Source: Candidatus Fermentibacter danicus (GTDB lineage: Bacteria; Fermentibacterota; Fermentibacteria; Fermentibacterales; Fermentibacteraceae). From it: a stretch of 64,000 nucleotides of DNA. Both the position numbers and the translations under genes were made by a program. Under the pieces are notes generated by a model. That model ran no database searches and was not told the DNA's origin. It saw only the letters and a program-made list of their open reading frames with translations. Shown in pieces: positions 1 through 64,000 of this stretch. Positions within the stretch are counted from its first letter, which is position 1. Every line of letters starts with the position of its first letter. Location of the stretch: assembly GCA_001618605.1 (NCBI GenBank), contig LKHC01000105.1, forward strand, positions 75,250-139,249, read 5' to 3'.

Positions 1-1716
1 TATCAGGTCGTACCTGGAGAGTCCCGCCGCGAGGTAGTTCCTGCCGTCATCGCCTACGAGCACGAACCTGGGATCGAGGTCGGGCCGCCGGTTCTCCGAG
101 GCGAAGAGAGGCAGGGCCTCGACCACGGACGGGCATATCTCCACGCAGACCAGCGATTCCACGGGATGGCACAGGACGGCGCCGGACGTTATGCCGCCCC
201 CGAGCGCGATCACCAGGACGCTGCGCGCACCGGGGCGGTATCCCCACGGGAGGTGTCCGAGAAGGTGGAACGCCTCTAGAGAGGCCTGGTCGATGGGGAC
301 CTCCTCCACGCCGTTGATGCGAAGGCTCCGGTACCCGTCCCAGTCCCTTCCGAAGACGGACACGGTCGCCACGCGGTCTTCGTCGAAGAAGAGCAGATCC
401 AGGTCGCGGGATGGAGGTCGGGAGCCGGGAGGCTGGAGAACGAAGGCCGCTATCACGGCCGGGGCTGTCGCCGCAGCCGCAGCCAGGGCGCGCCGCGACC
501 CGCCGCCCCTGCCCCGGAGAACCGCGACGGCTCCGATCAGTCCGGCCAGAGCGGCGAGAACTCCGGTTCCGCGGGTCGGCCCGGCCGAGGACATGACCAC
601 GAGGGAGGCAAAGAAGGGACCTGCCGCGGCTCCGGCCGAGTTTGCCATGGTGAGGAGCCCGACGTCCCGTCCCAGACGGGCGTCCCTTGCGGCCGCCCTG
701 ACCATGAACGGGAAGGTCGCCCCCATGCATGCGGACGCGGGGATCATAGTGAAGCAGGCCAGCAGCACACGGGCCGGACCCGGCAACGGGTGAGGCAGGA
801 GCGATGCGGGATCCAGCCGGAGAGAAGCATCCAGCAGGGGCAGCGAGCCGAGGAGTCCCTCCAGGGCTACGGCCGCCCCGAACATGGGAAGGGCGGGGCC
901 TCGGCTCCTCCTGCCGATCCAGCTTCCGATCCCCATGCCGAGGAGCGCCGAGGCTCCCATTGCGGAGAAGGCGTAGGTGCTGTTCCCCAGAACGAACGTG
1001 AGCTGCCTCGACCACACCGACTCGAACGAGAGAGCTATCATGCCGCTGGCTGCGAACAGGACCAGATGGAAGAGGCTGGGCCCCCCTCCCTGCGCCTCAG
1101 TCCTTCCGCGCTCGCAGGCCGACCCGCCGTCCCGTCCCGCCAGAAGGAGGATCGCCGAAGCCAGCATGAGAGCCGACGCCGACAGAAGAGACGCGCGGGC
1201 CCCGAGCGCCTCCAGCAGAACGAATCCGGCGGCCAGCCCCCCGAGGGCGGACCCGATCGTGTTCAGCGCATAGAGGCCGGCTATGCCGGACACCGCTCCC
1301 CTGCTCTCCTCCGTCCTTGCGAGCAGCGGTATAAGCCCCCCGCCGAGGAACGAGGGAGGCAGGACGAGGATGAAGGCCGCGAAGGCGCGGACCAGCACGA
1401 CCGGGATTCCGGCCGAGTACAGCGCGGGAAGGAGACCGGCCGCTGCCGGAGCGAGGAGCAGGGGCATGAAGAAGGCCGGGATGCAGGCGAGCGAGAGCAG
1501 GCCGAGCAGACGGACCGGAGCCTTCGAGGAATCGCCTATCCTGCCGAAGGCGAGCCCGCCCGAGGCGAACCCGGCCATGACGGCCGAGAGCACGACCATC
1601 GTGGCATCCGCGCTGCCTCCGGTGAGAAGCAGAAGAGCCCTGTTCCACACGACCTCCGCACAGAGGAGGGCGAATCCCGAAGCGAAGGCGAAGGCGGCGG
1701 TCCGGCCCGGTCTCAC
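1..1716 (-). CDS. Membrane-fused spermidine synthase-like protein (partial, C-terminus cut)
   Basis: The frame is open from a GTG at 1716 to the window edge (572 codons). Residues 1 to about 370 are many hydrophobic helices, starting with a segment around FASGFALLCAEVVWNRALLL that is typical of fused MFS/spermidine synthase proteins. After about residue 400 the chain turns soluble and shows an SAM-type nucleotide-binding glycine patch (ALGGGIT), then HPVESLVCVEICP and VGDDGRNYL, as in the spermidine synthase fold. The family is poorly defined; true aminopropyl transfer is not assured. The GTG overlaps the stop of the permease gene by 4 bases (GTGA), so it is the last gene seen of the exporter operon. 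The catalytic end lies outside the window. Confidence 0.8.
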   Translation of the reverse strand, partial: MRPGRTAAFAFASGFALLCAEVVWNRALLLLTGGSADATMVVLSAVMAGFASGGLAFGRIGDSSKAPVRLLGLLSLACIPAFFMPLLLAPAAAGLLPALYSAGIPVVLVRAFAAFILVLPPSFLGGGLIPLLARTEESRGAVSGIAGLYALNTIGSALGGLAAGFVLLEALGARASLLSASALMLASAILLLAGRDGGSACERGRTEAQGGGPSLFHLVLFAASGMIALSFESVWSRQLTFVLGNSTYAFSAMGASALLGMGIGSWIGRRSRGPALPMFGAAVALEGLLGSLPLLDASLRLDPASLLPHPLPGPARVLLACFTMIPASACMGATFPFMVRAAARDARLGRDVGLLTMANSAGAAAGPFFASLVVMSSAGPTRGTGVLAALAGLIGAVAVLRGRGGGSRRALAAAAATAPAVIAAFVLQPPGSRPPSRDLDLLFFDEDRVATVSVFGRDWDGYRSLRINGVEEVPIDQASLEAFHLLGHLPWGYRPGARSVLVIALGGGITSGAVLCHPVESLVCVEICPSVVEALPLFASENRRPDLDPRFVLVGDDGRNYLAAGLSRYDLI

Positions 1717-2963
1717 TGATTGTAGCCCAGGGCGCGCACCGGCTCCAGCCCGGCGGCTCTCATCGCGGGAAAGACCCCGGCCCCTATCCCGACCATCGCG
1801 CTGGCGAGCACGGCCACTATCACGCTCCAGGCTTCGAGCCCCGCAGGGATCGGCGTCAGGGACGCCACCACGATGGCGAGCACGCTTCCCCCGACGATGC
1901 CCAGCACCCCTCCCGCGAGCGCCAGTATCACCGATTCAGTGAGGAACTGTGCGAGGATCTGGGAACTCTTCGCGCCGAGGGCCTTTCGGAGGCCGATCTC
2001 CCTGGTCCGCTCGGTGACGCTCACGAGCATGATGTTGGCTATCCCGATCGATCCCACGATCAGCGCGATGGCGGAGATCGCCAGCATGGCGGCGTAGATG
2101 CCCGCCGAGACGTTGGAGTAGGTCTCGATGAGCTGGTCGGCCGTGACCAGCTCGAAGTCGTTGTCGTCCTCGATGGACAGTCCCCTGATGCGTCTCATGC
2201 AGGCTTCGATGTTCTCGAGCATCCTGTCCATGTCGGCCCTCGCCTCTATCTCGACCGCCAGGGACAGGCGGCTCTTCGGGTCGGTCCAGTTGCCGAGGAC
2301 GGTGTAGGGAACGAAGACGATGTTGTCCTGGGTCTCGCCCATCACCTCGCCCGAGCTCTCGAGGACGCCGATCACGATCATCCTCCTGCCGGCGAGATCC
2401 ATCACCGAGCCGGTGGGGTCGTCCGCCCCGTACAGTCTCTCGGCGACATCCGCGCCGAGGACGCAGACGTCCCTGCGCGAGGAGACCTCGAAATCGGTGA
2501 AGAACCTTCCGAAGACGGTGTTCTTGTGCCCTACGAGCGGCCAGTCCGCCGAGGTGCCGGTCAGCTCGACCGCGATCTCCCTGCCGTCCGGAGCCTTTAT
2601 CAGGGTGTACCATCCCGTCAACGGCACGGCGGCCAGTACTCCGTCGATCCTCTCCAGCTCGTCTATGTCCTCGAATCTGAAATCCCGTCTCCTGAAGTAC
2701 TCTCTGGCGTTGCCCATCATCATGCCGGGCGTCTTCTGGATGTAGACGGTCCCGGCGCCAAGCCCTCCCAGGGCGTCCGTGACCTGCCGATTGAGACCCT
2801 GTACGAGGCTGGCGACCCCGGTCACCGTCGTCACGCCGATCACTATGCCCGTGGTCGTCAGGGCGCTGCGCATCTTGTTGGCCCAGAGGGAGCGGAATGC
2901 GGATACCACGTTCTCCGCTTCGAGTTTCACCGCTCCGGCGAAGCGCTGGATCAGCCTACTCAT
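1713..2963 (-). CDS. MacB/FtsX-type ABC transporter permease (second copy)
   Basis: This 416-residue membrane protein has the MacB layout. One N-terminal helix (about residues 25-45, GIVIGVTTVTGVASL) is followed by a roughly 220-residue periplasmic core and three C-terminal helices of the FtsX domain. The cytoplasmic signature SVTERTREIGLRKALGA (about residue 310) contacts the ATPase in this family. I chose the ATG at 2963, which overlaps the upstream permease stop by 8 bases; the longer open frame upstream is only shadow of that gene. It is paralogous to the neighbouring permease and probably forms a heterodimer with it on the single ATPase encoded upstream. The substrate is unknown; macrolide, peptide or lipoprotein export are all possible. 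Confidence 0.9.
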   Translation of the reverse strand: MSRLIQRFAGAVKLEAENVVSAFRSLWANKMRSALTTTGIVIGVTTVTGVASLVQGLNRQVTDALGGLGAGTVYIQKTPGMMMGNAREYFRRRDFRFEDIDELERIDGVLAAVPLTGWYTLIKAPDGREIAVELTGTSADWPLVGHKNTVFGRFFTDFEVSSRRDVCVLGADVAERLYGADDPTGSVMDLAGRRMIVIGVLESSGEVMGETQDNIVFVPYTVLGNWTDPKSRLSLAVEIEARADMDRMLENIEACMRRIRGLSIEDDNDFELVTADQLIETYSNVSAGIYAAMLAISAIALIVGSIGIANIMLVSVTERTREIGLRKALGAKSSQILAQFLTESVILALAGGVLGIVGGSVLAIVVASLTPIPAGLEAWSVIVAVLASAMVGIGAGVFPAMRAAGLEPVRALGYNQ

Positions 2964-4197
2964 ACCGCAGGGCCTCCACCGGATCGAGCCCAGCAGCCTT
3001 CCATGACGGATAGATCCCGAACACGAGGCCCACCGTCGAGGAGAAGGCAATGGCGAGGAATGCGGCGAACGGGCTCGCGGAGGCGGGCAGCGGGGTCAGG
3101 CTGTCCGCGGCGGTGACGATGGCGAAGCCCGCCAGCAGACCGAGGATGCCGCCGATGAGGGATATGATCACCGACTCCACGAGGAACTGCCTTACAATGT
3201 CATTCCTGGTCGCGCCCAGAGCCCGCCTGGTGCCGATCTCCCTGGTCCTCTCCGTCACGCTCACCAGCATGATGTTCATGATCCCGATGCCGCCCACGAG
3301 CAGCGAGATGGCCGCGATGCCTATCGTCACGATCGCGGCCCCGCCCATGACCTTGTTCATGGAGTCCAGGATGGCCTCCTGGGTGGTGATGAAGAAGTTG
3401 TCCTCGGCATCCAGGGGAATGCCCCTGATCCTCCTCAGAATCTGTCGCGCCTCATCCTGGCATTCCTCCTGGGTCACCCCGGGCAGCGGGAGCACGGCGA
3501 TCTCCACGTCCCTGTCCGGGGACGAGAAGAGGCTGACGAAGGTCGAGAAGGGCACCGAGACGAAGTTGTCCAGCGCTTGTCCGAAGATGCTCCCGAGAGG
3601 ATTGGCGATCCCTATCACGGTGAACCTCTCGCCGCCTATCGAAACGGTCTGGCCGGGCAGAAGCTCCGGATTGCCGAGGGAGTCCGCCAGGGACGAGCCC
3701 AGGACGCAGACCCTCGCCCGGATGTTGTCTTCCGCCTGCGTGAAGAACCGGCCGAACGCAATCGTCATCCCTCCGACGTCGATCTCGGTGGGGGCGAGGC
3801 CCCTGACCCAGATCCCCTCCGCCGTCCGACCGCCCCTGGAGACGGACCGTGACGTCCCGCTCCTCCATGTGACTCCGCTCGCCGTGGTCATCATCCCGGC
3901 CAGTTGCTCGGCGTCGGAGGCGGTCAGATGCGGCCAGGAACGCGATCTGAGCCAGGTCTCCATGTCGTCGAAGCCGCTGCTGAAACGGCTTATCTCGAAG
4001 ATCCGCGCGCCGACCACGGAGTCGAACTGTTCCTCGATATAGTTCTGGAGGCCGGTTACGAGACCCACCAGGGAAACCACCGAGGTGACTCCCACCATGA
4101 CCCCGAGGGAGGTCAGAGCACTGCGGAGCCTGTTGTTGCGGAGCGAATCGAGGGCGCTGCGCACGGCCTCGGAGATGAAGAGCGCTCCGGTGCTCAA
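2956..4197 (-). CDS. MacB/FtsX-type ABC transporter permease (first copy)
   Basis: A 413-residue permease with N-terminal helix GVMVGVTSVVSLVGLVTGL, a periplasmic MacB core and an FtsX domain containing SVTERTREIGTRRALGA. The start is a TTG at 4197 that overlaps the ATPase stop as TTGA; an open frame runs further upstream but there reads antisense-like, out-of-frame ATPase sequence. It is followed at once by a second permease. With the ATPase, periplasmic adaptor and TolC homologue encoded just upstream, it would make a MacAB-TolC-like tripartite exporter moving substrate from the periplasm outwards. Confidence 0.9.
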   Translation of the reverse strand: MSTGALFISEAVRSALDSLRNNRLRSALTSLGVMVGVTSVVSLVGLVTGLQNYIEEQFDSVVGARIFEISRFSSGFDDMETWLRSRSWPHLTASDAEQLAGMMTTASGVTWRSGTSRSVSRGGRTAEGIWVRGLAPTEIDVGGMTIAFGRFFTQAEDNIRARVCVLGSSLADSLGNPELLPGQTVSIGGERFTVIGIANPLGSIFGQALDNFVSVPFSTFVSLFSSPDRDVEIAVLPLPGVTQEECQDEARQILRRIRGIPLDAEDNFFITTQEAILDSMNKVMGGAAIVTIGIAAISLLVGGIGIMNIMLVSVTERTREIGTRRALGATRNDIVRQFLVESVIISLIGGILGLLAGFAIVTAADSLTPLPASASPFAAFLAIAFSSTVGLVFGIYPSWKAAGLDPVEALRYE

Positions 4198-4892
4198 TTG
4201 GCCGTGTCGCTTTCCACGAGACCGTCCTTTATCCTCAGGATCCTGCCCGCCTCCCGGGCTATCTCCGGGTCGTGGGTCACCAGAAGGATCGTGTTGCCTT
4301 CGGAGTGCAGGCTGTGGAACATATCCATGATCACCCGCCCGGTCCTGCTGTCCAGATTGCCCGTGGGCTCGTCCGCCAGGAGCAGCGCCGGGCCGGTTAC
4401 GAGCGCCCTCGCGATCGCCACCCGCTGTCTCTCGCCGCCGGAGAGCTGATTGGGACGGTGCCCCGCCCGCGAGGCGAGACCGACCTTCTCCAGCATGGCC
4501 ATCGCTCTCTCCCGCCTTTCGCGGGAGGGAACCCTCGCGTAGATCAGGGGGAGTTCGACGTTCTGCAGGGCGGAGGATCTCGGAAGGAGGTTGAACGTCT
4601 GGAAGACGAAGCCGATGAACCTGTTCCGGACCTCCGCCAGTTCGCCGTCGTCCATCGAGTCCACCGATCTGCCCATCAGGTCGAACGTTCCCGAAGTCGG
4701 CCTGTCGAGGCATCCCAGTATGTTGAGGAGAGTGCTCTTGCCCGAGCCGGAGGCCCCCATGATGCATGTGAACTCGCCGTGATCGATCCGGACGTCCACG
4801 CCCTTCAGGGCTTCCACCACCACCTCGCCCATCCTGTAGGACTTGCGGATCTGTCTGGCGTCAACGACGGCGGGGTCTGTCACCGAATCCAC
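4194..4892 (-). CDS. ABC transporter ATP-binding protein, LolD/MacB class
   Basis: A 232-residue ATPase with Walker A GASGSGKST (about residue 46), signature LSGGERQRVAIARAL (about 149), Walker B ALLLADEPTGNLD and H-loop VTHD. This is the standalone nucleotide-binding domain that works with MacB/LolE-type permeases. It starts with GTG at 4892, inside the last 32 bases of the adaptor gene; a second in-frame GTG at 4883 is possible. It precedes two permease genes and so is expected to power a heteromeric pair. Confidence 0.95.
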   Translation of the reverse strand: MDSVTDPAVVDARQIRKSYRMGEVVVEALKGVDVRIDHGEFTCIMGASGSGKSTLLNILGCLDRPTSGTFDLMGRSVDSMDDGELAEVRNRFIGFVFQTFNLLPRSSALQNVELPLIYARVPSRERRERAMAMLEKVGLASRAGHRPNQLSGGERQRVAIARALVTGPALLLADEPTGNLDSRTGRVIMDMFHSLHSEGNTILLVTHDPEIAREAGRILRIKDGLVESDTAN

Positions 4893-6042
4893 CGAACCTC
4901 TCCGTTCTGACCTGCTCGCCTGCCTCGAGGTTTCTGAGGGCCTCCACAGGTCCAGACACTACGCTGTCGCCCTCGGAGATGCCGCGAACCTCGATGTTCA
5001 TGGCGCCCGATATCCCGGTCTCCACCGGGACGATTTCGATGCGGCCGCCCTCGATCCTGAGGACGGCGTCGATCTCGCGGGTGCCGTCCGCCGGATCGGG
5101 GCGGGGAACGACGCACTGCACCGGGACCGAGATGCAGTCCGACACGCTGTTCGTGATGATGTCCACCGAGGCGGACATGCCTGATCTCAGCCTCGGGTCG
5201 GTGTCCGTGAGTTCTATCGTCACCTCGTATTCGGCCACCTCGCCGGTCATGACTGCGGCTTCGTTCTCGGCAGCAAGCCCGACGCTGCGGACCGTACCCT
5301 CGAACACCGTATCCTGGAGGGCGTCGAGTGTCACCTCCGCGGGCATGCCGGACCGGACTCCGACGACCTCGCTCTCGACCAGTGTGACCCGGACCAGGAA
5401 GCTCGACATGTCCTCTATCTTGAGCAGGACGGTGCCGGGGGTGTTCATGGTCCCCACGATCGCCATCTCGCCCTCGTCCACGTTCAGCGCCGTTACGACT
5501 CCGGCGATCGGAGAGGAGTAGGATGTCTTCCTCAAGGCTTCCATGGCGCTGGCTTCTGCTGCGTAGGCCTGGAGCAGGACGGCCTGGGCGGTCTGCCTGG
5601 CGTCCAGAGCCTGCTGGACCTCCTCGGGGCTGGCCAGTCCGGCCTCTCCGAGAGCGAGCATCCTCTCGTAAAGCCTGTCCGCCTGGTCCCGCGCGATCCT
5701 GGCCGCGCCGGCCCTCGCCCCTGCATCGTTCATCGCCGCACGGGCGCCGCTCTGGTCCAGCGTCAGCAGGATCTGGCCCGCGGAGACGGTGTCGCCCTCC
5801 GAGATGTAGATGCTGTCGATGATTCCCGCCTGTTCAGCGCTCAGCTCCACTCTCGACATGCCTTCGAGCCAGCCGCTGCCGCTGGCCCTCTCCTCCAGCC
5901 CCCCGCTTCCCGCGACTGCGGCCATGACGACGGTGCCCCCCCGGCCGCGCTTCCCGAAGATCGATACCGCCGCCACCGCGAGAACGACTGCGACGGCTAT
6001 CCAGATCCACCTCTTGCTCTTTTTCCGATTTGCCACTGTCAC
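4861..6042 (-). CDS. Periplasmic adaptor (HlyD/MacA-like membrane fusion protein)
   Basis: A 393-residue protein. A lysine/arginine-rich tip (ANRKKSKRW) precedes one helix (WIWIAVAVVLAVAAVSIFG), so it is anchored in the inner membrane. The barrel-sandwich half-motifs flank a helical hairpin: GWLEGMSRVELSAEQAGIIDSIYISEGDTV near residue 60 and SSPIAGVVTALNVDEGEMA near 175. Beta-barrel and membrane-proximal domains follow. The start is a GTG at 6042 overlapping the tolC stop (GTGA). It bridges the MacB-type ABC transporter encoded downstream and the TolC homologue encoded upstream. Confidence 0.92.
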   Translation of the reverse strand: MTVANRKKSKRWIWIAVAVVLAVAAVSIFGKRGRGGTVVMAAVAGSGGLEERASGSGWLEGMSRVELSAEQAGIIDSIYISEGDTVSAGQILLTLDQSGARAAMNDAGARAGAARIARDQADRLYERMLALGEAGLASPEEVQQALDARQTAQAVLLQAYAAEASAMEALRKTSYSSPIAGVVTALNVDEGEMAIVGTMNTPGTVLLKIEDMSSFLVRVTLVESEVVGVRSGMPAEVTLDALQDTVFEGTVRSVGLAAENEAAVMTGEVAEYEVTIELTDTDPRLRSGMSASVDIITNSVSDCISVPVQCVVPRPDPADGTREIDAVLRIEGGRIEIVPVETGISGAMNIEVRGISEGDSVVSGPVEALRNLEAGEQVRTERFGGFGDRPRRR

Positions 6043-7322
6043 TCCCCGAGTCTCGGGCTTCTGCCCAGAAGTACCCAGTAACCGGCCTCGGCGACGAGGC
6101 ATGCCGTCCTGGCGCTTACCAGCTTGGCCTCCGCTTCGGAGAGGTCGGCCTGGGCGTCCAGCAGGTCCGTAACGGCAAGATCACCGAGTTCGTAGCTCAA
6201 CTGTGAAAGCTCCATCCTCCTCGTAGCGTACTCGAGCGTCATCCCGGCGAGGGCGAGGTTGTCCGAAGAGGCCAGAAGCTCGTCCCATGCGGCACGCACA
6301 GCCGCCTCGATATCGCCCTCCGCCGAACCGGCGACCGCTTCCGCCGCAAGCCTTCCGGCTCCGGCGGACTGGATCCTTCCCTCCCTGAGCCATCCGTCGA
6401 ATATCGACCAGGTGAGGCTCACTCCGACGTTCCAAGTGTCGTTCAGGTGCGCGTCCTCCGGCTCGAACTCGTCGTCGCTCCAGCTCCACGAGGCGCTGGC
6501 GACCAGGGACGGCCAGTAGGAGCGTCTTGCGGCCCTCAGATCGAGGGTCGACTCCTCGAGGGCCAGATCGGCCGCCCTGAGGCTCGGATTCTCCGAGTAG
6601 TCCGTGGGCAGGGCGAGGATGGCTTCACGGGTAAGCGGGGACAGAACCGCGGAGGTGTCGACCGTCATGGTGGTGTCTCCGCTGACTCCGGCTGTCCTCC
6701 TGAGTTCGGTGATCGACTGGGTCAGGGCCTGTTCGTTCCTGAGCAGGGCCAGCCGGTCGGCCGACTCACGCATCCTTGCCTCGAGCAGCTCCAGTTCGCG
6801 AGCGGCGCCCAGCTCGTAGAGCATCTCCATCCTGTCTAGCAGGGCGTTGCTCCGCTCGAGCGCGGCTTCCGAGGCAGCCACGAGTTCCACGGCGCCCACA
6901 GCGCCATAGTATGCGGCGGCGACCGAACGCTCCAGGGACAGGACCGCGGCCCTGCGCTGAAGATCCGACTTCTCCCTGCCCAGCGATGCGGATCGCAGGG
7001 AGAGCCAGCTCGAACCTCCAGAACCCAGAATCTCCTGGCTCAGTGTCAACCCCGCCGTGTAGTGATCCGACTCGGTATCGACATGACCGGCCGGCTCGAC
7101 CTCCATGGAGGACCAGGAATGCCCGGCCGACGCGCTGAAGACAAGCCGGGGCAGAAGGCTGGACCTGGCGATAGAGTAGGCGGCGTCGGCCTGTTCGAGA
7201 CCGGCATCCGCCTGGATGATCTCGCCGGAGCCCGCCAGAGCCATCGACATCCATCCGGAAAGATCGACCGGTCTGCCCGAAAGACCTCCGGCCAGTATGA
7301 CGACGAGCGCGATCTGGTTCAT
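6039..7322 (-). CDS. TolC-family outer membrane efflux protein
   Basis: A 427-residue protein with an N-terminal signal peptide (MNQIALVVILAGGLSG) and the duplicated coiled-coil pattern of outer membrane efflux proteins: alternating long alanine/leucine/glutamate helices and short beta stretches such as RSYWPSLVASASWSW. ATG at 7322 has a strong ribosome site, GGAGGT, 4 bases upstream. It heads the exporter operon (adaptor, ATPase, two permeases) and supplies the outer membrane channel. Confidence 0.92.
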   Translation of the reverse strand: MNQIALVVILAGGLSGRPVDLSGWMSMALAGSGEIIQADAGLEQADAAYSIARSSLLPRLVFSASAGHSWSSMEVEPAGHVDTESDHYTAGLTLSQEILGSGGSSWLSLRSASLGREKSDLQRRAAVLSLERSVAAAYYGAVGAVELVAASEAALERSNALLDRMEMLYELGAARELELLEARMRESADRLALLRNEQALTQSITELRRTAGVSGDTTMTVDTSAVLSPLTREAILALPTDYSENPSLRAADLALEESTLDLRAARRSYWPSLVASASWSWSDDEFEPEDAHLNDTWNVGVSLTWSIFDGWLREGRIQSAGAGRLAAEAVAGSAEGDIEAAVRAAWDELLASSDNLALAGMTLEYATRRMELSQLSYELGDLAVTDLLDAQADLSEAEAKLVSARTACLVAEAGYWVLLGRSPRLGE

Positions 7323-7340
7323 CTGACCTCCATTGATGAT

Positions 7341-8822
7341 TCAACGGTCCGTGTTCCCCCGGTGGAGATCCCGTCCGGGCGCACGGCAGCCGTGATTCTT
7401 CTCAATCCATCCCCCGCTGGAGGCTTTCCTGTAGATCTCGAGGTAGGCCGGCACCCTGGCCGTCCAGGAGTTGTCGATGCGCATTGCGGAACGCTGCATC
7501 GCCCTCCATGAACGGACGTCGCCATAGGCCTCCGCAGCCCTTCCCACAGCCTGTCTGAGCGCCTCGGGCTCGCTCCCGTCGAACACTATCCCGCAGCCGC
7601 CCTCCCGGATGTCGGTGACAGTGTCCGCCAGCCCTCCCGTGCGGCGTACGACAGGGATCGCACCGTACCTCATCGCGATCATCTGGGACAGGCCGCACGG
7701 CTCGAACCGGCTGGGCATCAGAAATATGTCGCATCCGGCGTATATCCTCCTCGAAAGCGGGTCGTCGTATTCACGCCTGAAGAAGACACGGCCTGGAAAA
7801 CGCCGGGAAGCCGCCGAGAGAGGATCTTCGATCCAGGACTCCCCCGTTCCGAGGACCGCGAGGGAGAGCCTGCCCTCGGCGATCAGCCCCTCCAGGGCGG
7901 GCAGGACCAGATCCAGACCCTTCTGCCATGTCAGACGGGATACCACCCCGGCCACGATGGCGCTGTCGGGAAGGGTCAGTCCGCATTCTTCGAGGAGCGC
8001 ACTGCGGCACGCGGATCTCCTGCGAAGGCTGTCCGGCGTGAACCAGGGGCTTATCGACGGATCGTCCTCGGGGCCCCAGAGTTCGTTGTCGATGCCGTTC
8101 AGGATTCCCTCGAGACGGCCCTCTCCTCGTTTCTGCAGGAGCAGCCCCTCCATCCCGAATCCGCCCTCCGGGGTCGTGACCTCCGATGCGTAGGTGGGGC
8201 TGACCGTGGTCACCCGCTCGGAGAAGAGGATCCCGCCCTTCATGAAACTGAATCCGCCGTGGTACTCGAGGCCGTCCAGACCGGCCATAGCGGTGGGAAG
8301 CCCGGTAGCGGCGAACTGATCGAGCGGGAAGGTTCCCTGGAAGGCCAGGTTGTGGATCGTGAAAACCGCCGGCGGGCCGCCCTGCAGCCTGCTCATGACG
8401 GGGACCAGCCCGGCATGCCAGTCGTGGCAGTGGAGTACGTCGCAGCCGCCGAGCCTCGAGACGGCCTCGAGGGCCGCCCTGCAGAAGAAGGAGAACCTGG
8501 CGGCGTTGTCCGGCCAGGCTTCGGAACCGGTGGGCCCGTACAGACCCCGCCTGTTGAAGTACTCGTTGCTCGCCACGAACACGACCGGACAATCCGAACC
8601 GGGGATCACGGATTTCCCGAGGCCGAACTCCATGCCGTCCGGGGTCCGGAAGGGTCCGTCCAGCCATTCCAGGTCGACGCCCTCCTGACTGTGCAGCGGA
8701 GTTATGACGAAGGTGTCGTGCCCGGCCCCGTGGAGCGCGGAAGGCAGCGATGAAGCCACGCTCGCGAGCCCCCCGGTCATGGCGAACGGGTGCACCTCTG
8801 CTGACACGTGGACGATCCTCAC
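7341..8822 (-). CDS. glgA: Glycogen synthase (GT5), with altered KxGGL motif
   Basis: A 493-residue GT-B glycosyltransferase of family 5, which elongates alpha-1,4-glucan from a nucleotide glucose. The C-terminal sugar-nucleotide site is textbook (RFEPCGLSQMIAMRYGAIPV, then RRTGGLADTV near residue 390). HCHDWHAGLVPV and HNLAFQG match the N-terminal domain. The N-terminal motif usually written KTGGL reads MTGGL here (residues 15-19), so the conserved substrate-contacting lysine is methionine. The GTG start at 8822 overlaps the dedA stop (GTGA). A starch/glycogen synthase role is likely; donor preference is uncertain because of the altered motif. Confidence 0.93.
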   Translation of the reverse strand: MRIVHVSAEVHPFAMTGGLASVASSLPSALHGAGHDTFVITPLHSQEGVDLEWLDGPFRTPDGMEFGLGKSVIPGSDCPVVFVASNEYFNRRGLYGPTGSEAWPDNAARFSFFCRAALEAVSRLGGCDVLHCHDWHAGLVPVMSRLQGGPPAVFTIHNLAFQGTFPLDQFAATGLPTAMAGLDGLEYHGGFSFMKGGILFSERVTTVSPTYASEVTTPEGGFGMEGLLLQKRGEGRLEGILNGIDNELWGPEDDPSISPWFTPDSLRRRSACRSALLEECGLTLPDSAIVAGVVSRLTWQKGLDLVLPALEGLIAEGRLSLAVLGTGESWIEDPLSAASRRFPGRVFFRREYDDPLSRRIYAGCDIFLMPSRFEPCGLSQMIAMRYGAIPVVRRTGGLADTVTDIREGGCGIVFDGSEPEALRQAVGRAAEAYGDVRSWRAMQRSAMRIDNSWTARVPAYLEIYRKASSGGWIEKNHGCRAPGRDLHRGNTDR

Positions 8823-9442
8823 TTCTCCGACCTCCTCCCGCCGGCCCTCCTGGCCGTCACCCAGACCGCGGCGGCCACTGCGGCGACCGCCCAGGCAACG
8901 ATCTCATACCTCCTCATGAAGTTCTCCAGGCCGGTCAGGCTGTATCCCAGCTCCCTGCCGGCGAATGCCATCAGAAGATACCATGCCAGCGCGCTCGCAC
9001 CCGCGTACAGCGATGCCCTCCAGAGGCCCACCCCGGAGTAGCCCGCCACGATGACCAGCACGGAGCGGATTCCGGGCATGAATCTGCTGACCACGAGAAT
9101 GAACGGAGCGCGCTCCGAGACCAGGCGCTCCGCCCGCTCGAGCCTCCCGACCCCGACACGGGCCAGCAGGAAACTCCGCACACGCCCCCTCCCGAGTCTC
9201 GCTCCGAGGAGGAGGAGTATCAGTGAAGCCGCCAGGCAGCCGGCGAAGCCGGATACGGCAGGCACGAGCAGCGGATTCGTGGAAGGGAGGGTACCTGCGG
9301 CCCAGCCTGCCGTCAGCACGAACAGAACGTCTCCGGGGAACGGCGGGAAGAGCGTCTCCACAAAGGCGATGGCGCCCATGGCCGGGAACACCCAGGGGCC
9401 GGGCTGATGGCTCTGAAGCCATGCCAGCAGCCAGGAGATCAC
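8819..9442 (-). CDS. DedA-family membrane protein
   Basis: A 207-residue polytopic inner-membrane protein of the DedA/SNARE-associated family, now thought of as lipid scramblases or flippases. The family features are visible: AFVETLFPPFPGDVLF with the acidic residue and PGD, and the re-entrant motif SRFMPGIRSVLVIVAGYSG near residue 130 with its arginine and G-x-x-x-G. The start is GTG at 9442 overlapping the ispDF stop; the longer open frame upstream is shadow. It is coupled to glgA downstream. Confidence 0.93.
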   Translation of the reverse strand: MISWLLAWLQSHQPGPWVFPAMGAIAFVETLFPPFPGDVLFVLTAGWAAGTLPSTNPLLVPAVSGFAGCLAASLILLLLGARLGRGRVRSFLLARVGVGRLERAERLVSERAPFILVVSRFMPGIRSVLVIVAGYSGVGLWRASLYAGASALAWYLLMAFAGRELGYSLTGLENFMRRYEIVAWAVAAVAAAVWVTARRAGGRRSEK

Positions 9443-10599
9443 GCTCCGGCACCCGTGCTTCGCATCTCGACGAAGGCGAGGGCTCCCAGCCCCTCCCCGC
9501 GCCCCAGTGCGCCGAGGGAGTTGGTCGTGGTTCCCTTCACCCATACCGCGTCCAGAGGGACGCCCAGGATTCCGGCGAGACTCCCGCGCAGTTCCTGGCG
9601 CAGCGGAGAGATGCGCGGAAGCTCGGAGACTATCGTCAGGTCGAGCAGCGCGAACTCCCATCCCGCCTTCCGCGCCTCGGACAGAACCCGCCCGGTCAGA
9701 ACGGCGCTGTCGGCTCCGGCATACGAAGGATCGGACGGAGGGAACAGTGTTCCTATGTCGCCCAGCCTGGCCGCCGAAAGAATGGCGTCCATCACTGCAT
9801 GCAGCGCGGCATCGCCGTCCGAATGACCTTCGAGACCGCGGAATCCGGCGAGGTTGCACCCGCAGAGGATCAGGGGTCTTCCCTCGGCGAAGGGATGGAA
9901 GTCCAGCCCCACGCCCGTCCTCGTCACCGACCGGGGCGGACCGGCGAGGCGCTCCGCCAGGACGAGATCGCCCCGCGAGGTGATCTTCGCGTTGGCTTCG
10001 TCGCCTTCGACGATCCTTACGGGATGTCCCGAAAGCTCCACCCCCTGTGCCTCGTCGGTGAAGTTCCCCTCGAGCGCCAGAGCCTCCTCGAGCAGACCCC
10101 GTTCGAATCCCTGGGGAGTCTGGCTGCGCCAAAGCCCGGATCTGTCCACGGTGGCCTCGACTACCCCGTCCGAGACCCTCTTTAGGGTGTCTGCAACGGG
10201 TATGCCGGGTGCCGCCGCCCCTGTCTCCTCGCACGCCCGCATGACCCTCTCGAAGAGCGGACGCGATGCCAGAGGCCTCGCGGCGTCGTGGACAAGAATG
10301 TGCGTACAGCCGGGGAGAGCTTCGAGGCCGTTCGCCACGGAGTCCCTCCTTCGGGGGCCGCCTCGTGCGGTCCGGACCCGGGGGTGCTTCGCAGCCTCCG
10401 GGTCGCTCTCCTCACCCTGTGGGAGAACGAGGCAGACTTCCCCGATCCTGTCGATCGACAACGCAGTTTCCAGGCTCCACCTGAAAAGAGGCCTTCCGAT
10501 GAGAGGGGCGAACTGCTTGGGCAGGCTGCCCCCGAAGCGTTCTCCGCGGCCCGCGGCCACGATTATGCAGCCCCAGCGGACCGCCTCAGTCGGAGTCAT
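9439..10599 (-). CDS. ispDF: Bifunctional IspD-IspF (MEP pathway)
   Basis: A 386-residue fusion of two enzymes of the non-mevalonate isoprenoid pathway. Residues 5-215 are the cytidylyltransferase IspD (IIVAAGRGERFGGSLPKQF, HDAARPL, TPQGF). Residues 228-386 are the cyclase IspF, with metal/substrate motif GVGLDFHPF, GHSDGDAALHAVMDA and C-terminal KGTTTNSLGALGRGEG. The fused form is known from other lineages. ATG at 10599 has AGGGAG 4 bases upstream and overlaps the PIN/TRAM gene by 14 bases; an earlier in-frame start would run into that gene. Confidence 0.96.
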   Translation of the reverse strand: MTPTEAVRWGCIIVAAGRGERFGGSLPKQFAPLIGRPLFRWSLETALSIDRIGEVCLVLPQGEESDPEAAKHPRVRTARGGPRRRDSVANGLEALPGCTHILVHDAARPLASRPLFERVMRACEETGAAAPGIPVADTLKRVSDGVVEATVDRSGLWRSQTPQGFERGLLEEALALEGNFTDEAQGVELSGHPVRIVEGDEANAKITSRGDLVLAERLAGPPRSVTRTGVGLDFHPFAEGRPLILCGCNLAGFRGLEGHSDGDAALHAVMDAILSAARLGDIGTLFPPSDPSYAGADSAVLTGRVLSEARKAGWEFALLDLTIVSELPRISPLRQELRGSLAGILGVPLDAVWVKGTTTNSLGALGRGEGLGALAFVEMRSTGAGA

Positions 10600-11644
10600 C
10601 TTCTCCCTGCTCGACCGGGCCGGCGTCGACCGGGACTTCATGCATCTCGTCCTCGGGATGCTGGGCGATCCTCGAGAAGACCATCGTCCCGCCGGAGGCG
10701 CGGAAGGTGGTGTGTGCCACGGCGTCGATGGTCTTTCCTATGAACTCCTCGCCGTCCTCGACGACCACCATGGTTCCGTCATTGAGATAGCCGATGGCCT
10801 GGCCCTGATTGCGGCCCTTCCTGACGGGCTTCAGCCTGACCTTCTCGCCGGGAAGCACTATGGCGCGGGCCGCCGCGCCGACCTCGTCGAGCCTGATCAC
10901 CTTGTTGCCCTCGCGGGCGGCCGTGTCGAGCATCGCGGAGTCCCCGCTGACGAGAGAGGCGCTCTCCCGCTTGAGCCAGTCGAGGATGCGGAAGCTCTCC
11001 TTCTCGGGATCGCCGAAATCCCTGTACTCGACTCCGCCGGACTTGCCGGCCGCCTCCTCGAGCCTTTCGAGCGTCTCCAGCCCTCTCCTGGCCCTGCCCC
11101 TCTGGATTATGTCCTTGGACTTCATGAGGTTCTCGAGCGCGGGCCTGATCGAAGCCGGCACCACGAACGGGCCGGTCAGGAGGCCTACGAGCGCCAGATC
11201 GGCCACTCTGCCGTCAATTATCGAGGACTGATCCACCAGCGTGGCCGCCGTCCGGACATATGAAGGAACGACCGTCTCACGGCCCGGGGCGCCCGAGGCT
11301 CTCGGCACCTTGGCGAAGGCTACCTGTGCGAACGCGTATCCCAGGGCCAGGGGAATCAGCAGGAAGAGATCGACCCCGTCCTCCGAGCCCAGTCTCACGT
11401 TGCCCAGCCGCAGCACCAGCATCAGCAGCAACCCGATGCCTATCCCCGCGGCGGCGCCGACCATGGTGTAGACGACGTCTATGACGGGCAGCTTCACGAA
11501 TTTCGTCTCTATGACAATGGCCGCGATGCCCGCAGCCAGGCCGAGCAGCAGGCCGAGGCGCCAGTCGCTGGTGGAAGCCGAAACCCCCACCACACACAGA
11601 ACGAGCAGCAGCAGGAGCCTCGGGCCCCATCCTTCGGTCTTCAC
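10586..11644 (-). CDS. PIN-TRAM membrane protein, YacL-like
   Basis: A 352-residue protein with about four N-terminal helices (residues 8-110), a PIN ribonuclease-fold domain (acidic residues in VDQSSIIDGRVADL and VSGDSAMLDTA) and a C-terminal TRAM RNA-binding domain (PGEKVRLKPVRKGRNQGQAIG). This matches YacL of Gram-positives and its homologues, a membrane-tethered putative RNase. The start is GTG at 11644 with GGAGGT about 9 bases upstream; an ATG just before it hits a stop after three codons. Next to radA, as often in bacteria. Confidence 0.93.
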   Translation of the reverse strand: MKTEGWGPRLLLLLVLCVVGVSASTSDWRLGLLLGLAAGIAAIVIETKFVKLPVIDVVYTMVGAAAGIGIGLLLMLVLRLGNVRLGSEDGVDLFLLIPLALGYAFAQVAFAKVPRASGAPGRETVVPSYVRTAATLVDQSSIIDGRVADLALVGLLTGPFVVPASIRPALENLMKSKDIIQRGRARRGLETLERLEEAAGKSGGVEYRDFGDPEKESFRILDWLKRESASLVSGDSAMLDTAAREGNKVIRLDEVGAAARAIVLPGEKVRLKPVRKGRNQGQAIGYLNDGTMVVVEDGEEFIGKTIDAVAHTTFRASGGTMVFSRIAQHPEDEMHEVPVDAGPVEQGEDDSD

Positions 11645-11662
11645 GATTGCATACCTCCAGTG

Positions 11663-13030
11663 TCAGCGGCGTCCGGAGGGTGCAAGAATGTCCTCCATGC
11701 AGCCGCTCAGTGTTGAATGCCCTCTGAGGGCGCCGTCCGCCTCCGCGCAGTCCTCGGTGCTGCCTGCGAAGAGGTCGAATCCAAGCGACCTGGCCTCCCT
11801 GAGCCGCCTGTCGAAACCGGAAACCGGCCTCAGCTCCCCGCCGAGACCGACCTCGGCCGAAACCGCGAGCCCGGCCGGAATGGGTCTATCGAGTCTGCTG
11901 GAAGCCACTGCGAGGCAGATGGCCAGATCCGCCCCGGGGTCGGAGAGGTTCGCGCCTCCGGCCACGTTGACATAGACGTCCTGGGCGCCGAGTTCGAGGC
12001 CGCAGCGCTTCTCCAGGACGGCGAGGAGCATCGGCAGCCTTCTGGAGTCGATGCCGTTGGCGCTCCTCTGGGGAAATCCGTACCGGGTCGGCGAAGTGAG
12101 GGCCTGTACCTCGACGAGGAAGGGCCTGGTCCCCTCCATCACGGCGCAGACGACGCCGCCCGACAGTCCGTCCTGCCTCCTGCCGAGGAAGAAGGCCGAG
12201 GCTTCCGCGATCCCCTTCAGGCCCTGCCGGGTCATCTCGAACACCCCGAGTTCGTTCGTGGGACCGAATCGGTTCTTGAGAGACCGGAGAAGTCTGTGGG
12301 GCCTGTTGGAGTCTCCTTCGAAACCGATCACGGTGTCCACCAGGTGTTCCAGCACCTTCGGCCCGGCCAGGGAGCCGTCCTTCGTCACGTGGCCCACGAT
12401 GAGGCTGGTCTTCCCCCGGGGCTTGGTGAGGCTCACCAGCTCGGCGGCGCAGTGCCTCACCTGCGCAACCGATCCGGGCCCGCTGGTCAGCGCCTCCGAA
12501 TAGACGGTCTGAATGGAATCGACGATGAGTATCCCCGCCCCCGTGCGCTCCAGAGCGGACTCGATCTCCTCGAGCCTCGTCTCCGGAAGAATCAGGATGT
12601 TGCCGCTCGCGCAGCCGATCCTCCTGGCCCGGCTCGCGATCTGCCCGGCGGACTCCTCGGCGGTCGCGTAGAGCACGGTTTCGCCCGCTCCGGAAAGAAA
12701 GGCGGAGAGCTGAAGCATCAGTGTGCTCTTGCCTATGCCGGGCTCGCCCCCGAGGAGAGCCATCGACCCTCTGAACAGCCCACCTCCCAGCACCCTGTCG
12801 AACTCCGGGATGCCGGTTGGAATCCTCTCCCCGTCCTCCTCGGGGATGGAATCGATCCGGACCGCCTCCACGGATTTCCGCGAGGGGCTTCCGAGGCGTC
12901 CCTTCCCCTCCTGTACCGGTTCCTCGACCATCGTGTTCCAGGAACCGCAGGCCGGGCACCTCCCGCTCCAGTTCGGGCTGCCGTTGCCGCACTGCGTGCA
13001 GAAGAACGAAGTACGCCTGCGCTGCTTCAA
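11663..13030 (-). CDS. radA: DNA repair protein RadA
   Basis: A 455-residue RecA-like branch-migration helicase. The N-terminal C4 zinc finger is CTQCGNGSPNWSGRCPACGSW (residues 11-31). Walker A is GGEPGIGKSTLM (about residue 95), the RadA-specific KNRFG motif is at about 250, and the Lon-like C-terminal domain follows from about 290. The length is normal for the family. It starts with TTG at 13030, overlapping the dnaB stop as TTGA. Confidence 0.97.
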   Translation of the reverse strand: MKQRRRTSFFCTQCGNGSPNWSGRCPACGSWNTMVEEPVQEGKGRLGSPSRKSVEAVRIDSIPEEDGERIPTGIPEFDRVLGGGLFRGSMALLGGEPGIGKSTLMLQLSAFLSGAGETVLYATAEESAGQIASRARRIGCASGNILILPETRLEEIESALERTGAGILIVDSIQTVYSEALTSGPGSVAQVRHCAAELVSLTKPRGKTSLIVGHVTKDGSLAGPKVLEHLVDTVIGFEGDSNRPHRLLRSLKNRFGPTNELGVFEMTRQGLKGIAEASAFFLGRRQDGLSGGVVCAVMEGTRPFLVEVQALTSPTRYGFPQRSANGIDSRRLPMLLAVLEKRCGLELGAQDVYVNVAGGANLSDPGADLAICLAVASSRLDRPIPAGLAVSAEVGLGGELRPVSGFDRRLREARSLGFDLFAGSTEDCAEADGALRGHSTLSGCMEDILAPSGRR

Positions 13031-14379
13031 TCCTGGTCCCAGGGCCTCTCGATGAATCGTCCGAACCTGGTCTGGAAGGTCATGTCGATCTCGCCCCGTG
13101 GGCCGTTCCTCTGCTTGCCGATTATCAGACGCACGTTCCTGTCCTCCCGGTATCCCGTGTCGGACAGGGTTTCGTCACTCGAGTCCTCGTGCAGAAACAG
13201 AACCAGGTCTGCGTCCTGCTCTATCGCCCCGCTCTCACGGAGATCCTGGAGCCTGGGCACCCTGGAGGGACCGTCGGTCACGGCCCGCCGCGATAGCTGC
13301 GAGAGAGCCACAACGGGCACGTCGAGATCCTTGGCGAGCGCCTTCAGATCCCCGGAGATGCGTGCGATCTCCTGCTGCCGGTTCTCCTCGCCGCCCACTC
13401 CCCTCATGAGCTGGAGGTAATCGACGAAGACGGCGGCAAGGCCCCCGCATTTCTTCCTCAGCCGCCTGGCGCCGGCCCTCAGCTCGAGGGAGGTGAGTCC
13501 GGTGTGCTCGTTGACGTAGAGCGGCATGTTCGAGAGCCTTTCGCAGGCGTTGGTGAAGTCGAGCATGGCTCTGCTAGAGATGTTGCCCCCGACCCAGGCC
13601 TGCAGGGCGACCATGGACTCCGCGGACATGACGCGCTTGATCAGCTCCCTGCCGGTCATCTCCAGGCTGAAGAAGCCCACCGTCCCGCCTTCCTGTCGGG
13701 CGATGTTCACGGCGATGTTGAGCGCCAGCGTCGTCTTGCCCACGGAGGGCCTCGCCGCGATTATTATGAGCTCCCCGCCATGGAACCCCGTAGTCATCGC
13801 ATCCAGCCTGTCGAAGCCGGTGCTCAGGCCGGTGACATGGCTGTTGGATGCGTTGAGCTTCTCGAACTCCTTCAGGCCGAGTCCGACGAGTTCCTGCATC
13901 GACAGGAAGTCCTGATCGACCAGCTTCTCTCCGACATTGAAGACCCTCTTCTCGGCGCGGTCTATTATCTCGGCGGGGATGAGTCTCCCCTCCGCGATCT
14001 CCCTGATAGTCTCGCGGCTCGCCGCGCCGAGGCGCCTCAGCAGGGCCTTCTCCCGGACGATCTCTGCGTACTGCTTCACGCTGGCAAGGATCGGGATGTC
14101 GGCGGCAAGCTCGGTCAGATAGTCCACCCCTCCAGCCAGATCCAGCAGCTTATTCCTCTCGAGTTCCTCCGCGACGGTCACGATGTCGATGTACCTGTTC
14201 CTCTCGTCGAGAGCCTTGCACGCCTTGTAGACATAGGCATGCTTCGAGTCGTGGAAATCCTCGGAATTGAGTATGCTGAAGACCTCTACGGCTATCTCGG
14301 GGTCGGTCATCACTCCGGCGAGAACGCCTCTCTCGGCCTCGATGCTTCTCGGGGCGACCGGTTCCGGATCAGGAGCCAT
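13027..14379 (-). CDS. dnaB: Replicative DNA helicase DnaB
   Basis: A 450-residue protein with the DnaB N-terminal primase-interacting domain (PRSIEAERGVLAGVM) and the RecA-like C-terminal ATPase: Walker A ARPSVGKTTLALN near residue 210, Walker B AVFVDYLQLM, arginine region FLHEDSS. Length and order are normal and no intein is present. The hexamer unwinds DNA ahead of the fork. The start is ATG at 14379, 6 bases after the UDG stop. Confidence 0.97.
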   Translation of the reverse strand: MAPDPEPVAPRSIEAERGVLAGVMTDPEIAVEVFSILNSEDFHDSKHAYVYKACKALDERNRYIDIVTVAEELERNKLLDLAGGVDYLTELAADIPILASVKQYAEIVREKALLRRLGAASRETIREIAEGRLIPAEIIDRAEKRVFNVGEKLVDQDFLSMQELVGLGLKEFEKLNASNSHVTGLSTGFDRLDAMTTGFHGGELIIIAARPSVGKTTLALNIAVNIARQEGGTVGFFSLEMTGRELIKRVMSAESMVALQAWVGGNISSRAMLDFTNACERLSNMPLYVNEHTGLTSLELRAGARRLRKKCGGLAAVFVDYLQLMRGVGGEENRQQEIARISGDLKALAKDLDVPVVALSQLSRRAVTDGPSRVPRLQDLRESGAIEQDADLVLFLHEDSSDETLSDTGYREDRNVRLIIGKQRNGPRGEIDMTFQTRFGRFIERPWDQD

Positions 14380-14385
14380 GCAGAA

Positions 14386-15057
14386 TCACTTCCTCGGCAG
14401 CCCGCCGCGCTCCATGAGCCGACGGAGCTTCTTCACGTCCTCCCACACAGGCCTCTTGAGCGCGGGAGTCCGCAGGAGAGCCGCCGGGTGGTACGTGACT
14501 ATCACCGGGATTCCCCGGTAGGAATGTTCCGAGTTCCTCGCCTGACCGATGGGGGCTCTGATGCCGAGGAGCCTCGATACGGCGGTCGCACCCAGCGCGA
14601 GTATGACCCCCGGCTGCATCGCGTCGATCTGTGCGTCGAGCACCCACGCGCAGGCCTCCACTTCGTCGGGCGAGGGCACCCTGTTTTCGGGAGGGCGGCA
14701 CTTGACCACGTTCGCGATGAAACAGGACTCCCTGTCGAGGCCGATCGAGGCGAGAATCCTGTCCAGAAGCTGCCCCGCCTTCCCCACGAACGGCCGGCCG
14801 GTCTCGTCCTCGCTGGCACCGGGCCCCTCGCCGACCACGAGAATGCCCGAACGAGGATCACCCTCGCCGAAGACCAGATTCCGTCTCGTGCCCGACAGCC
14901 TGCAGGACGAGCAGTCGCCCAGCTTCGCCCTCACGGCATCCATCGCAGTCTTCGCGCCGTCGGAAGAATCCGGCTCCCGGCCCCTTCGAGCGCGCACATC
15001 CCCGTCGGCGTCACTCCCGCTCCATCCGTCGGGCATCTTTCCACCGGGGAAATGCAC
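14386..15057 (-). CDS. Type 4 (iron-sulfur) uracil-DNA glycosylase
   Basis: A 223-residue family 4 UDG. The active-site block GEGPGASEDETGRPFVGKAGQLLD (key residues E, D, G-R-P-F) and the second motif TYHPAALLR are present. Four cysteines fit the 4Fe-4S cluster: C-x-x-C near residue 50, one in VVKCRPPEN and one in EVEACAW. Removes uracil from DNA. I kept GTG at 15057; an ATG seven codons later (15036), preceded by GGTGGAAAG, is an equally good start. The first 40 residues are low-complexity and variable. Confidence 0.94.
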   Translation of the reverse strand: MHFPGGKMPDGWSGSDADGDVRARRGREPDSSDGAKTAMDAVRAKLGDCSSCRLSGTRRNLVFGEGDPRSGILVVGEGPGASEDETGRPFVGKAGQLLDRILASIGLDRESCFIANVVKCRPPENRVPSPDEVEACAWVLDAQIDAMQPGVILALGATAVSRLLGIRAPIGQARNSEHSYRGIPVIVTYHPAALLRTPALKRPVWEDVKKLRRLMERGGLPRK

Positions 15058-15103
15058 CTTCCCGAGTCCGAAACTCGCGACGGCCGACCAGAGCGGGTCC
15101 AGG

Positions 15104-16387
15104 TCAGACTCCTCGTGAGGGCGGGCGGCCCAGGGAGGAGACGATCATCTCCGCCACGAACCGCTTCGAACCCTCGGGGATTTCGACATCTTCGCGCCCT
15201 GCGCGGATGAGGACGCCCGAATCCGCATCGGAATCCATGCCGGAGCCGGGGAGGTCGCCGAAGTTGAGGAACGAGGCGAAAGCGCCCTTGGACGACATCT
15301 TCCTCCGGGCGCGTTCCAGCGCGATGTCCCTGTCGCCGAACTCGAGGCTGAAGGAGAGGAGCGGGCAGAGGCCGGAAACGGACGCGGAGACGTCCTCGAC
15401 CTGTTCGAGTTCGAGCATCATCCCGCCGCCGCTTCTGGGCAGCTTGCCGTCCATCCTCCGCACTGGTCTGAAATCGGCCACTGCGGCGGGCATCGCGAGG
15501 AGGTCGTGGCCTGGCGCGAGGTCGTGCAGAAGGGCGGAGAGCCCGGAGGCGTCCGTGAAGCGTTCGAGCGTAACCGCCCGGGGGGGAGCGGCCCTGCAGG
15601 GCCCGAGGAGAAGCGTGACGGAAGCGCCCGCAGCTCTGAAGGCGGAGGCGAGTTCGCAGCCCATCACCCCGCTGGACCGGTTGGAGAGGAATCTGACGTC
15701 GTCGATGTATTCCCTGGTGGGACCGGATGCTATGAGCACCCTCCGGCCCTCCCAGGAGACGGGAGGCGGCATCGAGGGATCGAGCGCCCTGGCCGCGGAC
15801 GGATATGGAATCCCGCCGATGCGCGACGCCTCGGCCTCCACGATCGAGAGGAGCCTCCTCGAGGCTTCGGGCAGCCCGTCGTTCTCGACGACGAAGTCGA
15901 AGGCGCCGATCCAGCGCATCTCGACGGAGGCCGCCGACATCCGTCTGGCCAGATCCTCTCCGCTCTCCGTGCCACGGCCTTCGAGCCTGCCAGCCAGGAC
16001 GCCGGCCGAGGGAGGGAGGACGAAGACCAGCACGGCACCCGGGATCGCCGCCCTTACGTTCCGGGCGCCCACGACGTCGATGTCCAGGATCACGGAACGG
16101 CCGGCTGCCAGTGTCTTCTCGACCCAGCCCCTGGACGTGCCGTACCTGTACCCGTGGACACGGGCCCATTCCAGGAAGAATCCCTCACGGACGAGTTCGT
16201 CGAATTCGTCGTCCGTCACGAAGTCATAGTCCCGGCCTTCCTTCTCGCCGCCCCTCGGCGGACGCGTGGTGGTGCTGACCGAGAACTCGAATTCCGGGGC
16301 TTCCGAAACGAGCCTCCTGGCGAGCGTCGTCTTCCCGGCGCCCGAGGGGCCGGCAAGGACCAGCAGCATCCCCGCCCTATTCGACAT
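15104..16387 (-). CDS. Guanylate kinase fused to phosphopantothenoylcysteine synthetase (CoaB) domain
   Basis: One uninterrupted 427-residue frame holds two enzymes. Residues 7-200 are guanylate kinase: P-loop AGPSGAGKTTLARRL, STTTRPPRGGEKEGRDYDF, and LDIDVVGARNVR. Residues 225-427 resemble the CoaB half of CoaBC: VLIASGPTREYIDDVRFLSNRSSGVMG, then MPAAVADFRP and a C-terminal KRFVAEMI. The flavin-dependent CoaC decarboxylase half is absent, and the usual KxKK-type stretch reads DGKLPRSGGG. gmk and coaBC are often neighbours with rpoZ between them; no rpoZ is seen here. ATG at 16387 overlaps the yicC stop. Confidence 0.92.
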   Translation of the reverse strand: MSNRAGMLLVLAGPSGAGKTTLARRLVSEAPEFEFSVSTTTRPPRGGEKEGRDYDFVTDDEFDELVREGFFLEWARVHGYRYGTSRGWVEKTLAAGRSVILDIDVVGARNVRAAIPGAVLVFVLPPSAGVLAGRLEGRGTESGEDLARRMSAASVEMRWIGAFDFVVENDGLPEASRRLLSIVEAEASRIGGIPYPSAARALDPSMPPPVSWEGRRVLIASGPTREYIDDVRFLSNRSSGVMGCELASAFRAAGASVTLLLGPCRAAPPRAVTLERFTDASGLSALLHDLAPGHDLLAMPAAVADFRPVRRMDGKLPRSGGGMMLELEQVEDVSASVSGLCPLLSFSLEFGDRDIALERARRKMSSKGAFASFLNFGDLPGSGMDSDADSGVLIRAGREDVEIPEGSKRFVAEMIVSSLGRPPSRGV

Positions 16388-17243
16388 TGGCCGCCTGCTC
16401 CCTCAGTGAGGAGAGTTCGTTCTTCATCTCGACCACGATCATGGTTCCGGCGGGAGTCTCCAGCTTGGCGCCGAGCGTGTTGATTTCGCGCTGGAGCTCC
16501 TGCAGCAGAAAGCCAAGCTTCCTGCCGGCATCAGGCTCGTCGGATGAGGCGAGATCGAGCGCGGAGGAGACATGGCATCCAAGCCTCTCCAGCTCCTCGC
16601 ACACATCCAGCCTGTCGGCCATGACGGCAAGCTCCTGGAGAAGCCTCTGCTCGTCCACCCTGGAGGAATCTCCCAGCAGTTTCCCGACTCTCTCCCTCAT
16701 CCTTTCGAATGCCTCGGGCACGGCCTCCTGCTGGATCGCCGCAACTTCCGAGGCGAGCGATCCGATCCTGGTGAGGTGCTCGGACATCAGGGCCGCGAGA
16801 GCCTCCCCTTCGGCCCTGCGCGAACGGGTGAGGTCGTCGAGGCAGGACGCCACGCATTCCAGGACAGGGCCCGCATCGGGAGCCTCCGGCTCGGAGGAGG
16901 CCCTGAGCACGCCGGGAAGCCTCATTAGATCCAGAGCGGAGATGCCGCCGTCGAGCCCGAGCCGGGCTGCGATCAGAGCCGCTGCCTCCGCCAGCTTCCC
17001 GGCCCTCTCGAAATCGACGGGAAGCGCATCTCCGGAGGAGCCGGCCGCTTCGACCGTGAGCCTCAGATCGATGCGGCCCCTCGAATACCTCTTCCTGATC
17101 TCGTCGCGTATGTCCTGTTCCATCGAGGCAAGCTGATCCGGGAGGCTCACGCTCACATGAAGACCCTTCTGGTTCACGCTGCGGGCCTCGGCGGCGATGC
17201 TGCAGCGGCCGGCCAGAACGACTGCTCTTCCGAATCCGGTCAT
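16377..17243 (-). CDS. YicC-family endoribonuclease
   Basis: A 288-residue YicC homologue: N-terminal MTGFGRA, then the EARSVNQKGLHVSV block, and a C-terminal DUF1732-type region KLGFLLQELQREINTLGAK with a final acidic EMKNELSSLREQ. The family includes RNA-cleaving enzymes acting on small RNAs. I start at ATG 17243 because family members open with SMTGFGR; GGAG lies 3 bases upstream, which is tight. It heads the long minus-strand run and sits upstream of gmk, the usual bacterial order. Confidence 0.93.
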   Translation of the reverse strand: MTGFGRAVVLAGRCSIAAEARSVNQKGLHVSVSLPDQLASMEQDIRDEIRKRYSRGRIDLRLTVEAAGSSGDALPVDFERAGKLAEAAALIAARLGLDGGISALDLMRLPGVLRASSEPEAPDAGPVLECVASCLDDLTRSRRAEGEALAALMSEHLTRIGSLASEVAAIQQEAVPEAFERMRERVGKLLGDSSRVDEQRLLQELAVMADRLDVCEELERLGCHVSSALDLASSDEPDAGRKLGFLLQELQREINTLGAKLETPAGTMIVVEMKNELSSLREQAANVE

Positions 17244-17275
17244 AGACTCCAGGGGGCACCTCCAGTGATGAGTCC

Positions 17276-17296
17276 GGAAGGTATATTCTACTTCCA
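17276..17296. promoter_or_regulatory. Shared divergent -10 region between yicC and rqcH
   Basis: The 74-base gap between the divergent genes holds TATATT on the plus strand (17282-17287); the same bases read TAGAAT on the minus strand (17285-17290). Each matches 5 of 6 of the sigma70 -10 consensus. No good -35 is visible on either side. Inferred from sequence only. Confidence 0.4.
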
Positions 17297-17317
17297 AAAC
17301 GGAGGGGACGGTACAGT

Positions 17318-18925
17318 CTGGACGGCGTGTTCTTTGCTGTTGTCGCGGAGCGCCTCGGGAGCGTGCTCCCGGGGGCGGGGTGCCGCGGGGTCTCCCTCCT
17401 GCCGGGCGGGGGACTCATGCTCGACCTTTCCGGAAGACCGTTCTCCCTCCTCATTCATGCCGGAACCGAGCACCAGTCGATCGTACCGGGCGCGCCCCCG
17501 ACCGGCGGATACCGGCGGGACGAGCCCTGGGACTCGCTCTTGTCCGGCTCCCGCATAACATCCGTGATGCAGCACGGCTGCGACAGGATCCTCCTCTTCG
17601 GGTTCGTGAAGGAGAGGGCCTACAGGTCGACCCGTATGACCCTGAGGTTCGAGGCCGCGGGCAGGAACTCCAACATGGTTCTGACACGGGATTCCGACGA
17701 CAGGATACTCGCATGCACCAGAACCGTCACCGGCAGGATGAGCAGCTACCGGACGATAGCGCCGGGCTCGCCCTACAAGGCCCCTCCTCCCTCCGGAAGA
17801 CCGCCTTCGGAATGGGGTTCGCCGGAGGTGCAGGGCATCCTCTCCAGGGCCGGGTCCGCCGGGGAGATCTACCCGGTGCTGGAGGGCGTCGGACCAGCGA
17901 CTGCCTCCGCCATTCTCGCGGAAGCCGCGGCTTCCGGCAGCGATCCCGGGAAGACGGCCCTTGTCCTGGCGGAAGCTCTCGAAACCCGCCGGTTCGAACC
18001 CTGGTCCGGTCCGTGGGGTCCGCTCCCGGTCAGGATGGGGCCGGGAGAACCTCTGGATGACCCCCTGTCCGCATTCGCGCCTGTTCTGTCGTCGGGGTCC
18101 GATTCCAGGCTCCGCGCGTTCCTCGCGAGGAACGAATCGGCCCGTGAGGAGGCGATGGGCAGGCTGACGGAGGTGAGAGCCCTTCTCGAGAGTCTTCCCG
18201 GTTCCGACACGCTCCGGCTCTGGGGCGGGATGCTGCTTGCCGCCGCTTCTGAGATTCCGAGAGGCGCAGCGTCGGTGACGCTGAACGACTGGGATGGAAA
18301 CCCGCACACGATTCCTCTCCGGGCTTCGAGATCGGCCGTCGAGAACGCCGAACGCCTCTTCAGGAAGGCCGGCAACATAGATTCCGAAGCCGCCGCCCTG
18401 AAAAAGAGAGCGGAGGCTCTGGCCGCCAGATGCGGGATTCTTGCCAGGGAGGCCGAGGAGGCCGTCAGGACCGGTATCGTTCCGGATGACAGGGCCGTTC
18501 CGCGGCACGAGCGCGGGGAGGCCGGGCAGGAACCGGTGGAGCTCTCCGACGGATGGCTCTGCTGGATCGGCAGAAACTCCCGGAACAACGAGGAGGTGAC
18601 CTTCCGCATCGGGCGGAGGGGGGACTGGTGGCTCCACGCCAGAGGCGTCCCGGGTCCGCACGTCGTCCTCCGCGGAAGGCCCGGCTCCGGCAACCCTCCG
18701 GCGGCGGTGCTCAGGCGCGCCGCGGAGCTGGCGGCGGAGGGGGCGGCATGCACTTCGGAGATCGTCCCGGTCGACTGGACCCAGGTGCAGCACGTCAGGA
18801 GGATGAAGGGCGGCCGGCCGGGAGAGGTCACCTATACGAGGGAGAGGACGATCTTCGTATGCCCCGGCGGTGACGGCCGCGGGAAGAGGATCAGAGGGAG
18901 GGGAAGAACCTATGACGCCAGGTGA
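17318..18925 (+). CDS. RqcH/NFACT-family protein (ribosome quality control)
   Basis: A 535-residue NFACT protein: N-terminal domain with FEAAGRNSNMVLT near residue 107, a helix-hairpin-helix stretch (YPVLEGVGPATASAI), a coiled coil around 300-370, and the C-terminal NFACT-R domain with WWLHARGVPGPHVVLR. RqcH binds split large subunits and directs alanine tailing of stalled chains. Family members usually begin with M-D-G. Here L-D-G-V is encoded by CTG at 17318 with GGAGGGG 10 bases upstream, so I infer a CTG start; the alternative is GTG at 17327. It is followed by a cNMP-binding gene overlapping 14 bases. Confidence 0.88.
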   Translation: MDGVFFAVVAERLGSVLPGAGCRGVSLLPGGGLMLDLSGRPFSLLIHAGTEHQSIVPGAPPTGGYRRDEPWDSLLSGSRITSVMQHGCDRILLFGFVKERAYRSTRMTLRFEAAGRNSNMVLTRDSDDRILACTRTVTGRMSSYRTIAPGSPYKAPPPSGRPPSEWGSPEVQGILSRAGSAGEIYPVLEGVGPATASAILAEAAASGSDPGKTALVLAEALETRRFEPWSGPWGPLPVRMGPGEPLDDPLSAFAPVLSSGSDSRLRAFLARNESAREEAMGRLTEVRALLESLPGSDTLRLWGGMLLAAASEIPRGAASVTLNDWDGNPHTIPLRASRSAVENAERLFRKAGNIDSEAAALKKRAEALAARCGILAREAEEAVRTGIVPDDRAVPRHERGEAGQEPVELSDGWLCWIGRNSRNNEEVTFRIGRRGDWWLHARGVPGPHVVLRGRPGSGNPPAAVLRRAAELAAEGAACTSEIVPVDWTQVQHVRRMKGGRPGEVTYTRERTIFVCPGGDGRGKRIRGRGRTYDAR

Positions 18926-19394
18926 GAAACAGCGGTACGGCGATGTTTTCAGGACGGCCTACCTGTTCCGGAATCTGCCGCCCGAGGATCTCTCCATCTT
19001 CATGGACTCCGCCGAACTCCGCTCCTTCGCCCGGGACGCAGCCATCATCGCAGAGGGAGCCGACGGGGGCGACCTGTTCCTGGTCCTCTCGGGCTGCGTG
19101 AGGATTACTAAGACCGTAGAGGACGCCGGAGACCATATCATCGGGTTCCTGCGCGCGGGCGACTTCTTCGGCGAGATGGCCCTGATAGACAACCTGCCCA
19201 GGAGCGCCAGCGTTTACGCGCATGAAAGGGCGGACCTCGCGGTGATCCACAGGCGCGACATCTCCAGGATCTTCGACGCAAGCCCGGCGACGGCCTGCAA
19301 GGTGATGCACGCCTTCGCGGAGATTCTCTCCTACAGACTCCGGGAGGCCAACGACAGGATGAGGGCCATGGTCCATCTGGAGCGTACCTTCTGA
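18912..19394 (+). CDS. Cyclic nucleotide-binding domain protein (no DNA-binding domain)
   Basis: A 160-residue protein consisting of one cNMP-binding beta-roll: DLFLVLSGCVRI and the phosphate-binding cassette FFGEMALIDNLPRSASVYA near residue 95. The chain ends after the C-helix (LSYRLREANDRM), so the helix-turn-helix of Crp/Fnr regulators is missing. It may sense a nucleotide and act on a partner protein. ATG at 18912 lies in the end of the rqcH gene; its stop overlaps the deoB start (TGATG). Confidence 0.88.
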   Translation: MTPGEKQRYGDVFRTAYLFRNLPPEDLSIFMDSAELRSFARDAAIIAEGADGGDLFLVLSGCVRITKTVEDAGDHIIGFLRAGDFFGEMALIDNLPRSASVYAHERADLAVIHRRDISRIFDASPATACKVMHAFAEILSYRLREANDRMRAMVHLERTF

Positions 19395-20566
19395 TGACCA
19401 TCCGCAGGGATCGCAGGGCCGTCCTGCTGGTGCTCGACGGAGTCGGCGCCGGTGCGCTGCCGGACGCGGCCCGGTACGGCGATGAAGGAGCCGACACCCT
19501 CGGCAATCTATCGCGCGCGGTGGGAGGTCTCCATCTGCCGGTGCTGGAAGGAATGGGACTGGGCAATCTGTTGCCCATCGAGGGCGTACCCCCGGCAGCC
19601 GCCCCCTCCGCATCCTGGGGAAGGCTGGCGGAGGTCTCGGCCGGAAAGGATTCGATCACCGGCCACTGGGAGATGATGGGGCTGATAAGCCATACGCCCT
19701 TCCCGACATACCCCTCGGGTTTCCCCGCCGGGATCATCGAGGCCTTCGAGAGGGGGACCGGCCGCCGCACGATAGGAAACAGGGCCGCCTCCGGCACGGA
19801 GATCATCGAGGAACTCTGCCTGGAGCATATCCGTCTCGGCGCCTTCATCGTGTACACCTCGTCGGACAGCGTCTTCCAGATCGCGGCACACGAGGGCGTG
19901 ATCCCGGTCGAGGAGCTGTACGAGGCCTGCCGTACTGCACGGAGGCTGCTTCAGGGCCCGGACGCGGTGGCCAGGGTCATAGCGAGACCCTTCTCGGGCG
20001 AATGCGGCTCTCTCGTGAGAACGCCCCGGAGGAGGGACTTCTCCCTGGAGCCTCCCGGACCGACGCTGCTCGATCTTATGGAAAGCGCGGGAATCCCGCG
20101 CAGAGGCGTGGGGAAGATCGACGATCTGTTCGCGCACCGCGGGATCACCTCCGTCCACGTTCCGGACAACCGCGCCGGACTGGCCGAACTGGCATCCGTC
20201 CTTGCCCTGGGGGAGAGCGGTTTCGTCTTCGCGAACCTCGTCGATTTCGATTCGAAGTGGGGCCACAGGAACGACCCGGCCGGTTTCGCGCAGGGCCTCT
20301 CGGAAGTCGACGACGCCCTTCCCGGACTCATGTCGGCCCTGGGCGAGGGCGATCTCTTCATCATCACGGCGGACCACGGCAACGACCCGACCACGCCAGG
20401 CACCGATCACACCAGGGAGTACGCCCCGGTCCTCGCATGGTCCCCCGGAATCCCGGGAAGGCCCCTGGGCGACAGGCGCAGCTTCAGCGACATAGCCGCC
20501 ACTCTGGCGCTCTTCTTCGGCCTGGAGGGCGACATCCCCGGGGATCCTTTCCCGGGTTTTGCATGA
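19394..20566 (+). CDS. deoB: Phosphopentomutase
   Basis: A 390-residue alkaline-phosphatase superfamily enzyme interconverting (deoxy)ribose 1- and 5-phosphates in nucleoside salvage. Metal-binding and active-site blocks are intact: VLLVLDGVGAGALPDA, GKDSITGHWEMMG, DFDSKWGHRND, ITADHGNDPTTPGTDHTRE. The length is normal. It is coupled to cytidine deaminase downstream, making a pyrimidine nucleoside salvage pair. Confidence 0.97.
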   Translation: MTIRRDRRAVLLVLDGVGAGALPDAARYGDEGADTLGNLSRAVGGLHLPVLEGMGLGNLLPIEGVPPAAAPSASWGRLAEVSAGKDSITGHWEMMGLISHTPFPTYPSGFPAGIIEAFERGTGRRTIGNRAASGTEIIEELCLEHIRLGAFIVYTSSDSVFQIAAHEGVIPVEELYEACRTARRLLQGPDAVARVIARPFSGECGSLVRTPRRRDFSLEPPGPTLLDLMESAGIPRRGVGKIDDLFAHRGITSVHVPDNRAGLAELASVLALGESGFVFANLVDFDSKWGHRNDPAGFAQGLSEVDDALPGLMSALGEGDLFIITADHGNDPTTPGTDHTREYAPVLAWSPGIPGRPLGDRRSFSDIAATLALFFGLEGDIPGDPFPGFA

Positions 20567-20577
20567 CTGGAGGAGGC

Positions 20578-20970
20578 ATGACCGACGGTATGAGAAAACT
20601 CGCCATCGATTCGATCCGCCTCTGCCACGCTCCCTACTCGGGATTCCGCGTCTCGGCCGTCCTGGAGGATTCTGAAGGCAGGCTGCACCCCGGCGTCAAC
20701 ATCGAGAACGCATCCTACGGGCTGACGCTCTGCGCGGAACGCTCCGCCCTCGCGGGCGCCGTCTCGCGGGGCGCCACCTCCTTCACGAGGATCATGGTAC
20801 ACTCCCCGGACGGGCCGGCACATCCGTGCGGGGCATGCCGCCAGGTGCTGGCGGAGTTCTGCGGGGATTCGTTCGAGGTGATCGTCCTGACTCCCGAAGG
20901 AACGACGGTGGAGACGACCCTGGGCACCCTGCTGCCTTCGGCGTTCAGGCTGAGGACCGATTCCCGCTGA
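20578..20970 (+). CDS. cdd: Cytidine deaminase
   Basis: A 130-residue zinc enzyme converting (deoxy)cytidine to uridine. Key motifs are HAPYSGFRVSAV, NIENASYGLTLCAERSAL (zinc Cys and catalytic Glu) and PCGACRQVLAEF (two more zinc Cys). Three in-frame ATGs exist: 20563 (overlapping deoB as ATGA), 20578 and 20590. I chose 20578 because GGAGG lies 4 bases before it and the length fits the tetrameric family. It forms a salvage operon with deoB. Confidence 0.95.
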   Translation: MTDGMRKLAIDSIRLCHAPYSGFRVSAVLEDSEGRLHPGVNIENASYGLTLCAERSALAGAVSRGATSFTRIMVHSPDGPAHPCGACRQVLAEFCGDSFEVIVLTPEGTTVETTLGTLLPSAFRLRTDSR

Positions 20971-20989
20971 CCGGCGGGGTCATGCTGTC

Positions 20990-21018
20990 TTGACACGATA
21001 ATCACCCCCGTCTATCCT
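20990..21018 (+). promoter_or_regulatory. Sigma70-type promoter
   Basis: A perfect -35 TTGACA (20990-20995), a 17-base spacer, and -10 TATCCT (21013-21018, 4 of 6). It drives the secreted-protein gene starting at 21103 and leaves a roughly 78-base leader. That leader holds a small hairpin, GTGCAG (21042-21047) pairing with CTGCAC (21056-21061). Confidence 0.7.
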
Positions 21019-21102
21019 CGAACTGCGAACAGGCGGCAGCGGTGCAGGTCGTGCGCTGCACGGGGGTTGTTTCTCTCCGGCTTACTTTGCAAGGGGGGTT
21101 TT

Positions 21103-21777
21103 ATGAACAAGTACCTTGGTCTTGCTGCAGTTGCGGCGCTTGCCCTGGCGCTGGCGCCGGCGGCAGACGCAAACTGGTCCGAAAACTTCGATTCCTACTC
21201 GGTCGGCGGGCTGAGGGGACACGGCGGATGGGACACCTGGGACGGCGATCCCTCTACGGATGCCTTCGTCGTCACCGGATTCAACCGCAGCGCCCCACAC
21301 TCTGTCCAGATCACCCCGACCACCGACATCCTCCACCCGTTCTCCGAGACGACCGGAGTCTGGACAATAACGGGATGGCAGTACATCCCCTCCAGCGCCT
21401 CGGGCAAGCAGTACTTCATCCTCCTCAACACCTACAATCACGGCGGCCCGTACGACTGGTCGCTCCAGGTAGAGTTCAACTCCACCCCCAGGCAGTTCAG
21501 GATCCTCTCGCCCGGCACTTACGTCGGCAACATCATCTACGACCAGTGGGTCGAGGTGAAGAACATCTTCGACCTGACGACCGGAATGCAGTCGTTCTAC
21601 TACAACGGCTCCTTCTGCGAGTTGATCCCCTGGCAGATCTCCGGTGTGAACGAGTTCGCCGCCCTCGACCTCTTCTCCGACGGCGGAAGCGAGATCTACT
21701 GGGACGACTTCACGCTCCAGCTCACGGGCGACCTCGCTACGACCACCTGGGGCCAGATCAAGGCCAGTCTCTTCTAG
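21103..21777 (+). CDS. Secreted protein of unknown function with WGQIK C-terminal tail
   Basis: A 224-residue protein with a clear signal peptide (MNKYLGLAAVAALALALAPAADA) followed by a beta-rich mature part (NWSENFDSYSVGG, WTITGWQYIPSS, DDFTLQLTG) that resembles a LamG/jelly-roll carbohydrate-binding fold. That fold is a guess from pattern. It ends in DLATTTWGQIKASLF, a short tail that may be a sorting or anchoring signal. ATG at 21103 has AAGGGGGG 4 bases upstream. It stands alone with its own strong promoter and terminator, suggesting high expression. Confidence 0.85.
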   Translation: MNKYLGLAAVAALALALAPAADANWSENFDSYSVGGLRGHGGWDTWDGDPSTDAFVVTGFNRSAPHSVQITPTTDILHPFSETTGVWTITGWQYIPSSASGKQYFILLNTYNHGGPYDWSLQVEFNSTPRQFRILSPGTYVGNIIYDQWVEVKNIFDLTTGMQSFYYNGSFCELIPWQISGVNEFAALDLFSDGGSEIYWDDFTLQLTGDLATTTWGQIKASLF

Positions 21778-21798
21778 AGCATCACGGACAGACCCGAG

Positions 21799-21829
21799 AG
21801 GAGCCGGGGCGACCCGGCTCCTATCTTTT
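21799..21829 (+). terminator. Rho-independent terminator
   Basis: A perfect 10-bp stem, AGGAGCCGGG (21799-21808) with CCCGGCTCCT (21813-21822), a GCGA tetraloop, then ATCTTTT. It ends the secreted-protein transcript. Confidence 0.85.
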
Positions 21830-21867
21830 CGGGTTATCCCGTCGTATGCGGCGCGGCGGCCGCGTCC

Positions 21868-21892
21868 TTGACACCGGGGAGGGCCACGGGTC
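21868..21892 (+). promoter_or_regulatory. Possible promoter of the PC4-like gene
   Basis: TTGACA at 21868-21873 matches the -35 consensus exactly, but the hexamer 17 bases on (TCAGCT) is a poor -10. The site lies between the terminator and the PC4-like gene, where a promoter is expected. Confidence 0.4.
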
Positions 21893-21920
21893 AGCTTACG
21901 CGCCATCGAAAGGAGCACGG

Positions 21921-22196
21921 ATGGACAAGACGATTCTGGAGATCGAGAAGGGCGAGGACCTGATCAAGGTTCTCCTGAAGGAGTTCAAGGGCCGGCAGTA
22001 CGTGGATGCGAGGATCTTCTACATGTCCGAGACCGGCGAGTGGATGCCCACCAGGAAGGGGCTGAGCATGTCCCCCGAGATCGCGGGCCAGGTGGCCGGC
22101 GGGATAGCGAAGGCCCTCGAGGAACTGGGAGAGGCACCGGCGCCTGCCAGGAAGTCCGCCAGGAAGGCTCCCGCGGGGGAGGCTCCCGACTACTGA
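21921..22196 (+). CDS. PC4/YdbC-like ssDNA-binding protein
   Basis: A 91-residue protein. The central part, GRQYVDARIFYMSETGEWMP followed by TRKGLSM, matches the transcriptional coactivator PC4/p15 fold seen in bacterial YdbC-like single-strand nucleic acid binders. The C-terminal 25 residues are a lysine/alanine/proline tail (ARKSARKAPAGE), likely disordered and nucleic-acid contacting. AAAGGAG precedes ATG 21921. It converges on nrdJ with 13 bases between. Confidence 0.82.
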   Translation: MDKTILEIEKGEDLIKVLLKEFKGRQYVDARIFYMSETGEWMPTRKGLSMSPEIAGQVAGGIAKALEELGEAPAPARKSARKAPAGEAPDY

Positions 22197-22209
22197 CCGG
22201 GAGGAGTCC

Positions 22210-24573
22210 TCAGCCGCACTCCGAGTAGCCGCAGTTCAGCGCACAGGATACGCAGCCGGACTCGTACTTGAGCGGTCCGCCGCAGTTCGGGCAGGCTCCG
22301 GCGTGATTCTGGAGGTCATCCTCCACCTGGACGGATCCGGGGAGCGCCTCCGGACCGCCGACCGCCCCCTCCACCGTATCGGTGTGCTGCCCGCTGTGCC
22401 ATTCCAGTGTGTTGCCGATGGCATCCGCGCAGGACAGGATCCTGTCCCCTCCCTGCCAGACGACGCGGTGACAGCTTATGCCCTTCAGCTCACGAACCAC
22501 GGCCTCCAGGGGGATGTGGGACCGAAGGGCCAGAGAAACCAGCCTGCTGATCGCCTCCGCCTGAGATGCGGCGCATCCGCCCGCCTTGCCCATCTGGGTG
22601 AAGATCTCCACAGGACCGAATTCGTCCTCGTTGATCGTAACGTACAGTTTGCCGCAACCCGTCCTCACCCTCCTGGTGATCCCGTTCGTGACTTCGGGCC
22701 TCGGCCGCGGACCCTGGGGAACGGGCTGCACGGGAGCCGCCGGTTCGATGGAGACGACCCTCGATCCTGGGGCGGGACCGATGTTCAACACCTGGCTGTC
22801 CCTGCTCTTGTCGCGGTAGACCGTCACCCCCTTGCACCTCAGCCTGAACGCGAGCCCGTACACCTCCGCCACGTCGTCGAGCGTCGCGCTCTCGGGAAGG
22901 TTGACGGTCTTCGAGACGGCGTTGTCGGTGTACTTCTGGAAAGCGGCCTGCATCCTTACGTGGTAGGAAGGAGCCACGTCGTGCGAGGTGACGAAGACAC
23001 GCTGTACGTCTTCCGGGACGCCGGGGACATCGCTGCAGCTCCCCTTCGCCGTGATGGCCGACAGCACTTCCGGAGTGTCGAAGCCCCTCCTTCTGGCGAC
23101 CGCCTCGAAGGACGGCACCATCTCCAGCAGCTCGTCGCCCTGATCGAGGATGTTGCGCCGCTGGTAGGCCAGGGCGAATGCGGGTTCGATGCCGCTGGAG
23201 CAGTTCGCCAGGATGCTTATCGAGCCGGTGGGTGCGATCGTGGTGACCGTCGCGTTGCGCATGGGGGGAAGCCCCTGGCTCTCGAGAGCGCTTCCCCTGT
23301 AGTTGGGGAATGCGCCTCTCTCCCTCGCAAGATCCTCACTGGCCTTCCTGGCCCTGGTGTGGACGAAGGACATCAGCTTCTCGGCGAACCTCAGGGCCTC
23401 CTCGGAGTCGTAGGGGATGGTCATCTCGAACAGGGCGTCCGCGAAGCCCATGAGGCCCAGACCGATCTTCCTGTTGCCCTCGACCGTCTTCGCGATCTGA
23501 GGGAGAGGATAGTTGTTGACCTCGATCACGTCGTCGAGGAACCGGACCGCATCCCGAACCGTGCCCTCGAGCGCGTCCCAGTCGAGGACGCTCGATCCGT
23601 CCTGCGCCCGGGTCAGGTGGGCCGCCAGGTTTATCGAACCGAGGTTGCAGGCCTCGTAAGGCAGGAGGGGCTGCTCTCCGCACGGGTTCGTGGCTTCGAT
23701 CGCCCCGATCCGGGGGGTCGGGTTGGCCTCGTTCATCCTGTCGATGAAGATGATCCCGGGTTCTCCGGAGGCCCATGCCGATTCCACGATCTTCCCGAAG
23801 ATCTCCCTGGCGGGGAGCGACGCCGCCGGTTCGCCCGTCCTGGGGTTGCTGAGGGTGAACTCCGCGTCCCTCTCGAGGCAGTCCATGAATCTGTCGGTGA
23901 TCGCCACCGAGAGGTTGAAGTTGTTGAGCTTCTGCATGTCGCGTTTCGCATCTATGAACTCGAGTATGTCGGGATGATCGACCGAGAGGACGGCCATGTT
24001 GGCGCCTCTCCGGACTCCGCCCTGCTTGATCGTCTCCGTGGCCTTGTCGAAGACGGACATGAAGGAGATCGGACCGCTGGAGATCCCCCTGGTGGAGAGG
24101 ACCACGTCATCCTTGGGGCGTATGCGGGTGAAGGAGAAGCCGGTCCCTCCGCCGCTCTTGTGGATGAGGGCGGTGTTCTTCACGGTTTCGAAGATGCTCT
24201 CCATGTCGTCTTCCACAGGGAGGACGAAGCAGGCCGAGAGCTGACCCAGCTCCCTTCCGGCGTTCATCAGGGTGGGGGAGTTCGGCAGGAACTCGAGCCG
24301 CGCCATCATGTTGTAGAACCGCATCAGCCACCGTTCGGGGCCGTCGCCGTGGAACCGGGATTCGGCGGAGGCGACGCAGGAGGCGACACGCCAGAGCATC
24401 TCCCTGGGCGTTTCCAGAATCTCGCCGTCCGTCGAACGCCTCAGATAGCGCTTCCGGAGAACGACCTCGGCATTCCTGGAGAACCGCGGTTCCGCCGGCT
24501 CCTCCGGAACGGGCGCATCCGCCTCGGAAAAACCGCCGAAGAGATCCGGATAAACAGAAGAGGCTTCCCGCAT
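22210..24573 (-). CDS. nrdJ: Adenosylcobalamin-dependent (class II) ribonucleotide reductase
   Basis: A 787-residue class II reductase making deoxynucleotides with B12. Seen are NSPTLMNAG, the redox cysteine in QLSACFVLP, the active-site finger ATNPCGEQPLLPYEACNLGS, and APTGSISILANCSSGIEP. The C-terminal extension carries the TSCPD-like domain (RTGCGKLYVTINEDE) and a cysteine-rich end (CPNCGG, CVSCALNCGYSEC), as in NrdJ of the NrdZ/NrdJd type. I use ATG 24573; GTG one codon earlier is possible. No cobalamin riboswitch is visible in the short leader. No second reductase is in the window. Confidence 0.96.
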   Translation of the reverse strand: MREASSVYPDLFGGFSEADAPVPEEPAEPRFSRNAEVVLRKRYLRRSTDGEILETPREMLWRVASCVASAESRFHGDGPERWLMRFYNMMARLEFLPNSPTLMNAGRELGQLSACFVLPVEDDMESIFETVKNTALIHKSGGGTGFSFTRIRPKDDVVLSTRGISSGPISFMSVFDKATETIKQGGVRRGANMAVLSVDHPDILEFIDAKRDMQKLNNFNLSVAITDRFMDCLERDAEFTLSNPRTGEPAASLPAREIFGKIVESAWASGEPGIIFIDRMNEANPTPRIGAIEATNPCGEQPLLPYEACNLGSINLAAHLTRAQDGSSVLDWDALEGTVRDAVRFLDDVIEVNNYPLPQIAKTVEGNRKIGLGLMGFADALFEMTIPYDSEEALRFAEKLMSFVHTRARKASEDLARERGAFPNYRGSALESQGLPPMRNATVTTIAPTGSISILANCSSGIEPAFALAYQRRNILDQGDELLEMVPSFEAVARRRGFDTPEVLSAITAKGSCSDVPGVPEDVQRVFVTSHDVAPSYHVRMQAAFQKYTDNAVSKTVNLPESATLDDVAEVYGLAFRLRCKGVTVYRDKSRDSQVLNIGPAPGSRVVSIEPAAPVQPVPQGPRPRPEVTNGITRRVRTGCGKLYVTINEDEFGPVEIFTQMGKAGGCAASQAEAISRLVSLALRSHIPLEAVVRELKGISCHRVVWQGGDRILSCADAIGNTLEWHSGQHTDTVEGAVGGPEALPGSVQVEDDLQNHAGACPNCGGPLKYESGCVSCALNCGYSECG

Positions 24574-24607
24574 CACTCCCCGCCGCAGGTAGGTTCGACT
24601 CCGGCAT

Positions 24608-24653
24608 CGGGTGCCGCACCCGGCAAGCTAAGCCTGCGGTCCCTCCCTGTCAA
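24608..24653 (-). promoter_or_regulatory. nrdJ: nrdJ promoter with overlapping hairpin
   Basis: On the minus strand, TTGACA (24653-24648), a 17-base spacer and TAGCTT (24630-24625, 3 of 6) form a sigma70-like promoter. An exact 6-bp hairpin, CGGGTG (24608-24613) with CACCCG (24617-24622), covers the predicted transcription start. It could be an operator or a leader structure. Confidence 0.55.
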
Positions 24654-24716
24654 TATGCTGTGGCGGCCCCTTCGGGAAGGCACTACGGGTTGTGCAAGGG
24701 GCTGTTCGCGTTCATG

Positions 24717-24745
24717 TTGCCCTGCCGGACGAATAGGTGTAGAAT
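24717..24745 (+). promoter_or_regulatory. Promoter of the ECF sigma operon
   Basis: TTGCCC (24717-24722), a 17-base spacer and TAGAAT (24740-24745, 5 of 6). The predicted start of transcription is about 24752, only a base or two before the ATG at 24754, so the message may be nearly leaderless. No GGAAC-type ECF promoter is visible. Confidence 0.55.
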
Positions 24746-24753
24746 AGGGTGGA

Positions 24754-25356
24754 ATGACAACGACGACATCAGCGATGCAGGAAGGTCAGGGAGACCGCTT
24801 CGAGGTCGAGGTTCTGCAGTACCTCGACGGTCTCTACGGGTACGCCATACACCTCACCCGCAATCCCGAGGACGCTTCCGATCTCGTCCAGGAGACATAC
24901 GCGAGAGCCTTCAAGGCGCGCTCCCAGTATCGTCTGGGAACAAACGCCCGCGCCTGGCTGTTCGCTATTCTCAGGAACACGTTCCTGAACGACCGCAGGT
25001 CCGCCTGCCGCTCGCCCCGCACCGTCTCGTGCGAATGGCTCGACGAGCTCGCAGGGGAGGACCAGGACGGATTCGAGTCCCCCAGATCCCCGGACCCTCA
25101 GAAATCCTTCATCGCCGGGCTGATGCGGGAGGACATCGAAAAGGCGCTGAACGAGCTTCCGGAGGAGTTCAGGAGTGCAGTGGTCCTCTGCGACGTGGAG
25201 GAGATGTCCTACTCGGAGATCTCCCAGATACTGGGCATTCCGATCGGTACCGTGAGGTCGAGAATCCACAGGGGTCGTGCGATTCTCAGGAAACTTCTGG
25301 TAGAGTGGCAGTCATCGATGGAGGGGTCTGGCGGTGAGGTGCTCAAGGGAGGCTAG
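24754..25356 (+). CDS. ECF-family RNA polymerase sigma factor
   Basis: A 200-residue sigma70-family protein with only regions 2 and 4: region 2 LYGYAIHLTRNPEDASDLVQ followed by ETYARAF, then ARAWLFAILRNTFLND (about residue 67), and region 4 LNELPEEFRSAVVLCDVEEMSYSEISQILGIP with IGTVRSRIHRGRAILRK. This is the SigE/RpoE-like ECF architecture. It overlaps the following zinc anti-sigma gene by 23 bases and heads a continuous plus-strand run to 36220. A second in-frame ATG at 24775 has no ribosome site. Confidence 0.95.
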   Translation: MTTTTSAMQEGQGDRFEVEVLQYLDGLYGYAIHLTRNPEDASDLVQETYARAFKARSQYRLGTNARAWLFAILRNTFLNDRRSACRSPRTVSCEWLDELAGEDQDGFESPRSPDPQKSFIAGLMREDIEKALNELPEEFRSAVVLCDVEEMSYSEISQILGIPIGTVRSRIHRGRAILRKLLVEWQSSMEGSGGEVLKGG

Positions 25357-25561
25357 CAATATCCAGGATTACATCTCGGGCGAGCTGTCCGAAGAAGGCC
25401 GGAGAAGACTCGAAAACCATCTGTCCGGCTGTGAATCCTGCAGAACCTGTGTCGACGGGATGCTCCTGTTCAGGTCCAGAATCAGGGATCTGATGAGGGT
25501 TTCCGCTCCCCCCGACCTGAGGGACCGCATCGCGATGATCAAGACCGGGAGCGGGCGCTAA
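25334..25561 (+). CDS. Zinc anti-sigma factor (zf-HC2/ZAS)
   Basis: A 75-residue protein with the zinc anti-sigma signature HLSGCESC (H-x3-C-x2-C) near residue 29 after an upstream helix QDYISGELSEEGRRRLE; Cys3 could be the fourth ligand. It has no membrane segment, so it should be a cytoplasmic, possibly redox-sensing partner of the preceding sigma factor. GTG at 25334 has GGAGGGG 7 bases upstream. Confidence 0.88.
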   Translation: MRCSREASNIQDYISGELSEEGRRRLENHLSGCESCRTCVDGMLLFRSRIRDLMRVSAPPDLRDRIAMIKTGSGR

Positions 25562-25564
25562 CCG

Positions 25565-25963
25565 TTGCCTCCGGGTTCGAGGTTCCGGTACGCGGCCATT
25601 GCCGCATGCATACTGTCGATACTGCTCGTGCCGGTGCTCTTCCGGCGTCCGGCCACCACGTACTCCACTCTTGCCGAGATCGGTCCGATAGCGTCGGACC
25701 TTGCCCCCTGGGGCGTCCCGGCCGCCGACGGAACGGTCCGCGGCGAATGGACCTTCTTCCCTTACAGGATCGCCACAGTCGTCATGCCTGACTCCTCTCT
25801 CCTGGCCGTGGTATCCGCCCCCGTGCCCCTCGAGCCGGGGCCTCCCGTGAATGGCGCCGTCTACAGGCGCCTCGGAGGTTCCGTCTATGCGCTGGCCCTT
25901 CCCGGCCCCGGGGGAGGCTCGGAGGCGGCGCTCCTTCTCTCCCGCGACGGAGGAGGGCCATGA
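25565..25963 (+). CDS. Small membrane-anchored protein, unknown function
   Basis: A 132-residue protein that I cannot assign. A TTG start (25565) precedes PPGSRFR and one helix (YAAIAACILSILLVPVLF); the remaining 100 residues are extracytoplasmic, with short beta-like stretches (GEWTFFPYRIATVVM, SVYALALPG). It follows the zinc anti-sigma gene by 3 bases and overlaps the next gene as ATGA. The position suggests a membrane sensor or accessory of the sigma/anti-sigma pair. Confidence 0.65.
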   Translation: MPPGSRFRYAAIAACILSILLVPVLFRRPATTYSTLAEIGPIASDLAPWGVPAADGTVRGEWTFFPYRIATVVMPDSSLLAVVSAPVPLEPGPPVNGAVYRRLGGSVYALALPGPGGGSEAALLLSRDGGGP

Positions 25964-26448
25964 CGGGAAGCCGCCTCCGCGGAACGGCAGCGGCCGTGCT
26001 TTCCTCCGTCCTTCTCTCCCTTGTTCCTGTCTCCTGCGGAGGCGGGGAAGGCCAGGTGGACGAGGGGCCCGCGCCGATATCCCTGCCGGGCCGGCTCTCC
26101 GGTCCGGATGGAGCAGCCCTGGACGTCGGCCTCGACAGCGCCGTTCTGATCTACTCATGGATACCGCTGGACGGGTTCGCGGCGATCGATGCCGATCTCG
26201 CCGGGCTGCCGGCGCTCCAGGACTCCGGCCTGAGGCTCCTCCCGGTCCAGTTTTCGGTCGAGGACAGGAACATGGCTCAGGCCCACGTGAACGGCCTGGG
26301 CATCTTCCTCCCCGTCTATCTGGCCGATTCCTGTCTCGCTGCATCCATCCCCTTCGACGTCATGCCTGTCGCCGTCCTGTACCGCAGGGGCGCCCCGCCG
26401 GCCGTCGAATCCGGCTTCGGCTGCGCGGGCAGACTCCTCTCCAGATGA
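25960..26448 (+). CDS. Thioredoxin-fold-like lipoprotein or secreted protein
   Basis: A 162-residue protein with a hydrophobic leader (LRGTAAAVLSSVLLSLVPVSC) ending in a cysteine that may be lipidated, though proline at -3 is unusual for a lipobox. The mature part resembles a TlpA-like domain (ISLPGRLSGPDGAALDVG, VLIYSWIP, LYRRGAPP) but lacks the CxxC pair; the expected site reads SWIPLDG. A redox role is therefore doubtful. It is coupled on both sides by ATGA overlaps. Confidence 0.6.
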   Translation: MTGSRLRGTAAAVLSSVLLSLVPVSCGGGEGQVDEGPAPISLPGRLSGPDGAALDVGLDSAVLIYSWIPLDGFAAIDADLAGLPALQDSGLRLLPVQFSVEDRNMAQAHVNGLGIFLPVYLADSCLAASIPFDVMPVAVLYRRGAPPAVESGFGCAGRLLSR

Positions 26449-27188
26449 CCCGGGGCGACATCTACTTCGCGGGCGACGTACACCTGGTCCCCGAACCCCT
26501 GCCGCACCCCGGCCGGGAGGCCTTCCTGGAATTCCTCGGGCGGCTTGCCGGCGAAGAGCCCGGCGAACTCTGGCTGACCGGCGACCTCTTCGATTTCTGG
26601 TTCGAGTACAGGAGCGCCATGCCCGCGGGATACGACCGCGCGCTGAAAGCCCTGTCCGTACTCGCCGAAAAGGGCTGGAGAACGGTCTTCCTCCCGGGCA
26701 ACCACGACTGGTGGGTCGGCGGGCACTTCGAGAGGGCGACCGGCGTCAGGATAGACAGATCCCCCTTCGTCAGGACCGAGTGCTTCGGCATCAGAACCGT
26801 GATCGCCCACGGTGACGGCCTCGGAAGGGGAGACATAGGATACAGGCTCATCCGGCCCGTGCTCAGGGCGCGCCTGTCGAGCCTCCTCTTCCGGATGCTG
26901 CATCCGGACATCGGAGCGTCGATCGCCGGGCTGGCCTCGGGCACCAGCCGCAGAATCCTCCGCAGGGAAATCCTCGAGATCCCGCCCGGCCTCTCCGAAT
27001 GGGTCTCGGACATGGTCGCGGGGGGGGCGGGCGCCGTGGTGACGAGCCACATACACACCGCGAGGATCGCGCCGGCAGGCCCGGGCGTGCACATCTCCAC
27101 GGGGGACTGGATCACGACCTTCACCTGCGCGAGGATCGGCCCCGGGGGGCCGGAACTCCTGAACTTCCCTCCCGGGGGTTCTCGTTGA
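26445..27188 (+). CDS. UDP-2,3-diacylglucosamine pyrophosphohydrolase-like (LpxH family)
   Basis: A 247-residue calcineurin-like metallophosphoesterase with all metal ligands: GDVHL, TGDLFDFWFEY, LPGNHDWW, AHGDG and SHIHT (usually GHTH). The GDLFDFWFE block and length fit LpxH, which makes lipid X in lipid A synthesis at the inner membrane. ATG at 26445 overlaps the previous stop. It sits between the sigma-factor group and the glycosyltransferase group, tying the operon to the envelope. Confidence 0.85.
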   Translation: MTRGDIYFAGDVHLVPEPLPHPGREAFLEFLGRLAGEEPGELWLTGDLFDFWFEYRSAMPAGYDRALKALSVLAEKGWRTVFLPGNHDWWVGGHFERATGVRIDRSPFVRTECFGIRTVIAHGDGLGRGDIGYRLIRPVLRARLSSLLFRMLHPDIGASIAGLASGTSRRILRREILEIPPGLSEWVSDMVAGGAGAVVTSHIHTARIAPAGPGVHISTGDWITTFTCARIGPGGPELLNFPPGGSR

Positions 27189-27265
27189 CGGCGCCGCGCC
27201 CGGTCTCGATCTTCCAGTCCGGCACGGACGGCTTCATCCCGCCGGAAGGGGACGGAACGGCATGA
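27185..27265 (+). CDS. Possible 26-residue ORF
   Basis: A TTG at 27185 overlaps the LpxH stop (TTGA) and its own stop overlaps the GT2 start (ATGA), giving a 26-residue frame with no recognisable features. The double coupling is striking in a window rich in such overlaps. It may equally be a chance open frame in the 73-base spacer. No dedicated ribosome site is seen. Confidence 0.2.
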   Translation: MTAPRPVSIFQSGTDGFIPPEGDGTA

Positions 27266-28206
27266 CCGACATCTCCGTGGTCGTCCCGGCCAGGGACGAG
27301 GAGAAAAGCATCGCCGCCCTCGTGGAGGAGACGGCGCAGGCTCTCGGATCGCTGCGCTGGGAGATGGTCATAGTGGACGACGGCAGCACGGACGGAACCT
27401 GGGAGGAGATACGCAGGGCCTCCACCGTCCATCCCGTCACGGGCATACGCTTCGGGCGGAATCAGGGCAAGGCGGCCGCGCTCTCGGCCGGTTTCGCCGC
27501 CGCCTCCGGCCGGCTGATCGCCACCATGGACGCCGACCTGCAGGACGATCCCGCCGAGATCCCCGCCCTTTCCGCCGAACTGGAGGAACGGGGTCTCGAC
27601 CTTGTCAGCGGATGGAAGCGGAACAGGCTCGACCCGCTGTCCAAGCGGCTTCCCTCGAAGTTCTTCAACTCCGTGGTCCGGATGACGACCGGGCTCCCCC
27701 TGCACGATTTCAACTGCGGCCTGAAGCTGTACAGGGGCGAGGCTGCCCGACGGCTGGACCTGTACGGTGAGATGCACAGGTACACTCCTGTGCTCGTCTC
27801 TCAGCTCGGCTACCGGGTGGGCGAGAAGGCGGTGAACCACAGGCCGCGCAGGTTCGGCAGGAGCAAGTACGGCCTCGCACGCTTCTTCAGGGGTTATGCG
27901 GACCTTCTGACCGTGCTGTTCCTGCATCGCTACTCCTTCAGGCCTCTGCACTTCTTCGGCGGCATAGGCACCACGCTGTTCGCCGGCGGGCTCCTCGTCT
28001 CCGCCTATCTGTCCGTGCTGTGGCTGGGAGGGGAGTCGATCGGAAGACGCCCTCTGCTCCTGCTGGGAGTGTTCCTGATGATGATAGGCTTCCAGTTCGT
28101 CTCGCTCGGGCTGCTCGGGGAGATGGTGCTCAGGTTCATGCCCGGGAAGAAGCCCTTCAACATCGTGGAAACGATCCTCCCCGGGACCGCAGGGCCCCCG
28201 GACTGA
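27262..28206 (+). CDS. Family 2 glycosyltransferase (DPM1/ArnC-like)
   Basis: A 314-residue inverting glycosyltransferase. Residues 1-225 form the GT-A domain: VVPARDEEKS, IVDDGSTDGTW, the metal motif in TMDADLQDDP, and FNCGLKLYR. Two helices follow (about 233-300). This layout matches enzymes that load a sugar onto polyprenyl phosphate at the cytoplasmic membrane face. It begins the seven-gene envelope glycan block; the ribosome site is GGAAGGGGA. Confidence 0.9.
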   Translation: MTDISVVVPARDEEKSIAALVEETAQALGSLRWEMVIVDDGSTDGTWEEIRRASTVHPVTGIRFGRNQGKAAALSAGFAAASGRLIATMDADLQDDPAEIPALSAELEERGLDLVSGWKRNRLDPLSKRLPSKFFNSVVRMTTGLPLHDFNCGLKLYRGEAARRLDLYGEMHRYTPVLVSQLGYRVGEKAVNHRPRRFGRSKYGLARFFRGYADLLTVLFLHRYSFRPLHFFGGIGTTLFAGGLLVSAYLSVLWLGGESIGRRPLLLLGVFLMMIGFQFVSLGLLGEMVLRFMPGKKPFNIVETILPGTAGPPD

Positions 28207-29318
28207 TGCGGCTCGCCCTCGCGGGCCCATTTCCCCCGTGGCGCGGGGGGATCGCACAGTTCTCGTTGAGGCTCGAGACGGCCCTGTCGGCTATCTGCGA
28301 AACCCGTCGCGTCACTTATTCGTACCTGTATCCTCCGATCCTCTTCCCTGGAACCTCGCAGCTCGATCCGGGGGCTACCGGCTCCCGCGAAGACCACAAG
28401 GCGGCCGACGCCTTCCTGCATTCCTGCAACCCCCTCGCCTGGCCCGGCTCCGCCCGGAGGATCGCCGCGATGTCGCCCGACTTCACGGTGGCGCAGTACT
28501 GGCACCCGTTCTTCGCCCCGGCGCTCATGCACGGCCTGCCCCGGAGCGTCCGCCGGGCGGCCGTGTGCCATAACGTCATGCCCCACGAGTCGTTCCCTCT
28601 CGCCGGATCGCTCGCGCGGCGCTTCCTCAGGAGCTGCGGGCTCCTGGTGGTCCACAGCGCGAGCGACGAGGAGGAGGCCGTCAGAATCGCACCCGGCTCC
28701 AGGATACTCCGCCTCTTCCACCCGATCTATGACCAGTACGTCGGACCCGAACGCTCCGTGAAGGAAGCGAGAGCGGAACTCGGGCTCGATCCGGACAGGC
28801 GGACAGTGCTCTTCTTCGGCCTGATCAGGCCCTACAAGGGGCTCGACGACCTGCTCGAAGCGGTTGCGATGCTCCCGGACGGAATCGACCTGCTCGTGGC
28901 CGGCGAATGCTACTCCGGCAGGGAGCGCCTTCTCGAACGGCTGGGCCGGGAGGATCTGTCCGGAAGGGTCAGGTGGATCGAAGGATTCATACCGGACTCC
29001 CGGGTGGACGCCGTCTTCAGGTCGGCCGACGCCGTGGCCCTGCCCTACCGGAGCGCGACCCAGAGCGGGGTTGCACAGATCGCGCTGTCCTTCCGCAAGC
29101 CCCTGGTGCTCACCCGCACGGGAGGGCTGCCCGAACTGGTGGAGGAGGGCAGGACGGGCTTCCTGGCGGAGCCCTGCGACCCCGCCGGACTTGCATCCGC
29201 CGTGGAGAAGGCCCTGTCGCTGGCCGGGGACGCATCGTCGCATACGGCCATCGCCGGCCTCGCCCGCCGCTTCAGTTGGGAGACCTATGCTTCTTCGCTG
29301 CTGGAGGCCCTGGGGTGA
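28206..29318 (+). CDS. Family 4 glycosyltransferase
   Basis: A 370-residue GT-B enzyme. Seen are the N-terminal LALAGPFPPWRGGIAQFSL, FFGLIRPYKGLDDLLEA near residue 204, EGFIPDSRVDAVFRSAD, and the donor-site TRTGGLPELVEEGRTGFL. Its ATG overlaps the GT2 stop (TGATG) and its stop overlaps the epimerase start (GTGA), so translation is coupled. It probably adds a sugar in the cytoplasm to the lipid-linked intermediate. Confidence 0.9.
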   Translation: MRLALAGPFPPWRGGIAQFSLRLETALSAICETRRVTYSYLYPPILFPGTSQLDPGATGSREDHKAADAFLHSCNPLAWPGSARRIAAMSPDFTVAQYWHPFFAPALMHGLPRSVRRAAVCHNVMPHESFPLAGSLARRFLRSCGLLVVHSASDEEEAVRIAPGSRILRLFHPIYDQYVGPERSVKEARAELGLDPDRRTVLFFGLIRPYKGLDDLLEAVAMLPDGIDLLVAGECYSGRERLLERLGREDLSGRVRWIEGFIPDSRVDAVFRSADAVALPYRSATQSGVAQIALSFRKPLVLTRTGGLPELVEEGRTGFLAEPCDPAGLASAVEKALSLAGDASSHTAIAGLARRFSWETYASSLLEALG

Positions 29319-30205
29319 GAGTGTTCCTGGTCGGAGCCGGAGGGTTCATCGGCGGGGAGGCGGCCCGCGCCCTGGAAGCCGCAGGACACGAGGTGCTGCC
29401 CCACCGCAGGTCCGACTCCGGGGATCTCCTCCCCTCTTCGGTCCCGGAGAGCTTCGACGTCGCCGTCAACGCGGCCGGCAGGCTGGGCGTCCCGGGGATC
29501 TCCAGAGATGAGCTGAGGGCGGCCAACACCGGTCTTCCCGCCATGCTGGGCCACGAATGCGCTTCGCGGGGCGTCCCCATGATCCATCTCAGCACTCCGG
29601 GAGTGGCCGGCCTGATCGGTGGCTCCCGGGAGGACTCCCCTCCGGCCCCATGGGGCGCATACGAGGAATCGAAGGCGGAAGCCGAGAGCATCCTGCAATC
29701 CGTTCTGCCGCCGGAACTACTCACCATCCTCCGGCCGGACTTCGTATACGGCCCCGGAGACCGCCACAAGCTGAGCCTCTTCAGGCAGGTCCGCAGGGGC
29801 TGGTTCCCGCTGGTGGGCCTCGGTGGCGCGAAACTCAGGCCGACCTTCGCCGGCGATGTCTCCCGGGCGGTGCTCGCCTCCCTGCCGGGAGGCATTCTGG
29901 GGCCGGGCTTATGGAACATAGGCGGGCCGGAGGTCGTCAGCGTGGCGGAACTGGTAAGGGCCGTCGCCGCGGCCGAAGGGGTCAGGCTCGCGACCATACC
30001 CGTCCCCAGGGTAATCTTCGGAATCGCCCTCGCTCTCGGCCCGCTCGCTCCGCGGCAGCTCTCCCGGAGCCGCCTCCAGCTCTTCGGGAAGGATCACTGG
30101 GTCGACATCGCCAGGGCCTCCGACGCAGGCTTCCACCCGGAGACCGGGCTTGCGGACGGCCTCTCCAGGACGGTCTCCTGGTACAAGTCGGAGGGGCTGC
30201 TCTGA
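29315..30205 (+). CDS. NAD-dependent epimerase/dehydratase
   Basis: A 296-residue extended SDR protein with N-terminal Rossmann motif FLVGAGGFIGGEAAR. The catalytic region reads STPGVAGL...GAYEESKAEAE, in which a tyrosine-x3-lysine (YEESK) is present, followed by ILRPDFVYGPGD. It would reshape a nucleotide sugar for the neighbouring glycosyltransferases. GTG at 29315 overlaps the GT4 stop; a second GTG two codons later is possible. Confidence 0.88.
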   Translation: MRVFLVGAGGFIGGEAARALEAAGHEVLPHRRSDSGDLLPSSVPESFDVAVNAAGRLGVPGISRDELRAANTGLPAMLGHECASRGVPMIHLSTPGVAGLIGGSREDSPPAPWGAYEESKAEAESILQSVLPPELLTILRPDFVYGPGDRHKLSLFRQVRRGWFPLVGLGGAKLRPTFAGDVSRAVLASLPGGILGPGLWNIGGPEVVSVAELVRAVAAAEGVRLATIPVPRVIFGIALALGPLAPRQLSRSRLQLFGKDHWVDIARASDAGFHPETGLADGLSRTVSWYKSEGLL

Positions 30206-31140
30206 AACCCGCCTCCTGGAAGAGGCTTTTCGGCGTCCTGTCCGCCGTGCTGCTGGTCCTGGCCGTGGCGATCGCGGTCCGGCAGATCGCGCTTCGCTGG
30301 TCGGAGATAGGCGGCTCCTTCAGAAACGCCGGATGGGATCCGGACCCCGTCCGGCTGACGGTCTCCTCACTTCTTCTCTTCTGCGGACTCGCCATCAATC
30401 CTGCCGGCTGGATGCTGATCTCCAGGGATCTGGGCGCATCAACCCGCTGCAGCCGGCTTGCCGGAGCCTGGTTCGCCAGCCAGCTCGGCAGGTACATCCC
30501 CGGAAAGATCTGGCTCTTCGCCGGAAGGATAGGTTTCCTGAGGTCGGAGGGCCTCTCGCTCTCCAGGGCGGCTGCCGCCTCCGTCTGGGAGGTGCTCGTG
30601 AGCTTCGCCTCGGTCGGCCTGGTGGCCCTTCCGGCGGTCCTGCTGGCGGGCGGCGATCTTCCCGCCACACTCAGGACGGCTTCCGCGGCGGGGTCCGCCG
30701 CGCTGGTTCTGCTGCCCCTTCTCAGTCCGGTACAGAGGCTGGCGTTCAGGTTGAAGGGCGTGGAGGGGTTCACCGGCGTCAGGCTGTCCACTTCCCTCAG
30801 GGCCGTGGGGGCGTATTCAGCCGCCTGGACCATGAGAGGGGTGTCGATCTGGCTCTGGTTGGAGGGCCTCGGGCTCAGCACGAGGGGGTTGTGGTCGGCG
30901 GTCGCCGCCGCGCCTCTCTCCTGGCTCGCCGGGTATATTGTCGTGTTCGTTCCCGGCGGCATTGGAGTCCGCGAGGCCGCCACCGCCGCAATGTGCGACG
31001 GAGGCTCTGGTATTGCGCCCGTCATGGCGGCCGTATTCGGACAGACTCTGCTCATGGCGGTCTTCGAGGTCGTCACGGCCCTCGTCGCCTTCGGGCGCGA
31101 GGCTTCGAAGGGAGATCCGATTGGCCGGAAAGCCCTCTGA
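30202..31140 (+). CDS. UPF0104 / lysylphosphatidylglycerol synthase TM-domain protein
   Basis: A 312-residue membrane protein of the UPF0104 (LPG_synthase_TM, flippase-like) family: about eight helices, the conserved LGRYIPGKIWLFAGRIGFLR near residue 95, and VFVPGGIGVREA near 250. The only start that fits is CTG at 30202, overlapping the epimerase stop as CTGA with GGAGG 7 bases upstream; no ATG, GTG or TTG occurs near. It is likely a lipid or lipid-linked sugar translocator or anchor for this pathway, and a paralogue of the N-terminal half of the radical SAM fusion two genes on. Confidence 0.87.
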   Translation: MKPASWKRLFGVLSAVLLVLAVAIAVRQIALRWSEIGGSFRNAGWDPDPVRLTVSSLLLFCGLAINPAGWMLISRDLGASTRCSRLAGAWFASQLGRYIPGKIWLFAGRIGFLRSEGLSLSRAAAASVWEVLVSFASVGLVALPAVLLAGGDLPATLRTASAAGSAALVLLPLLSPVQRLAFRLKGVEGFTGVRLSTSLRAVGAYSAAWTMRGVSIWLWLEGLGLSTRGLWSAVAAAPLSWLAGYIVVFVPGGIGVREAATAAMCDGGSGIAPVMAAVFGQTLLMAVFEVVTALVAFGREASKGDPIGRKAL

Positions 31141-33412
31141 CCGCTGCCTGGTCCTGCTGCTGGCCGCAGGGCTGGCTCTCGTCATCTACTGGCCGGTCTT
31201 CGTTTCGAACCGCCTCCCGGGCGGGGAGCTGAGCGACACCGTCCATCAGGGATACCCCTTCCTGTCCTACACCGCCTCGAGCCTTGCCGAGGGCCGTATT
31301 CCGCACTGGAACCCGTACATCTACTGCGGCATCCCATTCTTCTCCTCCTTCTCGGCGCCGGTGTTCTATCCCGTCCGCGGGCTACTTCTGCTGGCAGCCG
31401 GCCCGGAGGCGTCGGTGCGGTTCATCTGGCCTGTCCAGGCCTTCATCGCCGCGCTGTCGGCCTGGCTCTTCCTCGGATCCCTGGGAGTCTCCAGAGGCGG
31501 CAGGATGGTCGGAACGATCGCCTTCGCGGCAGGCGCCTGGGCCAACACCCTCTTCTACGCCGGACACACCAGCAAGATGGTGTCCTGGAGCTTTCTGCCG
31601 CTGCTCCTCTACGCCTGCGAGAGATGGTGGGGCACGCGGAGGGCGTGGTTCCTGTTCGTCGGAGGTTTCTGTCTCGGGATGCAGGCCCTCTCCAGCCATC
31701 CCCAGATGCTCCTCTACAGCGTCCTGGCGGCGACCGTCTGGCTGGCCTGGAGGTTCCTGGAGCGCCCCGGCGTGAGGAATGCGCTTGTCGCGGCCTCGGG
31801 CGTCGCCGCGATGACCCTGCTCGGGATGGGGCTCGGCGCAGTCCAGATGCTCCCGGGCTACAACTTTTCCAGAACCTCGACCCGGGGCGAGGATCTTTCG
31901 CTCTCGCAATCCGCAAGCTATTCGATGCCTCCCGAGGAGACCCTCGCGATGGCGTTCCCGCACCTGTTCGGATACCGGCACGGGTTCCCCGACAGCGAGG
32001 CGGGCGGCGGGCCCGTGTACTGGGGCAGGCTCGGCCTGCGGCTGTCCAGCGAGTTCACCGGAGTTTCGGTCCTGCTCCTGGCGGCGGTCGCCCTGCTGTC
32101 CCGCAGGACGCACAGGGGCATGGCGCTGGGTGCGGTGGCCCTGCTGGGCCTGCTGGTGTCCTGGGGGGGATACACCCCCCTTTACGGCATCCTCTACGAC
32201 ATCGTTCCGGTCTTCAGGAAGCTGAGGGCTCCGCACATGGCGGCGTTCCTCACGACTTCCGGAATATCGCTTCTCGCCGGCCCCGGCTTCGACTCCGTCG
32301 TATCCGGCGTGCGGGCCGGTCGCTGCTGGAAACCCATCGCCGCATGGGGCGCCCTCTGTCTCGTTCTGTTCGCCTTCTGCAGGCCCATCCTCTCCTCTGC
32401 CCAGGCCGGATGGTGGCGCAGGGCGGGAGCCTCTCCGTCAGCTTTCCCGGAGCTGGTCGACAGGAGGGTCGATCTGGCCTCCGGCGACTTCCTCAGAGCC
32501 GCTGCCGTCTCGGCATGCATGGCCGTCATAGTCTTCGCCGTCTCCCGGAAGAGGATCGGCCCGGGCTCCGCATGCCTCATGGTCTCGGCCGTCGCGGCCT
32601 TCGAACTCGTGCCCCTGGACAGGGACTTCCAGGTCTATCTGCCCCAGACGAGGATGGAAGACCTCCACCCGGAGCCGGAAGGGCTGCGGGAGGCGGTGGG
32701 CGGAGGGCGCATCTTCCCCGGTGGAAACCAGTTCGTCCCGTTCGGGATACGCTCCGTGACCGGCTATCATGCCGCCAGGACGCAGGCGGTCGACGCCATG
32801 CTGGCGGGCATCTCCTCCGGAGGTTTCACGGATGTCCGCTCCACTGCATTCACGGTGCTCGTCGACGGCGGCATGGTCGCCACCTACGACGATCTGGCCC
32901 GCAGGATCGCCTCCGACTCGACGGCCCCGGCCCTCCCGCCGGAGCTGACGGTTCCCATGCCGAGAGCCTTCATGCCCGGGGCGTGGGTTCAGGAGGGCGA
33001 CCCTTCGGCCTTCGGACTTCCGCCGGAGGTGGTCAGCACGGTATCCGGAGATCCGGGCATCCCTCAACCGGTCGGCGGCCGCGGCTCTGCGGAGATAGCG
33101 CGTGACGCGCCCGAACTGGTGGAGATCGCCGTGGAATCAGGCGAGCCCGGCCTTCTGGTCCTCGCCGACACCTGGCATCCACGCTGGGCTGTCCGGGTCG
33201 ACGGCGCGGAAACCCCGCTCCTGCGGGCCAACGGCTGGATGAGGGCCGTCGCCGTCCCGGCGGGCAGACATACCGTATGTTTTTCCTACGACACCTCCGA
33301 CTTCTCCACCGGACTTCTCCTGTCTGCGGTCTCCGCCTTCCTGACGACCGTCGCGGCAGCCTTCGAGCTGGCGTCCAGGAGGCGCAGGAAGTCTGGCGCC
33401 AGTGCGGCATGA
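31121..33412 (+). CDS. YfhO-like polytopic membrane protein (GT-C fold)
   Basis: A 763-residue integral membrane protein with about 12-13 helices and a C-terminal extracytoplasmic beta domain. Visible family traits: GGELSDTVHQGYPFLSYTAS with the luminal acidic motif after the first helix, HWNPYIYCGIPFF, and near the end VLADTWHPRWAVRVDG. YfhO proteins are linked to lipid-linked glycosyl transfer onto teichoic acids or proteins. TTG at 31121 has AAGGGAG 7 bases upstream and lies within the end of the UPF0104 gene. Confidence 0.88.
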   Translation: MAGKPSDRCLVLLLAAGLALVIYWPVFVSNRLPGGELSDTVHQGYPFLSYTASSLAEGRIPHWNPYIYCGIPFFSSFSAPVFYPVRGLLLLAAGPEASVRFIWPVQAFIAALSAWLFLGSLGVSRGGRMVGTIAFAAGAWANTLFYAGHTSKMVSWSFLPLLLYACERWWGTRRAWFLFVGGFCLGMQALSSHPQMLLYSVLAATVWLAWRFLERPGVRNALVAASGVAAMTLLGMGLGAVQMLPGYNFSRTSTRGEDLSLSQSASYSMPPEETLAMAFPHLFGYRHGFPDSEAGGGPVYWGRLGLRLSSEFTGVSVLLLAAVALLSRRTHRGMALGAVALLGLLVSWGGYTPLYGILYDIVPVFRKLRAPHMAAFLTTSGISLLAGPGFDSVVSGVRAGRCWKPIAAWGALCLVLFAFCRPILSSAQAGWWRRAGASPSAFPELVDRRVDLASGDFLRAAAVSACMAVIVFAVSRKRIGPGSACLMVSAVAAFELVPLDRDFQVYLPQTRMEDLHPEPEGLREAVGGGRIFPGGNQFVPFGIRSVTGYHAARTQAVDAMLAGISSGGFTDVRSTAFTVLVDGGMVATYDDLARRIASDSTAPALPPELTVPMPRAFMPGAWVQEGDPSAFGLPPEVVSTVSGDPGIPQPVGGRGSAEIARDAPELVEIAVESGEPGLLVLADTWHPRWAVRVDGAETPLLRANGWMRAVAVPAGRHTVCFSYDTSDFSTGLLLSAVSAFLTTVAAAFELASRRRRKSGASAA

Positions 33413-35504
33413 CACCCTCAACCGTCTGGGAGCGTGGTTCGGCTTTGCGCTTCTGGCGGGGGGAATCCTCTGGTTCATCTTCGGCCTGTGGCCGTCCTGG
33501 AAGGGGGATGTCGGCACGCTGGTCCCGCGCCTGGACTTCTCCGGACGGTGGCCGCTGCTCGTCTCCTCGGTTCTCTCGGCCCTCGCCGGCCTCTACTTCG
33601 CCCCGGCCCCCTGGGTCAGGCTGATAGGCGCATCAGGCGCCGGAGTTCCGCGGACCGCGCTCCGCAGGAACTGGTTCATCACCCAGACAGGCTCATACAT
33701 CCCCGGGCGTCTCTGGATGTTCCTCGGCAGGCTCGCCTTCCTCCGGTCGAGGGGAATGGGAACCGGCATCTCGCTGGTGTCGATGGCCTTCGAGAACATC
33801 TACCTGATGATCTCCGCCTGCCTGCTCTCGCTTGCGGTGATCCCGTTCTCCGGGGGAGCCGGGCTGCCTCCGGAGACCAGAGCCTACATCGCGGCGGCCT
33901 CCGCCGTCGTTCTGCTGGCCCTGGCGGCGCCGGGCATAAGAACCTTCCTGATCGAGAGGATGACCGGCCGCTTCGGCAGGGCCGCCGGCAGGTTGAGCAT
34001 CCCCCGGATCGGAGTCATGGACGGTCTCTACATGATTTCTACGGGGATGCTGTCCTGGGCTCTGCGGGGTTTCTCGCTCTTCCTGTGGTTCGACTTCGCC
34101 GGCCTGGGGGCCGGAGACGGGTTCGCAATGCTCGCCGCCTGTATAATCGTGATGCCGGTTTCGTGGCTCGTATCCCTGGTCTGGGTGTTCGTTCCCGGCG
34201 GGATAGGGGTGAGGGAGTCCTTCCAGGGCCTTGTCCTGGCTCCCTTTGTGGGCGGCATCGCGGTGGCGGTCACCGTGTCCCTGTGTCACAGGCTTCTCCT
34301 GATGCTCGTAGAGGCGTTCTACGCCCTGGAGGCTGCATTGTCCGAAGCATTCTCGCGCAGGCTGTCACAGATTCCGAAGATGGCGGGGCTGGCCGTGTCC
34401 GCCTTCTTCGCGCTTCCGGCCCGGTACGGCCTGTGCAGGCCGCCCGCCCCGATCAACGTCACGTTCTCCGTCACGCGAAGGTGCCAGTCCAGATGCGGCA
34501 CCTGCATGATCTGGAAGGCCCCGGAGCTGCCGGAACTGGATCTCGCCGCGATCGAAGCCATGTTCAGGTCGATCGGGAGAACCTTCTTCTTCAACATTTC
34601 CGGAGGCGAGCCATACCTCCGGAGCGACCTCCCCGGGATCGTGCGCCTGGCATGCCGGCACCTCCGCCCGGCCGTCATCCATGTACCCACGAACGCACTT
34701 ATGCCCGGCAGGATCGAGGAGACGACGCGGGAGATGCTCGAGATCATCCGCCGCGAGTCTCCGGGCACGGCCCTGACCGTGAAGCCGTCATTCGACGGAA
34801 TCGGGGCGAGGCATGACGAGATAAGAGGCGTGCCGGGCAACTTCGACAGGCTCCTCGACACGCTGGGAAGGCTCACAGCCCTCAGGAGGGAGTACCCCGG
34901 CCTCCATGTCGGAGTGGGGACCGTCATATCGAAGTTCAACTCCGGAGAGCTGCCGGAGGTGATCGAGTACGCCAGAGGCCTCGGAGTGGACACCTACATC
35001 AACGAGATCGCAGAGGAGCGGGAGGAGTTCTTCAACGTCGGCTCCAGGATCACGCCCGATCCCGCCACGTACGGGAACATAATGGAGGGCTTCCGCCGCG
35101 CGACGGTCGAAAAGATCAGGCACGCCCGGCTGCTCGGAAGGATCACCTCCGGGCTCAGGCTGGTGTACTACGACCTGGTTGTGAGGATCCTCCGCGAGAA
35201 GCGCCAGGTGATCCCCTGCTACGCCGGACTGCTCAACGTCCACATCAATGCGGACGGAGCCGTATGGCCCTGCGCCATCAGGGCCTATGCCGCCGAGATG
35301 GGCAGGGTCGGCCCGGAAGGCGATTTCGCTTCCGCATGGAACTCCCGGCGCGCCAGGGAGATTCGTCGTTCCATCCGCAGGGGCGAGTGCTGGTGTCCGC
35401 TGGCCAACCAGGCATACTCCAACATCCTGATGCACCCGCCCTCGCTGCTGAGGGCGGTCGTCGCAGGCCTCCGCAGATCAGGCGGGGGGAGGAGGAGGGA
35501 ATGA
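33402..35504 (+). CDS. UPF0104 membrane domain fused to radical SAM/SPASM enzyme
   Basis: One 700-residue frame with two modules. Residues 1-320 are an eight-helix UPF0104 domain (ITQTGSYIPGRLWMFLGRLA near 88, VFVPGGIGVRES near 265). Residues 345-560 are a radical SAM barrel with cluster motif C-QSR-C-GT-C near residue 363 and NISGGEP. The C-terminal part carries SPASM-like cysteines (CYAGLLNVHINADG, AVWPCAIR, GECWC). SPASM domains hold extra Fe-S clusters and usually modify peptides. The fusion would tether the chemistry to the membrane face. GTG at 33402 lies inside the end of the YfhO gene; the ribosome site is weak. I see no frameshift. Confidence 0.9.
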   Translation: MRHDTLNRLGAWFGFALLAGGILWFIFGLWPSWKGDVGTLVPRLDFSGRWPLLVSSVLSALAGLYFAPAPWVRLIGASGAGVPRTALRRNWFITQTGSYIPGRLWMFLGRLAFLRSRGMGTGISLVSMAFENIYLMISACLLSLAVIPFSGGAGLPPETRAYIAAASAVVLLALAAPGIRTFLIERMTGRFGRAAGRLSIPRIGVMDGLYMISTGMLSWALRGFSLFLWFDFAGLGAGDGFAMLAACIIVMPVSWLVSLVWVFVPGGIGVRESFQGLVLAPFVGGIAVAVTVSLCHRLLLMLVEAFYALEAALSEAFSRRLSQIPKMAGLAVSAFFALPARYGLCRPPAPINVTFSVTRRCQSRCGTCMIWKAPELPELDLAAIEAMFRSIGRTFFFNISGGEPYLRSDLPGIVRLACRHLRPAVIHVPTNALMPGRIEETTREMLEIIRRESPGTALTVKPSFDGIGARHDEIRGVPGNFDRLLDTLGRLTALRREYPGLHVGVGTVISKFNSGELPEVIEYARGLGVDTYINEIAEEREEFFNVGSRITPDPATYGNIMEGFRRATVEKIRHARLLGRITSGLRLVYYDLVVRILREKRQVIPCYAGLLNVHINADGAVWPCAIRAYAAEMGRVGPEGDFASAWNSRRAREIRRSIRRGECWCPLANQAYSNILMHPPSLLRAVVAGLRRSGGGRRRE

Positions 35505-36220
35505 AGCTGCTCAGGATGACGACGCACGAGTTCGTCAAGCTGGACGTGAGCTTGTGCTTCTGGCCGGTCGGAACCGTCGAGGCTCATGATGCAGGCCCCC
35601 TGGGGACCGACGTCATAGCCCCCGAGAAGCTGGCGGAGGATCTGGCGCCCGAATTCGGCGCCGTCCTGCTCCCGACCCTGCCCTTCGGGCTGGTCAACTC
35701 CCTGTCGGGGTATCCAGGCGGCATGTGGCTGCAGAGCGAGACCTACAGATCGATGATCGTGGAGCTGCTCGACTCGCTGTCCATCTCCGGCGTCGAGCGG
35801 GTGGTCGTTTTCAACGGCCACGGAGGCAACTCAAAAACCCTTTCGGAGGCCCTCTCCGAAGTCTGGAAGTCCTGCGGCGTGAAGACCGCACTGGTGGACT
35901 GGTGGGTGGTGGGGGACGACATCGCCCGCGAGGTGTTCGGCTCGTCTGCCGGACACGGCGGTTCAGACGAGCTGGCCCTCGTCCATGCCGCCATCCCGGA
36001 CTTCGTGCCGGAATGGGACGGCTCGGGCTCCTGGCTCGACCGCGAGGGAGTCAGGACTTACCCGGTGCCGGTCTGCTCCATCCGCTACTCCGACGGCGAG
36101 GCGAAGCCGTTCTCCGCAGAGGCGGCATCCGTCTACTACGGGAGGCTCAGGGACAGGGTCCGCGGGATCGTCTCCGACATCCTCGAAGGGTGGAGCGCGG
36201 GCGGCAGGCCTGACGAGTGA
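35501..36220 (+). CDS. Creatininase-family metal hydrolase
   Basis: A 239-residue amidohydrolase of the creatininase/MftE family. Metal and active-site blocks: FWPVGTVEAHDAGPLGTDVI (E, H, D), FNGHGGNSK near residue 107, and AGHGGSDELALVHA. The family includes creatininase, FAPy deformylase and MftE, the peptidase of mycofactocin maturation that acts beside a radical SAM enzyme. ATG at 35501 overlaps the radical SAM stop (ATGA) with GGAGGAGGGA upstream. It is the last gene of the run. Confidence 0.9.
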   Translation: MKLLRMTTHEFVKLDVSLCFWPVGTVEAHDAGPLGTDVIAPEKLAEDLAPEFGAVLLPTLPFGLVNSLSGYPGGMWLQSETYRSMIVELLDSLSISGVERVVVFNGHGGNSKTLSEALSEVWKSCGVKTALVDWWVVGDDIAREVFGSSAGHGGSDELALVHAAIPDFVPEWDGSGSWLDREGVRTYPVPVCSIRYSDGEAKPFSAEAASVYYGRLRDRVRGIVSDILEGWSAGGRPDE

Positions 36221-36276
36221 GGGCCTGCGGGGCGGAATGCCCGGCGGGCGGCCTCCAGCCCGGTTCGTTCAATGGA

Positions 36277-36870
36277 TCAGCGCAGTATCTCCACGAAACC
36301 CCGCCTGACCCTCACGATGCGGCTCGGGCCTGCGGCTTCGAGCACGCCTCCGTCGATACACAGGTCGGCCGCGTTCCGCACTGCCTCCTCGACTGATGCG
36401 AAGTCCAGCACGGCGGGATGATCGCGGGTGTTTGCGCTCGTGCTCACGAGGGGGTATCCGACCTCGCCGAGGATCGCCCTGGAAAGAGGGTCGGCGGGCA
36501 CCCTGACCGCGATCGTCCCGTCAGGCGCGCACACCCAGCCGGGGGCGGACCTGCCGGCACGGAGGACCATGGTAAACGGGCCGGGCCAGCATTCCGCAGC
36601 CAGGGCCGATTCGTCCTCGTCCATCTCCGCGAGATCGTGCGCCATCCCGATGTCCAATGCCAGTACGATGAAGGGCCGGCCGGCGCCGTAACCCTTGATG
36701 GCGGCAAGGCGTCTGACGCTGTCCGGCCTCCCTGCACGGCAGGCGAGCCCATAGACGGTGTCCGAGGGGTAGAGGAGTATCCCGCCGGCGTGAAGCACAT
36801 CGGCCGCATCCCCTGTCTGTACGGCGGAGAGGAAGGAGGGCTGGATGCGGATGATCCTTCCCGTTTTCAC
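36277..36870 (-). CDS. Threonylcarbamoyl-AMP synthase (TsaC/Sua5/YwlC)
   Basis: A 197-residue YrdC-domain protein making the precursor of the t6A tRNA modification. Seen: [42 protein letters not shown] and PLVSTSANT. The substrate loop reads KGYG where many relatives have K-x-R, which is a point to check. The Sua5 C-terminal domain is absent. GTG at 36870 overlaps the purE stop as GTGA. Confidence 0.92.
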
Positions 36871-37319
36871 ATCCTCCGCTTCGCCTTGAGCCTCCGTCCC
36901 AGTTCCGGGTCGGCCAGGGCCAGGATCTGCGCGGCTAGAAATCCCGCGTTCCTCGCTCCGTGCGAGCCTATGGCCACGGTGGCCACGGGGACGCCCTTCG
37001 GCATCATGACCGTGGACAGGAGCGCGTCCAGTCCGTTGAGCGGGCCGGCTTCGAGCGGCACTCCGATCACGGGCAGGATGGTGCGGGCGGCCACGGCGCC
37101 CGCCAGATGGGCCGCGAGCCCCGCTCCGGCCACGAGCACGCGAATGCCCGCGGCTTCAGCTCCCGCCGCATAGGCGGCGACTTCGTCCGGGTTCCGGTGG
37201 GCGGACATGACCCTGACGTCGCATTCGACCCCGAGATCCTCCAGGACGGCCCTGGCGAGGTCCATGACTTCCCTGTCGCTCTCGCTGCCCATGACTATCC
37301 CGACTCTGGCAGCCATCAT
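36867..37319 (-). CDS. purE: 5-(carboxyamino)imidazole ribonucleotide mutase
   Basis: A 150-residue PurE of purine synthesis: nucleotide-binding [13 protein letters not shown], catalytic SAHRNPDEV, and [19 protein letters not shown]. Two ATGs stand in tandem at 37319 and 37316 right after GGAGG; the second has the better spacing. No purK is in the window, so it could be either the class I mutase or the class II form; sequence reading alone does not settle it. Confidence 0.95.
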
Positions 37320-37370
37320 CCTCCCTCGCGTCTCCCGCCTCCGGGCGGGTGCCGGCGCACGGGCGGCCGT

Positions 37371-38603
37371 CTAGACCGCTCCGATGTCCTCCCGCCAGAA
37401 GGCTCCTTCGAATGTAATCCCACGCACGGCTGCGTATGCCCTCTCCAGGGCCTCCCCCAGGCCGGCGCCGGTGCCGGTGACTCCGAGCACCCTGCCGCCC
37501 GCGGTTACGAGCCTGCCCTCCGACACGGCGGTGCCGGCATGGAATACCGTGACATCCCCGGCATTGTCGATCCCGTCGATCCTGAAGCCGCTCGCGTATG
37601 TGCCCGGATAACCTCCGGAGGCCATTACGACGCAGGCCGAGGCCCCGGGCAGAACTTCGATACCGGAGAAGTCCGGCTTACCCGTGGCGCAGGAGAGGAA
37701 GACCGCTCCTATGTCGCCCTCCAGCAGAGCCAGGACGGCCTGTGCCTCCGGATCGCCGAACCTGCAGTTGAATTCGAGTACGGACGGCCCCTCCGGCGCC
37801 AGGATCATGCCTGCGTAAAGCACGCCCCTGTAGTCGGCGCCCCGGCGGCGCAGCTCGCCCAGCACCGGCCGCACCACGTTCGAGAGCGCCCAGTCCTCGA
37901 AGCCGTCCGGGATGCCGGGCGCCGGGCAGACCGCGCCCATCCCGCCGGTGTTGGGGCCCCTGTCGCCGTCGTACGCTCTCTTGTGGTCCCGGCTGGGCGG
38001 CAGCACGAGAGCCTCGACGCCGGAACAGATCGCCATAATGCTCACCTCGCGGCCGCAGAGCCTCCGCTCTACGACCACCCTGCCTCCACCTCCGGGGAAG
38101 AGCCTGCCCAGGGCATCCTCGGCCCCGGCCTCTCCGTCCGGCAGGAACACGCCCTTCCCGGCCGCGAGGCCGTCATCCTTGAGAACCCATCCGTCCCATG
38201 AGCCGCCGGTCGCCTCGCGCACCTCCCCCGGGGTCGTGCAGAGCAGCCCCGGCGCCGTCCGAACCCCGGCGGAGGTCATCAGCTCCTTGGCGAACCACTT
38301 GCTGCCTTCTAGCCTGGCGCATGCGGCGGAAGGGCCGAAGCAGGGTATGCCGGAGGCCTCGAGGGCGTCCGCGATGCCTGCGACCAGCGGCGCCTCGGGG
38401 CCCGGTACGACAAGGTCAGCTCCCAGCCGGGAGGCGAGGGCCACGAGGCCCTGTATGTCATCGGCCTTGACTGGATGACATTCGCAGACCGCCGCCATGC
38501 CCGGGTTGCCCGGCGCGGCATGCAGATCGTGGCCTCCGCGGCGGGAGAGGGTATTTACGACGGCGTGCTCCCTGCCGCCGGAGCCTGCGACGAGGATTCT
38601 CAC
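37371..38603 (-). CDS. purD: Phosphoribosylamine-glycine ligase
   Basis: A 410-residue ATP-grasp enzyme adding glycine to phosphoribosylamine. Blocks seen: LVAGSGGREHAVV, VVPGPEAPLVAGIAD, GPSAACARLEGSKWFAKE, DHKRAYDGDRGPNTGGMGA and ECNCRFGDPEAQ-like FNCRFGDPEAQAVL. The length is normal. GTG at 38603 overlaps the panB stop (GTGA). It pairs with purE downstream after a 51-base gap. Confidence 0.96.
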   Translation of the reverse strand: MRILVAGSGGREHAVVNTLSRRGGHDLHAAPGNPGMAAVCECHPVKADDIQGLVALASRLGADLVVPGPEAPLVAGIADALEASGIPCFGPSAACARLEGSKWFAKELMTSAGVRTAPGLLCTTPGEVREATGGSWDGWVLKDDGLAAGKGVFLPDGEAGAEDALGRLFPGGGGRVVVERRLCGREVSIMAICSGVEALVLPPSRDHKRAYDGDRGPNTGGMGAVCPAPGIPDGFEDWALSNVVRPVLGELRRRGADYRGVLYAGMILAPEGPSVLEFNCRFGDPEAQAVLALLEGDIGAVFLSCATGKPDFSGIEVLPGASACVVMASGGYPGTYASGFRIDGIDNAGDVTVFHAGTAVSEGRLVTAGGRVLGVTGTGAGLGEALERAYAAVRGITFEGAFWREDIGAV

Positions 38604-39412
38604 TCCGCCGGCTCCCTGAGCGGCGCGTAGGCGTGGCGCGCCTCGGGGAAGGCGCCGCTCCTCACTTCGGCGGCATACTCGGACAACGCCCTGCCGGCCT
38701 CCGCCCCGAGATCGGCATACTTCTTGAGGAACCTCGGCTCGAAGCCCCTCGTCATTCCCAGCATGTCGCCGACTACGAGTATCTGGCCGTCCGTGAACCT
38801 GCCCGCCCCGATTCCGATGGTCGGGATCGACAGGGCTGCGGTGACGTCCCTCGCGATCCCCTCGTCGACACTCTCGAGAACGACCGCAAAGGCACCGGCA
38901 TCCTCGAGCGCCCTGGCCTCCGACATCACCCGACCGGCCTGGCCGGCCCCGACGGCCTTGTATCCGCCCGATGCACGGACGGACTGCGGAAGGAGGCCGA
39001 CGTGCCCCATGACGGGTATTCCCGATGCGATGACGGCCGCAGTCCTAGCCAGAGGCATCGGCGCGCCGCCTTCGAGCTTGACCGCGTCGGCGCCCCCCTC
39101 GGCGACCAGCCGCACGGCGGAATCGACCGCCCTCTCGTCCGAGGCCTGATACGAACCGAACGGCATGTCGGCCACGACGAAGGTTTCCGGGGCGCCCTTC
39201 CTCACGGCTCTGACGTGCGGGAGCATCATATCCACCGTGACCCCCAGCGTGGTCTCCTCGCCGAGGACGGCCATGGCGATGGAATCACCGACCAGTATGA
39301 AGTCGATGCCCGCCTCCTGCTCCAGGAGTGCGGTCGGGTAGTCGTATGCCGTCAGGGATACGATCTTCCTGCCCTCGGCCTTCATCTTAGCGAAATCCGG
39401 AACGGTCCTCAT
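38600..39412 (-). CDS. panB: 3-methyl-2-oxobutanoate hydroxymethyltransferase
   Basis: A 270-residue PanB, first committed enzyme of pantothenate synthesis, using methylene-tetrahydrofolate. Seen: VSLTAYDYPTALLEQEAGID, LVGDSIAMAVLG, VVADMPFGSY, DAVKLEGG, GHVGLLPQ and IGIGAG. ATG at 39412 lies 2 bases after the PAP2 gene stop; the longer open frame upstream is shadow. The CoaB domain in the gmk fusion serves the same coenzyme A pathway. Confidence 0.96.
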   Translation of the reverse strand: MRTVPDFAKMKAEGRKIVSLTAYDYPTALLEQEAGIDFILVGDSIAMAVLGEETTLGVTVDMMLPHVRAVRKGAPETFVVADMPFGSYQASDERAVDSAVRLVAEGGADAVKLEGGAPMPLARTAAVIASGIPVMGHVGLLPQSVRASGGYKAVGAGQAGRVMSEARALEDAGAFAVVLESVDEGIARDVTAALSIPTIGIGAGRFTDGQILVVGDMLGMTRGFEPRFLKKYADLGAEAGRALSEYAAEVRSGAFPEARHAYAPLREPAE

Positions 39413-39414
39413 GG

Positions 39415-40377
39415 TCACTCGACCCTTTCTGCAGCCGGAGCACCCCCGCCGGGGGCGTCCGGGAACAGCTTCCTGTAGACGATCAGGTAGGATACCAGCC
39501 CGTACACGAGCCCGGCGGCCACATCCACAACATAATGCTCGGCCCCGTAGACGATCTCGAAGCACAGGGCGGCGACGGGCAGGGCGACCCACCATGCGCG
39601 CCTCCCGAATTCGTGCAGCGAAATCAGGAGGGTCATGAACGGGAGTCCTGCATGCAGGGACGGCATGGCTCCGCGCGGGCTGGGCTGAAAGGCCCCCGAC
39701 AGCCAGTCGCTGGTGAAGCTGCACAGGGCCATGTAGACGACCCTCTCGGCATGGTGGATGTCACCCTCCAGCCTGGCCATCCAGGGAGGCGTGAGTGGGA
39801 ACAGGACATAGGTGAGGTATCCAGCCAGGGAGATCAACACCACCGCTGTGGACGCCCTCTTCATCGAGTCGCTGCCCCTGCGCCACAACAGGATGCCCGG
39901 CAGGAGGAACGGGAAGGCGAAGAGGGAGGCGTGGAGGACGGCGAAGACGTAGTCGTACCATGCGAAGCCCGGGGTCGGATGCAGGGCCTCCTGCAGCCAG
40001 ACGGTCGGCAGGGTGCCGAAGATCCATTCCTCCAGGGCGATGATGCCGGATCCGTGGAAGCCGTCTGAACGCGTGGAGACGACCAGTCTGAGAGCCTGGT
40101 AGGAGAGGGTCAGCATGGCGTAGTAGAACCATCGCCTGATCCAGTCCGGGATCGCACGGGTCGCCAGGCCGGCGTAGAGGAGGGCGAGGATGGCGAGCTG
40201 CGCAGGCCATCTCGGGACCAGACGCAGGAAAGGGATCAGCGCCACGGCAATACTGTAGACCCCGCAGACAACCAGTATCGCCCGGTAGTACCGGTCGGTG
40301 ACCGCCTCGAGGAGTTTACCTTTCAGATCGAACACCCATCCCGATGCTCCGGCCGAGCTGTCCGTCGGTTCTGCCAT
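39415..40377 (-). CDS. PAP2-superfamily membrane protein (inositolphosphotransferase-like)
   Basis: A 320-residue protein with about nine helices. The last two PAP2 phosphatase motifs are present: GAMPSLHAGLPFMTLL near residue 240 and YGAEHYVVDVAAG near 285. The first K-x6-RP motif is not obvious, as in Aur1/Ipt1-like PAP2 proteins. It likely handles a lipid phosphate in the membrane. It starts the minus-strand panB-pur-tsaC run. Confidence 0.85.
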   Translation of the reverse strand: MAEPTDSSAGASGWVFDLKGKLLEAVTDRYYRAILVVCGVYSIAVALIPFLRLVPRWPAQLAILALLYAGLATRAIPDWIRRWFYYAMLTLSYQALRLVVSTRSDGFHGSGIIALEEWIFGTLPTVWLQEALHPTPGFAWYDYVFAVLHASLFAFPFLLPGILLWRRGSDSMKRASTAVVLISLAGYLTYVLFPLTPPWMARLEGDIHHAERVVYMALCSFTSDWLSGAFQPSPRGAMPSLHAGLPFMTLLISLHEFGRRAWWVALPVAALCFEIVYGAEHYVVDVAAGLVYGLVSYLIVYRKLFPDAPGGGAPAAERVE

Positions 40378-40695
40378 GTGAGCGAGGGGGGCCGAGGCAT
40401 GACGAATGACGTCACGGTAGGGTTAGAGGACTTGAACGGCCTTCTGTCGTCGCTTCTGCTGCTCACCGAACCCAAGGGAGGGGATGGTTGCTGCATCGGC
40501 CAGCAGAAGGGCGCTGCCTCCATCGGTACCCAAAGCACTCGCAGGCTTCGGCCCCCCATCGAATACAGTAAGTCAACAATTTCGGAATGTCAAACCGGCG
40601 GAAGGATGCGCGGGGGTTCCCACGGCGGGCGGGCGGCTATAGAATGCCGGCAGACCGAACCATCGTCCCGGCACGCCGGGCAACAAGGAGGACCG
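40378..40695. other. 318-base intergenic region between PAP2 and serpin genes
   Basis: Upstream of two divergent genes. A plus-strand frame is open and in phase with the serpin (first ATG at 40399), but its sequence is compositionally mixed and lacks a fold, so I do not call it coding. A TATAGAAT element at 40637-40644 could be the serpin -10, with no clear -35. Nothing else recognisable. Confidence 0.5.
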
Positions 40696-41967
40696 ATGCA
40701 CAGGATTATCATGACCCTTGCCGCGGCGGCCGCCATGCTGCCGGGCGCATGCGGCGGACCGGGCGTGGTCGAGGACCCGGTGTCCGATGGCGCCCCCGCG
40801 CCCGACATCACCGATACGGATCTCGCCGCCCTTTCGGCCGGCAACGGGGAGTTCGCACTGGCCCTCTTCGGCAGGCTCTGCCTCGAGAGCGGCGACGGCA
40901 ACGTGACGATCTCCCCCTACAGCATCTCGTCGGCCCTGGCCATGACCTGGGCGGGAGCCTCCGGAACGACCGCGGAGGAGATGGCTTCGGTACTCGGATT
41001 CGACATGGACCCTCCACTGGTCCACGCAGGCTTCCGCCGAATCTCTGAAATGCTCGGTCCCGAGGCTCGTGCGGAGTTGTGCGAGGGCGCCCCCGTCGAA
41101 CTCGACGCGGCCAACGCCGTCTGGGCCGAGGCGGGTTTCCGGCTGCTCGATCCGTTCGTCGGGACAGTGACGGAGTGCTACGGGGCGGAGGCCAGGAACG
41201 TCGACTTCTCCGGTGATCCCGAAGCTCAGCGCCGGATCATCAACGGCTGGGTCGCCGAGAAGACGAACGGGCGCATCGAGGACCTGCTCGGCCCCGGATC
41301 GGTATCCTGCGCCACCAGGGTGATACTCACCAATGCAGTCTATTTCAAGGGGAGCTGGATCGAAGAGTTCGATCCCGACCAGACCTTCGACGGCGCATTC
41401 ACCACTCTCGAAGGCGAGGAGAAGACGGTTCCCCTGATGCACAGGACCGCCGATACGGACTACTATGACGGCGAGGGCTACAGGGCCGTCTCGCTGCCTT
41501 ACTCCGACGGAGCGGCCCGGATGGTGGCGATTCTCCCCGACCGCGACATAAGGGAGTTCGAGCAGCGTCTCGCCGTGGACGACCTGAAGGCGATGACAGC
41601 CGGCTTCGCCAGACGCGAGGTCTTCCTCGCCATGCCGAGATTCGAGTGCACTTCCTCCTACTCGCTCCCGCCCGTGCTGTCAGGCATGGGCATGCCCTCG
41701 GCCTTCGACCCCTTGGAGGCAGACTTCTCAGGCATGACGGGCGGGCGCGATCTGTTCGTGAGCGACGTGGTCCACAAGGCCTTCGTCAAGGTGGACGAGA
41801 CCGGCACCGAGGCCGCGGCCGCCACCGGCGCCGCCATGGCCCTGACGGCGATGCCGCAGGAGCAGCCGGTGCAGTTTGTCCTGGACAGACCGTTCCTGTT
41901 CCTGATCATCGACGACCTGACGGGGACTGTGCTGTTCATGGGCAGGGTGGCCGACCCGGAGGTCTGA
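40696..41967 (+). CDS. Serpin (predicted lipoprotein protease inhibitor)
   Basis: A 423-residue full-length serpin. The leader MHRIIMTLAAAAAMLPGAC ends in a cysteine that may be lipidated. Family blocks: VTISPYSISSALAMTWAGA, VILTNAVYFKGSWIEEFD, DVVHKAFVKVDETGTEAAAA, and DRPFLFLIIDDLTGTVLFMGR. The hinge GTEAAAAT (P15-P8) is small-residue rich, as in inhibitory serpins. Counting from P15 puts P1-P1' at about Thr-Ala (LTA). ATG 40696 has AAGGAGG 4 bases upstream; a longer frame exists but reads through the intergenic region. Confidence 0.95.
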   Translation: MHRIIMTLAAAAAMLPGACGGPGVVEDPVSDGAPAPDITDTDLAALSAGNGEFALALFGRLCLESGDGNVTISPYSISSALAMTWAGASGTTAEEMASVLGFDMDPPLVHAGFRRISEMLGPEARAELCEGAPVELDAANAVWAEAGFRLLDPFVGTVTECYGAEARNVDFSGDPEAQRRIINGWVAEKTNGRIEDLLGPGSVSCATRVILTNAVYFKGSWIEEFDPDQTFDGAFTTLEGEEKTVPLMHRTADTDYYDGEGYRAVSLPYSDGAARMVAILPDRDIREFEQRLAVDDLKAMTAGFARREVFLAMPRFECTSSYSLPPVLSGMGMPSAFDPLEADFSGMTGGRDLFVSDVVHKAFVKVDETGTEAAAATGAAMALTAMPQEQPVQFVLDRPFLFLIIDDLTGTVLFMGRVADPEV

Positions 41968-42000
41968 CGCCCCGGGGTCGGGCTGGCGCCGTCGAAACGT

Positions 42001-43185
42001 TCAGCCGCCCCGGTCGATCCTGTCGATCCGCTCAAAGTATTCGGCGCGGCAGGCCTGCTCGACGCCCGACAGGACATCGAACGCGCCCCTGAAGTCGCCC
42101 CTGGCGACTGTAAAGACTCCGTGCCCGTGCACTATCGCCGCATCGCTCCCGGCGAGCGCGGAAGGCAGAGTGCGATAGAGACCGGTCGGTCCGGCGCCGA
42201 TCTCGCCCGACACTATGGGGGCGCCTCCGGCGCGGCGGGCATGCGGGCATCGGATGTGGCACGAGCCCCTGCCCCCGCATGAGGGTCTCCCGCAGGCAAG
42301 CGACGAGATCACGGCGAACCTGGGGTGCCCGTGCAGTATGCCGTCCGCACCCGTGGCGCGAAGAGCCTCGACGTGGGCCATGTACTCGCTCGAAGCCGTG
42401 ATCGGCGTGCACGAGGAGCCGTCGAGCGGGCAGGCGTCCGTGGCTCCGGCGAGTTCGTCCAGCGACGAGGCCGTCTGGCTTATGTAGAGAACCCCGTCCA
42501 GCAGCCAGGAGACGTTCCCGAAGTACGAGTCGACCAGCCCGGACTCCACCGTTCTCGCTCCCACCTCGGCGATCGCGGCCCTCACCGCGGCTTCGCTGCG
42601 GAACGGCCCCACCGAGAGCGCTCCCCCGCCGCCCGCGCCGAAGGGAGCGACGCCGGCTCCACTCCGCACCGCCTCGACGACACGCCTCCAGGCCTCCGGA
42701 GGTCTTCGGCCGGCTTCGAGGGCGTCGAGGTAGTCCGCCATGAATTTCACGAAGCAGGAGAAGCACACCGAGCTTGCCGAAACGAACGCCTGTTCGGGGC
42801 TCACGGAGCCCCATGCGGCGATGCGGGGCCCGGGGACGACCGCGCTCCTCCTCCGCCCCAGAAGCCCGGCGAGAATGCCCGCCTCCAGCCGCGGGGCGAC
42901 GGGGATCTCGTGCAGGAAGGTGCGGTTCTCGCAGTCCGAGGGGCGGATCGCTCCTCCACTCTCCGGGGCGAGCAGCCCGATCATCGAACTCCATGGCTCG
43001 GACGGACGGAAGAGCAGGAGCGAGCCGACCGCGAGCCTCTCGAACACCTCCTCCAATATGGGTCTGGAGGAGTCGTCGCCCACCCATTCCACGGAATCGT
43101 CACGCCCGCCGAACAGGATGGAGCCCGGCACGGCGAGACCCGTCCACGCCAGCTTGTCCGCGTACTTCGAGAGCAGCTTCCTCAA
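42001..43185 (-). CDS. Tandem class II aldolase/adducin-fold protein
   Basis: A 394-residue protein. The C-terminal half (about 210-394) is a class II aldolase/adducin domain with metal histidines in ILHGHPRFAVI and IVHGHGVFTVARG and the distal helix EQACRAEYFERI. The N-terminal half has a weaker version of the same pattern (VVPGPRIAAWGSVSPEQAF, then SSVCFSCFVKF) and seems a degenerate repeat. A cysteine cluster CGGRGSCHIRCPH near residue 315 is unusual and could bind a metal. TTG at 43185 follows GGGGG by about 9 bases. It lies 4 bases downstream of AOR. Confidence 0.8.
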   Translation of the reverse strand: MRKLLSKYADKLAWTGLAVPGSILFGGRDDSVEWVGDDSSRPILEEVFERLAVGSLLLFRPSEPWSSMIGLLAPESGGAIRPSDCENRTFLHEIPVAPRLEAGILAGLLGRRRSAVVPGPRIAAWGSVSPEQAFVSASSVCFSCFVKFMADYLDALEAGRRPPEAWRRVVEAVRSGAGVAPFGAGGGGALSVGPFRSEAAVRAAIAEVGARTVESGLVDSYFGNVSWLLDGVLYISQTASSLDELAGATDACPLDGSSCTPITASSEYMAHVEALRATGADGILHGHPRFAVISSLACGRPSCGGRGSCHIRCPHARRAGGAPIVSGEIGAGPTGLYRTLPSALAGSDAAIVHGHGVFTVARGDFRGAFDVLSGVEQACRAEYFERIDRIDRGG

Positions 43186-43189
43186 GGCG

Positions 43190-44962
43190 TCATGCCCCCG
43201 AAGGGAGGCCGAGGGCCTGCGCCTTCTCCGGCAGCGGCGAGCCGTCCGGAGCCAGCCCTCTGATCCTGTAGTACCTGGCGCGCGCATCGAGGAACCCGTC
43301 CCTCGGTACGGGCGGCAGGCAGGGCCACGGGCCGGGCGTCCCGGGCTCCTCGAAGAACCTGGCGGGGAGATCGTCGTCGTCTGCGGTGAAGCCGCGGAGG
43401 CCGTTCATGATCCGGTCGCGGAAGGTCACCCTCTCGCCGAGATCGAGCAGGTCCTGGGCGGAGCGCTCGATCCCTGAGACGGCGGACAGGGCGCCGGCGA
43501 ACTCCTCCAGAGTCGCGCCCAGGAGGCCTAACCTGCAGGCCCCGATCGAGTCCATGGCCGCGTTCGCGTCCTCCGCGATCTTGATGATGCGGGCCTTTCC
43601 GGCGAAGCTGAACCTGTCGGTGGCGACCGGTTTCCTGAGTATCTCGTGGCTGATCGGATAGGCCCGCATGTAGCAGCCTCCACTGGTGGCCACCGCGTAG
43701 GCCAGAGCCATCCCGCAGGCCCCCCGGGGGTCGCATGCGGGCAGCTCGAGGCCCTTCACCGTCATCGAGGAATCGGGGCGTCCGCGCATCTCCGCGTATC
43801 TCCGCGAACCCATGCCCAGGCCGCCTTCACGGCCGGCGCCGACGGCGCGGAGGAGATCGAGCATTTCGGAGGGAGCGAGGCGCCGCTCTTCGATCTCGGC
43901 GTGGCATGCCAGAGTCGAGCCCGCGCTTGTCGCGTCCATGCCCAGGCGCATGCAGATGTCGTCGGCCGTCAGAACCACGGAGATGTCATCGTTCTCGACG
44001 AGGGCGCTGAAGTGCGACATGGCCTCGAACCCGGGGACATGCACTCCGCCGCGTCCTGTCTGCCTGCACTTTATCGGGCAGCCCCCGCATCCGGCCCTCT
44101 TCGATCCGAGCAGCCTCGCATAGGCCGGGGCGTTCATGCCCGGCGCCGGCTCGAAGCTCGTGCGCCTGAAGTTGGCGGTCGGCATCATGCCGCGGGCGTG
44201 CATCAGGTCGTACAGGGCTCCGGTGCCCATGTTATGGAAGCCGAAGCCGCCCATCAGCACCGGGCTCGCCGAGAACAGCCTCGAGATGTCCGCGCAGGCC
44301 TCCGAAAGCCTTGCGGGATCCGCCACGCGCGGCCTTCCCGACCCTTTGACGGTGACGTACTTGAGGTTCCTCGACGCGAGACAGAGCCCCAGGCCGTTCC
44401 TTCCCGCGGCGTAGCGGCCGTCGACGACGATGTTCGCGTACAGAACGCCGTTGTCGGCCGCGGGGCCGGTCACGACGGAGGAGCCCCTGCCGCGGAGCAG
44501 CCTCGAGATCTCTGCCGTGTCCCGCCCCGCCAGCCCCCACGCATCCACAAGACGGGCCGAACCATCCTCTATCTCGAGCCCCGCGAGCCCGGGGCTTCTG
44601 CCCGTGATCACCACCGCGGCCAGGCCGGCGCACGCCATCCCGGACGCGAAGGAACCCCCGGCCGAGGCGTCACCCACCGTCCCGGTCAGCGGGGACATGC
44701 ACATGGCGCACACCATTCCGGATGAAGGCGAGGGGGTGCCCGCCAGGGGGCCCGCCGCAAGCACGAACGGCATGGCGGGATCGTCCCAGGAGAGGGTGCA
44801 GAATGGGCGGATGAACGCGCCGGCCAGCCCCCTCCCGCCTGTCCAGACCTCCTCGAGGGCGGGATCGAGAGGAGTCCTCCGTATCGCGCCGGAAGTCAGG
44901 TCGGCGTAGAGGACTTCCCTGCCGGCCGTGCCTATGATGCCGTCATCCGCAGGAGATACCAT
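43190..44962 (-). CDS. Tungsten-dependent aldehyde ferredoxin oxidoreductase
   Basis: A 590-residue AOR-family protein that oxidises aldehydes to acids with ferredoxin. Seen: VLYADLTSGAIRRTPL with GGRGLAGAF at the N-terminus, the cluster ligands CGGCPIKC (C-x2-C-x3-C) near residue 290, a DPRGACGMALAYAVATSGGC block near 420 for the pterin, and a fourth cysteine in SIGACRLGLLG. ATG at 44962 overlaps the cold-shock gene by 31 bases. No tungstopterin genes are in the window. Its aldehyde may come from the aldolase-like neighbour; that link is inference. Confidence 0.94.
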   Translation of the reverse strand: MVSPADDGIIGTAGREVLYADLTSGAIRRTPLDPALEEVWTGGRGLAGAFIRPFCTLSWDDPAMPFVLAAGPLAGTPSPSSGMVCAMCMSPLTGTVGDASAGGSFASGMACAGLAAVVITGRSPGLAGLEIEDGSARLVDAWGLAGRDTAEISRLLRGRGSSVVTGPAADNGVLYANIVVDGRYAAGRNGLGLCLASRNLKYVTVKGSGRPRVADPARLSEACADISRLFSASPVLMGGFGFHNMGTGALYDLMHARGMMPTANFRRTSFEPAPGMNAPAYARLLGSKRAGCGGCPIKCRQTGRGGVHVPGFEAMSHFSALVENDDISVVLTADDICMRLGMDATSAGSTLACHAEIEERRLAPSEMLDLLRAVGAGREGGLGMGSRRYAEMRGRPDSSMTVKGLELPACDPRGACGMALAYAVATSGGCYMRAYPISHEILRKPVATDRFSFAGKARIIKIAEDANAAMDSIGACRLGLLGATLEEFAGALSAVSGIERSAQDLLDLGERVTFRDRIMNGLRGFTADDDDLPARFFEEPGTPGPWPCLPPVPRDGFLDARARYYRIRGLAPDGSPLPEKAQALGLPSGA

Positions 44963-45552
44963 GCCAGCGCCGCCAGGTTGGCGGCGACCGTGAGCCAGAA
45001 CAGGACCAGGAACCCGGTCTTGCGGGTCTTGTGCGCAAACAGCCTCTGGGCGATCAGGGCTCCGGGCCATCCCCCGAGCAGGGCCAGCACGTGCAGGGTG
45101 TTCTCGGGCACCCTTCGGCCGCCCGACGGGGCCGCGGCCTTGTCGGCGGCGTAGACGGCGAAGGAGACGGCGCTCATGACGAGGTAGACCAGCGGGACCG
45201 CCCAGAAGGCCCGGTTATTCAGCGCCAGCCATGCCAGGAACACCAGGAAGGCGGCCGATGCTGCCATCAGAACAGTAGGCAGAACGCTTCTGCGCGAGGC
45301 GTGAGCCGCACGCCCCGCGCCTCCGCCCCTGCCGCCGGCCCGACGCCTGGCGAAAACCACGTCGTCGGCCCGCCTGCGGTCCTTGTCGTCCGTCGTGGGG
45401 ATGTAGTCGACCGTCTCCCCGCCCCTGGGCCTCGCCTGGCCGGGGCGGAAGGCCTTGATGTGGACGAATACCCTGTCGCCTCCGCCCTCGGGGACGATGA
45501 AGCCGAATCCCCTGTTGTCGTTCCAGTCAACGATCTTTCCAAGCTTTCTCAT
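44932..45552 (-). CDS. Cold-shock domain-DUF1294 membrane protein
   Basis: A 206-residue two-domain protein. Residues 1-66 form a cold-shock RNA/DNA-binding domain (KIVDWNDNRGFGFIVP, DRVFVHIKAF). A basic linker (ARRRAGGRGG) follows, then about four helices of DUF1294 (YAADKAAAPSGGRRVPENTL, GGWPGALIAQRLFAHKTRK). This combination is known and anchors a nucleic-acid-binding head to the membrane; its role is not known. ATG 45552 has GGAG 4 bases upstream. Confidence 0.9.
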   Translation of the reverse strand: MRKLGKIVDWNDNRGFGFIVPEGGGDRVFVHIKAFRPGQARPRGGETVDYIPTTDDKDRRRADDVVFARRRAGGRGGGAGRAAHASRRSVLPTVLMAASAAFLVFLAWLALNNRAFWAVPLVYLVMSAVSFAVYAADKAAAPSGGRRVPENTLHVLALLGGWPGALIAQRLFAHKTRKTGFLVLFWLTVAANLAALAWYLLRMTAS

Positions 45553-45610
45553 GTCACTCCGACTCCGGTCCCGAAGGGCCCGGCCCTCCACTCATTCCTC
45601 CGACCCCGCC

Positions 45611-46192
45611 CTACCCCGGGATGACCCGGCGGAGAAGTAATCCGGCGACAACACCCAGAACCGCGCCCGTCACGGCGCATGTCCAATAGGCCCTTACCCC
45701 GAGGGGCGGGCCGGCGGCTCTCACGTTGTCCATGCTGCGGTACACCCACAGGAGTTTCCGTTCGGACCTCCGCCTCTGTATCCTCTCGACCGGAATCCAC
45801 ACCAGCGGGGCGATCCCCAGGATGATGAACAGGATCGCGCAGATGATAAACCCGGGGATCGGTTCTCCGCCGCCCGCCCCGGCGCAGGCGAAGCGATACC
45901 CGATCGTAAGGAATACTCCAGACCAGGCGAAGCGCAGGAGCCACGGCCACCTGAGCCTCTCCGAGAAGTATATGGAAGTCATGATCGATGCGGTGAAGAG
46001 AAGAACCGCCCCCGGCATCAGGAGCATGATCCATTCGGGAGCGGGACTCGCTATGACGTAGGGGCCTCCCGATGCGACCCATCCTCCCCTGGACAGCACG
46101 AACGCCGCACAGTGGTCGATCAGGGAGACGGAAAAGCCCATTCCGGCCGCAGACAACAGAATCCCTGCACAGTCGATGACCCTGGACCTCAT
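45611..46192 (-). CDS. Hypothetical membrane protein with about five helices
   Basis: A 193-residue protein I do not recognise. Helices are near residues 5-35, 52-72, 85-100, 112-132 and 168-188. A cytoplasmic arginine-rich loop (PVERIQRRRSERKLLWVYRS) lies before the last. ATG 46192 overlaps the preceding gene (ATGA), so the two are made together and may form a complex. Confidence 0.7.
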   Translation of the reverse strand: MRSRVIDCAGILLSAAGMGFSVSLIDHCAAFVLSRGGWVASGGPYVIASPAPEWIMLLMPGAVLLFTASIMTSIYFSERLRWPWLLRFAWSGVFLTIGYRFACAGAGGGEPIPGFIICAILFIILGIAPLVWIPVERIQRRRSERKLLWVYRSMDNVRAAGPPLGVRAYWTCAVTGAVLGVVAGLLLRRVIPG

Positions 46193-46965
46193 GCGTTCCC
46201 CCTCCCGGCCCGGTCGGCGAACTCGGCGACCTTCGCCCTGATCCTCCTCAGCTCGCCGGTGCGTTGAAGATACGGCACTCCCGGCATGCCTGTCACAGCA
46301 GACTCGGGATACGGCCCCGGCGTGTATTCCCACACCCTCTCGAGAGGCCAGTTGCTGTCCAGGTAGCGGCACCTGTAACCGCCGCCCCCGAGCGGCTCCA
46401 TCTCCGTCACCAGCAGCGAATGGGCGTCGATCCCGTGTATCTGCAGCTTCACGTAAGCGAGCCCGGCCCGGGAGGTCTCGGCGTGGATTCCGTCCAGGAG
46501 AGCACCGAGTCTTCTCCCGGACACCCTGTGCGATCCCGAAAGGCCGTCGATCCATGCAAACCTCAGCACGCCGTCCGAGATCTGCCTCCTTTCGAGGATC
46601 TTCTGGATTTCCTTGGCGTAATCGGCCGAGAAATCCCTGAGGCAGGAGTAGCCCGGAATCTCCACCACCCTGTCGGCGTTCATCAGCGATCTGATCGCCT
46701 TGCGTGCGGTGCGTGCATCCGGCTTCGGTTTCGAGGGCTCGAAGTACACGAGGTAGAGGGCGGCACGGGTGAACCTGGAGTGCCACCAGCACACCCCGTT
46801 GCGTAGAAGCCCGCCCGAGTTGCCGAACGCCAGGAGGTTGGGATTGGAGGCCGCCCCGGGCGGGTTGGCCGCGAGAGCCCGGGCGTAGCCGGGCGACACC
46901 GCCCTGGCGGCGTACTCCTCGCGGGACATCGCGGCGGGCTGCCATCCGGAGGCCCGGCCGGTCAA
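46189..46965 (-). CDS. Putative papain-like fold protein
   Basis: A 258-residue soluble protein with no family I can name. Its pattern resembles a papain-like cysteine peptidase: a helix-start cysteine in RNGVCWWHSRFTRAALYLVYF near residue 59, a histidine in DAHSLLVTEME near 189, and a polar partner in RYLDSNWPLERVWEY near 210. The order Cys-His-Asp/Asn and the spacing fit. No signal peptide. TTG at 46965 has AAAGGA 10 bases upstream; ATG 46929 is an alternative. Coupled to the membrane protein downstream. Confidence 0.6.
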   Translation of the reverse strand: MTGRASGWQPAAMSREEYAARAVSPGYARALAANPPGAASNPNLLAFGNSGGLLRNGVCWWHSRFTRAALYLVYFEPSKPKPDARTARKAIRSLMNADRVVEIPGYSCLRDFSADYAKEIQKILERRQISDGVLRFAWIDGLSGSHRVSGRRLGALLDGIHAETSRAGLAYVKLQIHGIDAHSLLVTEMEPLGGGGYRCRYLDSNWPLERVWEYTPGPYPESAVTGMPGVPYLQRTGELRRIRAKVAEFADRAGRGNA

Positions 46966-47251
46966 GCCTGCTCATCCTTTCCGCCGGTCGCGTCTACGGC
47001 ATGATCACGCGACGGCCCGGCATCGGCCGGGCCGACCCAGACTCCGCAGCATAGGAGAGGAGGCCTGCGTTCTCCGGTTCCAGCTTCCATCCCGTTAGTC
47101 CCGCCCGACGGCTCTCTTCATATTACCCCGCACTGGACCCGCGCCTGTCTGAAACACAGGATTACCGAAAGACACGCGGCAATACTATACGGGAATCGCG
47201 CCGGACCCGCCGGGCGTCTCCGTGCAATGCAATGACCCCCGGAGGGGCGAG
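46966..47251. other. Divergent intergenic region upstream of proS
   Basis: 286 bases between divergent genes. An 8-bp perfect hairpin with an ATCG loop lies at 47014-47033. TACTAT/TATACG near 47185 could be the proS -10; I see no convincing -35 and no T-box features. Nothing else stands out. Confidence 0.4.
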
Positions 47252-48694
47252 ATGGCAGAGAACATCACATCGCAGAAGCAGGATTTCGCACAGTGGTACC
47301 AGGACGTGATCCGCGAAGCGGAGCTTGCGGACTCGTCGCCCGTGCGGGGATGCATGGTGATCCGCCCGTACGGCTACGCAATCTGGGAGAGAATCCAGGA
47401 CAGCCTCGACGCGCGCTTCAAGGCGACGGGCCACGAGAACGCCTATTTCCCGATGTTCATCCCCCAGAGCTTCATCCAGAAGGAGGCGGAGCACGTCGAA
47501 GGCTTCGCCCCAGAACTCGCGATCGTGACCCACGGCGGCGGGAAGCAGCTCGAGGAGCCTCTCGTGGTGCGCCCCACCTCCGAGACGATCATCAACCACA
47601 TGTTCTCGAAATGGATAGGCAGCTACCGCGATCTGCCCATGCTCCTCAACCAGTGGGCCAACGTGGTGAGATGGGAGATGCGCCCCAGGGCCTTCCTCAG
47701 GACCACGGAGTTCCTCTGGCAGGAGGGGCACACTGCTCACGCGACCGAGGCCGAGGCCCGCGCGGAAACCATGAGGATGCTCGGCGTCTACAGGGATTTT
47801 GCGCACGAGAACGCGGCCATACCGGTCATCCCGGGCAGGAAGACCGACAGGGAGAAGTTCGCCGGCGCAGTGGAGACGTACTCCATCGAGGCCATGATGG
47901 GGAACGGCTGGGCCCTCCAGTCGGGCACCAGCCACTATCTCGGCACCAACTTCGCAAAGGCCTTCAACACCCGGTATCTGGACGAGAACAACGAGCAGCA
48001 GTTCGTGCACCAGTCGAGCTGGGGCGTCTCCACCAGGCTGGTCGGAGCCGTGATAATGGTCCACGGCGACGATTCCGGGTTGAGGCTGCCGCCGGATCTC
48101 GCTCCCGTGCAGGTGGTACTGGTGCCGATACACAAGACGGATTCCGAGAGGGAGCAGGTCATGTCCGCAGCCTGCCGGATCCGCGACGAACTCGCGGGAG
48201 CTGGCGTCCGGGTCAGGCTTGACGACCGCACGACGGTCAGCCCCGGGTTCAAGTTCAACCACTGGGAGGTCAGGGGGGTTCCGCTGCGCTTCGAACTCGG
48301 CCCCCGCGACCTTGCCTCCCGCGTGGTCACGGGCAGCGCCAGGAACCGCCCGGGCAGGGACGCCAAGTTCACCATCGGCTTCGATTCGCTTCTCGCCGAA
48401 ACGACGGCGAAGCTCCGCACGATCCAGGACGAACTCCTCGACGAGGCCCGATCCAGGCAGGACTCCATGACCTGGGAGGCGGCGACGTACGACGAGTTCA
48501 AAGCCCGCTTCGAGAGCGAATCCGGTTTCTGCCAGGTCTGGTGGAACGGCTCTTCCGAGGACGAGGAGCGCCTGCAGCAGGAGACCAAGGCCACGATCCG
48601 CTGCATCCCCCTCGACCAGGAGCCCGGGGAGGGCCCCTGCTTCATGACCGGCGGGAAGGCCGTGCACAGGGCGATAGTGGCGAGGGCGTACTAG
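47252..48694 (+). CDS. proS: Prolyl-tRNA synthetase, archaeal/eukaryal type
   Basis: A 480-residue class II aminoacyl-tRNA synthetase. Motif 2 region: VVRPTSETIINHMF and RTTEFLWQEGHTAHA. Then the anticodon domain (VQVVLVPIHKTDSER) and the extra C-terminal domain ending in Tyr (IVARAY), which marks the archaeal/eukaryal ProS type. The bacterial-type editing insertion is absent. ATG 47252 has GGAGGGG 4 bases upstream. Confidence 0.96.
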   Translation: MAENITSQKQDFAQWYQDVIREAELADSSPVRGCMVIRPYGYAIWERIQDSLDARFKATGHENAYFPMFIPQSFIQKEAEHVEGFAPELAIVTHGGGKQLEEPLVVRPTSETIINHMFSKWIGSYRDLPMLLNQWANVVRWEMRPRAFLRTTEFLWQEGHTAHATEAEARAETMRMLGVYRDFAHENAAIPVIPGRKTDREKFAGAVETYSIEAMMGNGWALQSGTSHYLGTNFAKAFNTRYLDENNEQQFVHQSSWGVSTRLVGAVIMVHGDDSGLRLPPDLAPVQVVLVPIHKTDSEREQVMSAACRIRDELAGAGVRVRLDDRTTVSPGFKFNHWEVRGVPLRFELGPRDLASRVVTGSARNRPGRDAKFTIGFDSLLAETTAKLRTIQDELLDEARSRQDSMTWEAATYDEFKARFESESGFCQVWWNGSSEDEERLQQETKATIRCIPLDQEPGEGPCFMTGGKAVHRAIVARAY

Positions 48695-50329
48695 ATGGCT
48701 TCGAGGGCGGCAGGGCGATCGGGGCGCAGGAGACCTTCCGGATCACGCTACGGTTCCCGCAGGAGCCGGGGAGCCCGGACACCGGGATTGCTCGAGATCC
48801 TCGCCGCGGCGGTCCTCTGTACGGCGCTGGCGGCGGCCGTCACATGGCCGCTCGCCGTCCGTCCCGGAGCGGGCGCCCACGACCCGACCGACACCTTCTT
48901 CAACACATGGCTCATGGCCTGGAACCACGAGGCCCTGACCCATTTCGAGAATCCCCTGGCCCCACCCGTCTTCGAAGGCCAGCCGGATGCAGGCGGCAGG
49001 AACGACCTGCTCCTCACCCAGTCCCTCGCGGCGATGCCCCTCCGGTTCGCGGGCCTCTCCCCCCTCGCCGCCCACAACCTGATCCTGGTCGCCTCCCTGG
49101 CCTTCGCCGGGTTCGCCCTGTTCCTGCTTGCCGGACAGCTCGGAACGCCTGCGCCGGGCGCCCTTTTCGCCGCCGGGGCCTTCGTCTGCCTGCCCTTCTT
49201 CCAGAGCCACCTCTGGCACATCCAGCTCTTCTCCGCCGGCATCGCGGTCATGGCGCTCCGTCAGGCCATCCGCATCGCCCAGGGCGAGCGCGGCGCCCCG
49301 TGGCTCGGCGCGCTGGTGGCGCTCCAGTGCATGGCTTCGCTCTACTACGCCCTCTTCCTGGGCCTCGCACTGCTCCTCTTCCTGCCCTGGGCGGCGCGCA
49401 GCGGCGGCTGGAAGGCCCTCTTGCGCGTCTCGCTGTGGACACTGGCCGGATTCGCGGCGGTGATCCCCCTCCTCCTCACGCACTTCGGCCATGCGGCCAG
49501 GTGGCCCGTCGCCACGGTCGCCTCCACGGACGTGTCCGCCCTGGTCTCTCCATGGGAGAACAGCATGCTGCTGGGGAGATTCAGGCCTTCCACGACCCTG
49601 GGCGAGGTTGCCTTCTGGCCCGGTCTCGCAGTCGTGGCCGGAACCGCAGCCTGGCTTTTCAGGCGCAACAGGAAGGACAGGCTTCCCTTCGGCTGGTTTC
49701 TGGCCGCCCTGGCCCTGCTGTTCCTGGCGGTTTCCCTCGGCCCGACCCTCGTCCTGTTCGGGAAGCCCGTGGCTCCCGCACCCTGGAGGCTGCTGGCCGG
49801 CCTCCCGGCGTTCTCGTCGATAAGGCTGCCCTCCAGAGCGGCCTTCCTGTTCATCCTGCCCGCCATACTCGCCGCAGGCAGGGCCGTCTCCCGGAAGCCC
49901 GGCCTGGCCGCCCTCGGAATCGCCCTCTGTCTGGCCGAGGTGTGGCCGGGGCCAATGAACCTCGTCGACGCCGGGCTCGAACGATTCCACGGCTGGCTCG
50001 CAGCCCGGAGCTTCGCCCGCATTGCGATACTTCCGATGGAGGCCGATCTGGAATCCCCCGTCGCCGAATGCAGCAACCTGCTGGGTCAGACCGTTCACTT
50101 CACTCCGATGGTGAACGGCTACAGCACGAGTCTCCCCGAAGGCTACGCCCGGACGGCCGCCGTCCTGAACACGTGGCCTTCTCCGGAAGCTGACAGCCTC
50201 CTCGACGCTCTCGGCGTCGAATGCATCATCTGCAGGGGCTTCATCCCCCCGGAGGCCGACCCGGTATGGGGGACCGGGCCCAAAAAGCTCTGTGCCGTCG
50301 TCCTGGGAAGGAATCCGGCCGCGCCCTGA
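48695..50329 (+). CDS. Polytopic membrane protein, GT-C glycosyltransferase-like
   Basis: A 544-residue protein with an arginine/serine-rich cytoplasmic tail (residues 1-30) and about 11-12 helices. After the first helix comes a luminal acidic loop (AHDPTDTFFNTWLMAWNH), as in GT-C enzymes. A C-terminal soluble part follows from residue 430. It resembles the YfhO-like protein at 31121 in layout but not closely in sequence. Donor and acceptor are unknown. ATG directly abuts the proS stop. Confidence 0.75.
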   Translation: MASRAAGRSGRRRPSGSRYGSRRSRGARTPGLLEILAAAVLCTALAAAVTWPLAVRPGAGAHDPTDTFFNTWLMAWNHEALTHFENPLAPPVFEGQPDAGGRNDLLLTQSLAAMPLRFAGLSPLAAHNLILVASLAFAGFALFLLAGQLGTPAPGALFAAGAFVCLPFFQSHLWHIQLFSAGIAVMALRQAIRIAQGERGAPWLGALVALQCMASLYYALFLGLALLLFLPWAARSGGWKALLRVSLWTLAGFAAVIPLLLTHFGHAARWPVATVASTDVSALVSPWENSMLLGRFRPSTTLGEVAFWPGLAVVAGTAAWLFRRNRKDRLPFGWFLAALALLFLAVSLGPTLVLFGKPVAPAPWRLLAGLPAFSSIRLPSRAAFLFILPAILAAGRAVSRKPGLAALGIALCLAEVWPGPMNLVDAGLERFHGWLAARSFARIAILPMEADLESPVAECSNLLGQTVHFTPMVNGYSTSLPEGYARTAAVLNTWPSPEADSLLDALGVECIICRGFIPPEADPVWGTGPKKLCAVVLGRNPAAP

Positions 50330-50409
50330 GCCGGCCTCCCCGGGCTGACAGCGGCGCGGGGCTTTCGTATCCTAGCGATCGAAGCAGGCTTTCCACCGGG
50401 AGGTCCGAT

Positions 50410-52920
50410 GTGTCTTTCCTGATCACCGTCGTTTCGACCATCGCGGCGCTGCCGCTGCCTCCAGCCGGAGCCGCCGTTATGGACTTCGCCGCTACCGAGC
50501 GATGTCCGCTGGAGGCCCTGGAGCCTTCTTTCGTGACGATCGGCACGCCCCGCGCGGACAGGGGGGATTCGGACGTTCTCGTTTTCGTCTCCTCCGCGGT
50601 CGCCGCGCCTCTGGCCGGCAGGCTCGCGCGGTTCCAGGCCGACCTCGAGTCCGAGGGTTTCACCGTGACGATGGAGGAGGTGTCCGGCGGGACCGCGTCC
50701 GATCTGCGGAACCGGATAAGGAGCCACACGGGTGTCGACGGCGTGATAATGATCGGCTGGCTGCCCGCGGCCTGGTACGAGCTGGATGAATGGGAATGGG
50801 GAGGAGCGCACGAGGAGTTCCCGCTCGACCTCTACTTCATGGATATCGACGGCTACTGGGGGGATGCGGACGGCGACGGGCTATACGACTCCCACACGGG
50901 CGACGTCGATGCCGAGATCTGGGTCGGCCGCATAGACGCCCACGCCGTCGAATTCGGCGGCGAGGTCCGGATGCTGGCCGATTTCCTCGACAAGAACCAT
51001 TTCTACAGGACAGGCGCGATGACGGTGCCGGCCAGGGCTCTCGCCTTCATCGACGACGACTGGAGTTATTACTACGGCAACTGCGGGCTGTCCTCCATCT
51101 ACCCGACCGTGGACGTCTACAGCAACAGGAATCAGACCACCGCAGCCTTCTACCGCGACCGTCTCGCGTACGGCTACGAGTTCGTACACCTCATGTCCCA
51201 CTCCTCGCCGTGGGGGCACACGTTCAAGACGACCTCGGGCTACTCCGGCACGGTGATGGCCCCAGAGATAGCCCAGATCAACCCGCAGACCGTGTTCATA
51301 CAGCTCTTCGCCTGCTCCAACTGCCGCTGGACCGAGCCCAACTGCCTCGGCAACTGGTATCTCTTCGGCACGGACTACTGCCAGCTCGCCACGGGGTCGA
51401 CCAAGACGGGCTCGATGCTCGATTTCGAGGTCTTCTACGAGCCCATCGGCGAAGGCGGCATCCCGGGCGAGTCCTTCAGGGACTGGATGAACCAGGTCGG
51501 CATCCACGACGAGGCATGGCACTACGGATGCGTTCTGCTGGGCGACCCCACGATAAGGCCGACGGGCTCCGGAACCACTGCCGCCATCCCGCCTTACGGC
51601 CCGGAACCCCGTGGGGGCGGCTCCTGGATCAGAGTCTCCTCCAGTCCGCATTCGGACTGCTACCCTTCGGTGGCCGGCAGCGCGGGAAATCTCTGGGTGG
51701 CCTGGATGACCAGCGGCTCCGCCCGTCTCGACATCGCGACGCGCCACTATGACGGAACCTCCTGGGGGCCCGTCACGGTCGTCGACCTGGACGAATACTG
51801 GGACGTCCAGCCGACTCTCGCGCTCGACGCCTCCGGCGAGCCCTGGCTGGCATGGTCCAGCTTCGAGGAGTCCAGCTACGGCTACGACATCGTGATCGCC
51901 CACGGAGCGGGCTTCGGCACGGTTACGACCCTCGTAGACGGCTCCGGATACGATGTCGATCCGTCCCTGTCCCTCGCGGGCGGGAGACTCTGGCTGGCCT
52001 GGCAGACATGGCGCAGGGGCGAGGGCGACATAATGATCAAAACCGTCGATACGACCTTCCCGGAGACCATCCTGTCCGGTCCAGCCGGCTTCGAGGACTT
52101 CTCGCCCACGAGCGCCGCGGACGAATCCGGGTATGTCCATGTCGCATGGGTCAGGAGCGACCACCAGGGCGACCGGATCATGTGGTCGCGGGGGAATGCG
52201 TCCGGGTTCTCCGCCCCGGTGGCGCTCACGGAAGAGGGCTGCTTCTCGCGCTCGCCGTCCCTCTCCTTTGCAGGAGGAGCGATGCGCCTGGTCTGGCAGG
52301 AGGGCGACGCCTCGGGCGTCGGCACCTCGATCAGGATCAGGTCATGGAACGGCGGCTCCTGGAGCGCTCCGGAAACCATCCATTCGACCGGCGCGGATGC
52401 GCCCTGCCTGCCTGTCGTCGGAACGTCCCCCACAGGCGCCCTGTTCACGGCCTGGCAGCAGGGCAGGGGCGCTTCGGCGAGGCTCCGGGCTTCCACGCTC
52501 ACCGGCTCCGGATGGTCGACTCCAGGCCTGCTCATCGACATGGACGGGCCCGCATGGGCCCCCGCCCTCTGCCCGGGCGTCATAGCCTGGGCCGGCGACG
52601 AGACGGGCTCCGACTGGAACGTCTGGGTCTCCCTCGACGGCGGAGTGGGGATCGAGGGGCCCGCGGAACCGGCCCCGGCCGGACCCGCTCTTCTCGCGAA
52701 CCCGGTGCGCGGCGCGGCGTGTCTCGTTCTGCCTCAGGGCTGGACGGGAGCGGACGTGGAGGTTCGCGACCTCGCGGGCAGGATCGTACGGAAGGTCCAT
52801 GCAGAGGCCGACGGCGGCCTTGCGGAGTTCTCGTGCGAAGGTCTGCCCACCGGGACCTATCTCCTCGCAGTGACCTCCGGGGAGGAGACGACGGGCCTCA
52901 GGATGACGGTCATCCGCTAG
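50410..52920 (+). CDS. Secreted gingipain/caspase-like (C25-type) protease with C-terminal sorting domain
   Basis: An 836-residue exported protein. Leader: SFLITVVSTIAALPLPPAGA. Residues 50-400 look like the C25/caspase-hemoglobinase fold: GVDGVIMIGWLPAAW, WVGRIDAHAV, a His in HLMSHSSPWGH near 260 and a Cys in IQLFACSNC near 300. Residues 415-750 are repeated beta units with SWNG..W / LWLAW patterns, probably a propeller. The last 75 (LANPVRGAACLVLPQGW, VEVRDLAGRIVRKV, LPTGTYLLAV) match the FlgD/Por-type tail of type IX cargo. GTG 50410 follows GGGAGG by 6 bases; the longer frame upstream is not coding. Confidence 0.8.
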   Translation: MSFLITVVSTIAALPLPPAGAAVMDFAATERCPLEALEPSFVTIGTPRADRGDSDVLVFVSSAVAAPLAGRLARFQADLESEGFTVTMEEVSGGTASDLRNRIRSHTGVDGVIMIGWLPAAWYELDEWEWGGAHEEFPLDLYFMDIDGYWGDADGDGLYDSHTGDVDAEIWVGRIDAHAVEFGGEVRMLADFLDKNHFYRTGAMTVPARALAFIDDDWSYYYGNCGLSSIYPTVDVYSNRNQTTAAFYRDRLAYGYEFVHLMSHSSPWGHTFKTTSGYSGTVMAPEIAQINPQTVFIQLFACSNCRWTEPNCLGNWYLFGTDYCQLATGSTKTGSMLDFEVFYEPIGEGGIPGESFRDWMNQVGIHDEAWHYGCVLLGDPTIRPTGSGTTAAIPPYGPEPRGGGSWIRVSSSPHSDCYPSVAGSAGNLWVAWMTSGSARLDIATRHYDGTSWGPVTVVDLDEYWDVQPTLALDASGEPWLAWSSFEESSYGYDIVIAHGAGFGTVTTLVDGSGYDVDPSLSLAGGRLWLAWQTWRRGEGDIMIKTVDTTFPETILSGPAGFEDFSPTSAADESGYVHVAWVRSDHQGDRIMWSRGNASGFSAPVALTEEGCFSRSPSLSFAGGAMRLVWQEGDASGVGTSIRIRSWNGGSWSAPETIHSTGADAPCLPVVGTSPTGALFTAWQQGRGASARLRASTLTGSGWSTPGLLIDMDGPAWAPALCPGVIAWAGDETGSDWNVWVSLDGGVGIEGPAEPAPAGPALLANPVRGAACLVLPQGWTGADVEVRDLAGRIVRKVHAEADGGLAEFSCEGLPTGTYLLAVTSGEETTGLRMTVIR

Positions 52921-52936
52921 CAGGTGGCATATGAAC

Positions 52937-52962
52937 GAGGGGAGGGGTCGCCCCCTCCCCTC
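52937..52962. terminator. Hairpin between convergent protease genes
   Basis: A perfect 11-bp stem, GAGGGGAGGGG (52937-52947) with CCCCTCCCCTC (52952-52962), loop TCGC. It lies between the convergent C25-like and S9 genes and may end both transcripts; the T-tract is weak. Confidence 0.6.
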
Positions 52963-53003
52963 CTCTGTCTCCGTCGGGAGACCCGTCAGCCGGGCTCCGG
53001 CTG

Positions 53004-54932
53004 CTACTCCACCACTGAGGCGGTCGAACCCTCCACCGGAGTCCAGGGCTCGAATCTGACGCCTTCGATGTGCCTGGCCAGGAACTCCTCCATGCGGCCC
53101 GCGAAATCGAGGTTGTTGGCCTCCAGCGCAAAGCCGTGGCCCTCGTCGGCATAGAGTACATACTCGACTGCGGTTCCCGCCGTTCTGAGCGCTTCGACGA
53201 GCTGGTCGCTCTCGGCCTGCACCACGCGGGGGTCGTTGGCGCCCTGGATCACGAGGAGCGGAGTCCTGATCTCATCCGCGTGATTCATGGGCGACCTGTC
53301 CGCGAGCATATCGGCGTCCTCGTCGAGGCTGCCGATGCGCGCGTCCAGCAGAGCGTCCATCGGCCTCCAGTAGGCGGGCACGCTCTGCCGGAAGGTGATC
53401 AGGTTCGAGGGGCCGAACAGGTCCACGGCGGCGGCGTAGAGGTCGGGGGTGAACGCCACCCCGGCGAGCGTCGCGTATCCGCCGTAGGAGGCCCCGGCTA
53501 TCACGAGCCTGCCGGGATCCGCATAGCCCTGCTCCACCGCCCACATGGCGGCGTCGGTGATGTCGTCCTGCATGGCGCCGCCCCACTCCCTGTTCGCCGC
53601 GTTGAGGAAGTCCCTGCCGAAGCCGCTGGAGCCCCGGAAGTTGACCTGCAGCACGGCGAAGCCACGATTGGCAAGGAGCTGCGTGATGGGATCGTAGCCG
53701 TAGTGGTCGCGTGCCCAAGGTCCGCCGTGTACGAACAGCACGGTCGGGAGCCCGGTGGTATCGACCCCGGCGGGCAGAGTGAGGTATGACGGAAGCATCA
53801 GCCCGTCGCGGGCCGGGATGAGAAGCGGCCGGACCTCGGCGAGTTCGTAGTCCTCCAGGGCGGGTATCGCGCTGAAGAGAAAGGCGGCGGTGCCCTCGGA
53901 CCTGTCGTAGAGGTAGTAGTTGAGAGGGTTGTCGACGCTGGTGTAGCCTACGATCCATCTGTCGTCGGCATGGTCGGCGGATGTGATGAAGAAGTCTCCC
54001 TCGTGCACGGTCGCCAGATAGTCGTAGTCCGCCTGCAGGGAGGGATCGAGGATCTCGACCCTGGTGCGCAGGTGCGTGAACGAAACGGCGCGCGGCTCGA
54101 CCGTCGACTCGTCGAAGAAGACCCTTCCGGCGTCGCAGAGAGGATCGGAGGCCAGAACGGTCTCCTCCCCGGTGGCGAAGTCGTACCTGACGAGCCTGGA
54201 AGTGTTTGAACCCAGCGTGCTGTTCAGATAGATCCCGGAGCCGTCACCCGTCATCCGGACGGGGTAGACCTGCTCCTCCACACCCCAGGAGAGGAACGGC
54301 GTCCACCCGCCCTCGGAATCCTTCTCCATCAGCATCTGTCCGCCCTCGCCGTCCATGGCGAAGGCGACCCTGACGACCATGTCCTCGTCCGGAATCCAGC
54401 CCAGGATGAAGCCGGGGTTGCTCTCGACGAGGGTCAGCGCGCCCGTGTTCAGATCCGCCTCGTAGGAGTCGAAGAGCATCGGGTTGTCGGCGTTCATCTC
54501 GATCAGGATCATGTCGGGGTTGTCGCGGTCCGTCGCCGATACGTATGCCTTCACGCCCTCGAACGGAGTGAGGTCGGTCACCTCTCCGGTGGCGACGTCC
54601 AGCCTGTAGACGTGCGTGTTCTCCTCGCCTGCCTGGTCCTGCATGTAGAGGATGTGGCGCCCGTTCTCGGCCCAGAAGTAGTTCGTGACGCCTCTTCCCT
54701 CGTCGAACGTGATCTGCCTGGGATCGCTGCCGTCCGCGTTCATCAGCCAGAGGTTCAGGACGCCCCCGGCGGGGGCGATGTAGGCGATCAGGCTGCCGTC
54801 CGGGGACAGCTCCGGGGCCAGGCGTTCCGGGTTTCCGAAGAGGACGTCCCGGGGGATCATGCCGGGCAGACCGGCGGATGCGGCCGATGTGACCATCAGG
54901 ACCGCGGCGCTTACCAGCATCAGTCTCCTCAC
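53004..54932 (-). CDS. Secreted S9-family prolyl oligopeptidase-like peptidase
   Basis: A 642-residue serine peptidase: signal peptide ([17 protein letters not shown]), a beta-propeller ([29 protein letters not shown]) and an alpha/beta-hydrolase domain from about 395. The triad is Ser in [12 protein letters not shown] near 487, Asp in QGANDPRV and His in DEGHGF. It belongs to the acylaminoacyl-peptidase/DPP-like branch. I chose GTG 54932 since GGAGGAA lies about 8 bases upstream and the signal peptide follows; the track upstream is shadow. Confidence 0.92.
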
Positions 54933-54963
54933 TTGATTCTTCCTCCGTGATGTGTGTCCCGGA

Positions 54964-54991
54964 AGTATATCCGGGCTGCCGGATTCGTAAA
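54964..54991 (-). promoter_or_regulatory. Promoter of the S9 peptidase gene
   Basis: On the minus strand, TTTACG (54991-54986, 4 of 6), a 16-base spacer and TATACT (54969-54964, 5 of 6). The transcript would start near 54957 and carry a short leader with the GGAGGAA ribosome site. Confidence 0.6.
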
Positions 54992-55222
54992 GCTCGGCGA
55001 CGGACGATCCCGCCGCCGGCGGTTGGCTCTTCCGGAGTCCGTCCACGCCGCTGCGGGTTTCACATCCGCAGCGTGAAACGTATGTTCCGGCGGAGGCACG
55101 GAGATGACGGATCCGATCTTCGATTATACAAAAGGCAGGATCGTCGCAGACGGCGGGATCCCGGAGGGAGACCCGGCAGTGCCTGTCCGCCGGGCGTGCA
55201 ATACGCCGGAGGGGGGTTGGCA

Positions 55223-56290
55223 ATGTTTCCTGTACTGGTCACGCTGGCGTTTGCAGGCGGACTTCCGGAGCATCCGGAGGGGCTCGTCTGCTCCACGTTC
55301 TCGATAGCCGCGGTCGACACCGCCGCAGGCGAATGCGGAGTCGCGGTCGCTTCGAAAGTCCTGGCAGTCGGATACATCGTGCCGTGGGTCGAGTGCGGCG
55401 GCGGCGCCGTGGCCACTCAGGCCCTGGCGAACGTCTCGCTCGGGCCTTCGGGGCTTGAACTTCTCGCAGGCGGCCTTTCCGCCGGCGAGGCGCTCGAGAT
55501 CCTCATATCGACCGACGAGGACTTCAAGGACAGGCAGGTCGGCATCGTCGACGCGGACGGCGGCTCGGCCACGTTCACCGGCTCCGACACCTACGCCTGG
55601 GCGGGAGGCGTGTCCGGGCCCGGATACGCCATACAGGGAAACATCCTGACCGGCCCCGAAGTGATTGCGGCGATGGAGGAAACCTTCCTCTCCACCGGGG
55701 GGCCCCTGTCGTACAGGCTCGTCCGGGCGCTCTCAGCCGGCGACTCGGCCGGGGGGGACAGCCGTGGGAGACAGTCGGCGGCGCTTCTGGTGCACAGGCC
55801 CGAAGGCGGCTACCAGGGCGTCGGTGATGCGCTGGTGGATATCCGGGTCGACGATCATGCCGACCCTGTGGGAGAGCTGGCCAGGATATACGCCCTGTGG
55901 GAGCCGGTCTTCGTCCTGCCTGTCTATGCCGACGCCGGAACGGAGTACGAGCTGGGCTTCCTCCCGGGCATGATGGACCGGGCCCTGACCCCGGGCGAAC
56001 GGGATCCGCATATGCTGAACGCCTTCGCATGGACCCTGGCCGTGAGGGGAATCGAGCCGGAGACGGCTGTGGAACTCGCCATGGAGGCGCACATGCTCGC
56101 CCCCGACGACATGAACATCGTCGATACGCTGGCCGAGGCGCTCTATTCGGCCGGGAGATATGCCGAAGCGGTCACCTGGGAGGACGAGGCGCTCCGGCGG
56201 GAGCCGGACAACGATTGGTTCAGGGACCAGCTCGCAAAGTTCACGAAGGCGCTCGAATCGCTCGAGAGGGCTCCGATCGAGATCAGATGA
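55223..56290 (+). CDS. Secreted DUF1028 (Ntn-hydrolase-like) protein with TPR tail
   Basis: A 355-residue protein. Short uncharged leader (MFPVLVTLAFAGG), then DUF1028: STFSIAAVDTAAGECGVAVAS, QALANVSLGPSGLELL, GPGYAIQGNIL and the tail QSAALLVHRPEGGY. This family has an Ntn-hydrolase-like fold; the residue after the expected processing point is Ser/Thr in CSTFSI. A TPR-like region (LNAFAWTLAVRGIEPETAVE, DTLAEALYSAGRYAEAV) fills residues 265-350. GGAGGGGGG lies 8 bases before ATG 55223. Confidence 0.87.
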   Translation: MFPVLVTLAFAGGLPEHPEGLVCSTFSIAAVDTAAGECGVAVASKVLAVGYIVPWVECGGGAVATQALANVSLGPSGLELLAGGLSAGEALEILISTDEDFKDRQVGIVDADGGSATFTGSDTYAWAGGVSGPGYAIQGNILTGPEVIAAMEETFLSTGGPLSYRLVRALSAGDSAGGDSRGRQSAALLVHRPEGGYQGVGDALVDIRVDDHADPVGELARIYALWEPVFVLPVYADAGTEYELGFLPGMMDRALTPGERDPHMLNAFAWTLAVRGIEPETAVELAMEAHMLAPDDMNIVDTLAEALYSAGRYAEAVTWEDEALRREPDNDWFRDQLAKFTKALESLERAPIEIR

Positions 56291-56351
56291 TGCCGGCCCG
56301 GCTACGGATTCCCTGGAGTCCCGCCGGGCGGCGCAATCCGGAGGTGGGAGC

Positions 56352-57284
56352 TTGAGTCCGCTCTTTTTTGCTGCCGCGGTCGATACCATCACAGCGCCCT
56401 GTCACGACGGGATCTATGTCCACGAATGGGGCGCGGTGGTCTACCGGCGCGACATCGTCGAGGCCGTGGGCGACGCCGGAGGGCCCTGGCGGGACTGTTC
56501 AGGCATGATGGCGGAGGCTCCGGTCATCTACATCTACGGACCCGAGTTCACGGGCGACATGACCGTGCGCTCGCAGGGACGGATAGTCAACGCGTACCCC
56601 GAGCCCGACGAGTCCTTCCGGATCGACGCCTCGGTAGCGGGCGGGGGCTCCGCGGTCAGGTGGAGTTCGATATCCACCCGGTGTCCCTATATCCCCGGGG
56701 AGTCCCGGATGCCCTCCGTGCCCGAGGAGAGAGTGGCGGGGTTCGACTGGGCCGCGCCCCTCTGGAGGCAGACGGGGTCCCTCGTCATCAATCGCGAGTC
56801 CGACTCCTTCTCCGATAAGTTCCTCTACTACGAGGTGGCCTTCGAGCCCGGGACGTTCCCGCTCCCGCTCCCGGGCGGCCTGAGCGATGGATACCTTCAG
56901 GCGGCGCCGATATCCGGCGAGGTGCTCGTGGTCTCCAGGTCCGGCATGGACCGGATGGGCCTCGGGCTGATCGACGCGGACGACCTCGACGAGCTGGGCG
57001 ACGGCATCGGGATCACGGACGGGTATTCGTCCGAACTCGCTCTGAAGACCGTGACCGCGTGGGCGGAGAGTGAGCTCAAGGCGCCCGAGATACAAGCCAT
57101 GTGGGCCACATGGGAGCCCTATGTCCTCCACGGCGACTGGGAGGGAACCTATCTGGTCGTCTTCCCTGCGCCGCAGGCGATGATACAGAGGATAAGCACC
57201 CTGGATCTGACGAGCGAATCCGGGCTGCCGGTGGAATACCACAGGTTCTTCCTGGGTCTCGTCCCGGTGGAGCCTCGGGATTGA
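56352..57284 (+). CDS. Exported protein of unknown function with HEWG motif
   Basis: A 310-residue protein that I cannot assign. A very short hydrophobic leader (SPLFFAAAV) is followed by cysteine-histidine-rich CHDGIYVHEWGAVVYRR; HEWG-type motifs of this sort occur in uncharacterised secreted proteins of other phyla. Mostly beta, with VIYIYGPEFTGDMTV, FLYYEVAFEPGTFPLPLP and a helical C-terminal third. TTG 56352 has GGAGGT 6 bases upstream. It follows the DUF1028 gene on the same strand by about 60 bases. Confidence 0.65.
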   Translation: MSPLFFAAAVDTITAPCHDGIYVHEWGAVVYRRDIVEAVGDAGGPWRDCSGMMAEAPVIYIYGPEFTGDMTVRSQGRIVNAYPEPDESFRIDASVAGGGSAVRWSSISTRCPYIPGESRMPSVPEERVAGFDWAAPLWRQTGSLVINRESDSFSDKFLYYEVAFEPGTFPLPLPGGLSDGYLQAAPISGEVLVVSRSGMDRMGLGLIDADDLDELGDGIGITDGYSSELALKTVTAWAESELKAPEIQAMWATWEPYVLHGDWEGTYLVVFPAPQAMIQRISTLDLTSESGLPVEYHRFFLGLVPVEPRD

Positions 57285-57323
57285 CGGGCCGGGGAGCAGG
57301 ACTCCGGGGTCGTCAGGCCCGTC
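57283..57323. terminator. Bidirectional hairpin between convergent genes
   Basis: GACGGGCC (57283-57290) pairs perfectly with GGCCCGTC (57316-57323), with an inner GGAG/CTCC hairpin. It overlaps the stop codons of both the HEWG protein gene and the flavoprotein gene and probably ends both transcripts. No T-run. Confidence 0.5.
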
Positions 57324-58533
57324 CGGCCATCCTTCCCGTCAGCCAGGCCCAGTAGAGGTTCCAACCCCCGACCGGACCGAAGGCGTCCAGAACCTCTCCG
57401 GCAAGGTGTAGCCCGGGGTGCAGCCTGCTTTCCATGCTCCCCGGATCGACCTCCTCCAGAGCGACGCCTCCTCCGGTGACCTCGGCTTCGTCCCATCCGC
57501 AGTGACCGCAGACAGGCAGGGGGAACCGGGTAAGAACCGCGAGGAGGGAAAGCCTCCCCGGCCTGTCCAGCTCTGCGAAACGGGCTTCCGGCCGTAAGCC
57601 CGCCCTCTCGAGGAGCAGCGCGGCCAGCCTCGACGGCAGATGCTCCCCCAGCGCTCCGAGGATTCTCCCCTTCCCCGACAACAGCGTCCTCTCCCACTCC
57701 GATGCATCCGGACGACCCCAGCGGACCAGGAGGGCGGCGGGCGCCTCCTCCGCCCCGGTGAAGGCGTGGGAGGCGTCCATCGTCACTGGGCCGCTGAAGC
57801 CGCGATGGGTGAAGAGGAGCGGGCCCTCCACGGTGAAGGGGCGTCCCTCGAACCGCGAGGATATCGCCGCATGTACGACGATGCCGGAGAGCCCGGCGAA
57901 ACCGGCATCCTCGGACCGGAGCGGGACCAGGGCCGGATATGCCTGCCTGACCCTGTGGCCGAGCCTCGCAGCCATTGTGAAGCCCCACCCTCCGCTTCCG
58001 GTGCCCGGCCATGACCTGCCGCCCGTGGCGATCATCACACTCCTGGCGTCCACCGTTCCCCCTCCCTCCAGGCGGACCTTCCATCGGCCGCCGGAAGGCT
58101 CGATGTCGATCACGCGGGATCGGAACATGAAGACGGCCCCTGCATCCGAGGCGATCCGCACGAGAGTGCGCACCACGGAGGCAGCCCCGTCGGTCGTGGA
58201 CGAGGCGAAGAGCTTGCCGGTCCCCTCCTCGGGTTCTGGCCTCACTCCGGCTTCCTCGAAGAACGAGCGTGCCAGCGAGGGGGACCATCTCCTGAGGATC
58301 TTGGCGAGGCTGTTCCTGGACGATGAGGTCACGTATGCGCCGGGATCGAAGTCGGCCGGCAGGATGTTGCACCGGCCGCCGCCCGTGAGGGAGAGCTTCG
58401 CCCCGGGCCTGTCGTTAAGATCGAGCACGACTGTGGACATACCGGCCCGAGCGCCGGTAGCGGCGGCCATGAGCCCCGAGGCGCCCGCGCCTATGATGGC
58501 GAGATCGAACGGGCCCTCCCGGGGGCTAATCAC
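57313..58533 (-). CDS. FAD-dependent oxidoreductase, HI0933/BaiN (YhiN) family
   Basis: A 406-residue flavoprotein. FAD-binding GAGASGLMAAATGARAG at the N-terminus, NDRPGAKLSLTGGGRCN near residue 45 (family hallmark), MIATGGRSWPGTGS, and C-terminal TGGGVALEEVDPGSMES then GEVLDAFGPVGGWNLYWAW. The function of most members is unclear; BaiN was proposed in bile acid dehydroxylation. GTG 58533 overlaps the adaptor stop by 8 bases, so it is the last gene of the RND operon. Confidence 0.92.
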   Translation of the reverse strand: MISPREGPFDLAIIGAGASGLMAAATGARAGMSTVVLDLNDRPGAKLSLTGGGRCNILPADFDPGAYVTSSSRNSLAKILRRWSPSLARSFFEEAGVRPEPEEGTGKLFASSTTDGAASVVRTLVRIASDAGAVFMFRSRVIDIEPSGGRWKVRLEGGGTVDARSVMIATGGRSWPGTGSGGWGFTMAARLGHRVRQAYPALVPLRSEDAGFAGLSGIVVHAAISSRFEGRPFTVEGPLLFTHRGFSGPVTMDASHAFTGAEEAPAALLVRWGRPDASEWERTLLSGKGRILGALGEHLPSRLAALLLERAGLRPEARFAELDRPGRLSLLAVLTRFPLPVCGHCGWDEAEVTGGGVALEEVDPGSMESRLHPGLHLAGEVLDAFGPVGGWNLYWAWLTGRMAGRA

Positions 58534-59566
58534 CCACCACTGCCACAGGAGCGTTGTGCGCGAGGGAGTAGTGGCCGCTGATTATGACCTGCTCGCCCTC
58601 GGACACCCCGTCCGTCACCGCGATCAGGCCCCTGCCGTACCCGGCCGTCGTTACGTCGCGCCAGTCCGCCCGACCGTCGGACACGACGAACACCATCTCG
58701 TCGCCGTCACGCACCAGGACAGCCTCCTCGGGGATGAGCAGGAGATCGGGCATCTCGGCCGTGACCACCTCGATCCTGGCTGTCGCGCCGGGCCTCAGAC
58801 CCTCTACCGGGGGCAGGGCGACCGTGACCCTTCCCGAGCGGGTGGACGGATTTATTACCGGGGAGACTGCGGAAACCGTGCCTGCGATAGTGGTGTCTCC
58901 GAGGGACGGAACGGTCACGTAGGCCCTGGCCCCGACGATGCAGAGGGCCAGATCCCGCTCGTCCAGATCGATCTCGGCCTGCAGCGCATCTATGTCCACG
59001 ACCGAGCCGAGCAGAGTTCCCGGGTACACCGTCATCCCCTCCCGGGCGAGGACTCCGGACACCACTCCGTCGAAGCCGGCGGTGAGGGCGGCGTTGCCGT
59101 ACTGAGTCCTGGCACGCGCCAGGTCCGCCTCGGCCTGCAGCAGCCCGGTGGTGCTGCGGAGCATCTCGCTCCGTTCCTCGGTCATTTCGCCCTGGTAGTT
59201 CGAAGTCTCGAAGTCGTACACGGCCTGAGCCGACCTGTAGCGGCTCTGGGCGTTCTGAAGGTCGGCGGCCTGAGCGCCGGCGGCGATCCTGAAGACGGTC
59301 TGGCCCCTCGAAACCGGCACCCCCTCGCCCGAAGGCGCCAGCGCGACAAGGCCCTGGATCTGGGAAACCAGCTCCTGCGTCCTCGCGGAGCTGATCCTGC
59401 CGGTGGCCTCGACGACCTGGAACAGTGTATCCCTCGCGATGGTCACGGCCCCGACGGGGAGCGGAGACGGTTCGACGGCCCCGGCCTCCTCCTCCGCGGC
59501 CTTTCCGCAGGCGCAGGCCAGCATTGTCAGTAGAACCGGCACGAAGAGCCTTTTCATCCCGGTCAT
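58526..59566 (-). CDS. RND efflux periplasmic adaptor (lipoprotein)
   Basis: A 346-residue membrane fusion protein. Lipoprotein signal KRLFVPVLLTMLACACGK, a barrel-sandwich hybrid (LVALAPSGEGVPVSRGQTVFR, LTAGFDGVVSGVLAREGMTVYPG), a short helical hairpin and a beta-barrel (VTVPSLGDTTIAGTVSAV). ATG at 59566 overlaps the pump stop (ATGA), with AAGGAGGG; a second ATG at 59557 is possible. It works with the two RND pump genes upstream. No outer-membrane channel is encoded nearby; the TolC at 6039 could serve. Confidence 0.92.
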   Translation of the reverse strand: MTGMKRLFVPVLLTMLACACGKAAEEEAGAVEPSPLPVGAVTIARDTLFQVVEATGRISSARTQELVSQIQGLVALAPSGEGVPVSRGQTVFRIAAGAQAADLQNAQSRYRSAQAVYDFETSNYQGEMTEERSEMLRSTTGLLQAEADLARARTQYGNAALTAGFDGVVSGVLAREGMTVYPGTLLGSVVDIDALQAEIDLDERDLALCIVGARAYVTVPSLGDTTIAGTVSAVSPVINPSTRSGRVTVALPPVEGLRPGATARIEVVTAEMPDLLLIPEEAVLVRDGDEMVFVVSDGRADWRDVTTAGYGRGLIAVTDGVSEGEQVIISGHYSLAHNAPVAVVGD

Positions 59567-62500
59567 TCCCTCCTTGTCGTAAGCTGTATGAGCGATGGCA
59601 GGGCCACGAGCACGAGCAGGGTCGAAGTGGCCATTCCCGCCACCACTGTGAACGAAAGGGTGCTCCACAGGTCGTCGGAGCCGGCCACCGGCCAGATGAC
59701 GAGCGGGAGCATTCCCACGACGGTCGTGAGACTCGTCTGCATCACCGGGCGGAGCCTTTCCTTCACGGCCAGGTCGAGCGACTCGCTGGTGCCCGTACCC
59801 CTGTTCCGGTGCCGGAGGAAGCAGTCCACCAGGAGGATCGAGTTGTTGACGGCGATTCCGACCAGGAACACGCTGCCCACGTAGGCCTGGGGGGTGAAGA
59901 CCTTCCCGAAGGCCCAGAAGCCGATGACTACGCCTATCAGCGCCATGGGTATTACGGCGAGAACCCACAGCGGCGCCGTGAAGGACTCGTAGAGCACTGC
60001 GGTCACCGCAAAGACCGCGATGATCGCCATGAGGACCAGGAGGTTGAGGTCGGTGCCGGCATCCTCTTCCCGGAGCCATCTCGGCGCCCATGTCGTGTCC
60101 TCGTAGACCCTGTATCCGTCCGGAAGCTCCAGATTCTCGATCAGAGTACGCCTGAAACGGGCACCCATCCTCTCGGCCCCCATGAATGTGTAGGCGATGG
60201 TCCTCATGTACTCGCCCTGATCGCGGTCTATGTAGCCCTGGACGGTGGTCGTGTCCAGCTCGACAATATCCCCGAGCCTCACGGAACCGCCGCCGGCGGT
60301 CCTGATCCGGCTGTCGAAAACCTCCGCCATTCCCGGGTTGCGCTCCCCCGCGAGCCTGAGGCCGAGATCGAGCCGTTTGTCCCCTATCTGGATCCCGCCC
60401 CCGTAGCTGCCCGGCAGGCTGTAGCGGAATGCCGCTAGGAGCTGAACCGGGTTGAGCCCGAGGTCCGCAAGCTCGCGGCGGTCGAATTCGATGGAAAGCT
60501 GTGACCGGTCCGCCATCATCCGGTTCCAGTCGATGGCGACCTCCGCGATCCTGGGATGGCGTTCCATCAGGGAGGCGATCGACGAGGCGATGTTTCTGAG
60601 CCCCTCGTAGTCGTATCCCCGGAGTTCGATGGTCTGCATCATCCCCGCGGAAGACGTGCTGCGCCAGTACCCCTGCGGGCTGATGCCGCCGGCGTAGATG
60701 CCCTGGATGCCGCCGATCGTAGAGGCGTGGGCCATCACCTCGGCCTCGGTGTTCAGGGCGAGGCCGCTCGAAAGGGAGGATTCGGAGCAGATGGCGATGA
60801 TGGTGGCCCTCTCCCCGGTAACGAAGGTCCGGGTCGATTCGATCCCGTCCCTCCCGACCAGGATCGCCTCGAATCCCCGCGTGGCCGTGTCCACCACGTC
60901 CTGCGGGGTCCCGGGGGGGAACTGCATCTGGACCACGATGTTCTCGCGCTCGAACGAGAACCCCCAGTACCGCCCCCTGTCCAGCTTCGTGAAGAAGACC
61001 CAGACGGAGAGCGCGATCAGCAGGATCACGAACGACATCGGGAGCCACGGCTTGTGATGGAGGCGGGTTATCGCCCGGGCCATCCCTACGTCCCACCTCC
61101 TCTCCCTCGTCCAGCTCCCGTCCCTCCAGTGGCCGGCGAGCGAGGGAACGAGAGTGAGGCAGACGAGGTAGGACGAGAGCAGCGTGGCGACCATCGTGAA
61201 GGCGAACGGCCTGTAGTAGAGCCTCAGAATCCCTTCGCTCGCGAGCAGCGGGACGAATGCGACGAGCGTCGTCAGGACGCCGCCCAGGATGGGCAGGGCC
61301 ACTTCCTTCGCCCCCAGCCTGGCCGCCTCGATCGGATCCATGCCCTGCCGCCTGCGGAAGGCGATGGCATCCATCACCACCACCGCCCCGTCGACCAGGA
61401 GTCCGAAGGCCACTGCCAGGGCGCTCAGGGTCAGAACGTTTACGGTGTACCCGGCGAGATAGACCGCCGTTATGGAGAGGGCCGCCGAGAACAGGATCGA
61501 GCTGAGGATCAGCATGTTGCCCCGGATGCCCGGGTTGAGCAGGAGCAGGACGGCCATGATGGCGGCCAGGCATACGACGCCTCTCCACGAGAGGGCGGCC
61601 AGGTTCTTCCTGATCTGCTCGGTGCCGTCCTCGATGAGTTCCAGTTCGGCGCCCTCCGGGAGGTTCGCGCGGATGTCCTCCACCGCGGCCATTACCCTGT
61701 CGGCTACGCGGACCGCGTTGCTGCCTGGCACCCTGTCGACCTGGACCATCACCTGGTCCAGCCCGTTGTACCTGAAGACCGTGTGCTGGGTCTCGTCGAA
61801 CAACTGGGAGATGTCGAGGGCCACATCGCCCAGCGTCACGAAGCGGCCGCCCCGGACGGCCACGACGAGTTTCGCCAGGTCGTCCAGATCGCGCGGGACC
61901 GTGGTCACGCGGAGCACGGCCGAGCGGCCGGTGGAATCGATTACGATGCCAGCGTTGCGATCGACGATGCCCGCCTCGAGGACGGACATCACCTCCGGCA
62001 GTGTCAGATCCAGTTCGCGGAGCGCCTGCGTATCTATGTCGATGACTACCTGTTCTGCTCCGAGGCCCTGCACGTCCACGACTCCGACCTCGTCGACCCT
62101 CTCCAGCGCGGGGACGATCTCTTCCTCCGCCAGCCTCTTCAGCTCCTGGGCATCCGCGCCGGCCAGCGTGAAAACGAGGAAGTCCTCGCTGTCCATCTCC
62201 TCGGGAAGCACAGGAGTGACGCTGGACTTCGAGACACCCGGAGGGAAGTGCTCCCACAGGAAGGAGATCCGCTCGGTCAGTTCCATGGATGCGACATCCA
62301 TGTCCGTACCCTTCCGGAACGACACGGTAACGCTGCTGGAGCCGGCCTGGGAGCGGGAGGACACCTCCTCCACCCCCTCCACCTGTCTCGCCGCCTCCTC
62401 GATCGGTCTCGTGATCTCTTCGCAGACGGCCTCGGGGTTGGCTCCCGGCCATGTCGTAAACACGCTGAGCTTCGGCAGCTCGATATCCGGGGTGCCCTCG

Positions 62501-62595
62501 ATGGGTATCCGGGTGTAGGAGACGACGGCGAGGATCAGCAGCGCGGCGTAGATGACCGCCGTGGCGCGCGGGCGCCGGAGAACGACATCGATCAT
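59563..62595 (-). CDS. RND-family efflux transporter (complete)
   Basis: A 1010-residue proton-driven AcrB/MdtB-type pump with 12 helices and two large periplasmic loops. Seen: N-terminal PRATAVIYAALLILAVVSYT, PGANPEAVCEEITRPIE, the TM4 region LLVDGAVVVMDAI with its acidic residue, and LVGIAVNNSILLVD near residue 915. ATG 62595 overlaps the stop of the preceding pump gene, so the two RND proteins are co-translated and may form a heteromer like MdtBC. Confidence 0.95.
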   Translation of the reverse strand: MIDVVLRRPRATAVIYAALLILAVVSYTRIPIEGTPDIELPKLSVFTTWPGANPEAVCEEITRPIEEAARQVEGVEEVSSRSQAGSSSVTVSFRKGTDMDVASMELTERISFLWEHFPPGVSKSSVTPVLPEEMDSEDFLVFTLAGADAQELKRLAEEEIVPALERVDEVGVVDVQGLGAEQVVIDIDTQALRELDLTLPEVMSVLEAGIVDRNAGIVIDSTGRSAVLRVTTVPRDLDDLAKLVVAVRGGRFVTLGDVALDISQLFDETQHTVFRYNGLDQVMVQVDRVPGSNAVRVADRVMAAVEDIRANLPEGAELELIEDGTEQIRKNLAALSWRGVVCLAAIMAVLLLLNPGIRGNMLILSSILFSAALSITAVYLAGYTVNVLTLSALAVAFGLLVDGAVVVMDAIAFRRRQGMDPIEAARLGAKEVALPILGGVLTTLVAFVPLLASEGILRLYYRPFAFTMVATLLSSYLVCLTLVPSLAGHWRDGSWTRERRWDVGMARAITRLHHKPWLPMSFVILLIALSVWVFFTKLDRGRYWGFSFERENIVVQMQFPPGTPQDVVDTATRGFEAILVGRDGIESTRTFVTGERATIIAICSESSLSSGLALNTEAEVMAHASTIGGIQGIYAGGISPQGYWRSTSSAGMMQTIELRGYDYEGLRNIASSIASLMERHPRIAEVAIDWNRMMADRSQLSIEFDRRELADLGLNPVQLLAAFRYSLPGSYGGGIQIGDKRLDLGLRLAGERNPGMAEVFDSRIRTAGGGSVRLGDIVELDTTTVQGYIDRDQGEYMRTIAYTFMGAERMGARFRRTLIENLELPDGYRVYEDTTWAPRWLREEDAGTDLNLLVLMAIIAVFAVTAVLYESFTAPLWVLAVIPMALIGVVIGFWAFGKVFTPQAYVGSVFLVGIAVNNSILLVDCFLRHRNRGTGTSESLDLAVKERLRPVMQTSLTTVVGMLPLVIWPVAGSDDLWSTLSFTVVAGMATSTLLVLVALPSLIQLTTRRE

Positions 62596-64000
62596 CTCTC
62601 TCTGCCGTACACGAGCTTGAAGACCGCGGGGACCACGACGAGCGTGAGTATCGTCGCCACGGTCATACCTCCTATAACTGCGATCGCGAGCGGCTGGCGG
62701 AGGGTTCCGCCCGTTCCGAAGCCGACCGCCATGGGCAGGAGCCCGAGGATGGTCGTCACGCTCGTCATCAGGACCGGCCTGAGCCTGTCGCGCCCGGCGC
62801 CGACAATCGCCTCCTCGAGGGGCCGGCCGTCGCGCCTGAGCTGGTTGATGCGCTCCACCAGAAGGATGCCGTCGTTCACGACTATGCCGGAGAGGATCAC
62901 CACGCCGATGCCGGAGAGGGCGTTCCAGCCCTGCCCGGTGAGGGCGAGGCCGGATATGACGCCGATGAGGCCCAGCGGGACTGTGAACATGATCACGAAG
63001 GGCCCTTTGAACGATTCGAACTGGGCGGCCATCAGGACGTAGACCAGGGCGGCGGCCAGGAGGGCGGCCAGAACGAGGCCCCTGGAGGTTCTGTCCATCT
63101 CCTCCACCTCGGGGCCCGTCCTGAGGGTGGCGGGAACGCGGGTTTCGAGCGACGCCGCATCCCGCGAGGCACGCGCGGACAGCCCGGCCAGATTGCTGGA
63201 GGACGCATTGATGGAGAGCGAAACGGCCCTGTTGCCCTGATAGTGCTCTATGTATCCCGGAAGCTGCCTTCTCTCGACTTTCACCAGCCTGTCGAGAGGG
63301 ACCAGGATTCCAGCGGCTTGCGTCGACCTGGAGAGGATGTCGTCCAGGGGGATGCCCTCGCCCCGGTCCGAGAGGACCAGGACGTCCACGCGCTCGTCCT
63401 GCCTGTAGTAGGTCGTCGCGTCGAGCCCCCTCGCCATGCTTTCCACCCAGTCGGCCACTCCGGACGCGCTCATGCCGAGGAGGGTGATCAGCTCGGAGTC
63501 CAGACGAAGGAGTATCTCGGGCCTCCCCGGAAGGAATCCTATCTCAACCGAATGTACTCCCGGGTATCCGGCCATCTTGTCCGCGAGGGCACGGGCGGCG
63601 TCGAGATCGGCATCGAGGTTCTCCCCTTCGACGTATGCAGTGAAACCGCCGCCTCCGCCCAGTATCTCACCCAGCAGCGTCTCGTGAGGGGAGACATTGA
63701 GGTCGAATGAATGGCCGGCCGCCCAGACGGGCGGCATCGTTCCCATAGCCTCTGAGGCGCTGCCCGGATCCTCGTATGCGGCCGTGAGGAGGACATCGAC
63801 GCCCTCCTTCGACCTGACGCCCGCCCGCCCGGAAACCGCGACCGCGCCGGAACGGGACGCCAGATCGCTCGCCCTGCCGGCGTAGAGGATCAGATCCTCG
63901 ATCGGCGTGCCTTCCGGGGCCGAGAACGACAGATCCACCTGATCGACCGGGACGGACGGCAGGAGCTGCCTGGGGAGGAGAGCGCCCGGAATGAGGGCGA
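62592..64000 (-). CDS. RND-family efflux transporter (partial, N-terminus cut)
   Basis: 469 codons are visible; the frame stays open to the window edge, so the start lies beyond it. The piece covers the second periplasmic domain (QVDLSFSAPEGTPIEDLI, then DQVD/GYIEHYQGNRAVSLSI) and the C-terminal helices (AAQFESFKGPFVIMFTVPLG and LSGIVVNDGILLVERINQL). It is paralogous to the complete pump that follows and coupled to it by ATGA. Confidence 0.93.
   Translation of the reverse strand, partial: ALIPGALLPRQLLPSVPVDQVDLSFSAPEGTPIEDLILYAGRASDLASRSGAVAVSGRAGVRSKEGVDVLLTAAYEDPGSASEAMGTMPPVWAAGHSFDLNVSPHETLLGEILGGGGGFTAYVEGENLDADLDAARALADKMAGYPGVHSVEIGFLPGRPEILLRLDSELITLLGMSASGVADWVESMARGLDATTYYRQDERVDVLVLSDRGEGIPLDDILSRSTQAAGILVPLDRLVKVERRQLPGYIEHYQGNRAVSLSINASSSNLAGLSARASRDAASLETRVPATLRTGPEVEEMDRTSRGLVLAALLAAALVYVLMAAQFESFKGPFVIMFTVPLGLIGVISGLALTGQGWNALSGIGVVILSGIVVNDGILLVERINQLRRDGRPLEEAIVGAGRDRLRPVLMTSVTTILGLLPMAVGFGTGGTLRQPLAIAVIGGMTVATILTLVVVPAVFKLVYGRER

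Follow-up and report, generated by a model that had tools for sequence, protein, structure and literature searches.

Why would a cell carry guanylate kinase and a coenzyme A enzyme on one polypeptide, and where does it keep the decarboxylase that usually precedes the second of these? According to PMC7794376, CoaB and CoaC are joined as CoaBC in the vast majority of prokaryotes. The window analysed here, a stretch of 64,000 nucleotides from a draft genome (2.01 Mb in 168 contigs, 92.6% complete), holds a gene in which the partner of CoaB is guanylate kinase, or Gmk. Table 1 gives the layout of this gene and of its two neighbours.

Table 1. The fused gene, its domains and the flanking genes, in positions of the window.
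Feature	Position	Strand	Remarks
yicC-like endoribonuclease gene	16377..17297	minus	upstream; stop overlaps gmk::coaB start by 11 bases
gmk::coaB fused gene, 427 aa	15104..16387	minus	ATG 16387, stop 15104-15106; no internal stop
guanylate kinase domain, residues 8-185	15833..16366	minus	PF00625, TIGR03263, fold match 3tr0
interdomain linker, residues 186-211	15755..15832	minus	alignment of relatives and structure model
CoaB (phosphopantothenate-cysteine ligase, PPCS) domain, residues 212-427	15107..15754	minus	PF04127, PDB alignments, fold match 1u7z
family 4 uracil-DNA glycosylase gene	14386..15057	minus	46 bases downstream; TIGR00758 over cut-off

The Pfam model PF00625 (Guanylate_kin) matches residues 8-185 of the protein with an E value of 2.3e-44 (151.7 bits against a cut-off of 25.2), and the Gmk model TIGR03263 recognises a full-length domain at 207.6 bits, for a cut-off of 160.45. 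A domain search of the last 200 or so residues returns CoaB: PF04127 (DFP, the CoaB half) matches residues 212-393 (E 1.8e-37; 129.4 bits, cut-off 22), and residues 212-418 align to positions 184-390 of the CoaBC profile TIGR00521. In these profile searches, the fusion protein has neither a PF02441 match nor a match to the N-terminal half of TIGR00521. A sequence-only reading of this locus had seen one frame encoding guanylate kinase followed by the CoaB half of CoaBC, without the CoaC half; the profiles agree on each of these points, with both Pfam domains complete in the 427 amino acid frame.

The fusion is not particular to this genome. Our sample of its phylum consists of 42 genomes, all of one taxonomic order, and profile and sequence searches place Gmk and CoaB in one open frame in 40 of them. 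The match spans both domains in 38 genomes, including that of the window; in genomes G037 and G027 the match is cut, yet the junction is crossed. Genome G020 has a Gmk fragment only, and G038 has no match. We extracted 39 fusion frames, leaving out G027 and taking none from G020 and G038, and those of the relatives are 43-72% identical to the window protein. That a frameshift in assembly or sequencing had merged two separate genes, as might happen to common neighbours such as gmk and coaB in a draft of so many contigs, is ruled out by the identical joined frame of 40 out of 42 genomes, with no reported internal stop. The Gmk-CoaB fusion is real and conserved, a new domain architecture of single origin built from two well-known enzymes. 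Since PF04127 has one match per genome in 40 of the 42 genomes, and no second full Gmk was found across the 42, no Gmk and no CoaB are recognised in these genomes apart from the two halves of the fusion.

The surroundings of the gene are conserved as well, in the order yicC - gmk::coaB - udg4 - dnaB - radA. Neighbourhoods were read in 20 of the 40 genomes with the fusion and, for coaC, in 20 of the 39 genomes with a coaC match, plus the window genome as query. A yicC match lies directly upstream of the fusion in 19 of the 20 relatives examined, the exception being G036, and a uracil-DNA glycosylase gene directly downstream in all 20. It is followed by dnaB in 18 of the 20 neighbourhoods, the contigs fetched for G018 and G021 ending inside the glycosylase gene. 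The gene rpoZ (PF01192), which usually sits between gmk and coaBC, is matched in 39 of the 42 genomes, 38 of them over the cut-off, and lies on a separate contig in the window genome. One frame of the sample is unusual: in G041 (L033), the fused frame extends to 644 amino acids, CoaB similarity stopping at about residue 395 and giving way to uracil-DNA glycosylase. This run-on is probably due to an indel in a draft that is 71% complete and 6% contaminated.

If CoaC is absent from the fused protein, it is not absent from the organism, as the description of the fusion as lacking CoaC might have been taken to mean. The search for a standalone coaC elsewhere in the genome, which the earlier reading had proposed, finds it beside coaX: PF02441 has just one match in the window genome, a separate CoaC of 188 residues (G000:C8), in the cluster nadC-coaX-coaC-mtnA, directly behind coaX and before mtnA. 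PF02441 is also matched in 39 of the 42 genomes of the phylum, and the three misses (G001, G035 and G040) are genomes 61-77% complete; a missing CoaC is thereby ruled out. In the neighbourhoods read, mtnA follows coaC in 20 cases out of 20, and coaX precedes it in 19, the contig of G019 ending just before coaC. The standalone CoaC covers positions 5-176 of TIGR00521, so that together with the CoaB of the fusion it accounts for nearly the whole CoaBC profile.

The CoaC of the window genome carries PHITL, PSMNSRMW and CGASGEGR; the roles of the catalytic histidine, of PXMNXXMW and of the cysteine motif of CoaC are those given in PMC9604783. Across the genomes, that of the window included, the patterns PH..L and CG..G.GR are present in 38 of 38 sequences, and PxMNxxMW in 37. 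The CoaC of G006 (L157) deviates at the conserved N of this last motif, where it has H. CoaE, CoaD and CoaX were found in the window genome, and, with CoaB in the fusion and CoaC, CoaD and CoaE as separate proteins, the pathway from pantothenate to coenzyme A is complete.

Are both halves of the fusion still enzymes? Through the PDB alignment, from which residue equivalence is deduced, sites R206, N210, D279, K289, F308 and E311 of E. coli CoaB correspond to R232, N236, D305, K315, F346 and E349 of the fusion; among them, we take N210, K289, F308 and E311 to have functional roles in the E. coli enzyme. Each of the six sites is invariant in the 38 fusions counted, a count that omits G030, whose GSTRE was missed by the search pattern and whose R and N sites are present. 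The same sites are invariant in 35 comparison CoaBs, except for E311, found in 33. Functional roles for R207 and D281 of M. smegmatis CoaB are described in PMC7794376, as is a K-X-K-K loop that contacts the triphosphate of CTP in the mycobacterial enzyme; the loop is said there to be conserved in bacteria at large, exceptions being few, and is hence not defining. In the fusions, it reads K-x-x-R: the first lysine is present in 38 of 38, the middle one in 9, and the last site is an arginine in all 38, as it is in 9 of the 35 comparison CoaBs. On the Gmk side, the motifs P-loop, TTRxxR, DYxF, LDID and GA, to which we assign their customary roles, are kept in the relatives (37 sequences counted, from an alignment of 39).

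A monomer model of the fusion, predicted by AlphaFold from an alignment that included 5 rows for Gmk and 10 for CoaB, has a mean pLDDT of 84.8 and a pTM of 0.54. Its Gmk half is matched to Coxiella Gmk, 3tr0, with a Z score of 27.7 (193 residues aligned, rmsd 2.0), and its CoaB half to E. coli PPCS, 1u7z, with a Z score of 26.7 (213 aligned, rmsd 2.9). One could read the altered K-X-K-K loop as the mark of a half that has degenerated into a non-catalytic remnant, kept for structure. We hold this to be very improbable, given that no other Gmk or CoaB is recognised in these genomes, that conservation extends to the six CoaB sites and to the motif columns of Gmk, and that it is of similar degree in the two domains, mean pairwise identity among 19 sequences less than 75% identical being 57% in Gmk and 54% in CoaB.

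Could CoaB also be made on its own, from a start inside the fused gene? Among the 34 of the 39 fusion genes that were read, there is no conserved internal start with a ribosome-site-like motif ahead of CoaB. Two of these genes, those of G015 and G029, contain no start codon at all within the 45 codons that precede the GPT motif of CoaB, so a free CoaB begun in the linker cannot be the general product, and on the 34 genes read we reject independent translation from an internal start.

In our judgement, it is quite probable that the protein is a bifunctional enzyme with two independent active sites, that CoaC acts as a separate protein, and that the arrangement arose once, by the splitting of CoaBC and the joining of its CoaB half to gmk. 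The N-terminal domain would be the guanylate kinase of the cell, converting ATP and GMP into ADP and GDP. The C-terminal domain would convert 4'-phosphopantothenate, CTP and cysteine into phosphopantothenoylcysteine, CMP and PPi; the former would then be decarboxylated by the separate CoaC, and CoaD and CoaE would complete coenzyme A. The two active sites would work independently on a short tether. This independence is an assumption, and we infer both the activity of each half and the absence of mutual regulation.

What the two reactions have in common is not a substrate. CMP is a product of CoaB, GMP is a substrate of Gmk, and a cytidylate kinase, Cmk, is found in 37 of the 42 genomes of the phylum and in all 24 of the better ones; no shared substrate thus explains the fusion, and the idea that Gmk recycles the CMP of CoaB for want of a cytidylate kinase is ruled out. 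The sequence-only reading had the protein linking GMP phosphorylation with coenzyme A synthesis: the link stands as a physical one, with 1:1 synthesis enforced; a link through shared substrate or regulation would be speculative, and CMP has a kinase of its own.

How rare is this arrangement, and where did it come from? In 343 diverse genomes outside the phylum, no row spans both halves among the matches listed (down to an E value of about 4e-43). The best outside Gmk match among them is held by G373, and in the 249 genomes of its own phylum, three of which belong to both sets, no row spans both halves either among the matches listed (to about 6e-44). We also checked 33 chosen Gmk matches that lie in long frames, 13 from the set of 343 and 20 from the phylum of G373; in none of them is CoaB part of the same ORF. 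A pattern scan, which finds close relatives only, returned 51 named loci and no fused locus; both genes are present in 26 of these loci and fused in none, in keeping with the earlier remark that gmk and coaB are common neighbours and seldom one protein. A Gmk-CoaB fusion was not found in the titles and abstract openings of the literature searched. In 25 of the 51 loci, nearly all from Planctomycetota (L042-L059, L063, L073 and others), coaC and coaB are separate ORFs, often near gmk. The parting of CoaC and CoaB is thus not unique; it is the joining of CoaB to Gmk that stands out.

In a tree of 17 of the 39 extracted fusions and 35 other sequences, the fused CoaBs form one clade with support 100/100. 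This clade adjoins rows of intact CoaBC (moderate support, 83/90) and lies outside the main clade of split Planctomycetota genes. The CoaCs of the phylum also form one clade, with support 100/99, in a tree of 17 of 38 sequences and 28 others whose deep branches are weakly placed, and this clade is likewise apart from the main Planctomycetota split genes. The frequency of separate coaC and coaB in Planctomycetota, often with gmk nearby, might suggest that CoaB was derived from such an already split lineage rather than from the phylum's own CoaBC. We consider this rather improbable, in view of the position of the fused CoaB beside intact CoaBC and of the CoaC tree, which also separates the two groups, within the limits of its weak deep branches.

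The simplest account is the splitting of a CoaBC and the fusion to a neighbouring gmk. In it, an ancestral CoaBC would have been split once, before the phylum diversified; coaC would have come to lie behind coaX, and the CoaB part would have been joined to its frequent neighbour gmk, the order of these events being conjectural. PMC9973325 reports that gmk and rpoZ are syntenic in 18,302 of 23,517 genomes, and lists coaBC or dfp as the following gene in some.

It remains to consider the linker. Measured from reference position 185 to the invariant W212, it is 27 residues long in 34 of 37 fusions, the others having 26 (two proteins) or 25 (one protein); linker and conservation counts are without G041, whose frame runs on, and G037, whose start is cut. 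Its sequence is variable, with a mean pairwise identity of about 26% at residues 186-207 in the 19 sequences less than 75% identical, and the AlphaFold confidence is below 50 at residues 192-207. Were it a loose spacer, one would expect greater variation in length, so a structural constraint is possible, and the near-fixed length could reflect ordered packing in an oligomer.

Such packing is at the heart of another explanation, in which Gmk replaces CoaC as the N-terminal scaffold for oligomerisation. Oligomers of Gmk would pair the CoaB domains into dimers, and CoaB activity would depend on Gmk and might respond to GMP, GDP or an alarmone bound there. E. coli Gmk was crystallised as an oligomer, judging by PDB titles, and the near-constant linker would suit a scaffold. 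PMC7794376 bears on the question in both directions: the CoaB of M. smegmatis alone neither dimerises nor is active, and the active site of CoaB borrows a loop from the partner protomer, yet the CoaB of E. coli dimerises and functions without CoaC, which weakens the case. With a linker of variable sequence and low confidence, and a monomer model whose halves, at its pTM, have no defined packing, we regard this explanation as unlikely. Its strongest form, in which Gmk would take the place of CoaC at the core of the CoaB assembly and the guanine nucleotide state would directly control cysteine ligation in coenzyme A synthesis, is slightly less likely still. If true, it would amount to a checkpoint from purines to coenzyme A, through binding of GMP, GDP or an alarmone at Gmk; we know of no checkpoint of this kind in other bacteria.

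Neither half is unusual in mechanism under the preferred reading, in which one chain carries two enzymes that act independently: the architecture is new and the enzymes are known. With respect to the bacterial CoaBC (Dfp, TIGR00521), the CoaB half aligns, keeps the catalytic sites and is expected to use CTP; it differs by its N-terminal partner, by a CoaC encoded in a separate gene, and by its K-x-x-R loop. With respect to Gmk (TIGR03263), the domain is complete, over the cut-off, and has the main motifs and the fold, but it is followed by CoaB on the same chain, and rpoZ is not next to the gene. The split systems, be they the Planctomycetota loci or the coaB_strep and coaC_strep families of NCBIfam, also have CoaB and CoaC on separate chains, but no CoaB-Gmk fusion, and the CoaB described here is not of the streptococcal type, scoring 36.2 bits with TIGR02114 against a cut-off of 217.2. 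The order gmk-rpoZ-coaBC shares with our locus the proximity of gmk and coaB; in ours, however, these two are merged into a single gene, and rpoZ and coaC lie at other places in the genome.

Two essential housekeeping enzymes of different pathways, on one chain across the sampled phylum, can serve as a phylum-level marker. They also offer a naturally occurring case in which to ask if CoaB requires CoaC in order to assemble or to channel its substrate, and bear on the unexplained conservation of the order gmk-rpoZ(-coaBC). On a practical level, annotation may record the fused gene as gmk alone, in which case CoaB would look missing.

Finally, the rest of the window calls for some minor observations. 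Rfam has no match anywhere in the 64,000 nucleotides; a lone tRNA-like match of ARAGORN at 35861-35956, on the plus strand and with a two-base anticodon, is likely false. At 33402-35504 on the plus strand, one ORF has a weak LPG_synthase_TM match, below the cut-off, followed by Radical_SAM and SPASM, an unusual combination. At 58526-62452 on the minus strand, adjoining an AcrB-type ORF, an ORF of 1308 amino acids has its sole Pfam matches, to HlyD, at residues 1014-1224, near the C-terminus: its start may have been placed too early, or it may have a large N-terminal part without Pfam match.

Follow-up and report, generated by a model that had tools for sequence, protein, structure and literature searches.

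The window, a 64,000-nt stretch of a contig from Candidatus Fermentibacter danicus, encodes a protein of 700 aa in which an N-terminal UPF0104 membrane domain is fused to a C-terminal radical SAM (rSAM) enzyme, and this fusion is real. The architecture looks undescribed, both domains singly being of known kinds. In line with the sequence-only reading, no described enzyme with this layout was found in the open-access full text searched, and searches of such text for radical SAM enzymes together with MprF, a flippase or undecaprenyl phosphate yielded nothing relevant. We propose that the protein works at the membrane as a tailoring enzyme whose substrate is a glycolipid or a lipid-linked sugar, and assign a probability of about 0.45 to the whole model, including the flipping of the product and its transfer by a GT-C enzyme.

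Frame and reality of the fusion gene

The fusion gene and its parts are located as follows:
33402..35504, + strand: UPF0104-radical SAM fusion gene, 700 aa (open frame, Pfam, conserved in the phylum; GTG start, uncertain)
33402..34361, + strand: UPF0104/MprF-flippase-like domain, approximately residues 1-320, eight TM helices (PF03706, AF2/Foldseek, motifs, loop charges)
34362..34442, + strand: linker helix, approximately residues 321-347 (helix 323-341 in the AF2 model)
34443..35216, + strand: radical SAM barrel, residues 348-605, with CxxxCxxC at C361/C365/C368 (PF04055, invariant Cys, AF2 model)
35217..35474, + strand: twitch-like auxiliary-cluster domain, residues 606-691, C606-x17-C624-x38-C663-x-C665 (PF13186, four conserved Cys)

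The sequence-only reading had described a single 700-residue frame joining a membrane domain to a radical SAM enzyme, and had named a sequencing error or missed stop near base 34400 as what would speak against it. The 700 codons are open from the GTG at 33402 to the stop at 35504 and contain no internal stop; the junction of the two halves lies at approximately residues 320-350, near base 34440. The nearest public record of the fusion protein stems from Candidatus Fermentibacteria RA.bin127 (89% identity over residues 2-699), and the same fused frame is present in an independent MAG with 90% identity. Both halves are under purifying selection: against the nearest relative, the flippase part has a dN/dS of 0.10 and the rSAM part one of 0.08. 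Since there is no internal stop, the frame recurs in an independent MAG, copies occur phylum-wide and dN/dS is low, the fusion is not a sequencing or assembly error, and a frameshift or missed stop between the domains was rejected. It is thus extremely improbable that two separate genes were joined artificially: the sole point in favour is that the rSAM part occurs unfused in two Fermentibacterota genomes, and against it stand 33 independent Fermentibacterota copies of full length as well as the open frame and the selection on both halves.

The two halves of the protein

The N-terminal half matches PF03706 (LPG_synthase_TM, UPF0104) over residues 14-300 with 27.0 bits (E 3.9e-6), or with 29.2 bits (E 8e-7) if this half is searched alone, the score of the fused domain being below the curated cut-off of 33.4 bits. 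An AF2 model of this half, based on an alignment of 27 sequences, reached a pLDDT of 84.7 and a pTM of 0.81. When it was compared to the PDB with Foldseek, MprF structures took the first five places (E values of 1.9e-3 to 4.1e-3 at a probability of 1.00), whereas the next match had an E value of 0.12. The motifs GxYxPG(K/R)xW and PGGIGVRE are conserved in the fused domain and are common to the separate UPF0104 proteins of the operon; the fused domain thereby combines the predicted MprF-flippase fold with the PGxxW and PGGxGxRE motifs. In an eight-helix model the loops carry 20 K/R on the assumed cytoplasmic side versus 2 on the opposite side. From this positive-inside topology, the rSAM half is predicted to be located in the cytoplasm, the compartment that offers SAM and reductant. 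The eight-helix UPF0104 domain and the membrane tethering put forward by the sequence-only reading are thus supported by the PF03706 match, the MprF-like predicted fold and the topology.

MprF, the lysyl/alanyl-phosphatidylglycerol synthase-flippase, likewise consists of an N-terminal UPF0104-type flippase domain, to which the predicted fold matches, and a cytoplasmic lipid-modifying enzyme, but its catalytic half is an aminoacyl transferase and not a radical SAM enzyme. No DUF2156/LPG_synthase_C (aminoacyl-PG synthase) domain was found in the fusion protein by Pfam. A C-terminal UPF0104 domain is present in AglD, an archaeal glycosyltransferase (PMC5898192), which resembles the fusion in that UPF0104 is joined to a glycan enzyme but differs in its reversed domain order and in its partner, a glycosyltransferase.

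The C-terminal half matches PF04055 above the cut-off over residues 356-523 (E 9.9e-10). C361, C365 and C368 as well as GGEP (401-404) are invariant in 28 fused proteins, and the features of the radical SAM superfamily, CxxxCxxC, a partial TIM barrel and a GGE motif, are all present, so that the previously noted barrel with its C-x3-C-x2-C cluster is borne out. The four Cys that follow the barrel (C606, C624, C663, C665) are likewise invariant in 28 fused proteins, and the same four recur in standalone homologues of Cloacimonadota and Planctomycetota, i.e., in three phyla together with Fermentibacterota. The SPASM pattern, which provides two auxiliary clusters, comprises seven conserved Cys including CX2CX5CX3C. 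The twitch domain is a truncated form of the SPASM domain. Classical SPASM enzymes bind a pair of auxiliary clusters and twitch enzymes a single one, which in BtrN is ligated by four Cys (PMC9012708). Although the Pfam SPASM model PF13186 matched residues 606-663 (26.6 bits versus a cut-off of 21.5), a classical two-cluster SPASM domain was rejected, as there are four auxiliary Cys and not seven. From the layout C-x17-C-x38-C-x-C, a one-cluster, twitch-like domain such as that of BtrN is expected. Of the "SPASM-like" cysteines that had been proposed, the auxiliary Cys and the Pfam match therefore stand, whereas a strict SPASM assignment does not.

None of the named NCBIfam radical SAM families came near its cut-off, the best being TIGR03961 with 44.8 bits versus 306. 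A fold search with the AF2 model of the full protein (pLDDT 87, pTM 0.72) retrieved DesII, SkfB, BlsE (TMt 0.62), SuiB, anSME and BtrN (TMt 0.59), among others; sequence identity in the alignments to BtrN, BlsE and DesII is low (14-18%). The structure prediction, which the sequence-only reading had suggested, thus pairs an MprF-like half with one that matches radical SAM enzymes. Since peptide/protein enzymes (SkfB, SuiB, anSME) rank as high as sugar/aminocyclitol enzymes (DesII, BlsE, BtrN), the substrate is not decided by the fold alone. BtrN shares the four-Cys auxiliary-cluster layout with the fusion, and BtrN, BlsE and DesII are similar by fold; all three differ from it in being soluble, in acting on small molecules and in having no membrane domain.

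Occurrence and gene context

In a survey of 42 Fermentibacterota genomes the gene was found in 40, of which 38 have the fused layout, 33 at full length and five in pieces because a contig ends within the gene or the frame is broken (G004, G023, G026, G034, G041). The rSAM part occurs without the UPF0104 half in the other two, G005 and G013, and the gene was not detected in G018 and G020, which are 66-67% complete. The rSAM tree places the unfused G013 copy within fused ones, the enclosing set having a support of 96/96 and the inner set one of 93/96, so that the UPF0104 domain was most likely lost there; G005 is a deep-branching genome. In a tree, the fused UPF0104 domains fall into one subfamily and the separate UPF0104 proteins of the operon into another, with a single change (SH-aLRT 92). 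Between genera, the fused UPF0104 domain shows about 37-42% identity versus 62-66% for the rSAM part and thus evolves faster. At L007:2993-4209, the YfhO-like gene and the intact fusion gene are separated by an additional, broken copy of the flippase domain that a methyltransferase-like gene interrupts. In another Fermentibacterota genome (L089:7004-8086), a distant rSAM paralogue with 38.6% identity over residues 349-532 overlaps a GT2-like gene, which suggests a broader family of one-cluster radical SAM enzymes associated with glycosyltransferases.

In the window, the fusion gene is accompanied by the following genes:
24754..25561, + strand: ECF-type sigma factor and short Cys-containing protein (likely anti-sigma), head of the operon (Sigma70_r2/r4; conserved position, clusters 17 and 22)
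25960..26448, + strand: small putative lipoprotein (no Pfam match; position conserved, cluster 16/30 in relatives)
26445..27188, + strand: LpxH-like metallophosphoesterase (PF00149; LpxH model E 6e-18, below the equivalog cut-off)
27262..28206, + strand: GT2 polyprenyl-phosphate glycosyltransferase, ArnC/PgfS/AglJ-like (PF00535 E 8e-29)
28206..29318, + strand: GT4 glycosyltransferase, start approximate (PF13692/PF00534)
29318..30205, + strand: NAD-dependent sugar epimerase/dehydratase, start approximate (PF01370 E 5e-11)
30202..31140, + strand: separate UPF0104 membrane protein, putative flippase, start uncertain (PF03706 E 3.4e-9, above the cut-off)
31118..33412, + strand: YfhO-like GT-C membrane glycosyltransferase, start uncertain, overlaps the fusion gene (sub-threshold YfhO match)
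35501..36220, + strand: creatininase-family amidohydrolase, overlaps the fusion gene (PF02633 E 1.6e-34)

The order from the ECF sigma factor, the short likely anti-sigma protein and the small lipoprotein through the LpxH-like, GT2, GT4, epimerase, separate UPF0104 and YfhO-like GT-C genes to the fusion is conserved across Fermentibacterota; the search for the same fusion with conserved neighbours in relatives, another suggestion of the sequence-only reading, was hence successful. The best NCBIfam match of the GT2 protein is ArnC (E 1.1e-46, below the equivalog cut-off), followed by PgfS at E 6e-27, and with it the membrane-linked polyprenyl-phosphate GT2 that characterizes GT-A/flippase/GT-C systems is present. 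The separate UPF0104 protein is 36% identical to the fused domain. For the YfhO-like protein, the match of the window protein to the YfhO family is weak and sub-threshold, whereby 8 of 12 family members match (best E 1.6e-6); its gene lies directly upstream of the fusion in 30 of 31 loci and overlaps it in most. A GtrA-type flippase was not found in the organism's own genome and is present in only 2 of the 42 Fermentibacterota genomes, which leaves the flippase slot to UPF0104 in the remaining 40. LpxC is present in the genome, so that lipid A is likely made by the organism and would be a plausible acceptor.

Systems composed of a GT-A polyprenyl-phosphate transferase, a flippase and a GT-C transferase are known from envelope glycosylation (PMC8035078). 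Like CsbB/GtcA/YfhO and the Arn pathway, the window has a polyprenyl-phosphate GT2 and a putative GT-C enzyme in one operon; as differences, UPF0104 would take the place of the GtrA/ArnEF flippase, a radical SAM step would be added, and lipid A is likely made by the organism.

Beyond Fermentibacterota, the survey was limited: the GTDB collection was scanned with exact peptides, and two phyla were searched with profiles, Cloacimonadota with the rSAM half only. The fusion was absent from 392 planctomycete genomes in a search with the full-length profile and, judged by frame length, from the cloacimonad matches to the rSAM profile. An open frame of 683 aa at an rSAM gene of the cloacimonad genome G460 was considered as a fusion and rejected, as it proved to be a standalone protein of 362 aa with an open upstream frame. 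A standalone rSAM homologue with 38-41% identity is present in 112 of 125 Cloacimonadota genomes, directly after a GT2 gene and near an LpxH-like gene. Two homologues were found in Planctomycetota (L035, L100), each following a Wzx-type flippase (PF01943 in L100), and both loci contain homologues of the window's GT4 (E 1e-58 and 5e-64) and epimerase. Among the evidence on function, the strongest is that this rSAM family is coupled to glycan enzymes and, in two phyla, also to a flippase by different means.

Several observations concern the homologues themselves. Both planctomycete clusters encode a DUF362 protein (L035:6213-7352, L100:2400-3560), which is a possible electron donor; in the L035 protein, Pfam recognizes ferredoxin-type 4Fe-4S domains. 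A cloacimonad rSAM paralogue (L098:3173-5122) is C-terminally fused to FAD-/NAD-binding oxidoreductase domains resembling ferredoxin/flavodoxin reductases, which may supply it with electrons. In Cloacimonadota, two conserved and uncharacterized proteins are encoded after the rSAM gene (L042:11016-13134), of which one is a membrane protein carrying a PQQ-type propeller and the other contains DUF4159. Amphipathic membrane-docking helices at the ends of the standalone proteins were considered and rejected, since the hydrophobic moments were no better than those of shuffles.

Proposed function and alternative readings

ArnD acts on undecaprenyl-phosphate-linked Ara4FN. UPF0104 proteins are related to the MprF flippase, and in archaea as well as in the gpgSDF system they probably flip glycolipids (PMC5898192, PMC12713373). 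In gpgSDF/hexSDF, a GT4 enzyme makes the glycolipid, GpgD deacetylates GlcNAc-PG and the flippase is predicted to be a UPF0104 protein (PMC12713373); the window operon resembles these systems in its GT4, in a proposed tailoring step on a lipid-borne sugar and in UPF0104 as predicted flippase, but there the tailoring is carried out by a separate deacetylase. By analogy with GpgD and ArnD, we infer that the rSAM half would tailor a lipid-borne sugar. The ArnC-like GT2 (and the GT4) would make a polyprenyl-phosphate sugar or glycolipid at the cytoplasmic face of the membrane, where the rSAM half would be held and would abstract an H atom from the sugar. The reaction could be an oxidation, an epimerization or similar, aided by the four-Cys auxiliary cluster, whereby a BtrN-like two-electron oxidation or an epimerization is weakly favoured. 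The MprF-type half would then move the product to the outer face, and the YfhO-like GT-C enzyme would transfer it in the periplasm to an acceptor of the envelope, for example lipid A.

What argues for this tailoring model is that the fusion is kept phylum-wide, that the N-terminal half has an MprF-like predicted fold and the rSAM half a predicted cytoplasmic location, that the operon order parallels known GT-A/flippase/GT-C systems and GtrA is missing from 40 of 42 genomes, that unfused homologues lie beside a flippase or GT2, that sugar-acting enzymes are among the closest rSAM folds, and that lipid A is likely made. The gene context in three phyla, the MprF-like fold and the positive-inside topology likewise favour the lipid-linked or membrane-bound substrate suggested by the sequence-only reading. 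Points against the model are the fold matches to peptide enzymes, the sub-cut-off PF03706 score, the sub-threshold YfhO match and the dispensability of the UPF0104 half: as this half is absent in G005 and G013, flipping by the fused domain is not indispensable.

A further point against the model is that the second UPF0104 protein of the operon could be the actual flippase. Its gene, two genes upstream of the fusion, together with the two unfused rSAM genes and the faster evolution of the fused domain, would fit a fused half that is a mere anchor or scaffold, with the rSAM half modifying a lipid-linked sugar or membrane glycolipid that the separate protein flips. We regard this as a possible but rather unlikely reading, as the retention of the PGxxW and PGGIGVRE motifs and a dN/dS of 0.10 exceed the needs of an anchor.

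It is improbable that the rSAM half modifies a lipid (acyl chain, polyprenol or glycerol ether) instead of a sugar, as tetraether lipid synthases or HpnH do. The lipid flippase fold of the N-terminal half and weak matches to the Tes and HpnH models and to the GDGT-MAS structure point in this direction; however, these matches are far below the cut-offs, the conserved partners are all glycan enzymes, and sugar and aminocyclitol enzymes are among the top fold matches.

Still less probable is a membrane-tethered peptide maturase of the RiPP type, as SPASM homology would imply; the sequence-only reading had noted that SPASM enzymes usually modify peptides. It would agree with the above-cut-off PF13186 match, with weak matches to MftC and SkfB and with the adjacent creatininase-family gene, which belongs to the MftE-like superfamily. 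However, the auxiliary Cys number four and not seven, no known peptide-maturase family was reached, and neither a precursor gene in the tightly packed operon nor a recognition domain was seen. The creatininase-family protein matches creatininase better than MftE, both below the cut-offs; its gene is absent from most neighbourhoods and was not seen beside the fusion in other Fermentibacterota genera. In addition, the homologues in three phyla are located with glycan genes. RiPP maturation was rejected because the packed operon showed no precursor gene and the creatininase neighbour is not conserved.

Going beyond the tailoring model as such, the protein might represent a new class of bifunctional radical SAM synthase-flippase, in which radical chemistry on a lipid-linked sugar is coupled in one chain to export, yielding a so far undescribed sugar of the envelope that would belong to the core of the whole phylum, and of which Cloacimonadota and Planctomycetota would have uncoupled versions of the enzyme; we put this forward tentatively, with the odds clearly against it. 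If true, it would extend the synthase-flippase principle of the MprF and AglD fusions to radical chemistry. The fusion would point to a novel modified sugar in the envelope of Fermentibacterota, and the operon offers a short list of candidate substrates, which makes the proposal testable. Since the standalone homologue is near-universal in Cloacimonadota, one biochemical answer would annotate an as yet uncharacterized core gene in two phyla.
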